This document shows, piece after piece, positions 1 through 64,000 of a DNA stretch of 64,000 nucleotides. This DNA comes from an uncultured Nitrospira sp. (GTDB taxonomy: Bacteria > Nitrospirota > Nitrospiria > Nitrospirales > Nitrospiraceae). The translations under genes were made by a program, and so were the position numbers. Where the stretch lies: positions 1 to 64,000 of the forward strand of contig CABVRX010000017.1 of NCBI GenBank assembly GCA_902500825.1, given 5' to 3'. The notes beneath the pieces were generated by a model. The model had not been told where the DNA came from. It was given only the letters and a program-made list of their open reading frames with translations, and did no database searches. How positions within the stretch are numbered: the first letter of the stretch is position 1; every line of letters starts with the position of its first letter.

Positions 1-54
1 GCACATCGGTCTCCAAAACCGAGAGTCTAGGTTCAAATCCTAGTGCCCCTGCCA
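1..54 (+). tRNA. tRNA-Trp (CCA anticodon), 5' end cut by window
   Basis: The 3' part of a tRNA is visible. The anticodon stem TCGGT/ACCGA (6-10/18-22) encloses the loop CTCCAAA with anticodon CCA at 13-15, so it decodes UGG (Trp). The T stem CTAGG/CCTAG (27-31/39-43) encloses TTCAAAT, and the encoded CCA tail is at 52-54. The acceptor 5' strand and D arm lie left of the window. tRNA-Trp directly before secE-nusG is a common bacterial arrangement and suggests co-transcription with the genes that follow. Confidence 0.95.
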
Positions 55-156
55 ATCAGAGCTTGCTCGTCCAGGTGGAGACTGTGCCAGGGGACCCAAG
101 TAGGGCATGACGGGATAATCCCCGCAAGTGTTTAGGACGACGAAACGGAGTTCCTA

Positions 157-351
157 ATGTTTACGCGAATGACAGAGTCGATTCGGCTGTTTGTGACGGA
201 CGTGCGAGCGGAGCTGAAAAAAGTTTCATTTCCAAGTCGCGCGGAAACGATCGGCTCAACGACGGTCGTGATCGTGTTCTGTATTTTGATGTCGCTGTAC
301 TTGTCCGTTATTGACTCATTCCTTTCATGGTTGGTCGGCAAATTCATCTAG
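157..351 (+). CDS. secE: Preprotein translocase subunit SecE
   Basis: Essential small membrane subunit of the SecYEG channel. The 64-residue protein is the short single-span form: an amphipathic N-terminal helix carrying the family signature (RAELKKVSFPSR, about residues 18-29) and one hydrophobic segment (about 35-58). A GGAG about 7 bases upstream supports the ATG at 157; an ATG at 169 is a weaker alternative. It sits between tRNA-Trp and nusG, the canonical place. Its channel partner SecY is encoded about 25 kb downstream in the same window. Confidence 0.95.
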   Translation: MFTRMTESIRLFVTDVRAELKKVSFPSRAETIGSTTVVIVFCILMSLYLSVIDSFLSWLVGKFI

Positions 352-412
352 GCCTGCCGAGAAGCGGTAAGGGGAATTCAGCGGTAATTCATCGAAGATC
401 TGAGGGTGGTGC

Positions 413-949
413 ATGACAAAGAACTGGTACGTCATCCATACGTACGCGGGTTTTGAGGGGCGAGTGAAAACCAGCCTCATGGAGCGGGCAAATCAAATGG
501 GGCTTGTCGAGAAGGTTGGGCAGGTGCTCGTTCCGACAGAGGACGTGATTGAAATTAAGGATGGGAAGCGACGGACTTCTCGACGAAAGTTCTTCCCAGG
601 CTACGTCCTCGTAGAGTTGGAGTTTCCGTTGGGGGACGAGACCTTGCAAATGATCAAGGAGACGCCGAAAGTTACAGGATTCGTCGGGGGAGGTGCGGTT
701 CCGACTCCGCTGACCAATGAGGAAGTGGAATCCTTGCTCAAACAGGTTGATGAGGGTCAGGCCGAGCCTCGGGAGCAGGTCAAATTTATTAAAAGTGACA
801 ATGTTCGTATCATCGATGGTCCCTTTCTGGGGTTCAACGGCGTGGTCGACGAAGTCGATCAGGACCATAGTCGGTTGAAAGTGATGGTGAGCATCTTCGG
901 CCGATCAACCCCGGTTGAATTAGGATTCTTACAGGTTGAGCGGATTTAA
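413..949 (+). CDS. nusG: Transcription termination/antitermination protein NusG
   Basis: NusG binds RNA polymerase through its N-terminal NGN domain and couples it to Rho or the ribosome through a C-terminal KOW domain. The 178-residue product starts with the characteristic KNWYVIHTYAGFE, contains the FFPGYVLVELE stretch in the NGN domain, and ends with a KOW domain (about 125-178) including VRIIDGPFLGFNGVVDEVD. Length is normal. It lies between secE and rplK, as in most bacteria. Confidence 0.97.
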   Translation: MTKNWYVIHTYAGFEGRVKTSLMERANQMGLVEKVGQVLVPTEDVIEIKDGKRRTSRRKFFPGYVLVELEFPLGDETLQMIKETPKVTGFVGGGAVPTPLTNEEVESLLKQVDEGQAEPREQVKFIKSDNVRIIDGPFLGFNGVVDEVDQDHSRLKVMVSIFGRSTPVELGFLQVERI

Positions 950-967
950 GTCGATCGGTCGATGTCG

Positions 968-989
968 GCCTTCAATCATGATTGAGGGC
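968..989 (+). other. 22-nt [11 protein letters not shown] palindrome/hairpin before rplK
   Basis: GCCTTCAAT and ATTGAGGGC flank CATG, giving a 9-bp stem with one G-U wobble and a tetraloop if transcribed. It lies in the nusG-rplK gap, about 40 bases before the rplK start. There is no following T run, so it is not an intrinsic terminator. It may be a processing site or part of the L11-L1 operon leader; no function can be shown from sequence. Confidence 0.4.
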
Positions 990-1029
990 TGAAAGTTGAT
1001 CGTCGATCGCGAAGGAGAAAGAACACGAC

Positions 1030-1455
1030 ATGGCGAAAGAAGTTTCGGCACAAATCAAATTGCAAATTCCGGCCGGCAAGGCCAATCCGGCGCCTCCTGT
1101 CGGCCCATCCCTGGGTCAGCACGGGGTCAATATCATGGAGTTTTGCAAGCAGTTCAATGCCAAGACCCAAAAGGAAGGGGACAGCATTATCCCCGTCATC
1201 ATTACGGTCTACAAGGACCGTACCTTCAGCTTCATCATGAAGACGCCCCCGGCTTCAGATCTCCTGAAAAAGGCCGCAGGGATCATCAAAGGATCTGGTG
1301 TGCCGCAGAAGGATAAGGTGGGGAAAATCACCAGGCAGCAGTTGAACGAAATTGCGCGGAAGAAGATGACCGATTTGAACGCAGCTGATGTGGAGGGGGC
1401 CGCCAAAATTATCGAGGGAACCGCCCGTAGCATGGGTGTCGTCATTCAGGGTTAA
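1030..1455 (+). CDS. rplK: 50S ribosomal protein L11
   Basis: L11 binds the GTPase-associated region of 23S rRNA at the base of the stalk. The 141-residue protein has the family N-terminus (residues 1-20 include [20 protein letters not shown]), the [18 protein letters not shown] signature and the C-terminal RNA-binding domain ending in [24 protein letters not shown] Shine-Dalgarno lies just upstream. It is followed at 26 bases by rplA, the usual L11-L1 pair. Confidence 0.98.
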
Positions 1456-1481
1456 TTTCTGGATCGAAGGAGCGTCTGGTT

Positions 1482-2174
1482 ATGGGAAAGAAAATGAATG
1501 CGGCGATCAAAAATGTCGAGCCGCGCGTCTATGGGTTGCGTGAGGCCGTTGACGCCGTGAAGCGATCGGCCTATGCGAAGTTTGACGAATCGGTCGATCT
1601 TGCGCTCAGGCTGGGGATCGATCCGAAGCGATCGGATCAATTAGTTCGAGGGACGGCTTCACTTCCCCACGGAACAGGGAAGAAGGTTCGCGTTCTCGTG
1701 TTTGCCAAAGGTGAAAAAGAGCAGGAGGCGCGGCAAGCGGGGGCCGACTATGTTGGGGCCGACGACTTGATGGAAAAAATCAAGGGTGGATGGATGGATT
1801 TTGATTGCGCGATTTCCACGCCGGACCTTATGGCCTCAGTCGGAAAGCTTGGTAAGGTGCTCGGGCCTCGGGGGTTGATGCCGAATCCTAAAACCGGCAC
1901 CGTGACCTTCGAAGTCGGCAAGGCCGTCGCCGACATCCGAAAAGGGCGTGTCGAGTTCAAGGTCGAGAAGGCCGGCATCGTGCATGTGCCGGTTGGAAAA
2001 GTGTCCTTCGATCCCGCAAAGCTGTACGACAATGCATCGGCCATCCTTGAATCCGTCATTAAGGCGAAGCCCGCCTCATGCAAAGGGCGTTATCTCAAGA
2101 GTGCCACGATTGCGAGTACGATGGGTCCTGGAGTGAAGCTGGATGCCATTGCGCTGATGAAGCAGTGGAGTTGA
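1482..2174 (+). CDS. rplA: 50S ribosomal protein L1
   Basis: L1 forms the mobile L1 stalk at the E site and in many bacteria represses its own L11-L1 operon. The 230-residue product matches the usual length. Recognisable stretches are [32 protein letters not shown] and [15 protein letters not shown], followed by a C-terminal half ending in [16 protein letters not shown] precedes the ATG. It is in line with rplK and rplJ. Confidence 0.98.
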
Positions 2175-2260
2175 GAAACGCGTTCGACGTGAATCGTTCG
2201 CCGAGACTGGCCGGATGGATTACGTTGAACGGATAACGATTAGCGACGAGAGAGGGAGCG

Positions 2261-3196
2261 ATGAAGAAGGAAGAGAAGGTTACGGCGGTGGCGGAGTTGA
2301 CCGAGAAGTTCGGTCGCGCACGGCTGGCCATCTTGACGGAATGTATCGGCCTTCCGGTCAATGAGGTCACCGAGTTGCGCAAGCAGCTCCGCGGGGTAAA
2401 GGCAGAATATCGAATCGTGAAGAATACGCTCGCGGCGCGTGCCGCCGAGGGGACGCTCTTGGCCGGACTCAAGGTGCATCTGAAGGGTCCGACCGGCATG
2501 GTCATCGGTTATGACGACCCGGTGTTGCCCACGAAGGTGCTGAAGGATTTCATCGGCGCGGAGAAGCGGGAAGAGAAGATTCGAATGACGGCCGGGGTGC
2601 TGGAAGGCAAGATTCTCCAGCCGGCTGAACTGACAGCCGTTGCGAAGCTGCCGAAGAAGGAAGTGCTTGTTGCCATGTTACTGTCGGCCATGCAAGGGCC
2701 GATTCGTGGCGTTGTCTATACGTTGAACGCGGTCTTGTCCAAGTTTGTACGAGTCATTGCAGCCATTCAAGATAAACGGAAAGGAGAAGGGGATATGCCA
2801 GCTACAGAAGGAAAATTGTCGCAAGAGGAATTGATCAAGGCGATCGAAAGCATGAGCGTGCTCGATCTGGCCGAACTGGTGAAGGGGCTTGAGACCCGGT
2901 TTGGCGTCACGGCGGCGGCTCCGGTCGCAATGGCGGCGGCTCCGGCGGCAGGCGGTGGCGCGGCGGCTCCTGCCGAAGAGAAGACGGCATTCGACGTCGT
3001 TCTCGCAGCGGCGCCGGCCGACAAGAAAATCCAGATCATCAAAGTGGTGCGGGAGCTCACGAGCCTCGGCCTGAAGGAAGCCAAGGACCTCGTGGAGGGC
3101 GCGCCGAAACCGGTCAAGACCGGAGTGGCCAAGGAAGAGGCCGATACCATGAAGAAGAAGCTCGAAGAAAGCGGTGCCAAGGTCGAAATCAAGTAA
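2261..3196 (+). CDS. rplJ: 50S ribosomal protein L10, reading frame continues in frame through L7/L12
   Basis: Residues 1 to about 175 are ribosomal protein L10: N-terminal rRNA-binding domain with [21 protein letters not shown], and the C-terminal helix that binds L12 dimers ([21 protein letters not shown]). L10 normally ends here, but no stop codon is present. The frame runs through DKRKGEGD straight into the complete L7/L12 sequence, giving a 311-residue frame. An internal Shine-Dalgarno and ATG at 2795 would also make free L12. Either this species makes some L10-L12 fusion protein, or a single base error has removed the L10 stop: changing GGA at 2783 or GAA at 2786 by one base would restore it. 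The start at 2261 is preceded by GAGAGGGAG. Confidence 0.85.
2781..2786 (+). promoter_or_regulatory. Internal Shine-Dalgarno for rplL
   Basis: AAGGAG sits 8 bases before the ATG at 2795, inside the uninterrupted rplJ frame, and is followed by a second purine run AAGGGG. It argues that separate L7/L12 is translated even though the upstream frame has no stop. Confidence 0.8.
2795..3196 (+). CDS. rplL: 50S ribosomal protein L7/L12
   Basis: The stalk protein that recruits translational GTPases, present as several dimers per ribosome. The 133-residue product has the N-terminal dimerisation and L10-binding domain ([21 protein letters not shown]), an Ala/Pro/Gly-rich hinge (about residues 40-65), and the C-terminal domain with EKTAFDVVL and [18 protein letters not shown]. 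Its start is fixed by the strong internal Shine-Dalgarno. It is in the same frame as rplJ with no stop between them, so the same sequence is also the C-terminal part of a possible L10-L12 fusion. Confidence 0.95.
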
Positions 3197-3321
3197 GGAG
3201 CCTAGGTCGTCATCGTCACGGTTCGTTCGGTATTCGCTGAAGGCCGATGCCTATCGGTATCTCGGAAATCTGCCGTGAGGGGTGACTGCTGTTCACCGCC
3301 AACCATCGTGGAGGAGTAGGA

Positions 3322-6300
3322 ATGTCCGAAACGACGCTTCAAGAATTCGTCGAGCGGAAAGATTTTGCTCGCATTCGAACCAATATCGATATTCCAGATC
3401 TGATCGAAATTCAGAAGCGCTCCTACGAGGAGTTTCTGCAGTTTGAGGTCGAATCGGAGCGTCGGAAAGATCATGGATTGCAGGCGGCGTTGGCCAGCGT
3501 GTTTCCGATTCCGGATTATAACAACACGGCCGTGCTCGAATTTTCGAGCTACACGTTAGGAACGCCAAAGTACGACGAGCGTGAATGTCTTGAGCAGGGT
3601 ATGACCTTCGCGGTTCCGCTCAAGCTGCGTGTCCGCCTGGTAGTGCTCGATAAAGAGGATAAGGGACCTCGCAAGAAAGTGCTCGATGTGCGCGAGCAGG
3701 AAGTCTATGTCGGTGAATTGCCGCTCATGACCGAGCGAGGGACCTTTATCGTCAATGGGACCGAGCGAGTCGTCGTCAGTCAGCTTCATCGCTCGCCGGG
3801 CGCGTCGTTTACGCATGACAAGGGGCGGACCCATGCAAGCGGCAAGGTGTTGTACTCGGCCCGGATTATTCCCTATCGAGGCTCATGGCTCGATTTCGAA
3901 TTCGATGCCAGAGATATTCTGTATGTGCGGATCGATCGCCGCCGGAAAATGCCGGCCACCATTCTGTTGAAGGCCTTTGGTTTCTCGAGCGACGACTTGC
4001 TGAAGATGTACTACCCTGTGGAAGAAATTCGCGTGTCGAAGGGGAAGATGTTCCGCAAGCTGGATCCGGACATCCACCATGGGCTTCGGTGTTCCGCCGA
4101 GGTCACGGACAAGGGCGGCAAAGAACCGTTGGTGCGGGAAGGGGCGAGGTTGACGAAAGGCCTGATTGCCAAGCTGAAGGCTGCGGGAGTGAAGGAGATT
4201 CCCTTGCTACCCACGGAATTGGTGGGCCGTGCCATTCTCACGGAATTGGTCGATTCGAAGAAGAACAAGTTGGCGGAGAAAAATCAACGATTAACGGCAG
4301 AGATGGTCGAACAGATCGCTGAAAGCGATGTGGAAGAATTCAAGGTCATTTATCTGGACATGGCGACCGCGACGCCGGTGATTTTAGACACCCTGGAGAT
4401 GGAGAAAATCGGATCCAAGGAAGAAGCGATGGTCGAAATCTACCGTCGTCTCCGCCCCGGTGAGACACCGTCGGTCGATACGGCGCGAGCGTTGTTCGAC
4501 AATCTCTTCCTGAATTCCAAGCGCTACGATTTGTCTCCAGTCGGTCGGCTCAAGCTGAATAAGAAGCTCAGTTTGGACTTGCCGCTCGAGCAGCGGACCC
4601 TGACTGCTCAGGACATCGTGGAAGTCATCCGCTACCTCGTCAATCTGAAGATCGGCAAGGGGGAAATCGACGATATTGATCACTTGGGTAATCGCCGTGT
4701 CAGATCCGTCGGCGAGCTTCTGGAAAATCAATTCCGACTGGGCCTGGTGCGGATGGAGCGAAGCATCAAGGAGCGCATGAATCTTCTTGATATGGAAACA
4801 GTGCTGCCGCATGACTTGATCAATGCCAAACCGGTTGTCGCGGCCGTCAAGGAGTTTTTCAGCAGCAGCCAGCTCTCTCAGTTCATGGACCAAACAAACC
4901 CGTTGGCCGAAATCACGCATAAACGCCGTTTGTCGGCTCTCGGTCCAGGCGGACTCACGAGAGAGCGAGCCGGGTTCGAAGTTCGAGATGTGCATCCGTC
5001 TCACTACAGTCGTATTTGCCCGATCGAGACGCCGGAAGGCCCAAACATTGGCTTGATTACATCGCTGGCGACCTACGCACGGATCAACAAATTCGGATTC
5101 ATCGAGGCACCGTATCGGAAGGTCGTCAAAGGACGCGTGACGGATGAAATTGAGTTTCTCTCGGCGATCGAGGGAGACAAGTACATCATCGCCCAAGCCA
5201 ACTCGAAATTGGATGGGGCGGGTAAGCTGGTATCGGAAACTGTCTCCTGTCGCCACGGCGGAGACTTTGTTTTGTCCGATCCGGATAAGATTGAGTACAT
5301 GGACGTGTCGCCGAAGCAAGTGGTGAGTGTTGCGACCGCGCTCGTGCCGTTTCTGGAGCATGACGATGCCAATCGCGCGCTGATGGGCTCCAACATGCAA
5401 CGTCAGGCGGTTCCCCTGGTGACGTCCGAGGCCCCTTTGGTTGGGACCGGAATGGAAGCGGTGGTGGCGCGAGATTCCGGGTATGTCATCCAGGCACGTC
5501 GAGCCGGGGTCGTGGAAAGCGTCGATGCCACCCGCATCGTGGTGCGGGCCGATTCAAAGGACGGGAAGAGGGGGAAGGATTCCGGGCTGGACGTGTATGA
5601 CCTGATCAAATTCCAGCGGTCGAATCAAAATACCTGCATTACTCAGACCCCCGTCGTTCGGATCGGCCAGCCGGTCAAGAAGGGACAGGTGCTTGGAGAT
5701 GGACCGGCGATCGATCATGGAGAGCTCGCGCTGGGCAAGAACGTCCTCGTCGCGTTCATGCCGTGGGGTGGATACAACTTCGAAGACGCCATATTGCTCA
5801 GTGAGAAATTGGTCCGTGAGGACGCCTTTACCTCGATCCACATCGAAGAGTTTGAAGTAGAGGCGCGGGATACCAAGCTGGGGAAGGAAGATGTGACGCG
5901 CGACATTCCTAATGTTGGAGAAGAGGCGCTGAGAAATTTGGACGAGAGTGGAATCATCCGTATCGGTGCCGAAGTGAAACCGGGCGACATTCTGGTAGGG
6001 AAAGTCACGCCGAAGGGTGAGACTCAGTTGACTCCAGAAGAAAAGCTGCTCCGCGCGATTTTCGGTGAGAAGGCCGGCGATGTAAAGGATACCTCGTTGA
6101 CCGTGCCTCCCGGAGTGGAAGGCATCGTGGTCGACGTGAAGATTTTCTCGCGCAAGGGGCTCGACAAAGACGAGCGTTCCAAGAGTATCGAAACAGACGA
6201 TCAAATGAAGTTGCAGCGAGATCACCATGAAGAGCTGCGGATCATCGACGAAGAAAAGACGAAGAAGATTCGGAAGCTCTTGCTCGGCAAAGTGGTGGGT

Positions 6301-7278
6301 CGCGATCTGATGGACCCCGAGAGCGGTGACGTCATCTTGAAGAAGAAGGGGAAGCTGACGGCGGAGATCCTCAGGCGATTGCCCGACGATACAGTGCGGC
6401 ACATCATTCTGAGCGATCCCGATGAGCAAAAAGAACTGGAAGACGTCGAGCGACGAGCGAAGGAGCAGATCGAAATCCTCCAGACTCTGTATGACGAAAA
6501 GGTCGGGCGCCTAAAGCGAGGGGATGAACTGCCTCCCGGTGTCATCAAGCTTGTCAAGGTCTACATCGCGATGAAGCGCAAAATTCAGGTCGGGGACAAG
6601 ATGGCCGGTCGACACGGCAATAAAGGTGTCGTGTCTCGGGTTCTACCCGAAGAAGATATGCCCTATCTCCCGGATGGGACCCCGGTAGAAATCGTGCTCA
6701 ATCCTCTGGGTGTGCCGTCCCGTATGAACGTCGGGCAAATTTTAGAGACCCATCTTGGATGGGCGGCTAAGGCCTTGGGCATCCAGGTGGCCAGTCCTGT
6801 ATTCGATGGTGCTGCGGAGAAGGAAATTAAGGATCTCCTGAAAAAGGCTAAACTGCCGGTGAGCGGCCAGTCGCAACTCGTCGACGGCAAGACGGGCGAG
6901 CCGTTCGGCAGTCCGGTCACTGTCGGGTATATGTATGTGTTGAAGCTTCACCATTTGGTGGACGACAAGATCCACGCACGGTCCATCGGGCCCTATTCTC
7001 TTGTGACTCAGCAGCCTCTGGGCGGCAAGGCTCAATTCGGAGGCCAGCGGTTGGGAGAAATGGAAGTCTGGGCCTTACAGGCTTATGGGGCGGCATCGAC
7101 GCTTCAAGAATTCCTGACCGTCAAATCAGACGATGTGCCGGGTCGGTCGCGCATGTATGAAGCGATTGTCAAAGGTGAGCCGTTCCTCGAGCCCGGGTTG
7201 CCTGAATCGTTCAATGTGTTGGTCAAGGAACTACAGAGCTTGGGGCTCGATGTAGAGTTGGTCAAGACACAAGACTAA
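3322..7278 (+). CDS. rpoB: DNA-directed RNA polymerase subunit beta
   Basis: Second-largest core polymerase subunit. The 1318-residue product carries the rifampicin-pocket cluster ([17 protein letters not shown], then [12 protein letters not shown]), the [11 protein letters not shown] motif, and the conserved C-terminal region with [13 protein letters not shown] and [20 protein letters not shown]. No residue typical of rifampicin resistance stands out. GGAGGAG lies about 9 bases before the ATG. rpoC follows after 46 bases. Confidence 0.98.
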
Positions 7279-7324
7279 CCGCTTGTGTGCCGGCTGAATG
7301 CCGGCATCAGAGGAGGTCACTACC

Positions 7325-10300
7325 TTGGAAGGCGTATATACACTGTTTGAAAAGCAACGGGATTCGGTGTCGTTCGATGCGATGAGGATTCGCATCGCAT
7401 CGCCCGAGAAAATCCGATCGTGGTCGTATGGGGAAGTCAAAAAACCGGAAACGATCAACTACCGATCGTTCAAGCCGGAAAAGGACGGGCTGTTTTGCGC
7501 CAAGATTTTCGGTCCTACCAAGGACTGGGAGTGCAATTGCGGGAAGTACAAGCGCATGAAGCACCGCGGGATCGTGTGTGATAAATGCGGTGTCGAGGTG
7601 ATTCAATCAAAGGTTCGGCGCGAGCGGATGGGGCACATCGAACTGGCTGCGCCTGTCGCCCATATTTGGTTTTTGAAAGGTGTCCCGAGTCGGATCGGCA
7701 CCTTGCTTGATATGAGCCTCAAGCAGCTCGAGAAAATTCTCTATTTTGAAAGTTATGTGTGCGTAGATCCGGGCTCAACCGATCTGACGGAAAAAGAGTT
7801 GGTGCCGGAGGATAAGCTGCGCACTCTTGTGTCTGAGTTCGGTTCGAGCGGGTTTAAGGTCGGAATTGGGGCGGAGGCCATCCGCGACTTGCTGAGGAAA
7901 ATTGACATCAATGCGTTGTGGGACGAGTTGCAGGTCAAAGCGAAAGCGTCGACCTCAGCGGCCATGAAAAAGAAGTACGCCAAACGCTTAAAAGTGCTGG
8001 AAGCGTTCCGGAAATCCGGAAATAAGCCGGAATGGATGATCATGGATGTCATTCCGGTGCTGCCGCCGGAGTTGCGTCCTCTGGTTCCGCTTGATGGAGG
8101 GCGGTTTGCCACGTCCGATTTGAACGACCTCTATCGTCGCGTGATCAATAGAAATAATCGGTTGAAACGATTGATGGAACTGAAGGCGCCTGGCGTCATC
8201 ATCAGGAATGAGATGCGGATGTTGCAGGAAGCTGTGGATGCGCTCTTCGACAACGGTCGCCGTGGGCGTGCGATTCGTGGTCCGAACAAGCGTCCGTTGA
8301 AATCGTTGAGCGACATGCTGAAGGGAAAGCAGGGACGGTTCCGGCAGAACTTGCTCGGGAAGCGAGTCGATTATTCCGGCCGAACGGTGATCGTCGTCGG
8401 TCCGGAGTTGCGCCTCCATCAGTGCGGATTGCCGAAGAAAATGGCGCTGGAATTGTTCAAACCATTCATTTTCCACAAACTGGAAGCCCGAGGGGCGGCC
8501 ACCACCATTAAGAGTGCCAAGCGGCTGGTCGAAAAAGAACGGCCTGAGGTTTGGGATGTTTTGGATGAAGTGATCCGAGAGCATCCGGTATTGCTGAACC
8601 GAGCCCCGACGCTTCACAGGTTGGGCATCCAGGCATTCGATCCGGTGTTGGTTGAGGGGAAGGCGATCCGATTACACCCGCTCGTCTGCGCGGCGTTCAA
8701 CGCGGACTTCGACGGAGATCAAATGGCGGTGCACGTCCCGCTGTCCGTGGAAGCACAGGTTGAAGCGCGGGTTCTCATGATGTCCATCAACAACATTCTC
8801 TCCCCGGCCAACGGCAAGCCGATCGCGGTGCCGTCGCAAGATATGGTGTTGGGTTGTTATTGGTTGACGAAAGAGCGGCTAGGTGCCAAGGGTGAAGGGA
8901 AACTGTTTGGATCTCCAGAGGAAGTCAGAATCGCCTTTGACGCGAGAGAAGTGGAAGAGCATGCGCGGATCAAGGTGCGTCTCGCTGGTACGCTGGTGCA
9001 GACGACCGTCGGTCGTGTCTTGCTGTCCGAAATCCTCCCTCCGGGCTTGCCCTTCGCGAATGCCAACAAGCTCATGACCAAAAAGGAGATGACGAAACTC
9101 ATTGACGCCGTGTATCGACAGACTGGTCATCGAGACACGGTCGAGTTTCTGGATAAGATCAAAGACATCGGCTTTACCTATGCGACCAGAGCCGGTTTGT
9201 CGATCTGCATCGACAATATGCATATTCCGAGTAGGAAGGAAGACTTCATCGGGAAAGCACAACGCGAAGTGAACGAGATCGAGAAACAGTATTCGGAAGG
9301 CTTGATCACGAACGGCGAACGATACAACAAGGTGATCGACATTTGGGCGCATGTCACCGAGCAAGTTGCTAATGAGATGATGAAGGAACTCGGCGCCGGA
9401 GGTGATCCGGCAAAGGCCGAATCCTTCAACCCGATCTTCATGATGGCCGATTCCGGCGCGCGAGGCAGCTCGCAGCAGATTCGGCAGTTGGGCGGCATGC
9501 GCGGACTGATGGCCAAACCGTCCGGTGAGATCATTGAGACACCGATCACCGCCAATTTCCGAGAAGGGTTGACGGTGTTGCAGTACTTCATCTCCACCCA
9601 CGGCGCACGTAAGGGTCTTGCCGATACGGCGCTGAAAACCGCTAATTCGGGGTATCTGACTCGGCGATTGGTCGATATCGCTCAGGATGTCATTATCAAC
9701 GAGATTGATTGCGGAACGCGTGACGGTATTATCGTCAGCGCCTTAGTGGAAGGCGGTGAAATTATACAGCCGTTGGAGGAGCGCGTTCTCGGTCGTTTAG
9801 CGGCGGAAGATATTCGCGATCCGGTCACAGGCGAAATCATCGTGTCTTGGAATGAAGAAATTAATGAAGAGTTGACGAAGTTGATCGTTGAGGCCGGTGT
9901 CGATCGTGTGAAGATTCGATCCGTGTTGACCTGTCAATCACCGCGTGGTGTCTGTCGCGCCTGTTACGGCCGCGACCTGGCACGAGGGCGGCTGGTGGAA
10001 AAAGGCGAGCCGGTCGGTGTCATCGCCGCGCAATCCATCGGCGAGCCGGGCACCCAGCTGACGATGCGAACCTTTCACATCGGCGGAACGGCCAGTAAGG
10101 TCGTCGAGCAAACGGTACTTGAGGCGAAGCATGCCGGGCGAATCAAGTTCATGAGTTTCGATGCCAAAAAGAATGCCGATATTCACAACGCCGGTATCGC
10201 GGTGCGGAATAAAGATGGTGAATGGGTCGTGATGAATCGCAATACGAAGATTGCGATCGTCGACGACAGCGGACGAGAGCGTGAGAAATACCCCGTGGTG

Positions 10301-11512
10301 TATGGGGCCAAGATCAAGATTAAAGACGGCGATCCGGTGGTCGTCGGTCAGAAATTGGTCGAGTGGGATCCCTACTCCCTGACTATTCTGACGGAAGTCG
10401 GTGGGAGAGTGGCGTACGGCGATATCGTCGAAGGCGTCACGATGAAGGACGAGTTCGATGAAGTGACCGGCTTGTCCCGCAAGGTCATCATTGAGCATAC
10501 AGGCCAGACGCTCCGCCCCCGTGTGTCAATTAAAGATGAAAGCGGAAAGACGGCCAAGGTGACCGGCGGCTCCAATGCTGTGGCTAGGTACTTACTGCCG
10601 GTCGGAGCCCATATCTTTGTCGAGAAAGGGGCCACGGTATATCCCGGTGACGTCTTGGCAAAGATTCCTCGTGAAACGACAAAGACCAAGGATATCACCG
10701 GAGGTCTTCCGCGCGTGGTGGAGCTTTTCGAGGCGAGGAAGCCAAAAGAGCAGGCGGTTATCACCGAGATCGACGGAGAAGTCTCTTATGGCGGTTTCGT
10801 GAAAGGCCAACGCAAAGTCCTTGTCGACAATAAGATGGGTGATGTGAAGGAATACTTTATTCCCAAGGGCAAGCACGTCAATGTCCACGAAGGTGACTGG
10901 GTACGGGCCGGAGAGCCGTTGATGGACGGATCGGCGAATCCGCATGACATCCTTGATGTGTTGGGTCCGAATGAGTTGCAGAAGTACCTCGTGGATGAGG
11001 TGCAAGACGTGTATCGATTGCAAGGCGTGTCGATTAACGACAAGCACATCGAGATCATTGTGCGGCAAATGTTGCGGAAGGTGCGCGTCGAAGATCCGGG
11101 AGACACCCAGTTCTTGCCGGGCAGTCAAGTCAGCAAGAGCGTCTTCGAAAAAGAAAACGAACGGGTGCTTGCCAACGACGGGAAGCCGGCCTTGGGCAAG
11201 CCCGTCCTACTTGGGATTACCAAGGCAGCCCTCACGACAGACAGCTTTATTTCCGCGGCATCGTTCCAGGAAACCACCCGTGTTCTCACTGAAGCGGCGA
11301 TCAATGGACGCGAGGATAATTTGTTGGGCTTGAAAGAAAACGTCATTGTCGGCCGGTTGATTCCCGCGGGGTCAGGGTTTGAAGAGTATAGGGATACGTT
11401 CGTCATTAGTGAAAAATCGGAGGCGGCACACGTAGGTGTTACACCTGCCTCGTCTGCTCTATCATCTGATGCCGCTGTCTCGACGGTTTCAGGAGAAGCT
11501 ACTCGGTCATAA
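7325..11512 (+). CDS. rpoC: DNA-directed RNA polymerase subunit beta'
   Basis: Largest polymerase subunit, with the active-site Mg motif NADFDGD at about residues 459-465. The first zinc site ([19 protein letters not shown]) is near the N-terminus and the second ([13 protein letters not shown]) lies further on. The start is set at TTG 7325 because AGGAGGT at 7311-7317 is 7 bases upstream and the sequence then aligns with family N-termini ([15 protein letters not shown]). An in-frame ATG at 7298 has no Shine-Dalgarno and would add nine unusual residues. The product is 1395 residues. Conserved [15 protein letters not shown] bridge/trigger-region sequence is present. Confidence 0.96.
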
Positions 11513-11518
11513 GCAAAC

Positions 11519-11609
11519 GGCGGAATGCGGCACTGGTAAAGTTTGAATGTTTTGTGAATCAACGTTCGCGACGAGCAAGACAAATTTTCCCAGTGCCAGG
11601 AATGCCGCC
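11519..11609 (+). repeat. Two-block inverted repeat in the rpoC-rpsL spacer
   Basis: GGCGG (11519) and GGCACTGG (11529-11536) are mirrored by CCAGTGCC (11590-11597) and CCGCC (11605-11609), enclosing about 53 bases. If transcribed it would form a long stem with an internal loop between rpoC and the rpsL promoter. It lacks a classical T tract after the 3' arm, so I call it a structured spacer, not a terminator. Confidence 0.4.
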
Positions 11610-11612
11610 TAC

Positions 11613-11641
11613 TTGACAGTGAGCGGCTACGTCACTATAAT
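11613..11641 (+). promoter_or_regulatory. Consensus sigma-70 promoter of the str-S10-spc-alpha block
   Basis: TTGACA (11613-11618), exactly 17 bases, then TATAAT (11636-11641): a perfect match to the housekeeping consensus. A start site near 11648 would give a leader of about 50 bases before rpsL. No comparable promoter was seen between later genes up to rplQ, so this is the likely main promoter for about 20 kb of ribosomal genes, with read-through from rpoBC possible. Confidence 0.85.
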
Positions 11642-11698
11642 CCTGCGGCTCTGCACTTGACGGTTAGTGCTTGTTTCTTTTGAAAGGGTCTGGACGAG

Positions 11699-12070
11699 AT
11701 GCCGACGATCAATCAGCTAGTTCGAAAAGGACGGATCTTTGTAAAAGCAAAGACGAAGAGTCCTGCTCTCAAGTCGTGTCCACAGAAAAGAGGGGTTTGT
11801 CTTCGCGTATACACGACGACACCGAAGAAGCCGAATTCGGCATTGCGGAAGGTTGCGCGTGTGCGTCTCACGAACGGCATGGAAGTGACGACGTATATAC
11901 CGGGCGTGGGACACAATCTTCAGGAGCACTCGATCGTGCTTGTGCGCGGGGGCCGCGTCAAAGACCTTCCCGGTGTTCGGTACCATTTAGTGCGTGGGGC
12001 ATTGGACGCGGTGGGTGTAACCGACCGAAAGCAAAGTCGTTCGAAGTATGGAGCCAAGCGGCCTAAGTAG
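11699..12070 (+). CDS. rpsL: 30S ribosomal protein S12
   Basis: Decoding-centre protein S12, 123 residues, normal length. It has the N-terminal [11 protein letters not shown], the central [21 protein letters not shown] loop and the [14 protein letters not shown] loop. The lysines whose change gives streptomycin resistance are wild type (K43 in TPKK and K88 in GRVKD). First gene of the str group behind the consensus promoter. Confidence 0.98.
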
Positions 12071-12120
12071 ATTTCACAGGTTTTGAAAATCATCACATTG
12101 AATTGATTGGATAGGTCGAT

Positions 12121-12591
12121 ATGCCACGCAGTAGGTTTTTGGGTCAACGCGAAGTGCTTCCTGACGTACGGTACAGGGATAAACTGGTGGGGAAGTTTAT
12201 CAATACGCTGATGAGTAATGGGAAAAAGAGTACGACGGAACGGATATGCTACGGCGCATTTGATTTTATCCAGGAGAAGACCGGCAGCGACCCGCTGAAA
12301 GTGTTTAAGGCAGCTGTGGATAATGTGAAACCGATCGTTGAAGTCAAGTCTCGTCGTGTGGGAGGTGCCTCCTATCAGGTTCCGGTCGAAATTAGGCCGG
12401 CACGGCGAGTGTCGTTGGCGCTTCGCTGGTTATCGCAGTTTGCCCGTACGCGCGGTGGGAAGAGCATGCGCGAAAAGCTCGCAGCCGAGCTATTGGATGC
12501 GTCGAACAATACGGGGGCTGCGGTCAAGAAACGGGAAGACGTGCATCGGATGGCGGAGGCCAATAAAGCGTTCGCTCATTATCGCTGGTAG
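12121..12591 (+). CDS. rpsG: 30S ribosomal protein S7
   Basis: Primary 16S rRNA-binding protein that nucleates the 30S head. The 156-residue product contains [35 protein letters not shown] and the C-terminal [20 protein letters not shown]. Length equals the family norm. It lies 50 bases after rpsL and 114 bases before fusA. Confidence 0.98.
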
Positions 12592-12705
12592 CGTCCTTCT
12601 GTGCTGCAGTTGAGCCGTGCTGCGATTCGCAGATCCGGGTACTCCTACATCGCAGCAGTGTGATGCGGCTTCATCTGCGGCACAAGTGTTTTTAGAGGGG
12701 TTGAA

Positions 12706-14775
12706 GTGGCTCGTCAGACATCATTAGAGCGCACAAGAAACATCGGCATCATGGCTCATATTGATGCCGGTAAGACTACAACCACCGAACGGATTCTCTA
12801 CTACACGGGCATGACCCATAAAATGGGTGAAGTTCATGAGGGTGCCGCCACGATGGATTGGATGGAGCAGGAGCGGGAGCGAGGCATCACTATTACAGCT
12901 GCCGCTACAACCTGTTTCTGGCGCGACCATCGTATCAACATTATCGATACGCCGGGCCATGTGGATTTTACAATTGAGGTAGAGCGTTCGCTGCGGGTGC
13001 TGGATGGTGCCGTGGCGGCGTTCGATTCGGTGCAAGGGGTTGAGCCTCAGTCTGAGACGGTTTGGCGTCAGGCGGATAAATACCATGTTCCTCGTATCGC
13101 CTTCATGAATAAGATGGACAGGATTGGGGCTGATTTTTATGGCAGTGTTCAGTCCATTATCGATCGGCTCGGGGCGAAGCCGGTTCCAATCCAGATCCCC
13201 ATCGGACGTGAAGCTGAATTTCGAGGATCTATCGATCTGGTCAGGATGAAGGGATACTTTTACGACGATGAAACGCTGGGTGCGAAGTACAAGGTCGACG
13301 AAATCCCCAGTGACCTCCTCGCTCAAGCAAAAGAGTACCGTGAGAAGATGCTCGACGCAGTCGCAGAATTCGATGACCAGGTGATGGAAAAGTATTTGAA
13401 CGGTCATCCGTTGACGGAAGAAGAAGTGATGCGTGCGGTCAGGGCCGGGACCATATCGATGAAAATTACTCCGGTGCTCTGCGGATCGGCCTTCAAGAAC
13501 AAGGGTGTGCAGCAGCTATTGGATGGTGTCGTCGACTATTTGCCGTCACCGCTCGATATTCCTCCCGTTCTGGGGATGGATCCTCACAGCAATAAGGAAG
13601 TGACCAGGAAGGTGGACGATGGTGAGCCATTTGCGGCGTTGGCGTTTAAAATCATGTCCGACCCATTTGCCGGTCAATTGACCTTTTTTCGTGTCTATTC
13701 CGGGACGCTGAAGACCGGTACACCGGTCTTGAACGTGACGAAGGGGACGAAGGATCGGATCGGGCGTCTCTTGAAAATGCATGCCAATAAGCGAGAAGAA
13801 ATCGATGAGGTTCATGCCGGAGACATCGTCGCGGCGGTAGGGCTCAAGGGGGCCACCACAGGGGACACTTTGGCAGATGAGAAGCAACCGGTGTTGCTCG
13901 AGGTTATGAAATTTCCTGAGCCCGTTATTGCAATGGCGATTGAGCCGAAAACCAAGCCTGATCAGGAGAAGATGGGTTTTGCGCTCCAGAAATTGGCGCA
14001 GGAAGACCCTTCATTCCGCGTGCGGACGGATGAAGAAACGGCACAGACGATCATTGCCGGGATGGGGGAGCTTCATCTGGAAATCATCGTTGATCGGATG
14101 TTACGCGAATTCAAAGTTGAAGCGAACGTCGGGAAGCCTGAAGTAGCGTTCAGGGAAACGATTCGACGGAAGGCTGAAGCTGAGTCGAAATATATCAAGC
14201 AGACGGGTGGGCGTGGGCAGTACGGTCATGTCGTCTTGACAGTCGAGCCGTCTGAAGCTGGTAAGGGATTGGAGTTTATCAATAAGGTCGTGGGCGGGGC
14301 TATTCCAAGAGAATTTATTCCTGCTATTGAAAAGGGTATCCGGGAGCGGATGGAGACGGGAGTGGTTGCAGGTTATCCTCTCCGGGATGTGAAAGTGACG
14401 GTTATCGATGGCTCATACCATGACGTCGATTCGAATGAAATGGCGTTTAAGATCGCGGCCTCGATGGGTTTTGCTGATGCTTGCAAAAAGGCCGATCCTG
14501 TCTTGCTTGAGCCGATTATGAAAGTCGAGGTCTTGGTTCCTCAGGAATTCATGGGGGACGTTATTGGTAATTTGAATGGGCGAAGGGGGAAGGTGCAGGG
14601 TATGAAGGTGCGGGCTGGCGCTCAAGCAATCGACGCCGCTGTGCCTTTGATGGAAATGTTCGGCTATGCGACCGATCTTCGATCGCGGACGCAAGGTCGT
14701 GCAACCTACAGTATGGAATTTGACCGTTACGATCAGGTGCCGAAGAACATTGCGGAAGCCATCATTAAGAAATAG
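12706..14775 (+). CDS. fusA: Elongation factor G
   Basis: Translocase GTPase, 689 residues. G1 [10 protein letters not shown], canonical switch [14 protein letters not shown]3 DTPGHVDF and G4 NKMD are all intact, followed by domains II to V including GRGQYGHV and [15 protein letters not shown]-like C-terminal sequence. The GTG start (12706) is preceded by AGAGGGG. Its normal RGITI motif contrasts with the altered motif in the next gene, tuf. Confidence 0.98.
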
Positions 14776-14809
14776 GTAGCGGTTGGTGAATTAGGGGAGG
14801 GAGTGGGTT

Positions 14810-16015
<1,206 letters not shown>

Positions 16016-16063
16016 GGGCGTAGGCAGGGACATTGGCTGCTTGGCAGCTGAGGAGTGAATGAA

Positions 16064-16375
16064 GTGAAAGTCGATCAGCGGATCAGAATCAGATTGAGGG
16101 GCTTTGACTACCGAGTGCTGGATCAGTCGGTCACGGAAATTGTCGAGACTGTTCGGCGCAGCGGAGCCAGGGTGGTGGGTCCGATTCCGCTCCCCACGAG
16201 GATTGAGAAAATTACGGTGCAGCGGTCGACCCATGCCGACAAGAAATCTCGAGAGCAATTTGAAATGCGGACACATAAGCGATTGCTCGACATCATGGAG
16301 CCCACGCCTGAGACCATGGATTCGTTGATGAAACTGAATTTGGCGGCGGGGGTAGACGTCGAGATAAAGCTATGA
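16064..16375 (+). CDS. rpsJ: 30S ribosomal protein S10
   Basis: S10 of the 30S head, also NusE in antitermination complexes. The 103-residue form begins at GTG 16064, which is 8 bases after GAGGAG; an in-frame GTG at 16055 overlaps that Shine-Dalgarno and is less likely. Family signatures: [40 protein letters not shown]. It opens the S10 gene group directly after tuf. Confidence 0.96.
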
Positions 16376-16430
16376 GTCTTGAGTGCTAAGTTTGCGAACT
16401 CAGTAGTCGAGACATAACGTTTGATACTGG

Positions 16431-17057
16431 ATGGATATGACAAACGGACTGATAGGAAAAAAATTGGGAATGACCCAAGTTTTCGATGAGAGTCGTTTGA
16501 CGCCGGTGACGGTGATTGAAGCGGGTCCATGCCGAGTGGTGGCGGTGAGGACGAAAGAGCGTGATCAATATGAAGCCGTTCAGCTTTCTTTTGGTGAAGT
16601 CAAAGAGCGCAAGCTATCCAAGCCTGAGTTGGGTCATCTGAAGAAAAATCAAGCGCCTCCAAGTCGAGTGTTACGTGAGTTTAAAAAAGATGGAGAGCCG
16701 ACTGTCGGGCAGCTGGTGACGGTGGGTATGTTCAAGAAGGGCGACTGGGTCGATGTGATCGGCGTATCAAAAGGCAAAGGATTTCAGGGGGTTGTCAAGC
16801 GTCATCACTATGCAGGTGGTCCTGAATCGCATGGGTCCATGTTTCATCGAGCCCCCGGATCTATCGGAGCAAGTTCGTTTCCTTCTCGCGTGTGGAAAGG
16901 GAAGACTCTGCCGGGTCATATGGGATCGGAGCGGATCACGGTCCAGCGGTTGAAAGTCATCGAGTCGCGATCAGAAGAAAATCTCCTTTTTGTCCGAGGG
17001 GCCATTCCTGGGGCCACTAACGGCGTCGTTGTCGTGCGAAAGTCGAAGAAGAGCTAG
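16431..17057 (+). CDS. rplC: 50S ribosomal protein L3
   Basis: Early-assembly 23S rRNA-binding protein near the peptidyl transferase centre, 208 residues. Signatures are [13 protein letters not shown] at the N-terminus, [12 protein letters not shown] and [19 protein letters not shown]. Two close start codons exist (ATG 16431 and ATG 16437); neither has a strong Shine-Dalgarno and the longer is given. rplD starts one base after the stop. Confidence 0.96.
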
Positions 17058-17058
17058 T

Positions 17059-17682
17059 ATGCCTACTATCGATCTGGTCGATTTACAGAAAAAGAAGGTG
17101 GGAACGGTTGATTTATCTCCGCAAGTATTCGGCTGCGAGCCTCGTGCTGCGTTGGTGCATGAAGCAGTCATCATGCAGCGGGCTTGCGAGCGTAGGGGAA
17201 CGGCCTCTACTTTGCGTCGCGGTGAAGTGAGTGGGTCCGGTAAGAAGCCATGGAAACAAAAGCATACGGGGCGTGCACGGGCTGGTTCTCTTCGCTCTCC
17301 TGTCTGGCGCCATGGAGGGAGTGTTTTTGGACCGAAGCCTCGAAGCTATGCCTATTCCATGCCGAAGAAAAAGTACCGTATTGCGCTGCAGAGCGCCTTA
17401 TCGGCTAAAGTGGCGGAGAGTAAATTGTTTGTCGTGTCCGATCTTTCCTTGCAACAGCCCAGGACGAAATTATTGGCGCAAGCGTTAAAGCAATTCACCG
17501 GGGGTGATCACGCTCTGGTGATCGTCGGGAAGGAACAGTCGGACATCTTGAAGGCTGCGGGTAATTTAAATGCCGTGAAAGTACTCAGTGCTGATCAGTT
17601 GAACGTGTATGACGTTGTTCGAGCTCAAGTGATCATGATCGCTGAGCGAGAGCTTGGCCCTGTGAGCGAGGTGTGGTCATGA
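17059..17682 (+). CDS. rplD: 50S ribosomal protein L4
   Basis: L4 lines the exit tunnel, and in some bacteria regulates the S10 operon. The 207-residue protein starts at ATG 17059, one base after the rplC stop; the frame is open further upstream but that part overlaps rplC and lacks family sequence. Signatures: RGTASTLRRGEVSGSGKKPW and KQKHTGRARAGSLRSP. rplW overlaps its stop by 4 bases (ATGA). Confidence 0.96.
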   Translation: MPTIDLVDLQKKKVGTVDLSPQVFGCEPRAALVHEAVIMQRACERRGTASTLRRGEVSGSGKKPWKQKHTGRARAGSLRSPVWRHGGSVFGPKPRSYAYSMPKKKYRIALQSALSAKVAESKLFVVSDLSLQQPRTKLLAQALKQFTGGDHALVIVGKEQSDILKAAGNLNAVKVLSADQLNVYDVVRAQVIMIAERELGPVSEVWS

Positions 17683-17972
17683 AGGTTGATAGCCACAGGG
17701 TTTTGATTCGGCCGCTATTGACGGAGAAGATTACCGGACTTCGTGAAAAAACGAATACGGTGGGTTTCGTAGTTCATCCTGAGGCGAATCGTATTCAAAT
17801 CAGACAGGCCGTCGAGGCCCTCTTAAAAGTCAAAGTTGAGAAGATCAACATCATGAATATCCGTGGGAAAATCAAGCGACTTGGCCGGTTCTCAGGGAGG
17901 CGCTCCGATTGGAAGAAGGCCTTGGTGACCCTTAAGGAAGGGGAGAAGTTGGAGATGTACGAAAGCGCCTAG
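17679..17972 (+). CDS. rplW: 50S ribosomal protein L23
   Basis: Tunnel-exit protein that docks SRP and trigger factor, 97 residues. The ATG at 17679 overlaps the rplD stop (ATGA) and has GAGG 7 bases upstream, so it is preferred over the GTG two codons earlier. Family sequences: VLIRPLLTEKIT, FVVHPEANRIQIRQAVEALLKVKVEKINIMN split by the conserved loop with GKIKRLGRFSGRR. Confidence 0.95.
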   Translation: MKVDSHRVLIRPLLTEKITGLREKTNTVGFVVHPEANRIQIRQAVEALLKVKVEKINIMNIRGKIKRLGRFSGRRSDWKKALVTLKEGEKLEMYESA

Positions 17973-18024
17973 TGGGGCTGGGTAGTCTGTCTGTCCGTGA
18001 AGTTCGGAAGGTGGGAGTATTATC

Positions 18025-18867
18025 ATGGGGCTGAAATCGTATCGTCCAACGTCTCCAGGCCGTCGGGGTATGACGGCCGTAGTGACAGAAGAATTAACCG
18101 ACAAGAAGCCAGAGAAATCGTTGACCCGTTTTCATCTTCGGAGCGGTGGGCGGAACAACGATGGTCGGATGACTGTCAGGTTTCGTGGTGGAGGGCATAA
18201 GAGGCTCTATCGCGAAATCGATTTCTTGCGCGATAAAGTAGGGGTTTCGGCGCGGGTGGTCGCTATTGAATACGATCCGAATCGATCTGCAAGAATTGCT
18301 CTCTTGAAGTATCGAGATGGTGAGAAGCGGTATATTTTGGCTCCTGTCGGGCTAAGCGTGAATGATGAAGTACAGTCCGGGCCACAGGCAGAGATCCGGC
18401 CGGGTAATGCATTGCCATTGATCAATATGCCTCTCGGTACGACCATCCACAATCTTGAATTGAAGGCTGGCAAGGGGGGGCAGTTGATTCGAAGTGCCGG
18501 CGGGTTTGCGCAAGTCATGGGGCGTGACGGTAATTATGTGCAGGTACGTCTGAAGTCAGGGGAAATGCGCAGAATTTTGGGAGCTTGTATGGCGACCGTC
18601 GGACAGGTCGGGAACGTCGATCACGAGAACGTCAGCGTTGGAAAGGCGGGGCGGAGTCGTTGGAAGGGAAAGAGACCGCATGTGCGAGGGGTCGTGATGA
18701 ACCCTGTTGACCATCCTCATGGAGGTGGCGAAGGAAAGTCTGGGCAGGGCAATCCGCACCCAGTATCCCCGTGGGGTCTTCCAACCAAGGGCTACAAGAC
18801 CAGGCAGAATAAGAAGACGGACAAGTTCATTATTGCTCGACGTAAGTCAGGAGTGCGCAATGCCTAG
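18025..18867 (+). CDS. rplB: 50S ribosomal protein L2
   Basis: L2 is needed for subunit joining and peptidyl transferase activity. The 280-residue product has the typical N-terminus ([12 protein letters not shown]), the RNA-binding SH3-like domains ([21 protein letters not shown] split region) and the C-terminal [15 protein letters not shown] with the conserved His. The rpsS start overlaps its last codons by 8 bases. Confidence 0.98.
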
Positions 18868-19147
18868 ATCTGTAAGTAAAGGAGCGTTTGTCGACGGTCA
18901 TCTTCTCAAAAAGGTCGAACGGCTGAATGAGACGAAAGACCGCAAGTTGATCAAAACGTGGTCTCGGCGATCAACGGTCGTTCCTGACATGATCGGGCAT
19001 ACGTTTGCGGTTCACAACGGGAAGAAATTCATCCCCGTGTTCGTAACGGAGAACATGGTCGGTCATAAACTGGGTGAGTTTGCACCGACTCGGTTTTTCA
19101 AAGGGCATGGGCAAGCCAAGACTGAAAAGGCCGTTGCCCTTAAGTAG
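18860..19147 (+). CDS. rpsS: 30S ribosomal protein S19
   Basis: Head protein near the A-site finger, 95 residues. The start is ATG 18860, inside the end of rplB, with a CAGGAG Shine-Dalgarno upstream; the much longer open frame to the left lies within rplB and is not coding. Signatures: [39 protein letters not shown] split across 50-70, and [10 protein letters not shown]. Confidence 0.96.
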
Positions 19148-19232
19148 CTAGGGTTAGTGGAGGATTATCAATCCCGGATGCAAGTCGCGGGCTCTCGATC
19201 ACGGAAAGTTGACCGGTAATAGGGTTTTGAAA

Positions 19233-19589
19233 ATGACTGAAGCACATGCAATTCTGAGGTTTGTTCGTGTTGCACCGCGCAAAGCTAAGCCGGTGATTGA
19301 TATGATTCGCGGGAGGCAAGTGCCGATGGCCCTGGCCATCCTAAAGCATACGCCTCGTCATGCTGCGCGTGTGGTCGAAAAAATCGTTCGTTCTGCTGTG
19401 GCTAATGCTGAGATGAAGGAGATGGGGGATAGTGAATCAATGGTCATCTCCAGGGCCTTCGTTGATTGTGGTCCAACGTATAAGCGTGTGCGTGCCAGGT
19501 CGATGGGGCGGGCCAATGCCATTCAAAAGCGCACAAGTCACATTACCGTCGTCGTGGCGGCACCAGAAACTCAGAGCAAGAGGAAATAG
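19233..19589 (+). CDS. rplV: 50S ribosomal protein L22
   Basis: L22 lines the exit tunnel with its extended beta-hairpin. The 118-residue form starts at ATG 19233 (MTEAHAILRFVRVAPRK); open TTG codons upstream (19209, 19227) would add non-family residues. Family sequences: APRKAKPVIDMIRGRQV, and the tunnel hairpin with RARSMGRANAIQKRTSHI. Confidence 0.94.
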   Translation: MTEAHAILRFVRVAPRKAKPVIDMIRGRQVPMALAILKHTPRHAARVVEKIVRSAVANAEMKEMGDSESMVISRAFVDCGPTYKRVRARSMGRANAIQKRTSHITVVVAAPETQSKRK

Positions 19590-19619
19590 CTCATTTTTCT
19601 CTATTGAGGCATACAACGC

Positions 19620-20291
19620 ATGGGTCAAAAAACACATCCAATCGGTTATCGACTGGGCTACAACTACACCTGGAGCTCTCGCTGGTATGCCGGAAAAGAT
19701 TACGCCAAGCTGCTCCATCAGGACGTCAAGATAAGAAAAATGGTCAAGGCGCGGCTGTATCACGCCGGCGTATCGAAAGTTGAAATTGAACGTTCCGGCG
19801 ATCAAACTCGCGTGATCATTCATACGGCCAGACCCGGTATCATCATCGGACGCAAGGGGGCTGAAGTCGATAAGTTGAAGGCCGACCTTGAAAAGCAGTA
19901 TGGGGGGCAGGCCTACATCACGGTCAAGGAAATCAAGAAGCCTGAACTTGATGCGCAGCTAGTCAGCGAAAATGTCGCAACTCAGCTTGAGAAACGCGTA
20001 GCTTTTCGGAGAGCCATGAAGCGAAGCGTTCAGTCTGCCCTGAGGCTTGGTGCTCAGGGTATCAAGATCATGGTGGCCGGTCGTCTAGGTGGTGCTGAAA
20101 TTGCCAGGACGGAGTGGTATCGAGAAGGGCGTGTGCCGCTGCACACGCTCCGTGCCGAAATTGATTATGGCTTCGCCGAAGCGCACACGACGATGGGGCA
20201 GATCGGGGTGAAGACCTGGATCTATAAAGGGGAGCTTCTTCCTATTCAGCCTATCAAGGCCGAGTCATCTTTAGATCGACGGTTTGTGTGA
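19620..20291 (+). CDS. rpsC: 30S ribosomal protein S3
   Basis: mRNA-entry protein of the 30S head, 223 residues. N-terminal [15 protein letters not shown] domain with [14 protein letters not shown], and C-terminal domain with [21 protein letters not shown] and IDYGFAEA. Length is normal. rplP follows after 12 bases. Confidence 0.98.
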
Positions 20292-20303
20292 GGAGAACGA
20301 GCT

Positions 20304-20720
20304 GTGTTAGCGCCTAAGAAAGTCAAATTCAGGAAGATGCAGAAAGGCCGGATGACGGGTAAGGCCTATCGAGGGGGTCAGATCACCTTGGGGGAGTTTG
20401 GCCTAAAGGCATTGGAACCAGGGTGGGTCACCAGCCGACAAATTGAGGCCGCGCGTATTGCTATTACTCGGTATGTGAAGCGGGGAGGGCAAGTGTGGAC
20501 GCGCATTTTCCCTGATAAGCCGATCACTAAAAAACCGGCCGAAACTCGAATGGGTAAGGGAAAGGGCAACCCTGAATATTGGGTTGCCGTCGTGAAGCCA
20601 GGCAGGATTCTTTACGAGATGGATGGAGTCACTTCCGACATCGCTCGAGAGGCGTTTCGTCTTGCTTCGCATAAGTTGCCCATTGCCACAAAGTTGGTCG
20701 TCCGTGGTGAATTTGGGTAA
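20304..20720 (+). CDS. rplP: 50S ribosomal protein L16
   Basis: L16 sits near the A-site tRNA elbow. The 138-residue product starts at GTG 20304 with AGGAGA 7 bases upstream. Family sequences: [37 protein letters not shown] and the [20 protein letters not shown] stretch. Length is normal. Confidence 0.97.
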
Positions 20721-20754
20721 TAAGTTCTTAAGGATATAGCGAGGGACAAAGGAT

Positions 20755-20970
20755 ATGGCGTTGGACGTCAAAGAGCTCCAGCAGCTTGGGGCTGGTGAAC
20801 TTATAGACAAAGAAAAGCAGCTGGTGCAAGAGCTGTTCAATCTACGTTTTCAGTTCGGCTCCGGGCGTCTCGATAATCCCATGCAAATCCGGAAGACGAA
20901 GCGGGATATTGCGCGGGTGAAAACAGTTCTCCAACAGGTGAAGGCCCGAGCAGAAGGGGCTAAAAGGTAG
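20755..20970 (+). CDS. rpmC: 50S ribosomal protein L29
   Basis: Small two-helix protein near the tunnel exit, 71 residues. It contains the family LFNLRFQFGSGRLDNPMQIR-type segment and the following RDIARVKTVL helix. Position between rplP and rpsQ is canonical. Confidence 0.96.
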   Translation: MALDVKELQQLGAGELIDKEKQLVQELFNLRFQFGSGRLDNPMQIRKTKRDIARVKTVLQQVKARAEGAKR

Positions 20971-20978
20971 AGGACGCT

Positions 20979-21245
20979 ATGGCTGAGGTGGTAAAGCGTC
21001 GCCATTGGTATGGTGACGTCGTCAGTAACAAGATGCAAAAGACGGTCGTTGTCGTGGTTTCAAGGTCGGTCATTCACCCGGTCTATAAAAAGGTTCTGAG
21101 GCGAGTGACCCGGCTGAAGGTCCACGATGAAGGTGGTATGTGTAAAGTGGGAGATCGGGTCAAGCTCGTGCAGACTAGGCCTCTGAGTAAGGAAAAGAAC
21201 TGGCGCGTCGTGCAAGTTATGGAAAAAGGTCAGGCGGAAAAGTAA
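20979..21245 (+). CDS. rpsQ: 30S ribosomal protein S17
   Basis: OB-fold 16S rRNA-binding protein, 88 residues. Signatures: [38 protein letters not shown] (within 20-residue region) and [21 protein letters not shown]. It starts 8 bases after rpmC. Confidence 0.97.
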
Positions 21246-21297
21246 GAAACGGTATTCTTGTGGTCCTCTGTTTTTTGTTGCGCGTAGGAATATAGCG

Positions 21298-21666
21298 ATG
21301 ATTCAGAACTATACATATATGGATGTGGCCGATAATTCTGGTGCGAAACAGGCTATGTGCTTTCATGTTTTCGGGGGAACGAGACGCCGTTATGCATCAC
21401 TCGGTGATATTGTGGTGGTGGCGGTCAAGGAGGCGATCCCTCAGGCCAGTGTGAAGAAGGGGGATGTGAGTCGGGCCGTCATTGTTCGAACGACCAAGGA
21501 AGTGCGTCGGGAAGATGGGTCCTATATTAAGTTTGATCGAAATGCATGCGTTTTAATCAACAAAGATGGTGAGCCGATTGGAACGCGCATATTCGGTCCT
21601 GTTGCCCGCGAGCTGCGCTGGAAGAAATTTATGAAGATCATTTCTTTGGCACCTGAAGTTTTGTAA
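21298..21666 (+). CDS. rplN: 50S ribosomal protein L14
   Basis: Conserved subunit-interface protein, 122 residues. Begins [18 protein letters not shown], contains [20 protein letters not shown] and ends with [19 protein letters not shown]. First gene of the spc-type group. Confidence 0.98.
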
Positions 21667-21688
21667 GGCAGGACGAACGAGGGACATC

Positions 21689-22018
21689 GTGGAAGTACTC
21701 CGAAAGAGCAAAATTCGTAAAGGGGACACTGTCGTCGTAGTTTCAGGTCGTGAACGAGGCAAGACCGGAAAGGTTCTGTCGATCGACCTCCGTGCCGGGA
21801 AAGTGATTGTTGAGAAACTGAATGTCATCAAGCGACACACCAAGCCCAATCAGAAGGCCAAACAGGGGGGGATTCTTGAGAGAGAGGCACCTCTTCAGAT
21901 TTCCAACGTCATGTTTTTCTGCTCGGTCACACGGAAGCCTACCCGGATAGGCATTCGGGTTTTGGAAGACGGGCGACGAGTGCGCTTCAGTAAGAAATCC
22001 AACGAGATTGTGGAATAG
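21689..22018 (+). CDS. rplX: 50S ribosomal protein L24
   Basis: KOW-domain protein involved in early 50S assembly, 109 residues, GTG start at 21689. Family sequence: [21 protein letters not shown] (first 20-odd residues of the KOW core) and [17 protein letters not shown]. It lies 22 bases after rplN and 8 before rplE. Confidence 0.96.
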
Positions 22019-22026
22019 GTTACGTA

Positions 22027-22671
22027 ATGGCCAAGGAACCGAAAAATCGATCCAGTAAACCTTCTGAGCGAAAATCCTCGAAAAAAGAGTCGGCCCTGCA
22101 ATTGGACCAGGGAAGCGAGGAGTCCAAGTTCCGACCACGGCTTCGGGATATGTATGAACAGCAAGTCATCCCGGCGCTTATGAAAGAGTTTGGGTACAAG
22201 AACGTGATGCAGGTTCCCAAGCTTGAGCGTGTGGTGTTGAACGTCGGAATGGGTGAGGCGATTCAGAATGTGAAGCTCTTGGAGAGTGCCGTGGCGGAAT
22301 TGGGATTGATCACCGGTCAAAAGCCGGTCGTGACCAGAGCCAAGAAAGCCATCGCCGGATTCAAGCTCAGGCAAGGATTGCCCATCGGTACGAAGGTGAC
22401 GCTCCGTAGCCGGCGGATGTATGAGTTTTTCGATCGACTGGTCACGTTGGCGCTGCCTCGAATACGAGACTTCCGCGGCGTCTCTCCCAAGGCCTTTGAT
22501 GGTCGAGGGAACTATACTCTCGGCTTGAAGGAACAGCTCATCTTCCCTGAAATCAAGTACGATGAAGTCGCCTCGATCCATGGGATGGACATTACGGTTG
22601 TCACGACGGCCAGGACGAACGACGAAGGGAAGGCTCTTTTGAAGCATCTGGGTATGCCGTTCCGCACATGA
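22027..22671 (+). CDS. rplE: 50S ribosomal protein L5 with N-terminal extension
   Basis: 5S rRNA-binding protein of the central protuberance. At 214 residues it is about 35 longer than usual (about 180). The conserved domain begins near residue 35 ([20 protein letters not shown]); residues 1-34 are a Lys/Ser/Glu-rich, low-complexity extension. No start codon with a good Shine-Dalgarno is seen at the domain boundary, so the extension appears real. Core signatures: [53 protein letters not shown]. Confidence 0.94.
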
Positions 22672-22715
22672 GAGCGCCATGAGTCAAGGCGTCTGTTTGA
22701 ACGGAAGGAGTGCGC

Positions 22716-22901
22716 GTGTCACGATTGGCATTAAGAAATAAGGCAGCAACGAAACAAAAGTTTTCCACGCGAGACTATCATCGATGTGGGGTCTGTGGTC
22801 GAGTTCGCGGCTATCTCAGCCGATTTCGGATGTGCCGCATTTGTTTTCGGATGATGACTCTTCGCGGAGAGATTCCAGGAGTGCGAAAATCTAGCTGGTA
22901 G
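22716..22901 (+). CDS. rpsZ: 30S ribosomal protein S14 type Z (zinc form)
   Basis: Short, zinc-binding S14. Starting at GTG 22716, with GGAAGGA 6 bases upstream, it is exactly 61 residues, the size typical of this type. Cysteines C24, C27, C40 and C43 form the zinc ribbon, followed by [12 protein letters not shown]. The GTG at 22710 in frame overlaps the Shine-Dalgarno and is less likely. Confidence 0.96.
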
Positions 22902-22950
22902 CTGGTGTTCTCACGCCGATGGCTGCCAATGGAGGAGAGAAGGATATAGC

Positions 22951-23346
22951 ATGGTTACCGATCCAATCGGCGATCTTCTTGTTCGGTTAAAGAATGGCAC
23001 TCAACGACGCTTTGAGACGGTTACAGTTCCTACCTCAAAGCTGAAGCGTGCCATTTTGGAGATTTTGCGGAAGGAAGGCTATGTTGACGCAGTCGAGGAT
23101 GGAGTTCATGACGGGCATCCCATTCTTACGGTGCGTCTTCGATATGTGGGTGAGGGGCAGCCGATGATCACCGGGCTTGCGCGTGTCAGCAAGCCGGGAC
23201 GCCGGGTTTATGTCGGCAGTCAGGATATTAAAAAGGTCCGCAATGGGATCGGTGTGTCCATCCTTTCTACATCAAAAGGGATTATGACCGATCAAGAATC
23301 TCGTAAGAGTCGTCTTGGGGGCGAAGTGCTCTGCTCGGTATGGTAG
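22951..23346 (+). CDS. rpsH: 30S ribosomal protein S8
   Basis: 16S rRNA-binding protein of the platform, 131 residues; in E. coli it represses the spc operon. N-terminus VTDPIGDLLVRLKNG, C-terminal GIGVSILSTSKGIMTD and the conserved GGEVLCSVW end. GGAGGAGAG precedes the ATG. Confidence 0.97.
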   Translation: MVTDPIGDLLVRLKNGTQRRFETVTVPTSKLKRAILEILRKEGYVDAVEDGVHDGHPILTVRLRYVGEGQPMITGLARVSKPGRRVYVGSQDIKKVRNGIGVSILSTSKGIMTDQESRKSRLGGEVLCSVW

Positions 23347-23389
23347 GCAGGTAAGTCGTTTCGATTTTGAGTAAAGGGTATAACAGACC

Positions 23390-23926
23390 ATGTCCCGCAT
23401 TGGAAAAAAGCCGATTGCAATTCCGGGTGGAGTGGAAGTTAAAGTTGCCGGATCAACCGTATCCGTAAAAGGCCCGTTAGGCAAGCTGGATTGGTTACTT
23501 GTACAAGGGGTAGACGTTGTCGTCGATAACGGCCACGTCGTTGTCGGGCGTTCGAGTGACGATCGTAAACTGAGAGCGTTGCACGGGTTGACGCGTGCGG
23601 AATTGAGTAACATGATCTACGGAGTGACTAAGGGGTACGAACGTTCACTTGAAATTACCGGAGTGGGTTACAAGACTCAGATTCAGGGCCGAACATTAAG
23701 TTTCAATGTGGGCTACATCAATCCGGTGATCTACGAAGTGCCGACGGGTATCGATGTGAAAGTGGATAAGCAGACGCTTATCAACGTCAAGGGGGTTGAT
23801 AAACGCTTGGTGGGTCAGGTAGCGGCTGATCTGCGAGCGATTAAGCCGCCGGATGTCTATAAACAAAAAGGTGTTCGCTACGCGGGTGAGATATTGCGCA
23901 AGAAAGAAGGCAAGACCGGGAAATAG
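23390..23926 (+). CDS. rplF: 50S ribosomal protein L6
   Basis: Two-domain protein near the sarcin-ricin loop, 178 residues. Begins MSRIGKKPIAIPGGVEV; second domain has the signature PPDVYKQKGVRYAGE near the C-terminus. Canonical position between rpsH and rplR. Confidence 0.98.
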   Translation: MSRIGKKPIAIPGGVEVKVAGSTVSVKGPLGKLDWLLVQGVDVVVDNGHVVVGRSSDDRKLRALHGLTRAELSNMIYGVTKGYERSLEITGVGYKTQIQGRTLSFNVGYINPVIYEVPTGIDVKVDKQTLINVKGVDKRLVGQVAADLRAIKPPDVYKQKGVRYAGEILRKKEGKTGK

Positions 23927-23935
23927 GAATTGGCC

Positions 23936-24301
23936 ATGAATGCTGCAGACAAAGTTCGACAACTTGATCGACGGCGCCGGCGAGTGAGGCGTGTGATTCT
24001 GGGGACGGCAGAACGGCCGCGCTTGAATGTATTTAGGAGTACGACTCATATTTATGCCCAGATTATCGATGATATTCGTGGCGCTACCCTAGCGGCCGCG
24101 TCATCGCTTGATAAATCATTACGTAAGTCCCTCAAGTCGACCGGTGGAATTGAAGCGGCTAAGGCGGTCGGGAAATTGATCGCCGATCGTGCCAAGACCG
24201 CCAAGGTAAGCACCGTGGTTTTTGACCGAGGTGGCCGGATGTACCATGGCCGAATCAAGGCGCTTGCAGATGCGTCGCGTGAAGGGGGCTTGCAGTTTTA
24301 G
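23936..24301 (+). CDS. rplR: 50S ribosomal protein L18
   Basis: 5S rRNA-binding protein, 121 residues from ATG 23936, which has AGGA 7 bases upstream; a TTG two codons earlier is in frame but less likely. Arg-rich N-terminus ([12 protein letters not shown]), [18 protein letters not shown], and C-terminal [23 protein letters not shown] split region. Confidence 0.95.
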
Positions 24302-24386
24302 ATTAGGACTGGATACAAAGGCGATCCAAGAAGGCGTGTAGTCGTCCGCCGAACCGTAACTGAACTTAGGCCTGAGGGGTAAAAGC

Positions 24387-24896
24387 GTGCGAGTCAATCC
24401 CGATGAGTTAAACCTGAAAGATAAAGTCGTATTCATCAATCGTGTCGCCAAAGTTGTAAAAGGTGGGAAACGCTTCAACTTTTGTGCGCTCGTTGTGGTT
24501 GGTGATGGTCATGGTTGGGTTGGGATAGGCAAAGGGAAGGCCGCTGAGGTCCCGGTTGCAATTTCAAAGGCCGTCGAACAAGCTAAGAAACACCTCGTTC
24601 ACGTCCCGCTGAAGGGCGGAACCATTCCACATGAAGTACATGGTCTGTTCGGGGCGGAGCATGTGTTACTGAAGCCGGCCGTCGATGGAACCGGCATCAT
24701 TGCCGGAGGGGCGGTTCGTGCCGTGGTGGAACTGGTCGGTGCGCATAACGTCATTGCAAAAACATTGGGTCGTGGGAACCCTTTCAATACGGTTCGTGCA
24801 ACGCTGGACGGGCTCACCCAATTGAGAAATTTGGATGATGTTCTTCGTTTCCGTCGACAAGCAGTTGCCGAAGAGCGAGAAAGGGCTACGGTGTGA
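24387..24896 (+). CDS. rpsE: 30S ribosomal protein S5
   Basis: Decoding-fidelity protein, 169 residues, GTG start at 24387 with TGAGGGG 6 bases before. Signatures: [34 protein letters not shown], and [20 protein letters not shown]-type domain-2 sequence. Its stop overlaps the rpmD start by one base (TGATG). Confidence 0.97.
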
Positions 24897-25114
24897 TGGG
24901 CTCAACAAAGGCATTAAAAACTCCAGGGCATGGTGTTCAAAGCGTGCGTGTGACGTTGCGACGCAGCCCTATTGGAACACCTCAGCGGCATCGTCTTGTA
25001 TTGCGTGGCTTGGGCCTGCGGCGTATTCGACAGACGGTTATCCGTCCCGACACGCCTCAGGTGCGAGGAATGATCCATAAAGTGGGCTATCTGCTCGAGG
25101 TTGGAAAGCCATGA
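24896..25114 (+). CDS. rpmD: 50S ribosomal protein L30
   Basis: Small 50S protein, 72 residues counted from ATG 24896, which shares its A with the rpsE stop. The family core [20 protein letters not shown] and [20 protein letters not shown] is visible with a C-terminal GYLLEV. The N-terminal ten residues are less conserved. Confidence 0.93.
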
Positions 25115-25560
25115 ATCTTCATGATTTAGCTCCTGCACAAGGAGCAAAGAAGCGACGGAAACGCATAGGACGGGGACCTGGGTCTGGTCATGGGAAGACC
25201 GCCACCAAGGGGCATAAGGGAATCTTGGCTCGATCTGGAGGTGGTAAGCGTCCAGGATTTGAGGGCGGGCAGATGCCATTGGTGCGCAGACTGCCCAAAT
25301 TCGGATTTACCAATCTGTCCCGGATAGAATATGCCATCGTCAACATTAAGAGTTTTGAACGGTGGGCCGGCAATGAGACGGTCACTCCTCAGGCCATGGT
25401 CGATGCTGGATTGGTGAAGCGGAAAAAGCTACCGATTAAAATTCTTGGCAATGGTGAGCTGAAGAAATCGCTCGTTGTTCAGGCACATAAGTTCAGTAAA
25501 TCGGCTGAAGCAAAGATCCAAGCAGCCGGAGGGCGAGTCGAGGTCATCGGCGGTGCTTGA
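25111..25560 (+). CDS. rplO: 50S ribosomal protein L15
   Basis: Late 50S assembly protein, 149 residues. It overlaps rpmD by 4 bases (ATGA). N-terminus [20 protein letters not shown], then [18 protein letters not shown] and [10 protein letters not shown]. The C-terminus carries GRVEVIGGA. secY starts inside its end. Confidence 0.97.
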
Positions 25561-26872
25561 ACGGCTCCTGACCAGTTTCCAGAATATTTTTAAGATTCCC
25601 GAGCTGCGTACTCGTGTTCTTTTCACGCTCGGAATGCTGGTGGTGTATCGGATCGGGTCTCATATCCCGACTCCCGGTATCAACGGTGAAGCTCTTTCCG
25701 AGTTTCTGCAGAAACAGGGCGGAGCCTTGCTGGGGTTTCTCGACATTTTTTCAGGCGGATCATTATCCCGCTTGACGATCTTTGCGCTGGGCATTATGCC
25801 GTATATCAGCGCGTCGATCATCCTTCAATTGTTGACAGTCGTTGTCCCGCATTTGACCAAATTGGCCAAGGAGGGAGAACGAGGCCGGAAAAAAATCATT
25901 CAATATACCCGATTCGGGACGATCGGTATCGCGCTGATTCAAGGGTTTGGTATTGCGGTTGGGTTGGAACAAATGAATCAGGGAGCATTCGTGCTCAATG
26001 CCGGATGGGGATTCCGCCTCATGACGGTCATCACATTGACGGCCGGAACGGGTTTCCTCATGTGGCTCGGCGAACAGATCACTGAGCGGGGAATCGGTAA
26101 CGGAATCTCTTTAATCATTTTCGCCGGTATTGTCGCCAGATTGCCTGCGGCCGTGGCGCAGACCTACAATCTGTACGAAATCGGCCAGCTCAATGCGTTC
26201 TTATTGATCGGGTTGGCGCTATTGATGATCGGCGTTGTCGCCGCGATTGTTTTTTTAGAAAGCGGGCGACGGAAAATTCCGGTGCAGTATGCAAAGCGGG
26301 TGATCGGGCGACGGGTTTATGGAGGGCAGAGTACACACATTCCGTTGAAGATCAATACGGCCGGTGTGATTCCCCCCATATTTGCCTCGTCGATCATCGC
26401 GTTTCCTGCGACTATTGCGGGGTTTTTTGAGACGCCATGGGTGAAAGCAATCGGGGCTCAACTGGCTCCTGGATCGTTGCTCTACACGTTGATGTATGTG
26501 GGGCTCATCGTCTTTTTCTGTTTCTTCTATACCGCGGTGGTCCTTAACCCAGTCGATATGGCGGACAACATGAAAAAGTACGGAGGTTTTATTCCTGGCA
26601 TCAGGCCAGGTCAACGGACCTCCGACTACATCTACAATGTCCTCACGAAGATCACATTTGCCGGTTCCATCTATCTGGCCATCGTCTGTGTGATTCCTGA
26701 ATTTTTGATCTATAAGCTGAATGTTCCATTTTATTTTGGCGGTACGTCCTTGTTGATTGTCATAGGTGTGGGTCTTGATACCGCCCAGCAGATTGAATCC
26801 CATATGTTGATGCGGAATTACGAAGGATTTTTGGGCAAGGGTATGGCTCCGCTGCGCGGGAGAAGCGGTTAG
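25553..26872 (+). CDS. secY: Protein translocase subunit SecY
   Basis: Channel-forming subunit of the Sec translocon in the cytoplasmic membrane. The start is set at GTG 25553, overlapping rplO by 8 bases, giving 439 residues, the family size; the open frame to the left lies within rplO. About ten membrane spans are visible. Signatures: GSHIPTPGIN after TM1, the plug/TM2a region FSGGSLSRLTIFALGIMPYI, and the cytoplasmic loop GGFIPGIRPGQRTSDYI. Confidence 0.96.
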   Translation: MLERLLTSFQNIFKIPELRTRVLFTLGMLVVYRIGSHIPTPGINGEALSEFLQKQGGALLGFLDIFSGGSLSRLTIFALGIMPYISASIILQLLTVVVPHLTKLAKEGERGRKKIIQYTRFGTIGIALIQGFGIAVGLEQMNQGAFVLNAGWGFRLMTVITLTAGTGFLMWLGEQITERGIGNGISLIIFAGIVARLPAAVAQTYNLYEIGQLNAFLLIGLALLMIGVVAAIVFLESGRRKIPVQYAKRVIGRRVYGGQSTHIPLKINTAGVIPPIFASSIIAFPATIAGFFETPWVKAIGAQLAPGSLLYTLMYVGLIVFFCFFYTAVVLNPVDMADNMKKYGGFIPGIRPGQRTSDYIYNVLTKITFAGSIYLAIVCVIPEFLIYKLNVPFYFGGTSLLIVIGVGLDTAQQIESHMLMRNYEGFLGKGMAPLRGRSG

Positions 26873-26876
26873 GAAC

Positions 26877-27533
26877 ATGCGGCTCGTATTTCTCGGGGCT
26901 CCGGGTGTCGGGAAAGGCACGCAGGCTGATAAAGCCGCTGTTCAATATCGAATTCGTAAAATTTCGACCGGTGATTTGCTGCGAGAGGCAGTTCGAAATC
27001 AGACGCCTCTTGGCCTGGAAGCTAAAGAGCATATGGATCAAGGAAGGCTGGTTCCGGATTCAGTCGTCATAGGACTCGTACGGGAAAAATTGGCTGACCC
27101 ATTGTACGTCAACGGGTTTATTCTCGATGGGTTTCCAAGGACGGTCCCTCAGGCGGAAGCGCTTGCAAAGGTGCTCGACGAACGAAGTCTTCAGCTGGAT
27201 CGAGTGATTAATTTCATGGTTTCTCGATCAGAAATTGTGAAGCGATTGAGCGGACGTCGGAGCTGTCCCAAGTGTCAGGCGACCTATCATGTAGAGTTCG
27301 CTCCATCGAAGAGCGGCAGTCTATGTGGGCGGTGCGGAGAAACGTTGGTCCAGCGAAGTGACGATCGGCCAGAGGCGATTGAGACGCGCCTCCGTGTGTA
27401 TGAAGAGCAGACAGCGCCGTTGATCGACTTTTATGAGAAGAAGCGGCTATTGTCGCATCTTAATGGTGCTGAGACGGTTGATACGGTGTACCGCAACCTC
27501 GTGAAAGCGCTCGCGGCACCCCAGACGGCATGA
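26877..27533 (+). CDS. adk: Adenylate kinase, zinc-LID type
   Basis: Interconverts ATP + AMP and 2 ADP. The 218-residue product has the P-loop GAPGVGKGTQ (7-16), the AMP-site stretch GFILDGFPRT (80-89) and a LID domain with four cysteines (C130, C133, C150, C153) that would bind zinc. It starts 4 bases after secY and overlaps map by 4 bases, the usual secY-adk-map order. Confidence 0.97.
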   Translation: MRLVFLGAPGVGKGTQADKAAVQYRIRKISTGDLLREAVRNQTPLGLEAKEHMDQGRLVPDSVVIGLVREKLADPLYVNGFILDGFPRTVPQAEALAKVLDERSLQLDRVINFMVSRSEIVKRLSGRRSCPKCQATYHVEFAPSKSGSLCGRCGETLVQRSDDRPEAIETRLRVYEEQTAPLIDFYEKKRLLSHLNGAETVDTVYRNLVKALAAPQTA

Positions 27534-28288
27534 TCATTCTGAAAACGCCCGCCGAGATTGCGGTGATGGCAGAGGCGTCAAGAGTGGTGGCTGAAGCGCT
27601 CGCGATTGTGAAGAAAGCGGTCTGTCCGGGTATCAGCACGGAAGAACTGGATCGGATTGCCGAGGAGGCGATACGAGTCAGAGGGGCGATTCCAGCATTC
27701 AAAGGTTACAGGAATTATCCCAAGACCCTCTGTGCATCCGTGAATGAGCAGGTCGTTCACGGTATTCCTTCGAAGCGAAAGCTGCAAGAGGGGGATATCA
27801 TCGGGCTGGATCTCGGTGCTATTGTGGATGGGTTTTATGGGGATTCCGCGGTGACCGTGGCGGTTGGCCGGATCCGACAGGAGACGACAAAATTGGTTCA
27901 GGTGACTGAAGAGGCGCTCTATCTTGGGATCGAGCAGGCCGTGGTCGGCAACCGGTTGACGGATATCTCGAATGCTGTGCAACAACATGTCGAATCCGCT
28001 GGTTTCTCGGTTGTCACTGAGTTTGTGGGTCATGGGATTGGCCGACAACTTCATGAAGAGCCTCAAGTTCCTAACTATGGGAAGCGGGGTCAGGGGCCTC
28101 GATTTCAACCAGGTATGGTCCTGGCGATCGAGCCAATGGTGAATATGGGGCGCAGCGCCGTTCGTATTCTTGAGGATCGGTGGACTGCGGTCACGGTAGA
28201 TGGGAGCCTTTCTGCTCACTTCGAACACACGATCGCCGTCCAACCCAGCGGAGCGCCTCGTATTTTGAGTCAATTGGAAAAGAGATAG
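27530..28288 (+). CDS. map: Type I methionine aminopeptidase
   Basis: Removes the initiator methionine from nascent proteins. The 252-residue protein carries the five metal ligands in their family settings: the two Asp in [17 protein letters not shown], His in [13 protein letters not shown], Glu in AIEPMVNMG and Glu in HFEHTIAV. The ATG overlaps the adk stop by 4 bases. No zinc-finger extension, so type Ia. Confidence 0.97.
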
Positions 28289-28320
28289 ATTTAATTCCTC
28301 AGGAAAGAATACAGAAGGAC

Positions 28321-28539
28321 GTGGCAAAAGAAGACATTATTGAAGTCCAGGGCTCGGTAGCAGAGACGCTTCCTAACGCCATGTTTCGGGTCAAGCTGGA
28401 TAACGGCCATGTCATATTGGCTCACATCTCGGGGAAAATGCGGATGCATTTTATCCGTATCCTTCCCGGCGATAAGGTCACGGTGGAAATGTCACCATAC
28501 GATTTGACCAGGGGCCGAATTACCTATCGCTTCAAGTAA
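28321..28539 (+). CDS. infA: Translation initiation factor IF-1
   Basis: OB-fold factor that occupies the 30S A site during initiation. 72 residues from GTG 28321 ([13 protein letters not shown]); the longer open frame upstream overlaps the end of map and lacks family sequence. Signatures: [19 protein letters not shown] and the C-terminal GRITYRFK. Confidence 0.96.
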
Positions 28540-28557
28540 CGGGAGTGGCGAATTGTC

Positions 28558-28671
28558 ATGAAGGTCAAATCATCTGTGAAGCCCATATGTGCCAAATGCA
28601 AGGTTGTGCGTCGTCGGGGGGTCGTGCGGATTCTATGCAAAAATCCACGTCATAAGCAGCGACAAGGATAG
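28558..28671 (+). CDS. rpmJ: 50S ribosomal protein L36 (zinc form)
   Basis: The smallest 50S protein, 37 residues, read directly from the sequence. [15 protein letters not shown] opens it and NPRHKQRQG closes it. The zinc ligands C11, C14, C27 and H32 are present. It lies 18 bases after infA and before rpsM, the canonical place. GGGAGTGG precedes the ATG. Confidence 0.96.
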
Positions 28672-28764
28672 ATTGAGGAGTCTCGATCTGTCACTCGTGA
28701 GCTCCGAGCTGGTATGACAGGCGGTTGACGATCTAGTGCGCAGTACTCATACGCGGGAGGAAGA

Positions 28765-29163
28765 ATGGCACGTATTGCCGGCATCGATTTACCACGGAAT
28801 AAGAGAACAGATATCGGATTGAGCTACATCTATGGAATCGGGCGCATATCCGCTCAAAAGATTCTCAATGAAGCGGGGATCGATGGAGCGATCCGCGTCA
28901 AGGACCTGAGCGAAGACAAGATCGTCAAATTGCGTGAAATTATTGAGCGTGATTACCGAGTTGAAGGAGATCTACGCAAAGAAGTCTCGCTGAATATCAA
29001 GCGGCTGGTCGATACGGGAACCTATCGAGGATTGCGTCATCGTAAAGGCCTGCCGGTCCGCGGACAACGAACCAAGACCAATGCTCGGACGCGTAAAGGA
29101 CGTCGCGCAGGCGTCAGTAGCAAGCCGAGACCTACGGTGACCAAAGGGGCTTCAAGTACCTAG
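28765..29163 (+). CDS. rpsM: 30S ribosomal protein S13
   Basis: Head protein bridging to the 50S subunit, 132 residues, slightly longer at the C-terminus than the usual 118-125. Signatures: [34 protein letters not shown] and [29 protein letters not shown] precedes the ATG. It opens the alpha group. Confidence 0.97.
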
Positions 29164-29190
29164 TTTGCCGATACAGCCGGAGGAGTTTTC

Positions 29191-29574
29191 ATGAGCGTCA
29201 AAAAAGGGAAAAAGAAAGAACGTCGGATTGTTCAGAGTGGAGTGGCGCATGTTCAGGCGTCATTCAACAATACGATTGTGACAATCACCGACATGAGCGG
29301 AAACACGGTGGTATGGGCAAGCGCAGGCAATCAAGGGTTCAAAGGATCGAGGAAGAGCACGCCCTTTGCTGCTCAGCGGGCGGGTGAAGCTGCTGCGCGA
29401 AAGGCCATGGAAAGTGGTATGCGGCAAGTCGATGTGTATGTGAATGGACCAGGCTCGGGTCGAGAGTCAGCGATCCGTTCACTTCAAGGAGCGGGTTTGC
29501 GGATCAATTTGATTCGCGACGTCACGCCGATTCCGCATAATGGGTGCCGCCCTCCAAAGCGGCGGCGCGTGTGA
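29191..29574 (+). CDS. rpsK: 30S ribosomal protein S11
   Basis: Platform protein at the mRNA exit, 127 residues. Signatures: [34 protein letters not shown] and the C-terminal [27 protein letters not shown] precedes the ATG. An 86-base gap separates it from rpsD. Confidence 0.98.
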
Positions 29575-29660
29575 CGCCATGCATGGATGGTCGGCGTGGC
29601 TGAGCAAGGCCCATGACCTATTTGGGGTGAATCAGTAAGCTATTTTGCGAGGAGGAAGCA

Positions 29661-30287
29661 GTGGCAAAGTATCGTGGTCCAGTCTGTCGGTTGTGTCGGC
29701 GAGAAGGTGAGAAGCTCTTTCTCAAGGGCACGCGCTGTATGACGGAAAAATGCGCCATCGAGCGCAGGAGTTACCCGCCTGGCCAACATGGGCAGGGGCG
29801 GCAGCGAACCTCAGATTATAGTCTGCAGTTGCGGGAAAAACAGAAGTTGCGTCGAATCTACGGACTTCAGGAACGCCAATTCCGCGGCGTCTTCGAACGT
29901 GCAGAGCGACAGACCGGCGTTACGGGCGATGCCCTGTTGCGTTTGCTCGAATGTCGCTTGGACAATGTCGCGTATCGCTTGGGTTTCGGTGCTTCACGCA
30001 AGCAAGCTCGTCAGATGGTGAGCCATGGCCATTTTACGATAAACGGTAAGAAGATCACGGTGGCCGGGGCGCTGGTGAAACCGGGAGATGTGATCGAAAT
30101 TCGCGAACGAAGCCGGGACTTGGCCGCAATCCAGGCGGCATTGGAATCGGTTGATAGCCGAGGCATTCCTGATTGGCTTGAGCTTGACAAGGGAGCGTTC
30201 AAGGGCACCGTGCGAGCATTGCCGGCCAAGGAACAGATCGCATTGCCAGTCAATGAACAGATGGTGGTGGAGTTGTACTCGCGGTAG
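29661..30287 (+). CDS. rpsD: 30S ribosomal protein S4 (zinc form)
   Basis: Primary 16S rRNA-binding protein, 208 residues, GTG start after GAGGAGGAAG. It keeps the N-terminal zinc cysteines C9, C12, C26 and C31, then KQKLRRIYGLQERQFR and the S4 RNA-binding domain (RLDNVAYRLGFGASRKQARQ and GHFTINGKK). With S14 type Z and L36, three zinc-form ribosomal proteins occur in this cluster. Confidence 0.97.
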   Translation: MAKYRGPVCRLCRREGEKLFLKGTRCMTEKCAIERRSYPPGQHGQGRQRTSDYSLQLREKQKLRRIYGLQERQFRGVFERAERQTGVTGDALLRLLECRLDNVAYRLGFGASRKQARQMVSHGHFTINGKKITVAGALVKPGDVIEIRERSRDLAAIQAALESVDSRGIPDWLELDKGAFKGTVRALPAKEQIALPVNEQMVVELYSR

Positions 30288-30368
30288 TCCGCCGGTCTGA
30301 GGTACGTTCTTTCGACATCGGCGTTTCCTGCCGATGTCTTAGTCACTCGATGGTATGGAGGGTGGGTC

Positions 30369-31370
30369 ATGATCAAAGCGATGAAAGACTTTCAGATCCC
30401 AATGCGGGTGGAAGTCGACAAGGATGCACATTCTCCCATATTTGGGCGATTCACCACGGAAGCGTTTGAACGGGGGTTTGGCACCACAATTGGTAATGCC
30501 CTCCGTCGCATTTTGCTGTCGTCGCTTACGGGGGCTGCGGTGACCACCGTTAAGATTGAAGGGGTTGTGCACGAGTTTTCGACGATTTCCGGTGTCACGG
30601 AAGACGTGACGGCAATCATCCTGAATGTCAAGAGCTTGCGACTGGCGCTCCACACGGATAAACCGAAGACGATACGGCTGAAAAAGAAGGGGCCTGGAGA
30701 AGCAAAAGGGTCCGACATTCTTCACGATGGCGACGTGACGATTCTGACGCCTGATTTGCATATTGCCACTCTCGACAAGGATGCGACTCTGGACATCGAG
30801 ATGACTGTGAAACACGGCCGTGGTTATGTGCCGGCCGAGCGTAACAAAGAAGAGGGATTGCCGATCGGGGTTATCGCCATCGATTCCGTCTTCTCTCCGA
30901 TCAGGAGAGTCAATTTCCATGTCGAAAACGCGCGGGTCGGCCGTATGACCGACTATGACAAACTGACGATGGAGATCTGGACCGACGGTACCATCAGCCC
31001 TCGTGACGCCCTCTCTACGGGGGCTGGGATTTTACGCGAACATCTGGATATTTTTATCAATCCGGAAGAGCGCAACGAAGGGAAGAGCGAAGCAGGTTAC
31101 GAGGAATCTCAGCGAGAAGTGAATAAGAATCTCTCTCGTAGCGTGAATGAGTTAGAATTATCTGTTCGCGCGGCCAATTGCCTGAAGAACGCGAATATCA
31201 AAACGATCGCCGATCTCGTGCAAAAGTCAGAAGGTGAGATGCTCAGGACAAAGAACTTCGGGAAAAAGTCCCTCAACGAGATTAAGGAAATCCTTTCTGA
31301 GATGGGGCTTTCGTTAGGAACGAAGGTAGAGGCTGCGTCTCCACACAATGGAAGCCCGAAACCTGAATGA
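30369..31370 (+). CDS. rpoA: DNA-directed RNA polymerase subunit alpha
   Basis: Alpha subunit that assembles beta and beta' and contacts activators and UP elements. 333 residues. N-terminal domain has [16 protein letters not shown] and [18 protein letters not shown]; the C-terminal domain has [19 protein letters not shown]-like sequence ending [16 protein letters not shown], including the DNA-contacting region. rplQ follows after 24 bases. Confidence 0.98.
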
Positions 31371-31394
31371 TGCTTTCCAATCAAGAGGACTACC

Positions 31395-31826
31395 GTGCGA
31401 CATAGAAAAAAGGGGCGACAACTTGGACGTCAGACGAAGCATCGGGGGGCGTTGTTTCGGAATTTAGTGACCTCGTTGTTAGACCAAGAGCGAATCGAGA
31501 CCACAGGAGCCAAGGCTAAAGAGATACGAGGGTTTACCGACCGCATGATCACCCTTGGCAAAGAAGGTACGCTGCCTGCTCGCCGACGAGCCTTAGGGTT
31601 TCTTCGCAGCAAGGCTGTTGTGTCTAAACTATTTAGCGATGTGGCGATCAGATTCAAAGATCGATCCGGGGGGTACACTAGGATCGTCAAAACTCGTCGC
31701 CGCATTGGCGATGCGGCTGAAATGGTTGCCATCGAATTGGTTTCTCGTCAAGAGCTAGCCGCAAAGAAAAAAACGGATGCTCGTACGGCTCAGCCTGCCC
31801 CTACCGAGAGCGGAACATCGGCATAG
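31395..31826 (+). CDS. rplQ: 50S ribosomal protein L17
   Basis: 50S protein near the tunnel exit, 143 residues from GTG 31395, with AGAGGA upstream. Signatures: [33 protein letters not shown] and [17 protein letters not shown]. Last gene of the expression-machinery block; an intrinsic terminator follows 35 bases later. Confidence 0.97.
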
Positions 31827-31860
31827 TCTTTAGTCACGAATAGTTACCTGCCAATCGGGA

Positions 31861-31893
31861 GACTCCCATGTGCGGCACATGGGAGTCTTTTTA
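31861..31893 (+). terminator. Intrinsic terminator after rplQ
   Basis: A perfect 12-bp stem (GACTCCCATGTG / CACATGGGAGTC) with a 3-base CGG loop is followed by TTTTTA. It ends the long ribosomal transcription block. Confidence 0.93.
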
Positions 31894-31988
31894 TTTCCAG
31901 TTCCCCGGAGGACGTTTACTTGACAGGTCGTGCATGCTACGATCATGCCAGCTTTTGTCGTCTATATACTTCGAGGAATTTCGAGAGC

Positions 31989-32561
31989 ATGTGGGAGCCT
32001 GTAGCGAGACGGACTCTTCTCACGTTGAGCGTGCTGCTAGCCACATTCCTTGGCTATCTTCTCTTCAGAAATGCAGATTCAGCGCCGGGTAGCCGGCCCC
32101 TTGCCCCAGAATCGATTGAACAAGCGGATGCCAAGATCGAGGAGTTCATCTTTACACAATCGAAAGGCGATGTCGTCCAGTGGCAGATGCAGGCTAAACA
32201 GGCCAGACTATTCGAACAAGATAAGCGCGCCGTACTGCGCGATGTTGCCTTCACCTTCTACGGCGCAGGAGGAGAGGAGGTAACCGTGCACGGGGAAGAG
32301 GGGATGCTGGATACTGCCACCAAGAATTTCAGATTAGCCAACCGCCAAACGCCTGTTGTTGTGGTAACTAGAAGCGGCTATACGATTTATACCAACCACT
32401 TGGTATGGACGGACCACGCACGAGAAATTCGGACAGACGATCCTGTGCGGATGGTGGGGCATGGGCTGGAGGTGAAGGGACAAGGACTGCTTGGGCGAAT
32501 GGAATCCGAAGAATTTGAGGTTTTACAGGATGTGCATGTGGATCTGGCTCCTTCTTCTTAG
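31989..32561 (+). CDS. lptC: LPS export ABC transporter periplasmic protein LptC
   Basis: Bitopic inner-membrane protein that passes LPS from LptBFG to LptA. From ATG 31989 the protein is 190 residues with one N-terminal membrane span (LLTLSVLLATFLGYLLF) and a periplasmic beta-jellyroll region that fits the LptC/YrbK family (EEVTVHGEEGMLDTATKNF). The frame is open from 31920 but that extension lacks hydrophobic or conserved sequence. It overlaps lptA by 32 bases and is followed by lptB, which supports the assignment. Confidence 0.88.
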   Translation: MWEPVARRTLLTLSVLLATFLGYLLFRNADSAPGSRPLAPESIEQADAKIEEFIFTQSKGDVVQWQMQAKQARLFEQDKRAVLRDVAFTFYGAGGEEVTVHGEEGMLDTATKNFRLANRQTPVVVVTRSGYTIYTNHLVWTDHAREIRTDDPVRMVGHGLEVKGQGLLGRMESEEFEVLQDVHVDLAPSS

Positions 32562-33141
32562 TGTCTGCTTTGTCGGATCCACTTCGGCGGCTCCCTCAAC
32601 GGAATCTGTGAATCTGAAGAGGAGTGTGGAGGCGCCCGGTGTTCCAACCACCATCACGTCCAAGAAAATGACGGTAAGAAATCAGGACAGCCAGGCAGTT
32701 TTTGAGGAAACAGTTGTGCTGACCAGAGGCCCGCTCATCGTTCACTCGGATAAGATGGTCGTGTTATTCAATCCGCGAAATCCTGACTCCCCGAGACCAA
32801 CCGGCGGAGGATCGGATCACCGTGAATCTGTTCGGAGTTCCTCGGTTTCCACAGAGCACAACACGGGGTCGACGATGTCGAATCGTTCCGTGACTCGTGT
32901 TGAAGCGACCGGCGACACCCATCGTGTCAAGATCAAGTACGAGAACGGCAACGCGACTTGCCAAAAAGCCGTGTATTTCGTCGACGATGAGAAGATTGTA
33001 TTGACGGGTGATCCTGTCGCTTGGGAAAAGGGCACACGTGTCAGCGGTAAACAGATTACGCTTTTTTTGACAGAAGAACGGAGCGTGGTTGAAGGGGGCT
33101 CCCATGTTCGCATCGAAGGCGAGGGGGTGAGCCGTCCATGA
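32530..33141 (+). CDS. lptA: LPS transport periplasmic protein LptA
   Basis: Periplasmic bridge protein for LPS. The 203-residue protein begins with a signal peptide (WIWLLLLSVCFVGSTSAA, cleavage after the Ala-Ala region). The OstA-like beta-jellyroll follows: ITSKKMTVRNQDSQAVFEE, VHSDKMVVLFNPR, VFYVDDEKIVLTGDPVAWE-type repeats. A Ser/Thr-rich insertion (about residues 86-120) interrupts the fold. ATG 32530 has GAGG 9 bases upstream; ATG 32536 is an alternative. It overlaps lptB by 4 bases. Confidence 0.88.
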   Translation: MCMWIWLLLLSVCFVGSTSAAPSTESVNLKRSVEAPGVPTTITSKKMTVRNQDSQAVFEETVVLTRGPLIVHSDKMVVLFNPRNPDSPRPTGGGSDHRESVRSSSVSTEHNTGSTMSNRSVTRVEATGDTHRVKIKYENGNATCQKAVYFVDDEKIVLTGDPVAWEKGTRVSGKQITLFLTEERSVVEGGSHVRIEGEGVSRP

Positions 33142-33920
33142 CTCGGAGTGTTCATGCAGAGTCCGGTGCGCTTGTCGATCCGATTGCGGCACGGCAGGGG
33201 GATTGTCTGCGTGCTACTGGATTGGTAAAAAGTTTCCGAGGCCGCAAAGTCGTCAAGGGTGTCACCGTCGAGGTATACGCTGGCGAGGTGGTGGGGCTAC
33301 TCGGTCCAAATGGAGCGGGCAAGACCACCATCTTTGATATGATCGTTGGCTTGTGCCAGCCCGATGAAGGGGAGATCACCTTCATCGGGGAATCCGTGAC
33401 CAACCTGCCGATGTACAAACGAGCACGTAGGGGAATCGGTTACCTGCCTCAGGAATCGTCTGTGTTTCGGCGGCTCTCCGTAGAGCATAATGTCTTGGCG
33501 ATTCTTGAAATGCTGGGGTATGCTCGGAAAGAGCGAAGCCAAAGGGTGGATGCCTTGCTCAAAGAGTTAGATCTCAGTCATATTCGAAAGAGTATGGCCT
33601 ATGCCCTCTCCGGAGGAGAGCGCCGGCGTTTGGAAATCACACGTGCATTGGCGGCCACACCGTCGTTCATGCTGTTGGATGAACCATTTGCAGGGATCGA
33701 CCCGATAGCCGTCGCAGATATTCAGCAGATCATCACGCGGTTGAAGGGAAAAGGGATCGGCATATTGATTACCGATCACAATGTACAAGAAACGCTGTCA
33801 ATCGTTGACCGTGCCTACATTATCAATGAAGGATTGATCCTAGAGGCGGGTCCTCCGGAAGCTATTGTGCAAAGTGCAACGGCCCGAGCCGTTTATCTTG
33901 GCGAGCAGTTCAAGTTATAG
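33138..33920 (+). CDS. lptB: LPS export ABC transporter ATP-binding protein LptB
   Basis: ATPase that powers LPS extraction with LptF and LptG. 260 residues, with about 25 extra at the N-terminus. Walker A GPNGAGKTT, Q-loop in GIGYLPQESSVFRRL, signature LSGGERRR, Walker B FMLLDEPFAGIDP and switch His in ITDHNV are all present. The GIGYLPQE and PFAGIDP forms are typical of LptB. lptF and lptG are not in this window. Confidence 0.96.
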   Translation: MTRSVHAESGALVDPIAARQGDCLRATGLVKSFRGRKVVKGVTVEVYAGEVVGLLGPNGAGKTTIFDMIVGLCQPDEGEITFIGESVTNLPMYKRARRGIGYLPQESSVFRRLSVEHNVLAILEMLGYARKERSQRVDALLKELDLSHIRKSMAYALSGGERRRLEITRALAATPSFMLLDEPFAGIDPIAVADIQQIITRLKGKGIGILITDHNVQETLSIVDRAYIINEGLILEAGPPEAIVQSATARAVYLGEQFKL

Positions 33921-33939
33921 AGGAGTAGCAGAGGTGTCG

Positions 33940-35448
33940 ATGAAACTCCGTTTGGTTCCGCAACTCTCGCAAAAGCTTATTATGACGCCTCAGCTACAGC
34001 AAGCGATCAAGCTGCTGCAGTTGTCTCGACTTGAGCTGCAGCAGAGCCTCACGCAGCATCTTCTGGAAAACCCTTTGCTTGACGAAATTCAATCCGATGT
34101 CGAGGAAGGCGAATCCTTGGTCAACGAGGAGAAGGTTGAAGTCTCTCCGTCACTCGAAGGACAGGATCGGCCGGAGGCGGCAGTTGAGACACGTGAAGAA
34201 CAAGGATCACCGGAGGAGTTTTCCGCTTCCGGGTGGGAAGAATACTTCGGGAGAGATCGACGGACCGGCGAGTCTGAATACTCCTCGGCACAAGACGAGT
34301 TCCCTTCGTACGAACAAACGGTGGCAAAGGCGACATCTCTCGAAGAGCATCTCCTTTGGCAGCTGTCTTTGTCCGCACTCGGTGATCGAGAAAAGGAGCT
34401 TGGTCGCCTGATCATCGGCAATCTAGATGATGACGGTTATCTTCGCATTCCATTAGCTGAGGTTGTGGTCGGAACCGGTTTTGCCGAGTCCGAAGTTGAG
34501 TCTGTGCTCAAAGACATTCAGACGTTTGATCCGACTGGAGTTGGCGCAAGAGATCTTTCCGAATGCCTTCTGCTGCAACTCGGGCATTTAGGCCGCAATC
34601 CATTTGGGTCGCTTGGGTCACCACCTGGAGCGCTGAAAGGGTCGGTTATTGAAAGCATCGTGTTGCACCATTTGAAGGACTTGGAAAAAAGACAGTATGC
34701 CAAGATTGCGAAGTCTTTGAGCATCACGGTTGAGGAAGTCTTCCAAGCTACCAAAATCATTGGAGAACTTGAACCCAAGCCGGGGAGGCCGTTTGCGAAT
34801 ACCCAGAACTACGTTATTGTGCCTGATGTGTTTGTGGTCAAGAATGAGGGGGAATGGGTTGTGTTATTAAACGACGATGGGCTTCCACGTATGAGGATCA
34901 GTCCCTATTACAAACAGCTTATTTCTTCCGGTCAGGGCGGAACTCCGGAAACCAAAGCGTATATGGATGAAAAATTGCGAGCCGCTCAGTGGGTTATTCG
35001 AAGCATCGAACAACGGAACCGGACGATCGTGAAAGTTGTTTCAAGCATCGTCAAGTTCCAAGAGAAATATTTTGACCATGGCGTCCAATATCTCAAGCCC
35101 TTGGTGCTCAAGCAAGTAGCCGAGGATATTGGGATGCATGAATCGACGATCAGTCGTGTGACGGCCAATAAATATATGTATTGCCCGCAGGGCATGCTGG
35201 AACTTAAGTTTTTTTTCAACGCTGGGCTTCAACGAGCTGATGAGCCATCAGGTATGCATTCCTCCGTTTCAGTCAGAGATATGATTAAGACAATGGTGGC
35301 TGAAGAGGACGCGAAACGCCCCTTGAAAGATGAAGAAATTGCAGCTCGGCTTCATAAACAAGGGGTACTGATCGCACGGAGGACTGTCGCGAAATATCGG
35401 GCTGAGTTGAACATCTCATCCGCCAGTCAACGCAAGCGATTTTTTTGA
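33940..35448 (+). CDS. rpoN: RNA polymerase sigma-54 factor
   Basis: Sigma-54 directs enhancer-dependent transcription, often nitrogen and motility genes. From ATG 33940 the protein is 502 residues. Region I is Gln/Leu-rich (SQKLIMTPQLQQAIKLLQLS), region II acidic, the core-binding and HTH domains follow (HESTISRVTANKYM), and the RpoN box ARRTVAKYR is near the C-terminus. A GTG two codons earlier is an alternative start. The lptB-rpoN order is common in diderms. Confidence 0.97.
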   Translation: MKLRLVPQLSQKLIMTPQLQQAIKLLQLSRLELQQSLTQHLLENPLLDEIQSDVEEGESLVNEEKVEVSPSLEGQDRPEAAVETREEQGSPEEFSASGWEEYFGRDRRTGESEYSSAQDEFPSYEQTVAKATSLEEHLLWQLSLSALGDREKELGRLIIGNLDDDGYLRIPLAEVVVGTGFAESEVESVLKDIQTFDPTGVGARDLSECLLLQLGHLGRNPFGSLGSPPGALKGSVIESIVLHHLKDLEKRQYAKIAKSLSITVEEVFQATKIIGELEPKPGRPFANTQNYVIVPDVFVVKNEGEWVVLLNDDGLPRMRISPYYKQLISSGQGGTPETKAYMDEKLRAAQWVIRSIEQRNRTIVKVVSSIVKFQEKYFDHGVQYLKPLVLKQVAEDIGMHESTISRVTANKYMYCPQGMLELKFFFNAGLQRADEPSGMHSSVSVRDMIKTMVAEEDAKRPLKDEEIAARLHKQGVLIARRTVAKYRAELNISSASQRKRFF

Positions 35449-35492
35449 TTGCCGTCGCGTCGCATCCAACGAGGTCCAAATTGGAGGTGGGC

Positions 35493-35804
35493 ATGAAGTT
35501 AAGAATCACAGGTCGCCACATGGACATCACGCCGGCGCTTAGAAGCTACGTAGAAACACGATTCGGTCGCCTGGATCGATATGGGTTGAAAGTTGGATCG
35601 CTTCAGGTGGTATTGGGAGTTGAGAAGCTTCAGCATAAGGCTGAAGTTACTGGTGCGGTTAGTGGTAAACGAGTGCAAGCCAAGACATCGACACCGGAGA
35701 TGTATGCCACCATCGATGCTCTCGTCGACCGGGTGGATGCGCAGTTTCGGAAATGGAAAGATCGTCTTGTCAATCATAAGCCAACCAAACTGAAGAGGTC
35801 ATAG
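35493..35804 (+). CDS. hpf: Ribosome hibernation promoting factor, short form
   Basis: Binds the 30S decoding centre in resting cells. ATG 35493 follows GGAGGTGG and gives 103 residues, the short HPF/YfiA size with no C-terminal dimerisation domain. Family sequence: KLRITGRHMDITPALRSYVE and EVTGAVSGKRVQAKTSTPEM, then VDRVDAQFRKWKDRL. In many proteobacteria the order is rpoN-hpf-ptsN-rapZ; ptsN is missing here. Confidence 0.94.
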   Translation: MKLRITGRHMDITPALRSYVETRFGRLDRYGLKVGSLQVVLGVEKLQHKAEVTGAVSGKRVQAKTSTPEMYATIDALVDRVDAQFRKWKDRLVNHKPTKLKRS

Positions 35805-35893
35805 CTGCGCTCTCATGTATGTTTCTTATGAAATCCCGCTAGCGCCCTCGATAGGCATATATAGGATGTGCTCACCGAAACAATTATGACCCC

Positions 35894-36760
35894 ATGGCCC
35901 GACTGAATCTGGTCATTATAAGCGGGTTGTCCGGCTCTGGTAAGACCTACGCCCTCAAGGCATTTGAGGATGCCGGATATTTTTGCATCGATAATCTTCC
36001 TCCTGCCCTGCTCCCGACTTTTGTTGATCTCTGCAATCAGCAGAATAGCGAAATTGCCAACGTTGCTCTTGGGGTTGATATTAGGGAGCGTGCGTTCTTT
36101 TCAGATTTTGTCGGTATCTTAGAAAGGGTGAAAGCTCTCGGCCACACCGTTCAATTGCTATTTCTTGAGGCCCGTGAAGAGGTATTGATCAGACGGTTTT
36201 CAGAGTCCAGGCGCCCCCACCCACTTTTGCCACATCTCCCGGTCTTGGATGGGATCCGATTCGAAAAGGAACGTGTAGCGGAACTCCGACGCCAGGCTGA
36301 TCGAATCATCGATACGTCCGATCTGACGGCCCATGAGCTCGGTGAGTTGCTCGCGAAGCAGTTTCAGCGTGAGTCATCGGGCAGGCGGCTGACGATCTCA
36401 CTCATGACCTTCGGATATAAATTCGGGGTGCCGTACGATATCGATTTGTTGTTCGATGTGCGATTTCTTAAGAACCCATTTTTTGTACCGGAGCTCAAAC
36501 CACTTTCTGGAGACGATCCGCTTGTCCGGACCTTCGTGCTGACGGACCCGGAGGCTGTTTCACTCATGGAACACCTCGAAGGCCTGCTGAAGTTTCTCCT
36601 GCCCCTATTCCAGCGAGAGCGGCGTAGTTATCTGACTGTCGGTATCGGATGTACAGGTGGACGCCATCGTTCGGTCGCGATTGCCAGCTGTCTTCGAGAA
36701 AGCCTCGCCGCCCTGGGGTATGAGGTCGGTCTCAAACATCGAGATATCGACAAAACATAG
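35894..36760 (+). CDS. rapZ: RNase adapter protein RapZ (YvcJ-type nucleotide-binding protein)
   Basis: P-loop protein that in E. coli targets the small RNA GlmZ for cleavage; outside enterobacteria its target is uncertain. 288 residues. Walker A GLSGSGKT (9-16), Walker-B-like VALGVDIRER, and the conserved C-terminal domain with FGYKFGVPYDIDLLFDVRFL-type sequence, then GIGCTGGRHRSV. It stands 89 bases after hpf, in a conserved rpoN neighbourhood. Confidence 0.93.
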   Translation: MARLNLVIISGLSGSGKTYALKAFEDAGYFCIDNLPPALLPTFVDLCNQQNSEIANVALGVDIRERAFFSDFVGILERVKALGHTVQLLFLEAREEVLIRRFSESRRPHPLLPHLPVLDGIRFEKERVAELRRQADRIIDTSDLTAHELGELLAKQFQRESSGRRLTISLMTFGYKFGVPYDIDLLFDVRFLKNPFFVPELKPLSGDDPLVRTFVLTDPEAVSLMEHLEGLLKFLLPLFQRERRSYLTVGIGCTGGRHRSVAIASCLRESLAALGYEVGLKHRDIDKT

Positions 36761-36820
36761 GACGTTGTTCGAATAACGACCGCCGTTTTCCTGTCGTGAC
36801 TCCCACTTCCACCCACTTCC

Positions 36821-36848
36821 TTGACAGGTAGAGCATATTGACTATACT
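36821..36848 (+). promoter_or_regulatory. Sigma-70 promoter for the regulator-pilMNOPQ operon
   Basis: TTGACA (36821-36826), 16 bases, TATACT (36843-36848). The predicted start near 36855 leaves a leader of about 40 bases before the HTH gene at 36896. It is the best promoter in the rapZ-pil gap. Confidence 0.75.
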
Positions 36849-36895
36849 TAGCCTTGTGAGTATTCAGAGGTATCAGGACTAGTATAAATACTGAT

Positions 36896-37108
36896 GTGAA
36901 AAATCCTAAATATACATCGAGTGCAGCAGGGTTCAAGGCGTATCAGGTGTGCGACTTGTTCGACATTTCCAAGGCGACGCTCTTTCGCTGGGAACGGGAA
37001 GGCGTCATTGCCCAACCGGCTAGAGATTGGAGAAACTGGCGGCTGTATACGAGGAAGAATGTGGATGAAATCGAGAAAGTTATTCGCACCCGAAAAGCTG
37101 TCGTGTAA
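36896..37108 (+). CDS. MerR-type helix-turn-helix protein
   Basis: A 70-residue protein with a MerR-like winged helix: AYQVCDLFDISKATLFRWEREG is the turn region and RNWRLYTRKNVDEIEKVI the wing and following helix. There is no effector domain, so it is a minimal DNA-binding protein. GTG start at 36896; an overlapping ATG two bases earlier runs into a stop. It precedes pilM by 15 bases behind the same promoter, so it may regulate this pilus operon. Confidence 0.85.
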   Translation: MKNPKYTSSAAGFKAYQVCDLFDISKATLFRWEREGVIAQPARDWRNWRLYTRKNVDEIEKVIRTRKAVV

Positions 37109-37123
37109 GGTGGCAGGTAACGC

Positions 37124-38230
37124 ATGTTGACTTCACTCAAAAAGCTCGTGGAAACCGATATCGTCGCAATGTTGACTCCCCGCAGACAGTTAGTGGGGCT
37201 CGATATCGGATCGAGTGCGATCAAAGTCGTTCAACTCAAGGAAAGTAAGGGACGGTATTTTCTCCAAAAGTTCGGCGTGAAACCGCTTGAGCCTGAAGTG
37301 ATTGTGGATGGGACGGTCATGGATGAAGGGCGTGTGGTCTCGTCCATTCAAGAATTGTTTGAGGAGGCCAACGTCAAAAATAAGCACGTCGCCATCTCGA
37401 TTTCGGGGCACGCTGTTATTGTGAAGAAGATCAGTCTGCCGCCGATGCCGGACGAAGAATTGGAGGGACAGGTGAAATTGGCGGCGGAGCAATACATTCC
37501 CTTCGACATCAACGAAGTGAACATCGACTTCCATGTCTTGTCTTCGGATGCCTTAGACGATCCGCAAGGGGATATGTCGGTGATTCTTGTGGCTGCTAAG
37601 AAAGACAAGATTAATGAACTGACCGAACTCGTCAAGGCTGCTGGACTCGTCCCAATGGTCATGGATGTTGATGCGTTTGCGGTTGAGAATATGCACGCAA
37701 TTAATTATCCGATGGCACAAGAAGAAACGACGGCGCTCGTGAATCTCGGCGCAAGCGTGATGAATGTGAACATTATCCGTGCCGGTTCGTCGTTGTTTAC
37801 GCGGGATATCCCATTGGGGGGGAATAGGTACACTGAAGCGATTCAACGTGAGATGGGGCTCTCGTTTGAGGAAGCTGAAGAGGGTAAGAAAAATGACCGA
37901 GCAGGCGATTCTGGTGGTGCATCGCTCATCGGCGTTATGGACAGTGTGAATGCGGAAGTCGCGTCCGAGATCGCTCGGACAGTAGACTACTTCAAGACAT
38001 CGACTGCCAGTGCCGAGCTTAGTCGTGTGCTCGTCTGCGGCGGCGTAGCCAGGGCAAAAGGGCTGATTCAACAGCTCGGCGATAGGATGCAATTGCCTGT
38101 AGAAATGGCTGATCCTTTCGCAGAGATCGATATTGCTGGGTGTGGCATCGACCCTGACCTACTGGCGGATTTGGCTCCATCGGCAGCCGTCGGTATCGGA
38201 TTGGCGTTGAGAGCGGTGGGGGACAGATGA
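37124..38230 (+). CDS. pilM: Type IV pilus inner-membrane platform protein PilM
   Basis: Actin-like cytoplasmic protein that binds the PilN N-terminus. 368 residues. The nucleotide-binding fold is visible in GLDIGSSAIKVVQLKE near residue 25 and the later GGVARAKGLIQQLG. Its other matches are AAEQYIPFDINEVNIDF and SSLFTRDIPLGGNRYTEAIQ. It overlaps pilN by 4 bases in a five-gene pilMNOPQ operon. Confidence 0.95.
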   Translation: MLTSLKKLVETDIVAMLTPRRQLVGLDIGSSAIKVVQLKESKGRYFLQKFGVKPLEPEVIVDGTVMDEGRVVSSIQELFEEANVKNKHVAISISGHAVIVKKISLPPMPDEELEGQVKLAAEQYIPFDINEVNIDFHVLSSDALDDPQGDMSVILVAAKKDKINELTELVKAAGLVPMVMDVDAFAVENMHAINYPMAQEETTALVNLGASVMNVNIIRAGSSLFTRDIPLGGNRYTEAIQREMGLSFEEAEEGKKNDRAGDSGGASLIGVMDSVNAEVASEIARTVDYFKTSTASAELSRVLVCGGVARAKGLIQQLGDRMQLPVEMADPFAEIDIAGCGIDPDLLADLAPSAAVGIGLALRAVGDR

Positions 38231-38781
38231 TTCGGATTAATCTCCTTCCCAGTGGACCCAAAGGAAGGGCGGCCAAACCTCAGTATGATGTGCGCGCACA
38301 AGCGCTGTTCGGCGTCGGCGTGATCCTGGTTACGCTGGCCGGGTGCTGGTGGTATTCGGTTTCATTGGACAGCGAGCTTGAAGCTCGGCAGGAGGAAAAG
38401 CGAGATAAAGAAAAGCAGGTTGCTCAACTGAAAGAACAAGTCAAAAAAGTACAGGATTTTGAACAAAGGAAAAAGCTTCTCGAGGACAAGAATCGGATTA
38501 TAGATCAGCTTGAGCAATCCAGGATGGGCCCGGTGAAGGTTCTCGACCATGTGAGTCAGAGCTTAGAACCGCTCAAAGTATGGCTCACAAAACTGGGTGT
38601 GGCATCCGATACGGTAGAGTTGGAAGGAAAGGCCTTGACAAACGACGACGTGGTGGAATTCGTGAATAACTTGCGACGTACGGATTATTTCACCGGCATC
38701 AATCTACAGGAGAGTAAAGCTGCAATAGAAAACAAGATTAATTTGTACCAGTTTCGTTTGGCATTTCGCCTGAAGGGATAA
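38227..38781 (+). CDS. pilN: Type IV pilus assembly protein PilN
   Basis: Bitopic inner-membrane protein of the pilus alignment complex, 184 residues. The N-terminal IRINLLPSG is the conserved PilM-binding motif. One membrane span follows (about residues 22-42), then a Lys/Glu-rich coiled coil (about 45-100) and a periplasmic ferredoxin-like domain. Its stop overlaps the pilO start by one base. Confidence 0.93.
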   Translation: MIRINLLPSGPKGRAAKPQYDVRAQALFGVGVILVTLAGCWWYSVSLDSELEARQEEKRDKEKQVAQLKEQVKKVQDFEQRKKLLEDKNRIIDQLEQSRMGPVKVLDHVSQSLEPLKVWLTKLGVASDTVELEGKALTNDDVVEFVNNLRRTDYFTGINLQESKAAIENKINLYQFRLAFRLKG

Positions 38782-39428
38782 TGATGGCATTGCCACAGTT
38801 CCATCTTGATGCGCTTCGCAATGTGCCGGCTTCCCAAAAGGCCGCGCTCTTATTCTTGCTCATCGGCGGCATGATCGCCAGCTTCTATTTCTACATTGCA
38901 GAGCCTAAATCTGCAACCATCACGGAGCTTGAGGCAGACAACAGCACGCTCGAGAGTGAAATTCAAACACTCACGATCAAAGTGAAGCATCTCGATGAAT
39001 TAGTCGCCGCGAATAAACAGCTCGAAATCGAATTGGCTAAAAAGAAAGAAAGACTCCCTCCTGAGGAAGAAGCGATTATGCTGTTGAAACAGGTGTCTGA
39101 CCTTGGGGTGCGATTGGGACTCGATATCAAACTGTGGAAGCCGGGCGCCCAGACTGAAGATGCATCGAAGCTTTTTGTGAAGATGCCGGTCAGTGTGGAA
39201 GTCGCTGGAGTCTATCACACTGCTGCGCTGTTTTTCGATCGGATCAATAGACTCCCTCGGATTATTACAGTGTCGGGCCTTAAGATGGGATCTCCAAAAA
39301 TTGAACAAGGACGAATCGTATCGCAAACAACATTTGACTTGGTGGCTTACGCTGCCTCTCAGGAAAAACCGGTTGTGGGGACATCTCCTTCGACTAATGC
39401 TCCCAAAGTGGCTCAAGCTGGCAAATAG
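38781..39428 (+). CDS. pilO: Type IV pilus assembly protein PilO
   Basis: Partner of PilN in the alignment complex, 215 residues. One membrane span near residues 17-37 (KAALLFLLIGGMIASFYFYI), coiled coil (about 45-95) and a periplasmic domain with ASKLFVKMPVSVEVAGVYHT. ATG 38781 overlaps the pilN stop; ATG 38784 is also possible. Confidence 0.92.
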   Translation: MMALPQFHLDALRNVPASQKAALLFLLIGGMIASFYFYIAEPKSATITELEADNSTLESEIQTLTIKVKHLDELVAANKQLEIELAKKKERLPPEEEAIMLLKQVSDLGVRLGLDIKLWKPGAQTEDASKLFVKMPVSVEVAGVYHTAALFFDRINRLPRIITVSGLKMGSPKIEQGRIVSQTTFDLVAYAASQEKPVVGTSPSTNAPKVAQAGK

Positions 39429-39443
39429 TGGAATCGTCAAACC

Positions 39444-40067
39444 ATGCATGTCTTGAATATGATTAAGGAGCCTAGAAAATATTCTCTGACCATTGGCGCC
39501 GGCGTGGTGTGCGCCTGTGTCATCCTTTCGGCGAGCATAGACGCACAGGCCGAGTCTTCCTCCGTTCCTGGCCTGATGGTTCCAATGCGGCAGGATGTTA
39601 TCAAACTATCTTCTGTGCCGGAAATCCAGAGGACGGCTCCGCAAGCTCTAGAAGCGCCATCGTTGAGTTCAAATACCTCGGTGCCCTCCCAGCTTTCCGT
39701 GCCAGACGGTGTGGTTGGGGGGGGGTATGATCCTTCCGGTCGTCGAGATCCATTTACTCCTATCGTCCAGGAGCTTCAGCCAGGAAAGATGGATACAACC
39801 CTTCCACCATTGCAACGCGTGACACTGACGGAGCTCAACCTTATTGCTATTGTATGGGGGGCATACGGCTATACCGCTATGGTGCAGACCCCGGAAGGAC
39901 ATGGGTACACCGTTCGACGGGGAACGAGGATCGGGCAAAACAACGGAGTGGTCAGCGCCATTACCGAGAGCGGAGTCATTGTCCAGGAACGGTTCACTGA
40001 TGTGTATGGCAAGAAGCAGGAGCGAGAACATGTCAAGCTTCTACATCCCAAAGAGGGCTCAGAATGA
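39444..40067 (+). CDS. pilP: Type IV pilus assembly protein PilP
   Basis: Periplasmic protein that links the PilNO complex to the PilQ secretin, 207 residues. N-terminal hydrophobic segment (GAGVVCACVILSASIDAQA) acts as a signal sequence; a cysteine is present but the lipobox is not classical. The PilP domain starts with YDPSGRRDPFTPIVQ and continues LTELNLIAIVWGAYGYTAMV. It overlaps pilQ by 4 bases. Confidence 0.92.
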   Translation: MHVLNMIKEPRKYSLTIGAGVVCACVILSASIDAQAESSSVPGLMVPMRQDVIKLSSVPEIQRTAPQALEAPSLSSNTSVPSQLSVPDGVVGGGYDPSGRRDPFTPIVQELQPGKMDTTLPPLQRVTLTELNLIAIVWGAYGYTAMVQTPEGHGYTVRRGTRIGQNNGVVSAITESGVIVQERFTDVYGKKQEREHVKLLHPKEGSE

Positions 40068-42043
40068 AACCACTATCTTTTCGCACAGATAATTTTATGA
40101 CTGCTGGATGTTTCATCGGGGCCTTGGGGCTGTCGCTCGCCGCTCTGAACATATTTGCTCAGACGCCTGCGTTGGCCGAAGAGATCGGCATGACAAAACG
40201 GGGTGATGCCACGCGGCTCGAAATGGCCACGACGCGATTACTGGCACAGGCCGTGACCGCCATTGAGGTCCGTCCAGAAGCGGATCTGGTGACCGTAGTG
40301 GTTGCCGGAGATGGTCAGCTATTTCCTGAAGCCAATTTTTTAGATGAATCTCGTTTAATCATTGATATTCCTGCCGTCTCGTCCACCCTTAGACGATCGG
40401 TGGTACGGGCAGACCACTACCTGCTCAAAAAAATCAGGGTAGGACGCCATGCCGATAAGGTCAGACTGGTGTTCGATGTGCCCGGACGCCCTTTTTTTTC
40501 TCTTGCCCACGAAGATAACAAGGTATTGATCACACTGCGGCCGAGCGAGCGGAAAACACCTTCTGCTGTCGCTGCGCACGTTGATGGGGGAGAAAATGTG
40601 TCATTTCTCCCTCGATCCCAAAAGGTGTTGTTTGAGCCTGGGGATCGTGTAGTTAAGCGGGCGACCCGAATGGTCAGTCCCGCGCAATCTCAGTTTAGAG
40701 TACAGCGCGTCCAAATGGCGGGAGAAAGTGCTTCGGCTGAAAAGGACGACCGGTCGGATGACCTTGTGGTGGGGCAAATGCGATATGTCGGTCGGCGTAT
40801 CTCGCTCGATTTCCAGCAGGCCGACATTACCAACATTCTCCGGTTAATCGCCGAGGTTAGTGGTTTCAACATCGTGGTTGGAGAAGGAGTCAAGTCGAAG
40901 GTCACCATGAAGTTGGTGAGTGTGCCATGGGACCAGGCGTTGGATATGCTTTTGAAGATGAACGGACTCGGCATGATTCGCCAAGGAAGCATTGTATGGG
41001 TCGATTCTCTGGCGAATATTGCCAAGCAACAGGACGAAGAAGCACGGGCCAGGGATTCCAAGATCAAGGCAGAAGAGGTCGTTGACCGGGTCTTTTATAT
41101 CAGAAATCTCCAGGCACAAGAGCTTATGCAATCATTACGACAGAACTTGAGCCCACGAGGCCTCATGCAATTTAGTGCGGGAAGTAACGCGCTGGTTGTG
41201 CGGGACGTGGAATCCAAGCTGGCCGTCATTAAACAACTTGTCGAGGGACTCGACCTGGAAGTTCCACAGGTACAGATCGAAGCGCGCATCGTCCAAGCCG
41301 ATACCGTCTATGCGAGAGGGTTAGGGATACAGTGGGGCTTCCAAGCAGGTAATCGTACACCCACCGATTTCTTCGCCCTCTCGAATATTACCGGTCCATT
41401 CGGGCAGGTCGCTGGAACAGGGTCTAGCACGATCGATAGGAGCTTCCTAGTAAACTTACCGGCTCAGGTCGGTGGGTTGCCGGCCGTCCCGTCGATCGGC
41501 TGGACCTTTGGCAAGCTTGGTGGCGATTTCGCGTTAGATATGCGGCTATCAGCCGGAGAATTACTGGGGTTGAGCAAGGTGATTGCAGCTCCGAAAATCA
41601 CCACATTAGACAAGCGGGAAGCGAAGATTTCCCAAGGGGAATCGATTCCCTTCCAGACGACATCCTTGCAGGGCACGCAAACGACGTTTGTCGATGCGAA
41701 CTTGGAGTTGAACGTCACGCCACAAATCACTTCGCGCGATCCCAAGGAAGAGTCAAAGAGAATCTTGATGCGTGTGCGGGCGACTCGGAATGCCGTCGGG
41801 GCACGGAGCAATCCAGCCGGCCCGAGTATCGACCGACGAGAGGCCACCACACAGGTGATTGTCAGAGATGGCGAAACCATGGTGATCGGTGGAGTATTTG
41901 TCGATACCCAAAACAACAATGTTCAAGGCGTTCCTTATCTATCCCGCATGCCGGTTCTAGGGTGGTTGTTCAAGAACAAGTCCGAAGGAGTCTCCAAGCA
42001 AGAATTGCTCATCTTCCTCACGCCGAGCATTATTAAGGCGTAG
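40064..42043 (+). CDS. pilQ: Type IV pilus secretin PilQ
   Basis: Outer-membrane secretin through which the pilus passes. 659 residues: signal peptide, AMIN domain (about 70-170, FLDESRLIIDIPAVSS), secretin/TonB short N-terminal domain (ISLDFQQADITNILRLIAEV), NolW domain, and the C-terminal secretin domain (VPQVQIEARIVQADT to GGVFVDTQNNNVQGVPYLSR). Length is normal. A terminator follows. Confidence 0.96.
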   Translation: MKPLSFRTDNFMTAGCFIGALGLSLAALNIFAQTPALAEEIGMTKRGDATRLEMATTRLLAQAVTAIEVRPEADLVTVVVAGDGQLFPEANFLDESRLIIDIPAVSSTLRRSVVRADHYLLKKIRVGRHADKVRLVFDVPGRPFFSLAHEDNKVLITLRPSERKTPSAVAAHVDGGENVSFLPRSQKVLFEPGDRVVKRATRMVSPAQSQFRVQRVQMAGESASAEKDDRSDDLVVGQMRYVGRRISLDFQQADITNILRLIAEVSGFNIVVGEGVKSKVTMKLVSVPWDQALDMLLKMNGLGMIRQGSIVWVDSLANIAKQQDEEARARDSKIKAEEVVDRVFYIRNLQAQELMQSLRQNLSPRGLMQFSAGSNALVVRDVESKLAVIKQLVEGLDLEVPQVQIEARIVQADTVYARGLGIQWGFQAGNRTPTDFFALSNITGPFGQVAGTGSSTIDRSFLVNLPAQVGGLPAVPSIGWTFGKLGGDFALDMRLSAGELLGLSKVIAAPKITTLDKREAKISQGESIPFQTTSLQGTQTTFVDANLELNVTPQITSRDPKEESKRILMRVRATRNAVGARSNPAGPSIDRREATTQVIVRDGETMVIGGVFVDTQNNNVQGVPYLSRMPVLGWLFKNKSEGVSKQELLIFLTPSIIKA

Positions 42044-42069
42044 AGAACGTTTCAGGCCTTACGGTAGAG

Positions 42070-42110
42070 AAAGCGTGGTGATGCCGAAAGGTATCCCACG
42101 CTTTTATTTT
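42070..42110 (+). terminator. Intrinsic terminator after pilQ
   Basis: AAAGCGTGG (42070-42078) pairs with CCACGCTTT (42096-42104), with partial inner pairing TGAT/GTATC, followed by TATTTTG. It lies 27 bases after the pilQ stop. Confidence 0.8.
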
Positions 42111-42285
42111 GTCTCGCAACGGCCACGTGAAAAACATACATTGTCTGAGTGACTCACAAGAGTGCACGCGCCTTTTTAGTTTTGTCGAGGCTGTGATACG
42201 ATGCCGATCTTGTGAAGTCTCGTGTATTGTGCGGTAGAAATGCTGACATGGCCAACTGCCCAGCCCGATTCTCTCGGACTACGAA

Positions 42286-43395
42286 ATGACTGCTATCTTC
42301 ACCGTCCCTGTTGTTTTAGCTGAAAGAAGTTACGAGATTATTATCCAGGCCGGCCTTTTAGAGGGGCTCGGCAGGAAATTGAAGAACCAGGGAGTAAGTG
42401 GGAAGGTTGGAATTGTGACTGATCGGCACGTCGCTCGGCACTACCTGAAGGATTGTCTGGAGGCCATCAAGCGGCATGGAATTAATCCCGTTCCGATCAT
42501 CCTGACTCCCGGAGAGCGATCGAAAACGCTGAAAACGGTGGAGCACATCCTCGATGTGTTGGCGCGGCATCGCTTTGAGCGATCGTCTATGCTCTTGGCG
42601 CTCGGGGGAGGTGTCGTGGGGGACATGGCCGGGTTTGCTGCGTCGATCTATCAACGTGGTATTCCTTATATTCAGGTGCCGACGACTCTTGTTGCACAAG
42701 TCGATTCCAGCGTGGGAGGAAAGACGGGCATCGATCATCGACTCGGGAAGAATTTGATCGGGTCATTTTATCAACCCCGCGCCGTATGGGTAGATCCATT
42801 GGCACTTCATACCTTGCCCAATCGGGAATTGGTGGCCGGGTTTGCCGAAGTCATTAAGTATGGAATCATTGTGGACAAGTCTTTCTTTGCGTATCTGCAG
42901 CGGCACATGTCTGAGTTGCGGAAGCAAGTGCCTGGTATCGTTGCGACAGTGGTGAAACGATCCTGTGAGATAAAGGCCGAGGTGGTGGCTGCGGATGAGC
43001 GAGAATCCGATCGTAGACGTATCCTCAACTATGGTCATACCATTGGACATGCTCTCGAAGCGTTAGGAGGGTATAAGTCATTTGTCCATGGCGAAGCAGT
43101 GGGGATTGGATTAGTGCAGGAAGCTGAGCTAGCCTATTTTCAGGGAATTTGTTCTCGTAGAGTGGTCGAAGAGATTCGGCGCATCGTGAAGGAGGCGGGG
43201 CTGAGCGATCGGATGCCACAGTGGACATCGCAGAGGATATGGAAGGCCATGCTGCATGATAAAAAGGTGTCGGGGGGACGTATCATTGGGGTGTGGCCGG
43301 AACGTATCGGACAGGTGCGGATAGGACCGATCGAAAAGCGCGTGTTTGAACAGTGGCATTCAGCTTTGCGAGTCTTTCCTCATGGTCATGCCTAA
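42286..43395 (+). CDS. aroB: 3-dehydroquinate synthase
   Basis: Second step of the shikimate pathway (DAHP to 3-dehydroquinate), NAD- and metal-dependent. 369 residues. The NAD-binding GGGVVGDMAGFAA, the active-site VPTTLVAQVDSSVGGKTGID-type region and metal-ligand sequences HTIGHALEA and HGEAV are intact. The preceding 242 bases hold the pilQ terminator and no clear promoter. nadE follows after 89 bases. Confidence 0.97.
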   Translation: MTAIFTVPVVLAERSYEIIIQAGLLEGLGRKLKNQGVSGKVGIVTDRHVARHYLKDCLEAIKRHGINPVPIILTPGERSKTLKTVEHILDVLARHRFERSSMLLALGGGVVGDMAGFAASIYQRGIPYIQVPTTLVAQVDSSVGGKTGIDHRLGKNLIGSFYQPRAVWVDPLALHTLPNRELVAGFAEVIKYGIIVDKSFFAYLQRHMSELRKQVPGIVATVVKRSCEIKAEVVAADERESDRRRILNYGHTIGHALEALGGYKSFVHGEAVGIGLVQEAELAYFQGICSRRVVEEIRRIVKEAGLSDRMPQWTSQRIWKAMLHDKKVSGGRIIGVWPERIGQVRIGPIEKRVFEQWHSALRVFPHGHA

Positions 43396-43484
43396 TTACG
43401 CATCTCTTGCCCCAAGTGAGTTGGCATGAACCTATCTCCTGTGTAGAGCGTGGCCACGGGGATAGGCCGGTTTTCTGGAGTTCT

Positions 43485-45272
43485 ATGCGGACATTGCGAA
43501 TCGCGATGGCACAGATGAGCCCGGCTGTCGGGGATTTAACCGGCAACGTCCGCCGCATTACGACCTGGCTACAAGACGCGAAGAAGGCCAAAGTCGACCT
43601 GGTCGTATTTCCTGAACTGGCCATTACCGGTTATCCGCCTGAGGACTTGCTTCTCAAGCCGCAGTTTGTGGCAGATAACTTACGGGCTCTGAATGAGATC
43701 ACCCAAGTCTGTCGCGGTGTAGTCGCCGTGATAGGTTACGTGGAGCTGGGAGATCAAAGCGACGTACATTCCTCGCGGCCGTCGATCGTCTCAGCCGGCC
43801 AGCATGCGCTCTACAACTCGGCAGCATTGATTGCCGATCGCAAGTTACTCGGTAGTTATAGAAAATGGTACTTGCCCAACTATGGAGTATTCGATGAGAG
43901 CCGCTATTTTCGCCCTGGGCAGAGACTCCCGGTGCTCCTCGTCAACGGAACGATAATCGGGGTGTCTATCTGCGAAGATATTTGGTTGCCGGAAGGGCCC
44001 ACCCGCATACAGGCAGCGGCGGGCGCTGAGGTGATCGTCAACATCAATGCCTCTCCCTTTCATGTCGGGAAGAGCCGATCGAGAGAACAGGTGCTCGCGA
44101 CCAGAGCGTGTGAAAATGGCGTCATTGTCACCTATACGAACATGGTTGGAGGCCAAGACGAGCTGGTCTTTGATGGGAACAGTTTGATCCTGGACCCAAC
44201 CGGCAATGTGATCGCACGTGGTCACGCATTTCGTGAAGAGTTGCTTGTGGCCGATTTGAACGTGGATGCTGTTTTAGGCGGGCGTATGGCTCATGCACGA
44301 AGAACGGCATTGACTGGGAAAGCCGGTTCGGTCGTTGATCGTCTCGTGGTGAACGAGACGGCGATCAAAAAGAAAAAGCGGACTCTTATCGTGCCGGAGG
44401 CAGCAGAGCCATTGGGTGAGATCGAAGAGGTGTATCGCGCGCTGGTACTGGCCGTCAAAGATTATGTTCGGAAAAATGGGTTTACGCGAACGGTGATCGG
44501 GTTGAGCGGCGGCGTCGATTCGGCAGTGACCGCGGCAATTGCTTCGGATGCGCTTGGTGCCAAGCATGTACTCGGCATCTTCATGCCGTCTCCGTACACC
44601 TCACACGAAAGTGAAGAAGATGTTGTGGAACTCGTACGGTGTCTTGGCATCGACCTGAATACCATTCCGATTACTCCGACATTTGAAGCCTATCGACAGT
44701 CGCTGGCACCTTCATTTGCCGACTGCTCGGAAGACACGACTGAGGAGAACCTCCAGGCTCGCATTCGCGGCAGTATACTCATGGCAGTATCCAATAAGTT
44801 CGGGCATCTGGTTTTGACCACTGGGAACAAAAGCGAGCTGAGCGTGGGATATTCGACCCTGTACGGCGATATGGCCGGTGGATTCGCCGTCATTAAGGAT
44901 GTGCCGAAGACGATGGTCTACGACCTGGCGAGATTCCGAAATGAACTCGGTCCGTTGCCGGTGATTCCCAAACGTACCCTGGACAGACCGCCGACCGCCG
45001 AGTTGAGGCCGAATCAAAAGGATGAAGATTCCCTTCCACCGTACACAGTTCTCGACCCCATTCTTCGGGCGTACGTAGAAGAAGATCGCTCTCTTGATGA
45101 AATCGTCGAGGCTGGATTCGATCGTGCAACGGTCTCGCGCGTCGTTAGGATGGTGGATAGCAGCGAGTTTAAGCGACGTCAGGCACCCATTGGCGTCAAG
45201 ATCACACACCGCGCTTTCGGCAAGGACCGACGGATGCCGATTACAAACGGCTACCGCACGAAGCAACCATAA
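43485..45272 (+). CDS. nadE: Glutamine-dependent NAD+ synthetase
   Basis: Amidates deamido-NAD using glutamine. Starting at ATG 43485 after CTGGAG, the protein is 595 residues. The N-terminal nitrilase-fold glutaminase has Glu in VVFPELAITGYPPEDLL, Lys in RKWYLPNYGVFDE and Cys in GVSICEDIW. The C-terminal synthetase has the PP-loop GLSGGVDSAVTAAIA and GNKSELSVGYSTLYGD. The open frame upstream to 43353 overlaps aroB and is not coding. Confidence 0.96.
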   Translation: MRTLRIAMAQMSPAVGDLTGNVRRITTWLQDAKKAKVDLVVFPELAITGYPPEDLLLKPQFVADNLRALNEITQVCRGVVAVIGYVELGDQSDVHSSRPSIVSAGQHALYNSAALIADRKLLGSYRKWYLPNYGVFDESRYFRPGQRLPVLLVNGTIIGVSICEDIWLPEGPTRIQAAAGAEVIVNINASPFHVGKSRSREQVLATRACENGVIVTYTNMVGGQDELVFDGNSLILDPTGNVIARGHAFREELLVADLNVDAVLGGRMAHARRTALTGKAGSVVDRLVVNETAIKKKKRTLIVPEAAEPLGEIEEVYRALVLAVKDYVRKNGFTRTVIGLSGGVDSAVTAAIASDALGAKHVLGIFMPSPYTSHESEEDVVELVRCLGIDLNTIPITPTFEAYRQSLAPSFADCSEDTTEENLQARIRGSILMAVSNKFGHLVLTTGNKSELSVGYSTLYGDMAGGFAVIKDVPKTMVYDLARFRNELGPLPVIPKRTLDRPPTAELRPNQKDEDSLPPYTVLDPILRAYVEEDRSLDEIVEAGFDRATVSRVVRMVDSSEFKRRQAPIGVKITHRAFGKDRRMPITNGYRTKQP

Positions 45273-45958
<686 letters not shown>

Positions 45959-46017
45959 TGGTATAGGATCCAAGCGGTGGAATATGATCGCGGGGGATCT
46001 TTCAAAGGAGGATGGGC

Positions 46018-47427
46018 ATGAACGTGCGTGAAGTATTGGAGTTCGCCAAGAAGCACAGGGTCCAGATGGTCGATCTGAAATTCGTTGACCTGCCGGGTGT
46101 ATGGCAACATATGACCATCCCTGTGAGCGAACTGAAGGAAGAGCTGTTCAAGGACGGGTCTGGTCTCGATGGATCGTCGATCCGCGGCTGGAAGGCCATT
46201 AACAACAGTGACTTGTTGGTGGTGCCGGACCCTGCCACAGCGTGCCTGGATCCTTTCACCGCGGTGCCGACGCTCAGTTTGGCCGGAAATGTCGTGGATC
46301 CGATCTCTCGCGAAAATTACGAGCGTGATCCCAGATTTATCGCGCAAAAAGCTGAGAAGTATCTGCAAAGTACCAAGATCGGTGACAACTCATTCTGGGG
46401 GCCGGAAGCCGAATTTTTCATCTTCGATCATGCCCGTTACGACCAAACCAGCCACAGCGGGTTCTACTATCTCGATTCGGAGGAAGGCGCCTGGAACATG
46501 GGGCAAGAGGGAATCAACCTCGGAGGGAAGATCCGGCATAAGCAAGGGTATTTCCCAGTGGCTCCGGCCGATACCCAACAAGATATCCGGAGCGAGATGG
46601 TCCTGGAAATGGAAAAGGTCGGCATCGAGGTCGAAAAGCATCATCACGAGACGGCCTCGGCGGGGCAGGCCGAAATCGATATCCGATTTGATTCCCTTTT
46701 GCGGACCGCGGACAAGATGATGCTGTACAAATACATCGTCAAAAACGTGGCGCGTCGACATGGGAAAACAGTGACATTCATGCCAAAGCCGCTTTTCAGC
46801 GATGCCGGATCGGGGATGCACACGCACCAGAGTATCTGGAAAGATGGGAAGCCGCTCTTTGCCGGGAAAGACTACGCCGGTATCTCGCAGCTCTGTCTGT
46901 ATTATATCGGCGGCATTCTGAAGCATGCACCGGCGCTGGCGGCCTTTACGAATCCGACGACGAACTCCTACAAGCGCATCACGCCGGGATTCGAGGCGCC
47001 GGTGCTGTTGGCCTATTCCAGCCGGAATCGATCGGCCGGCATCCGTATTCCGATGTACTCTCCAAGTCCCAAGGCCAAGCGGATCGAAGTGCGGTTTCCC
47101 GATCCATCCTGTAATCCCTATTTGGCATTCTCCGCGATGCTCATGGCGGGGCTCGACGGCATTCAGAATAAAATCAACCCAGGCGAACCGGCCGAAAAAG
47201 ACTTGTACGATCTCGATCCCAAAGAGGCGGCGAGTATTCCAACCATGCCGGGGAGTCTGGATGAAGCGATCAATAGCTTAGAAAAGGATCACCAATTTCT
47301 GCTTAAGGGAGAGGTGTTTACCGAGGATCTGATCGAGGCATGGATTGGCTATAAGCGGAGCAAGGAGATCGATCAGATGCGCTTGCGGCCGCATCCGTAC
47401 GAGTTTTTCCTCTATTACGATGCCTAG
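46018..47427 (+). CDS. glnA: Glutamine synthetase type I
   Basis: Makes glutamine from glutamate, ammonia and ATP. The AAAGGAGG Shine-Dalgarno at 46004-46011 abuts ATG 46012, so ATG 46018 is the start; this gives 469 residues, as in E. coli. Signatures: [59 protein letters not shown]. The adenylylation Tyr is present in DLYDLDPKE, so it is the GlnE-regulated beta form. Confidence 0.97.
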
Positions 47428-47468
47428 TCTTAGGGAGACGTCGGTGGCACAAGCGCATAGGTAGAGGG

Positions 47469-47861
47469 TCAGCGTTTCCGGCAAGCAGTCTTCCACAGCG
47501 CATGATTAACGCTGCGTTCCTCTACCGGCTTCCAGCTTCCGCTTTCGATATAGCCAGGGGTTGACCTGCCGGTGCCCATCTGGCGAGAGAATTCGATGAC
47601 TTGCAGCACACGAACGCGAGGTTGTTCACAGTCAAATTCCTTGTGCGTCTTGAAGGACAAGAATCGTGTTGTGCTGTTCCACTTGAGATCAGTCAATTGC
47701 CAGAGCGTTGCGCGGGTTCCCTCTCGATAAATCGTCTCCGGGTCGAAGTAGAGTGTTTCGATACCGATAGGTTGGTATTGTTTTTCAAGGGTTTCCCATC
47801 CCGCATAGACCTGGCCGGAACTGAGCAACATCAGGAGGATGATAAACACCGATTCCCTCAT
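47469..47861 (-). CDS. Secreted protein, surface-adhesin protein E-like
   Basis: 130 residues with a signal peptide (FIILLMLLSSGQVYAG). The mature part fits the adhesin_E-type domain by its order of motifs: TLYFDPETIYREGTRATLWQ, LSFKTHKEFDCEQPRVRVLQ, a central MGTG, and a C-terminal WKPV...ALWKTAC, with two cysteines likely disulphide-bonded. This domain is common in small exported proteins and does not by itself prove adhesion. The gene is convergent with glnA and divergent from the CBS gene. Confidence 0.75.
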   Translation of the reverse strand: MRESVFIILLMLLSSGQVYAGWETLEKQYQPIGIETLYFDPETIYREGTRATLWQLTDLKWNSTTRFLSFKTHKEFDCEQPRVRVLQVIEFSRQMGTGRSTPGYIESGSWKPVEERSVNHALWKTACRKR

Positions 47862-47897
47862 AGTAGGTGATTCCCGTTCGGCACCGACCGAAGCAAC

Positions 47898-47997
47898 GAG
47901 GTCGAGCCGGTTTAGATTGCATAAGAGGTCGCAGATAAAAAATCAAGCGGCAAGATTCGGATAAGGCGAGGTCGAAGGATGGCGCCGCAGCGACCTC
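47898..47997 (+). promoter_or_regulatory. Four GAGGTCG half-sites in a divergent promoter region
   Basis: GAGGTCG occurs at 47898, 47925 and 47968 and inverted (CGACCTC) at 47991. The second and fourth extend to a perfect 10-bp inverted pair (AAGAGGTCGC / GCGACCTCTT). They fill the 191-base gap between the adhesin-E-like gene and the CBS gene and could bind a shared regulator. Confidence 0.4.
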
Positions 47998-48052
47998 TTG
48001 AGCGTCATCGTCACATAGGGTATTCTCCCGTTCACAACCGAGGAGGAATACG

Positions 48053-48814
48053 ATGCCGAAGCGAGTTCGCACGGGGTTGACGAGGAGTGATATTCTCGAT
48101 CGGTATGTCGAGCGGTTCAAGCAACAGCTCGTGAAATTCCAGCCCTTCCTCTCCCGCAAGCGCGGGTCGGTTTCACTTGAAGATTTCGACGAAGCGGCGG
48201 AGGAACTGATCGCTCAGGTGTTCGGCGCGGCATCGGACGAATCTGAGGCCTACTTCTTTGCCAAAACGGGTGAATCGGCGCTGTTGCCTGAAGAGGCGCA
48301 GGAAAGTGGAACCCACAATGTGGAGCGCGAGAGCCTCCAACAGCGACGTCAGGTACTGGAGAGCTGCCTGTCTGACCTCGAATTACGCCGCCGACTGCAG
48401 GCAACGAGGCAGGTGAAAGGGATAAAGCAGGCGCTTGTCGCAGATTATATGTCGCACGATGTGCGGAGCATCCACCGGGACGCAACGATCAAGCAGGCGG
48501 GGCAATTGTTGCAAAAGCACAGGGTCGGCTCGTTGATCGTCGACGATGGGTCCCGCTATATCGGGATCGTCACCGATTCTGATCTCACGCGCAAAGCCGT
48601 CGCCAAAGGGCTTGACCCCAATACCACAACCGTCGCCACTTGTATGAGCCGGTCGATTGTCACAATCGAAGAGGACGAGTCCTTAGCGGACGCCATGTCG
48701 CTCATGAAGAAACAGGGAATCCGACACTTGCCGGTGACTGCCGATGCCACGATCATCGGAGTCCTTTCAGTCTCTGATCTCCTTCGCGCGTTCGAAGAGC
48801 AAATCACTCCGTAG
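48053..48814 (+). CDS. CBS-domain pair protein
   Basis: 253 residues. The C-terminal half holds two CBS domains, about 130-185 (VADYMSHDVRSIHRDATIKQ) and 195-250 (CMSRSIVTIEEDESLADAM), which bind adenine nucleotides in many regulatory proteins. The N-terminal 125 residues are charged and mostly helical, with an acidic stretch (SVSLEDFDEAAEELIAQVF) and no domain I recognise. AGGAGG precedes the ATG. The effector output cannot be inferred. Confidence 0.8.
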   Translation: MPKRVRTGLTRSDILDRYVERFKQQLVKFQPFLSRKRGSVSLEDFDEAAEELIAQVFGAASDESEAYFFAKTGESALLPEEAQESGTHNVERESLQQRRQVLESCLSDLELRRRLQATRQVKGIKQALVADYMSHDVRSIHRDATIKQAGQLLQKHRVGSLIVDDGSRYIGIVTDSDLTRKAVAKGLDPNTTTVATCMSRSIVTIEEDESLADAMSLMKKQGIRHLPVTADATIIGVLSVSDLLRAFEEQITP

Positions 48815-48817
48815 TCT

Positions 48818-48847
48818 TCGTGCAGCTACTAGCGCGTAGCTGCACGA
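48818..48847 (+). other. 12-bp perfect hairpin between the CBS gene and uup
   Basis: TCGTGCAGCTAC (48818-48829) and GTAGCTGCACGA (48836-48847) enclose six bases. No T tract follows on either strand, so termination is uncertain; it may be a weak or Rho-assisted end of the CBS transcript. Confidence 0.5.
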
Positions 48848-48899
48848 AACGGTTGTTGAAAACCTGCCCACTAAAACCCCGATCAGATACACTGCTGCC

Positions 48900-50735
48900 A
48901 TGCCGCCGATTATGCTGCTCAGTTGCGAGTCCCTTGGAAAAAGCTATGGAGTGAAGCCGTTATTTACCGACTTGTCGCTCGGACTCTGCGAAGGCGACCA
49001 CGTCGGACTCATCGGCCCCAATGGATCAGGGAAGTCTACGCTGCTCAAGATATTGGCCGGCTTTGAGGAGCCGGATCGCGGCACCAGATCTGTGCGGCGG
49101 CAACTCCGTATCGGCTATGTCCCGCAAGAACCTTCGTTTTCCGAACAGCACTCGGTTGAAGAGGCGCTGGCCCAAGCCATTCTGGACGGGGGACTGGACC
49201 CGCATGAGCAGGGAGCACGTCTTGCCAAAGCCCTCAGTCTCGGCGGGTTTGTTCGTTCCGACCAGTCCGTCTCGACGCTGTCGGGCGGGTGGAAGAAACG
49301 CCTGGCGATCACGCGATCGCTGATATTGGAACCGGACGTGCTGCTCCTGGACGAGCCGACCAACCATTTGGACGTCGAAGGCATCCTCTGGCTTGAAAGT
49401 CTGTTGAAAGCCGAACCCCATGCCTTCGTCGTCATCAGCCATGATCGGCGATTCTTGGAGTCGGTGACCACGCGGATCTGGGAATTGAATCGCCGATACG
49501 CCGATGGCGTCTTTCAAGCAAACGGCCGGTACAGCGAGTTCTTGGAACAGCGCGATGCAGCATTACAGGCGCAGACCGACTATCAGGCCGCACTCGCCAA
49601 TCGAGTGCGGAGGGAAGTGGAGTGGCTGAGACGCGGGCCGAAAGCCCGCACGACCAAAGCCAAGGCCCGGATCGATCAGGCCGGTCGGATGATCGATGAA
49701 CTGAACAATATCGAGTCACGGCAGGGGAATGCATCAGCCGGGATCGACTTCACAGCCTCTGGACGAAAGTCCAAGCAATTACTGGTTGCAAAAGAGGTTG
49801 AGAAATCGCTGGGCGGGAAGCTGATTGTATCGGGCGTAGATATGTTGTTAGGCCCGGGAGAACGGATCGGGCTTCTTGGCCCCAATGGTGGCGGTAAAAC
49901 AACGCTCCTCAATCTCTTGGCCGGCATTCTAGAGCCGGATAGCGGCACCATCACGCGTGCCGATCGGCTACGCGTGGTAACCTTTGAGCAACACCGTGAG
50001 TCATTGGATCAGGAAGCCACCTTGCGGCGCGCCCTTGCTCCATCCGGGGGCGATGCAGTCGTCTACCAGGAACGGTCCGTTCATTTGGTCTCATGGGCCA
50101 AGCGCTTCCTCTTCAGGCCGGAACAGCTGGATCTGCCGGTCTCTCGATTGTCAGGCGGCGAGCAGGCAAGGTTGCTGATCGCGCAGCTTATGCTTCAGCC
50201 GGCTGATCTCTTGCTCCTCGACGAGCCGACCAACGATTTGGATATCCCGACGCTCGATGTGCTGGAAGACAGCCTGCTGGAATTTACCGGCGCGCTTGTT
50301 CTGGTGACTCACGACCGGTGGCTCTTAGACCGTGTCTCCACCAGGCTCCTGGCTCTGGACGGGACAGGCCACGCCGAGTGGTTTGCCGACTATGCCCAAT
50401 GGGAAGCCGCGCAGTCGAGAAAAGCGGTGGAAGAGAGAAAATCTCAGATCTCAAAGGAGAGTTCTGCGCCGGCGGGATCGTCCAAACGGAAAGGGTTGTC
50501 GTACAAAGAACAAAAGGAATGGGATCAGATCGAAGTCGCGATTCAGAAAGCCGAAGAGTGGGTAGCTACCTGCCAAGCTTCGGCAAATGATCCAGCCATC
50601 GCTTCTTCTGCCGCCGATTTACAAGAGCGGCATGCAACACTTCACGCCGCGCAGGCCGATGTTGAGAGTCTCTACGCCCGCTGGGCCGAATTGGACGAGA
50701 AACGCAACCAAGCGATTAGCAACGCGCAGGCATAA
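48900..50735 (+). CDS. uup: ABC-F family ATPase, Uup type
   Basis: Soluble duplicated ABC ATPase, 611 residues, no membrane segments. Each half has a complete site: GPNGSGKST / LSGGWKKR / LLDEPTNHLD, and GPNGGGKTT / LSGGEQAR / LLDEPTNDLD. The linker carries WLRRGPKARTTKAKARI, typical of Uup, and the C-terminus has a Lys/Glu/Gln-rich coiled coil after residue 510, also as in Uup. These proteins act on ribosomes or branched DNA; the exact job here is not known. Confidence 0.9.
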   Translation: MPPIMLLSCESLGKSYGVKPLFTDLSLGLCEGDHVGLIGPNGSGKSTLLKILAGFEEPDRGTRSVRRQLRIGYVPQEPSFSEQHSVEEALAQAILDGGLDPHEQGARLAKALSLGGFVRSDQSVSTLSGGWKKRLAITRSLILEPDVLLLDEPTNHLDVEGILWLESLLKAEPHAFVVISHDRRFLESVTTRIWELNRRYADGVFQANGRYSEFLEQRDAALQAQTDYQAALANRVRREVEWLRRGPKARTTKAKARIDQAGRMIDELNNIESRQGNASAGIDFTASGRKSKQLLVAKEVEKSLGGKLIVSGVDMLLGPGERIGLLGPNGGGKTTLLNLLAGILEPDSGTITRADRLRVVTFEQHRESLDQEATLRRALAPSGGDAVVYQERSVHLVSWAKRFLFRPEQLDLPVSRLSGGEQARLLIAQLMLQPADLLLLDEPTNDLDIPTLDVLEDSLLEFTGALVLVTHDRWLLDRVSTRLLALDGTGHAEWFADYAQWEAAQSRKAVEERKSQISKESSAPAGSSKRKGLSYKEQKEWDQIEVAIQKAEEWVATCQASANDPAIASSAADLQERHATLHAAQADVESLYARWAELDEKRNQAISNAQA

Positions 50736-50794
50736 AGTTGGACGCAAACCATCGAGATGTGCGCCACGCGAAGGAAAAGTTAGAAGGTTTCAAC

Positions 50795-51031
50795 CTATGC
50801 CGCTTTCAGAATGGCTTTGCGGAGAGACTGAGGAATTGTAATAGGCAAGAAGAGACTCTTCGGGTAAAGATAATCCTCACCCGACTCATCGATGACGCGG
50901 ACTTGTCCATGCTTAAGCGCCATCGCATCGGGAAGGGCCACGTAGAGTTTTCGTTTTTCCAGGGAGACTGAGTATCCTTTGTTGTCGACGCAGATCAGAA
51001 ATCTGGAAGTGGGGCGGTTCAATTTTCGCAT
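50795..51031 (-). CDS. Conserved hypothetical protein, second gene of a two-gene unit
   Basis: 78 residues, soluble, with no signal peptide. It has a distinctive pattern FLICVDNKGYSVSLEKRKLY and GQVRVIDESGEDYLYPKSLF. I recall similar small proteins in other bacteria but no assigned function. Its start overlaps the upstream gene's end by 13 bases, so the two are translationally coupled. Possibly a toxin-antitoxin-like pair, but that is only inferred from size and coupling. Confidence 0.65.
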   Translation of the reverse strand: MRKLNRPTSRFLICVDNKGYSVSLEKRKLYVALPDAMALKHGQVRVIDESGEDYLYPKSLFLPITIPQSLRKAILKAA

Positions 51032-51246
51032 TGTAGTGACCTCAGAGTAAGTGTTTGATCTTGTATTCTTTCCGGCCTAATTCTTGCGGCTTCGTACCAG
51101 TGAATTTCAGCCAGATGAACGGAGCCGTCAGAAAGTCGAACCTTCGCACTGCCCTTGCGTTTCCGCCAGCGGGCGATCTCACGGATATGAGACTCTACGG
51201 CGAATGTTTCAATCTGTGTAACCGGGCCAAGCAACTCAAAGCGCAC
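51019..51246 (-). CDS. Conserved hypothetical protein, first gene of a two-gene unit
   Basis: 75 residues, basic in the middle (ARWRKRKGSAKVRL). Recognisable pattern: N-terminal FELLGPVTQIETFAV and central LSDGSVHLAEIHWYEA, the latter seen in small proteins of unknown function. It leads the pair with the 78-residue gene. On the opposite side lies the clipped HTH gene at 51466. No catalytic motif is visible. Confidence 0.6.
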   Translation of the reverse strand: MRFELLGPVTQIETFAVESHIREIARWRKRKGSAKVRLSDGSVHLAEIHWYEAARIRPERIQDQTLTLRSLQCEN

Positions 51247-51426
51247 AGCTGCATGGTCCTAAAATTATGCAGTCTTCGTCAATGGTTTGACGCGAGACCT
51301 TTCAATCACGTCACTAACAATTGGAGCGTGATGTTTGACGGGGCTGTCGGCTTGCAAGCATGAATCCATTTCCCGGTTGCATCGAGAATCAAGTGAACTT
51401 CCGCAAAGCACGATACAAGATAATAA

Positions 51427-51454
51427 CCTAGTTTGACGACCCTAGTTTGAGACC
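51427..51454 (+). repeat. Tandem 14-base near-repeat before the clipped HTH gene
   Basis: CCTAGTTTGACGAC is followed directly by CCTAGTTTGAGACC, sharing the first ten bases exactly. The second copy contains the TGA that closes the HTH frame upstream, so the duplication may mark the break that removed the gene's 5' end. Confidence 0.6.
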
Positions 51455-51465
51455 CTCTTGCTCGG

Positions 51466-51660
51466 TTGCGTCAACAGGCAGGATTGACCCAAGCGCAAGT
51501 GGCGAAGCGGACCGACACCACCGTGTCGGCAATCAGCCGCTACGAAAATGCGGACTACGATCGCTATGAACTCCGCACGCTGCAAAAGATTGTTCGTGCC
51601 TGTGGCGGCCGGTTGGAGATTTCCTTGGAGCCAGGGCCCAAAACTCACCGGGCTGCATAG
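51466..51660 (+). pseudogene. XRE-type HTH protein, N-terminally clipped
   Basis: 64 residues: RQQAGLTQAQVAKRTDTTVSAISRYEN is a classic XRE helix-turn-helix, followed by YELRTLQKIVRACGGRLEI, the form seen in HigA/RelB-type antitoxins and similar regulators. The HTH begins at the very first codons (TTG 51466), and the frame is stopped by a TGA at 51448, so the usual N-terminal 10-30 residues are missing. A functional short protein is possible, but no Shine-Dalgarno is seen. No toxin gene adjoins it. Confidence 0.55.
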
Positions 51661-51742
51661 TGCAGGGCTCGTAACTCAATAGCCATGCTTGACCCCACCA
51701 TCCAGAGGAAGAGTATGGCTTGTGGGAGATTCAACGGGTGCC

Positions 51743-51772
51743 TTGCAGAACGAAGGATGACGAGCCTATGAT
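51743..51772 (+). promoter_or_regulatory. Putative sigma-70 promoter for the exported-protein pair
   Basis: TTGCAG, 18 bases, TATGAT, about 90 bases before the gene at 51864. A short inverted repeat (GGATGACG 51755-51762 / CGTCATCC 51778-51785) spans the -10 and could be an operator. Confidence 0.5.
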
Positions 51773-51863
51773 GCCGCCGTCATCCGAGAGGCCCCCATAC
51801 AATGGAGAGTGAGCAATCCGGCGGAAATGTGGCTTGTGTGTGGAACACCGTAAGGAGGCTCCG

Positions 51864-52307
51864 ATGATGATATGGTCGATGCTACTCGCGCTTCTCTTGC
51901 TCGCCGCTCCCGCGCACGCGAAGGACTCTGCTCCCTATCTGGAAAAAGCGAAGGCGCTCATGGCGCGTCATGGTCTGAAAGGCGTCCATCCTCCAAGCGA
52001 CATATTCCAGTATTTGATTCATGCCGATCAGCATCGCGGGCATACGTTCTTTACTGTGGGCATGGTGTTTGGTGTCACAGAAACGGGGACCATGTTTGGA
52101 TCCATCCCATTGGCTATCCCAAACGACGATGGTCAGAAGGTGTCGGTCCCCATTACCGTGGAGATCGATTCACCCGACGTGCGAGCCTCGTTTCGTGGCG
52201 TGAACGTGGAACCTGGCCATTGGCCATTCTCTTGTGTGCTCACGGTGAAAGGATTCTCAAAAGATATCGGGCTGCCTCTCTTGAGGGAACTCGAATGCGT
52301 GAAGTAA
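51864..52307 (+). CDS. Small exported protein of unknown function
   Basis: 147 residues from ATG 51864, 6 bases after AAGGAGG. A clear signal peptide (MLLALLLLAAPAHA, cleavage before KDSAP) directs it to the periplasm. The mature part has a beta-rich stretch (HTFFTVGMVFGVTETGTMFG) and a PITVEIDSPDV segment, but no family is recognised. The next gene starts inside its end, so both are coupled. Confidence 0.7.
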   Translation: MMIWSMLLALLLLAAPAHAKDSAPYLEKAKALMARHGLKGVHPPSDIFQYLIHADQHRGHTFFTVGMVFGVTETGTMFGSIPLAIPNDDGQKVSVPITVEIDSPDVRASFRGVNVEPGHWPFSCVLTVKGFSKDIGLPLLRELECVK

Positions 52308-53797
52308 GTACAGAGATGATGAGGCACCGCATCTGGTCCGTCCTGCTCCTGTACCCATGGCTTGTCCTCTCCGCCTGTGCCGGACCATCACTGATAGAGC
52401 CACCGCCCACACCCGCTCTCCGTACCCACACAGTGAACCACGAAACGCTGGTGCAGAAGCTCAGCAACCTGCAAACGACGTTCGATAAACAGAAGACGGC
52501 GCTAGAAAAGCTCCCGGACGGATTACGGGCAGCGCTCCAGCTCGAACTGGAGGCACAGCGGCGCGATAGTGCACTGTTGGCACGAGCCGAGGCGCAGACG
52601 CCGCCATCGATGGATGTGGCACTCACGCACGAATGGGAGGCCACATTGACGACGTTACGCCATGAAGTGGACGATCGGCGTGCCAGATCCACCAAGCTCG
52701 AGGAACAGGCGCAGCAACTGATCGCTGAGACGGAAGAATTGGCCCGCCAGTACGGGACGCTGCGTGCACAAGTCGGAGAAGCCAACGCACAGCTCAACGC
52801 CGTGCCACCGTCCGATGCCTTATGGCTGGAACGGCGTGATGTGATCACGAGCACCACCCGGCAACTCAGCGACCGGCGAAGGGAGTTCGACAAACAACTC
52901 AAGGGACTACACGACCACTATCGCTTGCGAATGACGGATTGGGAACAGACTCGATCAGATGCGGTCGTCACGGCCAGGGTCACTGAGCTGGAAGGCATTA
53001 TCGGCCGTGCAAAGAAGTTCGCAGCGGAGCAGGAGCGGCAACACGTGTTGCCGCGAGAACAGGCCGAGGCGCAGCAACGGCGGAACGCGGCGTCGCAGGC
53101 GCGCATCGAGCGAGACGCACAACCGCAACAAGCCGAGGCCGCCGCGAAAGCCTCTTCGCCTGAGTGTGCCTCGTATGGTGTTGACGGGACGGCCTTGTCC
53201 GGGTCGGCGGTTGAGCATGTCAATCGTGGGGTTCAACTGGAGGCGAGGGGGCAGCTCAAAGAAGCCATCACGGAATACTGCCTGGCGGTGCGCATCGCTC
53301 CTGACTATCAAACGGCTCGAACCAAACTTTTATTCGCCTTGAGACTAGCTGCACACGATAGCGATGCGCTCAGACGACGAACAGAATTGATGGGTCACGC
53401 CAAGAGAGACCGAGAAGCGCTAGAATCCGTGAACGCCATACAAGCTGAGAAAGAGCGGCCTTTCAAAGAACTGCTCCACCGTCATAAGGCTGTCGATATG
53501 TCCTCACTAAACGACTCGTACAAGCTGTACGTCAACCCGTTTGCCTACCAAGGGAAGCGCGTGTTTTTGAGCGGAGGCTATCACAAGAACATTGGACGCC
53601 ACGAGGCCCTTGTTGCGATTCTGCCTGATCAGAACCCCACAAAGTATATCGTGGTGTGGCACACCTCACGCAATTTGGCGGATGGTTCCCCATTTCTACG
53701 ATGCGTTGTCAAAGTTCTGGGAACCACCTCCGTCCTTCAGGGAATGATGGAACGTGAAGTTCCGCACGTTCAAGAAATCGCATGCCTCCCATCATGA
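52295..53797 (+). CDS. Lipoprotein with coiled coil and TPR-like repeat
   Basis: 500 residues from ATG 52295, which has TTGAGGGA upstream and overlaps the previous gene by 13 bases. Signal and lipobox: LLLYPWLVLSAC, so it is lipid-anchored. Residues about 45-290 are Ala/Gln/Glu/Arg-rich and would form long coiled coils. A TPR-like helix pair follows (VEHVNRGVQLEARGQLKEAI). The C-terminal domain (about 400-500; SYKLYVNPFAYQGKRVFLSG) is a small beta domain of unknown role. The frame is open far upstream, but that part lies within the previous gene. Confidence 0.7.
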   Translation: MREVSTEMMRHRIWSVLLLYPWLVLSACAGPSLIEPPPTPALRTHTVNHETLVQKLSNLQTTFDKQKTALEKLPDGLRAALQLELEAQRRDSALLARAEAQTPPSMDVALTHEWEATLTTLRHEVDDRRARSTKLEEQAQQLIAETEELARQYGTLRAQVGEANAQLNAVPPSDALWLERRDVITSTTRQLSDRRREFDKQLKGLHDHYRLRMTDWEQTRSDAVVTARVTELEGIIGRAKKFAAEQERQHVLPREQAEAQQRRNAASQARIERDAQPQQAEAAAKASSPECASYGVDGTALSGSAVEHVNRGVQLEARGQLKEAITEYCLAVRIAPDYQTARTKLLFALRLAAHDSDALRRRTELMGHAKRDREALESVNAIQAEKERPFKELLHRHKAVDMSSLNDSYKLYVNPFAYQGKRVFLSGGYHKNIGRHEALVAILPDQNPTKYIVVWHTSRNLADGSPFLRCVVKVLGTTSVLQGMMEREVPHVQEIACLPS

Positions 53798-54213
53798 CGC
53801 CAGTCCTCACCATTGAATGGAAAGAACGCAGTCAACACCATCGCGCTTCATTGCCTATTACCGAACAGACCGTGCGGACCGCCATGGAACTGGTGAGTCG
53901 TGTATTGCCGCTCAAGTCTCGTCAAATGTATGTCGATGGAGACCACATAGATCCCTATACGGTCAAAAGCGTCCTCGCCTGGCCTCTTGCTGAATCGCAC
54001 AACCCCTACTCGAAGAGACCCATCAACGGAGTCGTTTCCTGTGAACATCACAAAACAATAATCATGACTGACCCTAAAAAAGCACGCACGCAGCTTCCTG
54101 CGCACGACGTACCAACGCCGAGCAATTCAACGTTCAGGTGCTTCCTCGCGGCTCTGTGTGTTGCCTCTCCCAGGCCGATATTCTGTGGCAAAAAGTATCT
54201 GTCATCGTTCTAA
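53794..54213 (+). CDS. Hypothetical protein, coupled to the preceding lipoprotein
   Basis: 139 residues from ATG 53794, which overlaps the lipoprotein stop as ATGA, the best sign that it is real. No signal peptide, no recognised domain. The first 80 residues look protein-like (MTPVLTIEWKERSQ; DHIDPYTVKSVLAWPLAES); the C-terminal third is less convincing and may be a degraded tail. It runs 12 bases into the end of the opposite-strand gene. Confidence 0.4.
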   Translation: MTPVLTIEWKERSQHHRASLPITEQTVRTAMELVSRVLPLKSRQMYVDGDHIDPYTVKSVLAWPLAESHNPYSKRPINGVVSCEHHKTIIMTDPKKARTQLPAHDVPTPSNSTFRCFLAALCVASPRPIFCGKKYLSSF

Positions 54214-54792
54214 CCGCTGTTGTTGTGCCTCGGTTAATTCCACATAGTGTGTCCAGATGCAGCGACAGTGTTCATGCAGAGGAACAACGGGCTCCCGACA
54301 GCTCGCGACCGCACTATATGGCCCAGGCCCGCTTGGTGAAAGGTCCGCCCACTTGCCAACCCATACTTGTGTCATGGGATCTTTTCGTGGTGTACCTGGT
54401 TCTACAACTGTGAAGCGCTGACCTTCATAGACACGGCAATGCTGACATTCTGTACGACAAGCCAACCATCGCACCTGCTGGCCAGGCTCGATCTGCTCGG
54501 CCAGGAATCGGTTGGCATAAAACATCGTTCGTTCTGTGACTACGATGGTGTCCCAGTTCCAGTTAAGAAAGTCGGCATTGCCGGTGGCACGGTAAAGCGT
54601 GAAGCCCATCGTTTGTTCTAGCGAAGAATAGTAACACCCGTTCCACGTCCAACCGGTTCCATGATGTCCACGCCGAAGATAGTCAAAGAACAGAGTCCGC
54701 ACAAGATCTCGCTCCTTGATGGTCAAGTCAGGAATGAACCGCGCCACTTGGTCCTCTGCCATTGCCAGCAGGTGTGCCCTGTTTCCAATCAT
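54202..54792 (-). CDS. Hypothetical protein with phage MuF/gp7-like Cys-His motif
   Basis: 196 residues. The C-terminal part carries C112, C116, C119, a Gly in VYEGQ, then C165 and a closing PLHEHCRCIW (H173, H175, C176, C178). The spaced Cys pair followed by P-x-H-x-x-CRC is the hallmark of minor head proteins of the Mu gpF/SPP1 gp7 type. No other phage gene lies nearby, so this is an orphan, either a prophage relic or a stand-alone metal-binding protein. No signal peptide. The family call is tentative. Confidence 0.5.
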   Translation of the reverse strand: MIGNRAHLLAMAEDQVARFIPDLTIKERDLVRTLFFDYLRRGHHGTGWTWNGCYYSSLEQTMGFTLYRATGNADFLNWNWDTIVVTERTMFYANRFLAEQIEPGQQVRWLACRTECQHCRVYEGQRFTVVEPGTPRKDPMTQVWVGKWADLSPSGPGPYSAVASCREPVVPLHEHCRCIWTHYVELTEAQQQRLER

Positions 54793-54988
54793 GACTGCTC
54801 TACTGGTTAACTCTGTTTACGCGTCGTTCAGGCATAACAGGCATCTTTCTACGGGATGCTTCTTCTATTCCCCTGTGCTCATCTAGGCACTCAATTCGAG
54901 ACGACGACATAGCATCTGGCGACCAGGAGAAGATCGCCGTCTCTGGTATCTGCCCCAACCATGAGCCTTCCCCATCACTAAAAGACAA

Positions 54989-56467
54989 CTATTGTGGTTT
55001 CGCTGAAGTTTCATCAAGAACCACTCGCCACTTTATGCCCTGAAGGGCTGAAACCGATTCCAAAGGAAGAATGAAAGACACCTGGAACTCCAGGGGTTCA
55101 TCCGTCACAAATACATGCGGATCAAACTTGGCAGAGGCACCGTGAAAATTGGGGTAGAGGGGGAACACCAGCCAATTCCAATTGGGACGTGTGACTCCTC
55201 TTGGTGTCCCAAAGCTCCGTGGGGTCAGCAGACGATAGATTGCTGGCTTCTCCAGCGCAGTGGTGCACTCTCGTGATTCCAGGTTATGGTCTGTCGAGCG
55301 CTTGGTGAGTATCTCCATGGTGGTCCCATCGGCTTTCATCACATAGAGCGTGAGGACCTGTGCGCGAGTCAGTTCTTCCAGCCGTTGCTGGGACTCCTGA
55401 TTCCGGGAAATGATCAGTGGGCGGGTGATTGGCGGAAGGCGATCAGTGGGAAATCCACAAGTCGAGGGAGCCCTCCACTGGGAGCCTTCCAAGGCCTCGG
55501 CGTCTCCACCAAGTTGCTTCGCTACGGCTAGCAATCGGTTCCTCGCTTCCGGCGTAAGCGATACCGCAATTGAAAGTGACACAGTTGCTCGGTTCGGGTC
55601 TTTTAGATCGGTTTTGACCTCTGGTTTGCCATGCGTCACCTCATAGCCATGCTTTACAAGCCATCCCATCAGTTCGTCCACTACTTCTCGCTCAGACCGT
55701 TTCATAGCCAACTGGGTCATGGCTTCACTTGCCAACATTGGTCCAATGAGAGTTTGCTCCGCCAGCATAGGAAAATTGACGTCGGATGCGCGTGGTCCCC
55801 ATCCCCTGACAGCTTCCTGGAATCGCTGGAGCGCCGCTTCGATCCGCTGCCGATCCTGCCCCTGAAGTTCTTCAACGGCCTGAGATTGAGACGAAGGAAT
55901 GGTTGTTGGAATCAAGACTGTTAGCGCTTCGCGCTGAGTCAACTTGCCACCCAACATAGAGATGAGTTTCAAGGCTAAGACTCTCTCCATCGCAAGAACT
56001 TGATCCGCTGTTCCTTCAACTGAGGTTCCTCCAAGAACGGTGCCCTGTTCCACATCGATTATTCTGGCATCTAACCGGAGAGAGGTTCCCAATATCGTCA
56101 GCGATGGAGCAATAACTACAGTTGCGCCCACCATGCGACCGATGCGGGCTACTGAATCGTCAGCCACAATCCCGCCGTGCTGCACCACGAGCTCCTGGCG
56201 GAGTGCCTTCAATCGGCTTCTCTCAACAACTTCCACTCCGCCAGTCGTTAGGTCGGTGGTGAGAAGCTCGGGTAGAGCGCTTGCCAACCAGGTCCACTCC
56301 GGCAGTGGTGGATGGTGAGTAGCTTCGATTACTGAGGCACTAACGCGAGAAGGTAGTTGAGAAAGGACAGCGATCGGCTCATGCACCGATGGTCGGGGTG
56401 AGGGAGGAGAAGCACTCTGACAGGAACTCATGAAAAATGCGATCAGAAGAAGGCGTACGGCAATCAT
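54989..56467 (-). CDS. Lipoprotein with CsgG/FlgO-like domain
   Basis: 492 residues. Signal peptide and lipobox FFMSSC place it in the envelope. Residues about 55-165 fit the CsgG/FlgO/TolB-N type fold: LPELLTTDLTTGGVEVVERS, then IGRMVGATVVIAPSLTI and DARIIDVEQGTVLGG. The C-terminal 300 residues have no recognised domain, with a helical part and a beta-rich end (PLEFQVSFILPLE). GAGAGGGGG precedes the ATG. Likely an outer-membrane-associated assembly or sensing protein; curli genes are not present. Confidence 0.75.
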   Translation of the reverse strand: MIAVRLLLIAFFMSSCQSASPPSPRPSVHEPIAVLSQLPSRVSASVIEATHHPPLPEWTWLASALPELLTTDLTTGGVEVVERSRLKALRQELVVQHGGIVADDSVARIGRMVGATVVIAPSLTILGTSLRLDARIIDVEQGTVLGGTSVEGTADQVLAMERVLALKLISMLGGKLTQREALTVLIPTTIPSSQSQAVEELQGQDRQRIEAALQRFQEAVRGWGPRASDVNFPMLAEQTLIGPMLASEAMTQLAMKRSEREVVDELMGWLVKHGYEVTHGKPEVKTDLKDPNRATVSLSIAVSLTPEARNRLLAVAKQLGGDAEALEGSQWRAPSTCGFPTDRLPPITRPLIISRNQESQQRLEELTRAQVLTLYVMKADGTTMEILTKRSTDHNLESRECTTALEKPAIYRLLTPRSFGTPRGVTRPNWNWLVFPLYPNFHGASAKFDPHVFVTDEPLEFQVSFILPLESVSALQGIKWRVVLDETSAKPQ

Positions 56468-56864
56468 GACCCCCTCTCATGTGATTGGGCATGATTAGTG
56501 GATGAGTCTCGAATAATGGGCCGGGAAAATGCTCGTACTTTCTTATTCAGCGTGTATCGCGTGCCCCGGCTCTTATACGCGGTAAACAGCCCGGCGCAGT
56601 CTATGCAACTCCTAGCTACTTATCAATAGTTGAGGAAAATAGAGAAGTTGGAGCGGGGAGGCTGAGCTATACAGATGAGTAAGTAGGCATGAACCAAATG
56701 ACAGGTCGTAAATCCGTTGCTCAATACAAATGCTAGCCAGTACGAGGGGCTGGTATCTGCTTCAGCGTGGTTCGTAAGCAAAAGTCATGGTCTAGTTCTA
56801 TGCCTTCCGATGACCGAGGAAAGCGGCGATAACAGCCCGCTGCGCATTGGTTTCTTGCGGAGCC
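56468..56864 (-). other. 397-base gap between the fic stop and the CsgG-like start
   Basis: No credible gene on either strand; the short open frames here lack start signals and recognisable sequence. The region is A/T-richer than its surroundings. It should hold the promoter of the CsgG-like gene, but I see no strong -35/-10 pair. Confidence 0.5.
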
Positions 56865-57968
56865 TCAATCCAGGCTGATGATGTAGTGCGTGCTTCGACC
56901 GCCGCCGGTGGGAATGAATACTCCTTTGTCCGCCAAATCTTGGAGGTCGCGCGTGGCGGTGGCTTTTGACGCACCGGTGATGGACATATATTTCTTGGCA
57001 CTCATACCACCTGCGAAGCCGTTCGGACCTTCATCCAGCATGCGGCGAAGAATTTGCAGCTGACGCTCGTTGAGCTGGTCCCTGAAACGGTCGAACAGCC
57101 TAGTTTTCTTGAGAGTGAAATCGATCTGTTCCTCGGCCTGGATCTGCGCCTCAATAGCCATATTAATAAACCAGGTCACCCAGGATGTGATCTCATTGGA
57201 CTGTTGAGCCTCTTTCAGAGCATCGTAATATTCCTTCCTTCGAGCTTCGATTACTCTCGATAGGCTCAACAGGATGGGCCGTCTCAGTCCCTGCGAGAGT
57301 GCCTTTTCGGACAAGGCTCGTCCGATGCGGCCATTGCCGTCTTCAAAAGGGTGGATCGACTCAAAATACAGATGAACGATGGCCGAGCGCACTGCGGCTT
57401 TCCGAATCTCGTGCTTCCCACCAGGGGCAGTGTCGTTGAACCACTGAATGTATCGCTGCATTTCTTCAGACACTTGAGAAGACGGTGGCGCCTCGAAATG
57501 TACTCGTTCATGCCCGATCGGCCCGGAGACTACTTGCATCGGTTCGATGTGTGTCCTCCAACAACCTGCAGCAATATGTCGATGGCCCTGCATGATCATC
57601 CGATGCCAGCCAAACAGCATTTCCTCGGAGAGCGATGCCGCAAAACTATTGCGGACATCGATCATCAGAGCAGCAGCGCCTGCAGCCCGCTTGTCTCCGC
57701 CCGACGTTTCGGAGGCTAGGCCGAGATTGTGTCGGATGGACGACATGACATCCTTCCGACTCAACAGCTCCCCTTCGATTGCAAAGGTCTTGATCGCTTC
57801 GATGGCCATCACTTCGATAGAGGTTTCCATCTGATCGCCCGCCGTCAGCCCTTTTAGGAGTCCACCAGCTCGACCGGTTTTTTCAGCAAAAGTGAACAAG
57901 GAGTCCTCGATCTCAGAGAGGTCATAACGGAAGTTGGGCCAATCAGGTTGCTGCCAGTTATAAAGCAT
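56865..57968 (-). CDS. Fic family protein (AMPylase) with N-terminal inhibitory helix and C-terminal winged HTH
   Basis: 367 residues. The Fic catalytic motif HPFEDGNGR is intact at 206-214, so transfer of AMP to a hydroxyl side chain is expected. An inhibitory motif TFAIEG (61-66, S/T-x-x-x-E-G) lies before the Fic core, the class II arrangement. The flap region is about 142-165. Residues about 300-367 form a winged-helix DNA-binding domain (LNERQLQILRRM; ASKATATRDLQDLADKGVF). No partner antitoxin gene is adjacent, consistent with built-in inhibition. Operators overlap its promoter. Confidence 0.92.
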   Translation of the reverse strand: MLYNWQQPDWPNFRYDLSEIEDSLFTFAEKTGRAGGLLKGLTAGDQMETSIEVMAIEAIKTFAIEGELLSRKDVMSSIRHNLGLASETSGGDKRAAGAAALMIDVRNSFAASLSEEMLFGWHRMIMQGHRHIAAGCWRTHIEPMQVVSGPIGHERVHFEAPPSSQVSEEMQRYIQWFNDTAPGGKHEIRKAAVRSAIVHLYFESIHPFEDGNGRIGRALSEKALSQGLRRPILLSLSRVIEARRKEYYDALKEAQQSNEITSWVTWFINMAIEAQIQAEEQIDFTLKKTRLFDRFRDQLNERQLQILRRMLDEGPNGFAGGMSAKKYMSITGASKATATRDLQDLADKGVFIPTGGGRSTHYIISLD

Positions 57969-58040
57969 GAGCCGATAGTATACATATTCGGCTCAATTAT
58001 CAATAAATTATGAGCCGAATGTATTGAGCAATCGGCTCAT
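57967..58040 (-). promoter_or_regulatory. fic promoter with two inverted-repeat operators
   Basis: Two inverted repeats share the arms TGAGCCGA / TCGGCTCA: one at 57968-57975 and 57988-57995, the other at 58011-58018 and 58032-58039, with spacers of 12 and 13. On the minus strand a TATACT -10 (57982-57977) lies inside the first repeat, with TATTGA or TTGATA as -35 between the repeats. The -10 is only 8 bases from the fic ATG, so the transcript is probably leaderless. The wHTH of Fic is an obvious candidate to bind here. Confidence 0.75.
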
Positions 58041-58123
58041 GAAAACCATTTCTTCTATAGTTCTGTCTGTTAGTAACCGATAGAGAAGACGGAAGCCTGT
58101 CATAACCGAAAGGACTCTCCATC

Positions 58124-58981
58124 ATGCCATCGGCGAGCGAACTGATCCAGTCCTGCACCACGGTGTTCACCTTGCCGGAGATCTATCTCCGCGTGCGAGA
58201 GGTGGTGGATGACCCCGATTCGACCATGGACGATCTCGCCGATGTCCTGAAGCTGGATCCGGCCATCTCGGCCAGGCTGCTCCGCATCGTCAATAGCCCC
58301 CTGTATGGGTTCCCCAAGCAGGTCGATACCGTCTCACGAGCCGTCAACATCGTGGGGATGCAAGCCATCAACGATCTCGTCACCGCAACGACTGTCGGAC
58401 GGACCTTTTCCGGGATACCGATTCAACTCATGGATGTTCCGATGTTCTGGCGCAAGAGCGTGCTGTGTGCATTACTAGCAGGGAAGATCGCCAAATCCTG
58501 CGGTATTGAGGACAGCGAGCGTTTCTTCATCGAGGGTCTGCTGCGCGACATCGGCCATCTTGTCCTCTACCAGACCATCCCACAGCGCGCCCAGTCCGCC
58601 CTTATCGAAGCAGGGTACCTCGAAGCTTCTCTGGCCGAAGTGGAGCAGTCCAACATCGGGTGCGACTTCGCGGAAGTGGGGGCCGAACTCATTCGGTCCT
58701 GGGGTATGCCTGTGCAGATTGAACAGGCCATTCGCTGTCAGCTGAGTCCAAACGATGCCGGTGAATTCATCATCCATGCGTCCATCGTGCATCTGGCCGG
58801 GGTCGTGGCCGACTACGAAGAACTCGAGTCGAATCGGCGCCCAGCGACCTTGCCGTTCAACCCTCATGCCGTCGCCGCCACACGGTTTGTGCCGGCCACC
58901 CTTCCGACACTGCTCACGGATGCCCGGGCCGAACTGCAAGATACCCTGGCGGTCATTAATCCCCACGCCATGGCCGCGTAG
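58124..58981 (+). CDS. HDOD domain protein
   Basis: 285 residues, soluble. The HDOD domain covers about residues 10-205, with LRIVNSPLYGFPKQVDTVSRA and LVLYQTIPQRA typical of the family, and the degenerate HD replaced as usual in HDOD proteins (GLLRDIGHLVLY retained). HDOD proteins act in signalling, often with two-component or cyclic-di-GMP systems. AAAGGA precedes the ATG. It is divergent from fic, 156 bases away, and convergent with another HDOD gene. Confidence 0.88.
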   Translation: MPSASELIQSCTTVFTLPEIYLRVREVVDDPDSTMDDLADVLKLDPAISARLLRIVNSPLYGFPKQVDTVSRAVNIVGMQAINDLVTATTVGRTFSGIPIQLMDVPMFWRKSVLCALLAGKIAKSCGIEDSERFFIEGLLRDIGHLVLYQTIPQRAQSALIEAGYLEASLAEVEQSNIGCDFAEVGAELIRSWGMPVQIEQAIRCQLSPNDAGEFIIHASIVHLAGVVADYEELESNRRPATLPFNPHAVAATRFVPATLPTLLTDARAELQDTLAVINPHAMAA

Positions 58982-59087
58982 CTTGTCAGAAAAGTGCCGA
59001 TGGTTGGAAACAAGCCCCGACCCGCTTGAGGTTTGCGCTCCACCGCCTTGGGAATTAATGCTTATGAGGCATCTGTTGGATATCAAG

Positions 59088-60659
59088 TTACAGTATGCCG
59101 GCCAATCGATTCAGGCCCAACGTTGTCTGGGCAAAGAACAGCTGCAAGACTTGGTAGTCTTGGGGATGCATCGGTTGGTTGCTCGTTGCCCGATCGCAGT
59201 AGATGAGCCCAATCGGTTTTGCTCCAACACGCAACGGCGCCACAATCGCTGATGTCGGTTTCCAGATCTCAAAAAAGTCCTGCTTGAGAGTTCCGACCAT
59301 CTGATCTGAAAAGTTGGGAACAACGAGTGGATCGACTCGCTTGAGAACCGTGAGAAAAAACTGGCACTCCCGACTGAGCGAACCTGAGAGAGATCGGAGG
59401 TAGAGTGCCGGAGGGTTCACACCAAGCACCAGTCTTCCGACAAGCAGATCACTATCGGTTGGATTCAGAAGCGCCAAACCTACACGGCCAAATCCGGCAT
59501 CCCGGTGGAGGGATTGCACAAATGTCCCGAGGAGGCCGTTGAGATCTTTCGCAGCTTGTAGTGAGTCTTGAAAGGCTTGGAGTGTTTCAAGCGGCTTGGC
59601 CAGAATGGGAGCAACCGATTGGTCTCGCGGTGGGAACACCGCCTGTTCCTTGCCAACCGTCGGTTTGATGGAGGGCGGGTGCGGGATCGATTCGGTCGCA
59701 TTCTGCTCGTGTGATGGAGCCATGGATTCATCGGAGGAGTCAATTGCTAACCCCATGGAGCGGATGAGTTGGCGCCCCCGATCCATGGCCCGAATCATCA
59801 AATCCGCGAACAGCCCCGAAGAGAGTCCGCTTCCGAGCTGGAGAGTTTTTTGGGCTCCCTCAATAGCGGTCCGCGGAGCATGGCCGATCAACATCTCGAC
59901 CAGCCGGATGGAGCCGACAACGATACCTCGGTAGGTTTGGAGCCCACTTTGCCAATGCTCCATCGGCGATTCTTCTGAATGCCGAAAGAGATCGATCAGG
60001 TCATCCGGTAGCTTCCACATGTGGGCCAACGCGTGGGCTAAGGTCAGCCGTGGTACACCGATGAGGTGTGTCTCGTGAAGCACACATTCCGCCGGTTGGT
60101 TGGTTTTTTTGGAAATGGCCTGGAGAGCGAGAAAGAGGTCCGGGTCTTGGTAGGCAATGGCCAAATCTCCGATCGAGTACAGGAGGGCGCCGGTAAACAA
60201 CTGTCCGGGCTGTGGGTATCCGATAGCCATTCCCAGTTCGCAGGCATAAGTCGCTGAGAGAAGGGACTTAGCGATCAAGGTTCGGAACTCGTGTTGGCGA
60301 ACCGGCCAATGCTGCAGTTGTTCGACAAGATGGGCCGCAGCCACGAGGGATCGAACAGTGTCGAGCCCGAGCCAACTGACGGCATGGGGGACCGACACGA
60401 TCGTTTGCTGCGGGCTGTAGGCGATGCTGTTTGCCACCTGCAACACTTTGCATGTCAGCCCATGGTCTCGGCTGATCACCCGGGCAAGACTCGCGGCGTT
60501 GGATTGAGGCCCCATGTGATTCAGAATCTGCTGACAGGTTGACTGCAAGATCGGAAGACAGCGGCTAGATTCGTCGACGAGAGGGCTGAGTCGTTGATGG
60601 AGGCGAGAGCGGACTGAGTCGATGAAGGCCGATTCCGTGGCCGCATTTGGCGAGGTCAT
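59088..60659 (-). CDS. HDOD protein with C-terminal GAF-like sensor
   Basis: 523 residues from ATG 60659, which has CCAGGAAC upstream; a TTG eight codons earlier is in frame. The HDOD domain (about 40-235) has LQVANSIAYSPQQTIVSVPH and GALLYSIGDLAIAYQDPD. A Pro/Ser-rich linker (about 310-350) leads to a C-terminal GAF-like domain (about 370-523; FVQSLHRDAGFGRVGLALLN and VGAKPIGLIYCDRA). A signalling protein; ligand and partners are unknown. Confidence 0.85.
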   Translation of the reverse strand: MTSPNAATESAFIDSVRSRLHQRLSPLVDESSRCLPILQSTCQQILNHMGPQSNAASLARVISRDHGLTCKVLQVANSIAYSPQQTIVSVPHAVSWLGLDTVRSLVAAAHLVEQLQHWPVRQHEFRTLIAKSLLSATYACELGMAIGYPQPGQLFTGALLYSIGDLAIAYQDPDLFLALQAISKKTNQPAECVLHETHLIGVPRLTLAHALAHMWKLPDDLIDLFRHSEESPMEHWQSGLQTYRGIVVGSIRLVEMLIGHAPRTAIEGAQKTLQLGSGLSSGLFADLMIRAMDRGRQLIRSMGLAIDSSDESMAPSHEQNATESIPHPPSIKPTVGKEQAVFPPRDQSVAPILAKPLETLQAFQDSLQAAKDLNGLLGTFVQSLHRDAGFGRVGLALLNPTDSDLLVGRLVLGVNPPALYLRSLSGSLSRECQFFLTVLKRVDPLVVPNFSDQMVGTLKQDFFEIWKPTSAIVAPLRVGAKPIGLIYCDRATSNQPMHPQDYQVLQLFFAQTTLGLNRLAGIL

Positions 60660-60789
60660 ATGGGGTTCCTGGTTGATCGGCAAAAGCTCTATCGGTCAGA
60701 CTCTTATTTAGCTTAAGGGCACACAATTGCGGGAGAACACGTGCAATCGTGCGTCAAACTATCCTAAGTTCCTGCCGAATTCTTGCAAG

Positions 60790-61380
60790 CTATTCAACGG
60801 AGTGGCTTTCCAGGAAGACCGCTTGTTCCAGGGTTCGGAAGAACTGTTGATAGGGAACGGGGTCTTCGACGGCACGCAGGTAAAACTGAGCACTGACCCG
60901 CACGACGAGCTGCGAATCGTTGCGTGTACGGACCGAGACGGTCATTCGCACCAGGTCACTGCGGTGATGGAATGGTCCCCAAGAGCGGTAGTTTCTGGTG
61001 AGAAAGAGGAGCGTATCCGGACGGTAAAGAAGATAGACAGGATCGACGAACGTCGTTTGCTCAAGATCGACATATTTCTTGGCGGACACGAGCCCCAGTT
61101 CCTCATCGAGGATGTCGATCTTGCAGTTCAAGTCCTGCAAGGTCATGACGATCGCCTGGAGCATCTTCCGCCGGTCCTTGGTGTCGAACACGCGAGTTTG
61201 CGCAGCCCGGATCTTGACCTGACTCTCTTCGGACAACCAGATCTGCGTCCGCGCGTCGGATTGATTGGCATGTCTCATTTCATAGGGTGAGCAAGCCGTG
61301 AAAAGCGTCGCGCCGGCGAGCGCCGTCGCGAGGAGCCATCGTCGAGGCGGTTGTGAATCCAGCCGTCTGGTGGCGATCAT
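60790..61380 (-). CDS. Lipoprotein, paralogue 3 of a tandem trio
   Basis: 196 residues. Signal peptide with lipobox FTAC (ATALAGATLFTAC). The mature part has the family pattern QTRVFDTKDRRKML, LQDLNCKIDILDEELGLVSA and a C-terminal YQQFFRTLEQAVFLE, shared with the next two genes upstream. Its central region has an insertion (LYRPDTLLFLTRNYRSWGPF). ATG overlaps the preceding stop (ATGA). Function unknown; last gene of a four-gene operon. Confidence 0.8.
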   Translation of the reverse strand: MIATRRLDSQPPRRWLLATALAGATLFTACSPYEMRHANQSDARTQIWLSEESQVKIRAAQTRVFDTKDRRKMLQAIVMTLQDLNCKIDILDEELGLVSAKKYVDLEQTTFVDPVYLLYRPDTLLFLTRNYRSWGPFHHRSDLVRMTVSVRTRNDSQLVVRVSAQFYLRAVEDPVPYQQFFRTLEQAVFLESHSVE

Positions 61381-61826
61381 GACGAAGGTTGCAATTCCTG
61401 GGAAAGAAACAGAGCGCGTTGTAGGGCGGTGAAGAAATTCTGATACACCTTCGGGTCCTCGATCGGCTTGTTGTTGTAGATGGCGTTGGCGCGAATGTTC
61501 ATTTTGTCCGCGGAATCCTGACGGACCGTCACGGTGATCGTGACGACATCGTAGTAGTTCGGTTCGGCGAATCGCGCGGCGGTGACGAGGCCGAGGCCCT
61601 CGTTGGTTCGCTCGATGATAAACCCAAGGTCCTGCAACGAGGCAATGACGCCGCGGATAGCGGCGTGCCGGTCCTTCAGGTCGAAGGTTCTAGTCTGGAG
61701 GCTCCGAACCTTCATCTGCGCGTCGGTCGGGACGAGGAGGTCCTGCGGGGCCTGCGGGGCGACGCATCCGTGCCATGAGAGCGCTCCGGCGAACAGGATT
61801 CCGGCCCATATCGGTCTGGTCTGCAT
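61377..61826 (-). CDS. Lipoprotein, paralogue 2 of a tandem trio
   Basis: 149 residues from ATG 61826, which has AAAGGG upstream; an ATG five codons earlier is in frame. Lipobox SWHGC is less classical but the Cys is in place. Core sequence QTRTFDLKDRHAAIRGVIAS, LQDLGFIIERTNEGLGLVTA and YQNFFTALQRALFL. This is the shortest, likely the minimal fold: an alpha/beta domain of about 120 residues. Confidence 0.8.
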   Translation of the reverse strand: MQTRPIWAGILFAGALSWHGCVAPQAPQDLLVPTDAQMKVRSLQTRTFDLKDRHAAIRGVIASLQDLGFIIERTNEGLGLVTAARFAEPNYYDVVTITVTVRQDSADKMNIRANAIYNNKPIEDPKVYQNFFTALQRALFLSQELQPSS

Positions 61827-61850
61827 CGTGAGCCCTTTCATGTGATGACC

Positions 61851-62423
61851 TCAGATTCGATGGGCTTCAAGAAACACCGCCTTGGAGAGCTTGGCAAAAA
61901 ACTGCTGATAAATTTCCGGATCACGGATCATTTCCATGTATTGCTCACCGGGCGGGATGTATTGATTGTCGACTTGGCCGTCTCCTTTCCAGACCACCCG
62001 ATAAAACATGATGCGAACTTCTTGCCGGGTGGATTCGGGATTGAGCGGACGGGCCACGAGTGTTGCGACGATCTGCTGATGGAGGTCCACCGGCTGCAAG
62101 ACTTTTCCCAAGGAGAGAATCAACACCAACGCTTGCCTGACATACTGGCCATACTCGCGGGCGCTGCGTTCCTTGACGGCGCGCAGGAAGCCGACGTCCC
62201 ATTGGCTTTCTTCGACCTGAAAGCCAAGGTCTTGCAAGACAGCGGCAGAAGCTGAGAGGAGTTCCCGTTCATTCGGTGTTTCGAACATCCGGGTTTGCAT
62301 GACCCGGTGCTTCGGAGCGTCCGGCGTCAGGGTAAACAGTTCCGCCGGTTCGGTATGGGGAAGGCATCCGCTCAGAAGCGTCAGGCACAGAATCAGGACG
62401 TAATGCCTGCGCTTCACAGCCAT
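61851..62423 (-). CDS. Lipoprotein, paralogue 1 of a tandem trio
   Basis: 190 residues from ATG 62423; the open frame to 62501 overlaps the neighbour and is not used. Signal and lipobox LLSGC. Core QTRMFETPNERELLSASAAV, LQDLGFQVEESQWDVGFLRA, and C-terminal YQQFFAKLSKAVFLEAHRI. A central insertion about 50 residues long (QALVLILSLGKVLQPVDL) distinguishes it. Most divergent of the three. Confidence 0.8.
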   Translation of the reverse strand: MAVKRRHYVLILCLTLLSGCLPHTEPAELFTLTPDAPKHRVMQTRMFETPNERELLSASAAVLQDLGFQVEESQWDVGFLRAVKERSAREYGQYVRQALVLILSLGKVLQPVDLHQQIVATLVARPLNPESTRQEVRIMFYRVVWKGDGQVDNQYIPPGEQYMEMIRDPEIYQQFFAKLSKAVFLEAHRI

Positions 62424-62448
62424 AGTGTGGATAGCGCTCACCAGCGGA

Positions 62449-62841
62449 TCAGAACTGGGTCGAGTTATACGCAAAGTCCCGGACCTTCTTTTCTTCGTCA
62501 TACTTGATGATGATGGTCAGGGTCCGCTGGCGTTGCGAGCTGGAGCTGTCACGGGAGGTGGTGCCAAGAATGATGAGGCCCGCATAGGACGAGCTACTTG
62601 TGTCCACGCGGTCGGTCGAGACCTTATCATAGATCCAGACCTCGCGACGTTTCTCGTCCGTGGTCACGATATTGGGGCTTCCCAGGAGTTCCGCCACCTG
62701 GGAGGCAGGCATGCCGACCTTGATTTCGCCCTGCACCTTACCAACGGTGAGTCGGTCTTCCTTAATTTCGGCCTTGCCGCCACTGCAGCCCGTGGCGATT
62801 ATGAACAGACCCAGACACAGCATGCTCCATGGAGATTTCAT
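62449..62841 (-). CDS. SmpA/BamE-like lipoprotein heading the lipoprotein operon
   Basis: 130 residues. Lipobox IATGC. The mature part has the SmpA/OmlA-type pattern: VGKVQGEIKVGMPASQVAEL, then LGSPNIV and a hydrophobic YDKV strand, ending in LTIIIKYDEEKKVRDFAY. Similar small domains occur in BamE and in many unrelated lipoproteins, so a role in the Bam complex is not claimed. It is the first gene of the four-gene operon, with 25 bases before paralogue 1. Confidence 0.75.
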   Translation of the reverse strand: MKSPWSMLCLGLFIIATGCSGGKAEIKEDRLTVGKVQGEIKVGMPASQVAELLGSPNIVTTDEKRREVWIYDKVSTDRVDTSSSSYAGLIILGTTSRDSSSSQRQRTLTIIIKYDEEKKVRDFAYNSTQF

Positions 62842-62944
62842 CGCTGGGGCCCCTTTCTATAAGTTGAATGTAAGACGGGCTCGCTTGAAGATAAGGTACT
62901 GTTCTTGAGGGAGCATGTCAACGAGCGAGATCAGAAAAGCACGT

Positions 62945-62966
62945 AATAAGAAGCGGCCTTCTTATT
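62945..62966 (-). terminator. Hairpin at the end of the Kelch gene
   Basis: AATAAGAAG and CTTCTTATT form a perfect 9-bp stem with a 4-base loop, overlapping the stop codon of the Kelch gene. A short T run follows about six bases later on the minus strand, so it is a plausible but not classical intrinsic terminator. Confidence 0.45.
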
Positions 62967-64000
62967 GACTTTCTTCTACATCTGATAAGGGAAGTGGTCG
63001 AATAAATGTCGGGACTCCTCCTATACTGACAAAATCGGGGAAAAGAGAACCGCCAAACACGTACACCTTTCCTCCTGCTTCAGCGGTCGTTGTAGAATGT
63101 CTCGGCATCGGAACAGAGACTTGGGTCGTCCAAACGTTGGAGGCGGGGTCGTATTCTTGTACGGTATCGTGGACGTCCGATGAACTATAGCCCCCAATCG
63201 CGTACAGCTTATTCTTCGAGGGAACCGCAACGAGCCTCATTTGGGCGGGAGTTTGTGGAGGGGATGGTCGAATGATCCATGTGTTAGTTGCGGGAGTATA
63301 TTCGGCAAATGAACCAGATGTGAGCGCATACTGTTTTCCACCCAATGATGCCACTGTATACTGGGCATTGCCGAAAGGAACTGGCGATTTGTTGGTATCC
63401 CACGTATTCGTCACTGGATCGTACTCAAACGTCGAGGAAATCGGCGGAAGGCCGCCATTGTTAAAGACGGTGATATAGATCTTGCCGTTCACAGCCGTGC
63501 CTGCGATAAACCGATTACCGAGGATGGGGTTCACAGAATTTCCGGCCGGCATCGAAGCCTTGGAAGTCCAAGTATTGGTCGACGGGTCATATTCCTCAGT
63601 TGCGTAGGAGTATGTCACTTGGTTGACATCAACATAATTCATCCCTCCGATTGCATAGATTTTGTTGTTTACCGTGGCCACAACTGGAGAGCGGCGGGCG
63701 GTAGGCATGTCGGTTCGGGTCGTCCATGTATCCGTAACCGGATCGTATTCTTCAGTTGTCGTCAGCGCGCATCCTGAAAATCCTCCGATGACATAGACTT
63801 TGCCATTCACAACCGCAGCACCGGCTTCAAGGCGAGGTGTCGGCATCGACGTTCTCGTGCGCCAGAGGAGGCCAGGTGGAGCTGTTGGAGTGGCGGAAGA
63901 GCCGAAAGACTCTTCACTTTCTCGACCAGCATCGGCTGCGGTCACGAAGAAGTAATAGGTCTTGCCATTGATCAACCCTGTGATCGTATGGGGAGATGTC
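62962..64000 (-). CDS. Fibronectin III-Kelch repeat protein, 5' end beyond window
   Basis: The 3' part of a larger gene; the frame is open to the window edge. The visible N-terminal side is the end of a fibronectin type III domain (HTITGLINGKTYYFFVTAAD). Six Kelch-type repeats follow, each with a hydrophobic-GG pair and an aromatic close such as EEYDPVTDTWTT, enough for a six-bladed beta-propeller. The protein ends shortly after. Such Fn3-Kelch proteins are usually exported; the signal peptide would lie outside. The C-terminal end carries no sorting signal. Confidence 0.88.
   Translation of the reverse strand, partial: TSPHTITGLINGKTYYFFVTAADAGRESEESFGSSATPTAPPGLLWRTRTSMPTPRLEAGAAVVNGKVYVIGGFSGCALTTTEEYDPVTDTWTTRTDMPTARRSPVVATVNNKIYAIGGMNYVDVNQVTYSYATEEYDPSTNTWTSKASMPAGNSVNPILGNRFIAGTAVNGKIYITVFNNGGLPPISSTFEYDPVTNTWDTNKSPVPFGNAQYTVASLGGKQYALTSGSFAEYTPATNTWIIRPSPPQTPAQMRLVAVPSKNKLYAIGGYSSSDVHDTVQEYDPASNVWTTQVSVPMPRHSTTTAEAGGKVYVFGGSLFPDFVSIGGVPTFIRPLPLSDVEESQ

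What the first reader, a model, noticed from the sequence alone, without database searches (positions are those of the whole stretch)
57967..58040. Fic gene controlled by paired operators and probably translated from a leaderless mRNA
Two copies of TGAGCCGA-N12/13-TCGGCTCA flank the minus-strand promoter; one overlaps the TATACT -10 and even the start codon. The -10 lies 8 bases from the ATG, which leaves no room for a leader or Shine-Dalgarno. Fic's own C-terminal winged helix is a good candidate repressor, giving a self-contained module: AMPylase, internal inhibitor and autorepressor in one protein.
Basis: partly seen in the sequence, partly recalled or inferred. Interest (0 to 1): 0.6.

Follow-up and report, generated by a model that had tools for sequence, protein, structure and literature searches.

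The report
Self-repressing Fic enzyme with paired operators
A bacterial Fic enzyme gene carries two copies of a DNA switch in its own promoter, and comparison with about 170 relatives shows the switch changes in step with the enzyme's own DNA-binding helix, so the enzyme very probably turns its own gene down and is read from an mRNA with almost no leader.

Summary
TGAGCCGA-N12-TCGGCTCA (57968-57995) and the N13 copy (58011-58039) lie in the fic promoter and nowhere else in the genome.

Of 110 relatives chosen by protein similarity, 79 carry a 28-30 bp dyad upstream (shuffled 0.3%), including 17/17 at 60% identity or more. A fic-blind scan for the operator in public genomes landed beside a DUF4172-Fic gene in 80 of 119 loci, across several phyla. 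Half-site sequence changes between protein clades while dyad length (29 bp) and pair spacing (34/44/54 bp centre to centre) stay fixed.

Lys335, first residue of the wHTH recognition helix, goes with TGAGCCGA in 84 of 84 rows and with other operators in 2 of 81. It is the best predictor among all 366 positions, although few changes are phylogenetically independent.

Twenty-six close relatives put TATAAT (mean 5.15/6 matches) exactly 6 nt before the ATG, with no Shine-Dalgarno, so leaderless geometry is conserved in this clade but not family-wide.

Precedents exist: autorepressing Fic CccR, DNA-binding CbFic2, leaderless autorepressor AcuR. New are the family-wide operator system and a candidate recognition code. 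Binding and the 5' end are not shown.

The parts
56865..57968 (-). fic gene, 367 aa: DUF4172 + Fic domain + C-terminal winged helix-turn-helix
   Evidence: ORF; Pfam DUF4172 4.6e-23, Fic 2e-17, DIP2311-like_C 7.5e-7; AlphaFold mean pLDDT 92.7, best PDB fold match 8CIL
57968..57995 (.). downstream operator TGAGCCGA-N12-TCGGCTCA, covers the -10 and the A of the ATG
58011..58039 (.). upstream operator TGAGCCGA-N13-TCGGCTCA, about 44 bp centre to centre from the first
57998..58003 (-). candidate -35 TTGATA, between the operators
57975..57980 (-). candidate -10 TACTAT, 6 nt before the ATG, aligned with TATAAT of 26 relatives (alternative TATACT 57977-57982, 8 nt before the ATG)
57966..57968 (-). 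ATG start codon; predicted +1 at or within 2 nt of its A (leaderless)
   Evidence: inferred, 5' end not mapped
57771..57788 (-). inhibitory helix motif TFAIEG (residues 61-66, class II Fic)
   Evidence: sequence; E65 and E67 invariant and G66 nearly invariant in 21 relatives
57318..57353 (-). Fic catalytic motif HPFEDGNGRIGR (residues 206-217)
   Evidence: H206 ... R217 invariant
56877..57068 (-). winged helix-turn-helix, residues 301-364
   Evidence: DSSP of the model: H301-311, H324-331, H335-347, wing E351-354/E361-364
56928..56966 (-). recognition helix 335-347 (KATATRDLQDLAD); residues 335, 336 and 339 track the half-site

Best explanation
fic encodes a class II Fic AMPylase of the DUF4172 (CbFic2-like) group whose C-terminal winged helix binds the two 28-29 bp dyads in its own promoter. 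A dimer reads the two half-sites of one dyad, whose centres are about 20 bp (two turns) apart; a second dimer binds the other dyad about 44 bp away on a similar face of the DNA. Occupancy of the downstream dyad covers the -10 and the transcription start and blocks RNA polymerase, so the gene is negatively autoregulated. Transcription starts at, or within two bases of, the A of the ATG, so the mRNA has essentially no leader and is probably translated weakly. Shown by sequence: operators, promoter geometry, domain content, co-variation, co-travel. Inferred: binding, cooperativity, repression, exact 5' end, AMPylase activity.
For: Exact, locally unique operators. Upstream 28-30 bp TG-anchored dyads in 79/110 protein-selected relatives against 0.3% shuffled; 17/17 at 60% identity or more, 29/30 at 43-60%. 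A fic-blind scan of genome contigs with the operator gave 119 loci; 80 have a DUF4172-fic directly downstream, and in Nitrospirota most of the rest are decayed fic remnants. Half-site classes follow the recognition helix: TGAGCCGA with K335, TGAGTTATAG with R335, TGATGCGA with SMPTAQRD, TGCGG(A/T/C)GA with D336. K335 x TGAGCCGA: 84/0/2/79, MCC 0.976 against 0.678 for the next column, still best after clustering at 70, 60 and 50% identity. Base 3 = C with D336 in 43 rows; no row has base 3 = A with D336. The model places 335 at the N-terminus of the recognition helix. Neighbour genes differ between loci. Two paralogues in one genome carry different operators in 3 of 3 cases. Leaderless: TATAAT mean 5.15/6 at -12 against background 1.96 in 26 relatives, 22/26 TAnnnT, 16/26 extended -10, none of 49 large window ORFs has 5/6 there; a separate subclade has TTGACC-17-CATAAT-CACCGC-ATG. 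Precedents: CccR autorepression with footprint and operator mutants (PMC9755527); CbFic2 DNA binding (PMC10628234); AcuR leaderless autorepressor with mapped 5' end (PMC3017554).
Against: No binding or 5'-end data for any member of this clade. Phylogenetically independent changes are few: 3 concordant, 0 discordant, 1 not informative; the sign test cannot reach significance. Part of the K335 signal could be shared descent. The window's own -10 (TACTAT/TATACT) is weaker than its relatives' TATAAT. Only 33/63 relatives at 30-43% identity have a clean dyad under the strict criterion. The one footprinted Fic operator (CccR, 10-bp arms, N26) has a different spacing.
Confidence: 0.85

Rival explanations
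1. The operators are bound by another, unlinked or neighbouring, repressor and Fic is only its target.
For: No binding data; many toxin-like genes are repressed in trans.
Against: No regulator gene is conserved next to fic. Half-sites co-vary with Fic's own recognition helix better than with any other position in the protein. No other near-exact site in the genome.
Confidence: 0.08
2. Autorepression is right but the mRNA is not leaderless: a promoter between the operators gives a leader of about 20 nt.
For: GATAAT at about 58001-57996 could serve as a -10. Bacteroidota relatives show their TAnnTTTG element near -34, and classes B, C and A-far have Shine-Dalgarno leaders.
Against: In 26 close relatives the only strongly conserved -10 is at -12 (5.15/6), often extended (16/26), and no Shine-Dalgarno fits. 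The inter-operator spacer has no shared -10 in them. The scan finds only TTGATA-17-TACTAT here.
Confidence: 0.2
3. The inverted repeats act as RNA hairpins or are ends of a mobile element.
For: GC-rich arms could pair; fic moves between loci.
Against: Under a leaderless start they are not transcribed. Constant 29-bp length, constant position on the promoter and co-variation with the wHTH fit DNA operators; the remnant loci show decay of fic, not a shared element boundary.
Confidence: 0.03
4. Fic binds the operators as an activator or as a sensor-dependent switch rather than a simple repressor.
For: Two sites; CbFic2 activity changes on DNA binding (PMC10628234).
Against: The downstream site covers the -10 and start codon, a blocking position; CccR represses (PMC9755527).
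Confidence: 0.07

Closest known systems
CccR of Yersinia pseudotuberculosis (PMC9755527)
   Same: Class II Fic AMPylase with C-terminal HTH that represses its own gene through inverted repeats near -35 and -10.
   Different: T6SS effector; arms AGATAATCAT-N26-ATGATAATCT; leaderless mRNA not described; the paper describes one case, not a family.
CbFic2 of Coxiella burnetii (PMC10628234, PDB 8CIL)
   Same: Same architecture DUF4172-Fic-wHTH; best sequence (2.5e-65) and fold (TM 0.86-0.89) match; binds DNA.
   Different: Tested with random DNA only, no specific operator or autoregulation described; studied as a host-directed effector.
AcuR of Rhodobacter sphaeroides (PMC3017554)
   Same: Leaderless mRNA starting exactly at the ATG, operator of 8-bp inverted repeats over the promoter, autorepression.
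   Different: TetR-family repressor with acrylate ligand, single operator, no enzyme in the same protein.
SoFic anti-phage system (PADLOC SoFic; PMC12249575)
   Same: Single-gene Fic AMPylase; PADLOC SoFic model hits at 3.3e-45.
   Different: Far below NCBIfam's SoFic equivalog cut-off (61 of 550 bits); E. coli Sofic has a downstream antitoxin AS1, whereas no small gene next to the window's fic is shared with its relatives.
Phage lambda cI and Tn1721 tetR
   Same: Repressor genes with leaderless mRNA (cited in PMC3017554).
   Different: Not enzymes.

Membership tests
DUF4172 class II Fic adenylyltransferases (CbFic2-like) | HxFx(D/E)GNGRxxR motif | tested here: met
   HPFEDGNGRIGR 206-217, invariant positions
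DUF4172 class II Fic adenylyltransferases (CbFic2-like) | N-terminal inhibitory helix (S/T)xxxE(G/N) | tested here: met
   TFAIEG 61-66
DUF4172 class II Fic adenylyltransferases (CbFic2-like) | DUF4172 domain and C-terminal wHTH | tested here: met
   Pfam PF13776 4.6e-23, PF22168 7.5e-7; model and 8CIL match
DUF4172 class II Fic adenylyltransferases (CbFic2-like) | AMPylation activity | not testable with these tools
   biochemistry needed
Autorepressing Fic (CccR type) | Inverted repeats over its own -35/-10 | tested here: met
Autorepressing Fic (CccR type) | Protein binds its operator and represses | not testable with these tools
   co-variation only
Autorepressing Fic (CccR type) | 10-bp arms separated by 26 bp | tested here: not met
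   dyads of 28-30 bp, arm gap 12-13
Autorepressing Fic (CccR type) | Secretion by T6SS | not tested
   -
SoFic anti-phage system | Curated equivalog score | tested here: not met
   61 bits against cut-off 550; PADLOC model hit 3.3e-45
Leaderless mRNA | -10 about 6-7 nt upstream of the ATG, no Shine-Dalgarno | tested here: met
Leaderless mRNA | 5' end of the mRNA at the ATG | not testable with these tools
   needs 5' RACE or dRNA-seq

The most novel reading that the evidence does not exclude
The DUF4172-Fic family is a self-contained regulatory and enzymatic module in which the operator pair is also an enzymatic switch: titration onto its own operators holds the protein as a DNA-bound dimer with its AMPylase off (as CbFic2 is proposed to switch to deAMPylation when dimeric on DNA), so the promoter DNA acts as the antitoxin, and specificity residues 335/336/339 rewire operators so that paralogues stay insulated.
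Probability: 0.15. Interest if true: 0.75.

Novelty: new variant of a known kind. Interest (0 to 1): 0.55.

Why it matters
Autoregulation by a Fic enzyme's own HTH has been shown for one protein (CccR); CbFic2 was tested only on random DNA. Here a specific operator, a constant 29-bp dyad, helically quantised pairs and a candidate recognition code (K335 with AGCC, D336 with C at base 3) are found across a family in several phyla, so autorepression of the whole family becomes directly testable with swap mutants. It also adds a conserved clade of probable leaderless enzyme-repressor genes in Nitrospirota.

Tried and rejected
Phage records hold no relative at E 1e-20, though IMG/VR viral contigs do. 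A regulon in the same genome: near-matches are near background. A linked antitoxin or regulator: shared neighbours come only from a shared insertion site in 10 loci, none in the window. A formal independent-contrast test of co-variation: too few independent changes for significance. The CccR promoter was not fetched for comparison. K335 statistics on protein-selected rows alone are confounded by clade, so the combined set, with operator-selected distant loci, was used; selection on the operator cannot force K335. The first adjacency count for the blind scan missed sites matched on the minus strand and was redone.

Full report
What is there. On the minus strand a 367-aa gene (57968 to 56865) encodes DUF4172, a Fic domain with HPFEDGNGRIGR, an N-terminal inhibitory helix TFAIEG and a C-terminal winged helix. 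An AlphaFold model has mean pLDDT 92.7 and a recognition helix at 335-347; the best PDB match by fold and sequence is CbFic2, 8CIL. Its promoter holds TGAGCCGA-N12-TCGGCTCA (57968-57995) and the N13 version (58011-58039), exact, not expected by chance and unique in the genome. The downstream dyad covers the -10 and ends on the A of the ATG.

Who else has it. Protein-selected relatives were drawn from Nitrospirota, Bacteroidota, plasmids and viral contigs. Of 110 unique rows, 79 have a 28-30 bp TG-anchored dyad upstream; shuffles give 0.3%. It is 17/17 at 60% identity or more, 29/30 at 43-60% and 33/63 at 30-43%. Length 29 dominates. In 80 the next gene is a DUF4172-fic; a few others are truncated by the locus end or show decayed fic starts. 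In Nitrospirota the operator without an intact fic mostly marks fic pseudogenes. Neighbour genes differ from locus to locus.

Operator and helix change together. Four main half-site classes exist: A TGAGCCGA, B TGAGTTATAG and relatives, C TGATGCGAATA, D TGCGG(A/T/C)GAA. On a tree of residues 1-300, which leaves the wHTH out, they are clustered. Class A recurs in two clades about 35% identical, both with SKATATR. L260 and L261, nested in class A, changed to TGAGGCGA and to R335. Across all rows K335 and TGAGCC(G/A)A agree in 84 + 79 of 165; no other residue in 366 columns comes near (MCC 0.976 against 0.678), and this survives clustering. D336 goes with C at base 3 in 43 rows and never with A. 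Three genomes with two paralogues have two different operators. Caveat: independent changes are few (3 concordant, 0 discordant; D336 only 1), so descent and function are not formally separated.

Pairs are spaced by helical turns. Centre-to-centre distances cluster at 34 bp (class A far, 28 rows), 44-45 bp (class A near, 45 rows; class B, 8) and 54-55 bp (classes C and D). Half-site centres within a dyad are about 20 bp apart, about 68 A, close to the 70 A between DNA-binding helices reported for the CccR dimer (PMC9755527). Side-by-side cooperative dimers are an inference.

Leaderless geometry. In 26 close relatives TATAAT matches 5.15 of 6 at -12 to -7 (mean over offsets 1.96), 22 have TAnnnT and 16 the extended TG; no Shine-Dalgarno is present. 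None of 49 large ORFs in the window has a 5/6 match at that position. The same layout appears separately in a class D subclade, with TTGACC-17-CATAAT-CACCGC-ATG. Other clades differ: classes B, C and A-far have Shine-Dalgarno sequences, and Bacteroidota class A has a TAnnTTTG element near -34. So leaderless is a trait of this clade, not of the family. The window's own -10 is weaker than its relatives', so this step is less sure here (about 0.75).

Known ground. CccR, a Fic protein with an HTH, represses its own promoter, with a footprint and operator mutants (PMC9755527). CbFic2 binds DNA but was tested on random sequences (PMC10628234). AcuR is a leaderless autorepressor with an operator over its promoter (PMC3017554). 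The finding is therefore a new variant of a known kind: the mechanism has precedents; the family-wide operator code and paired geometry were not described in the papers found.

Noticed in passing
L042, L043, L044, L039, L046, L037: Decayed fic genes in Nitrospirota keep the operator and the wHTH-coding 3' end while the middle is lost; L042 and L044 are the same HDOD locus as the window.
   Followed up: partly
L196-L206 upstream regions: Class D viral-contig relatives carry a near-consensus sigma-70 promoter (TTGACC-17-CATAAT) overlapped by the dyad, and a further half-site after the ATG.
   Followed up: partly
Bacteroidota class A loci (L102, L106, L130, L159): The Bacteroidota-type TAnnTTTG element sits at the start of the downstream operator, so promoter type changed while operators stayed.
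   Followed up: partly
PMC9755527 operator, no window coordinates: CccR's N26 repeat arms may point outward like the inner arms of a tandem pair here (36 bp against about 34.5 expected for 54.5-bp pairs); its footprint may be part of such a pair.
   Followed up: no
L058, L081, L152: Paired operators without a recognisable fic gene nearby, probably fic losses or another target.
   Followed up: no
58124-58981 and 59088-60683: Two HDOD-domain genes side by side; the first is divergent from fic and shares its 155-bp intergenic region, so it could also feel the upstream operator.
   Followed up: no
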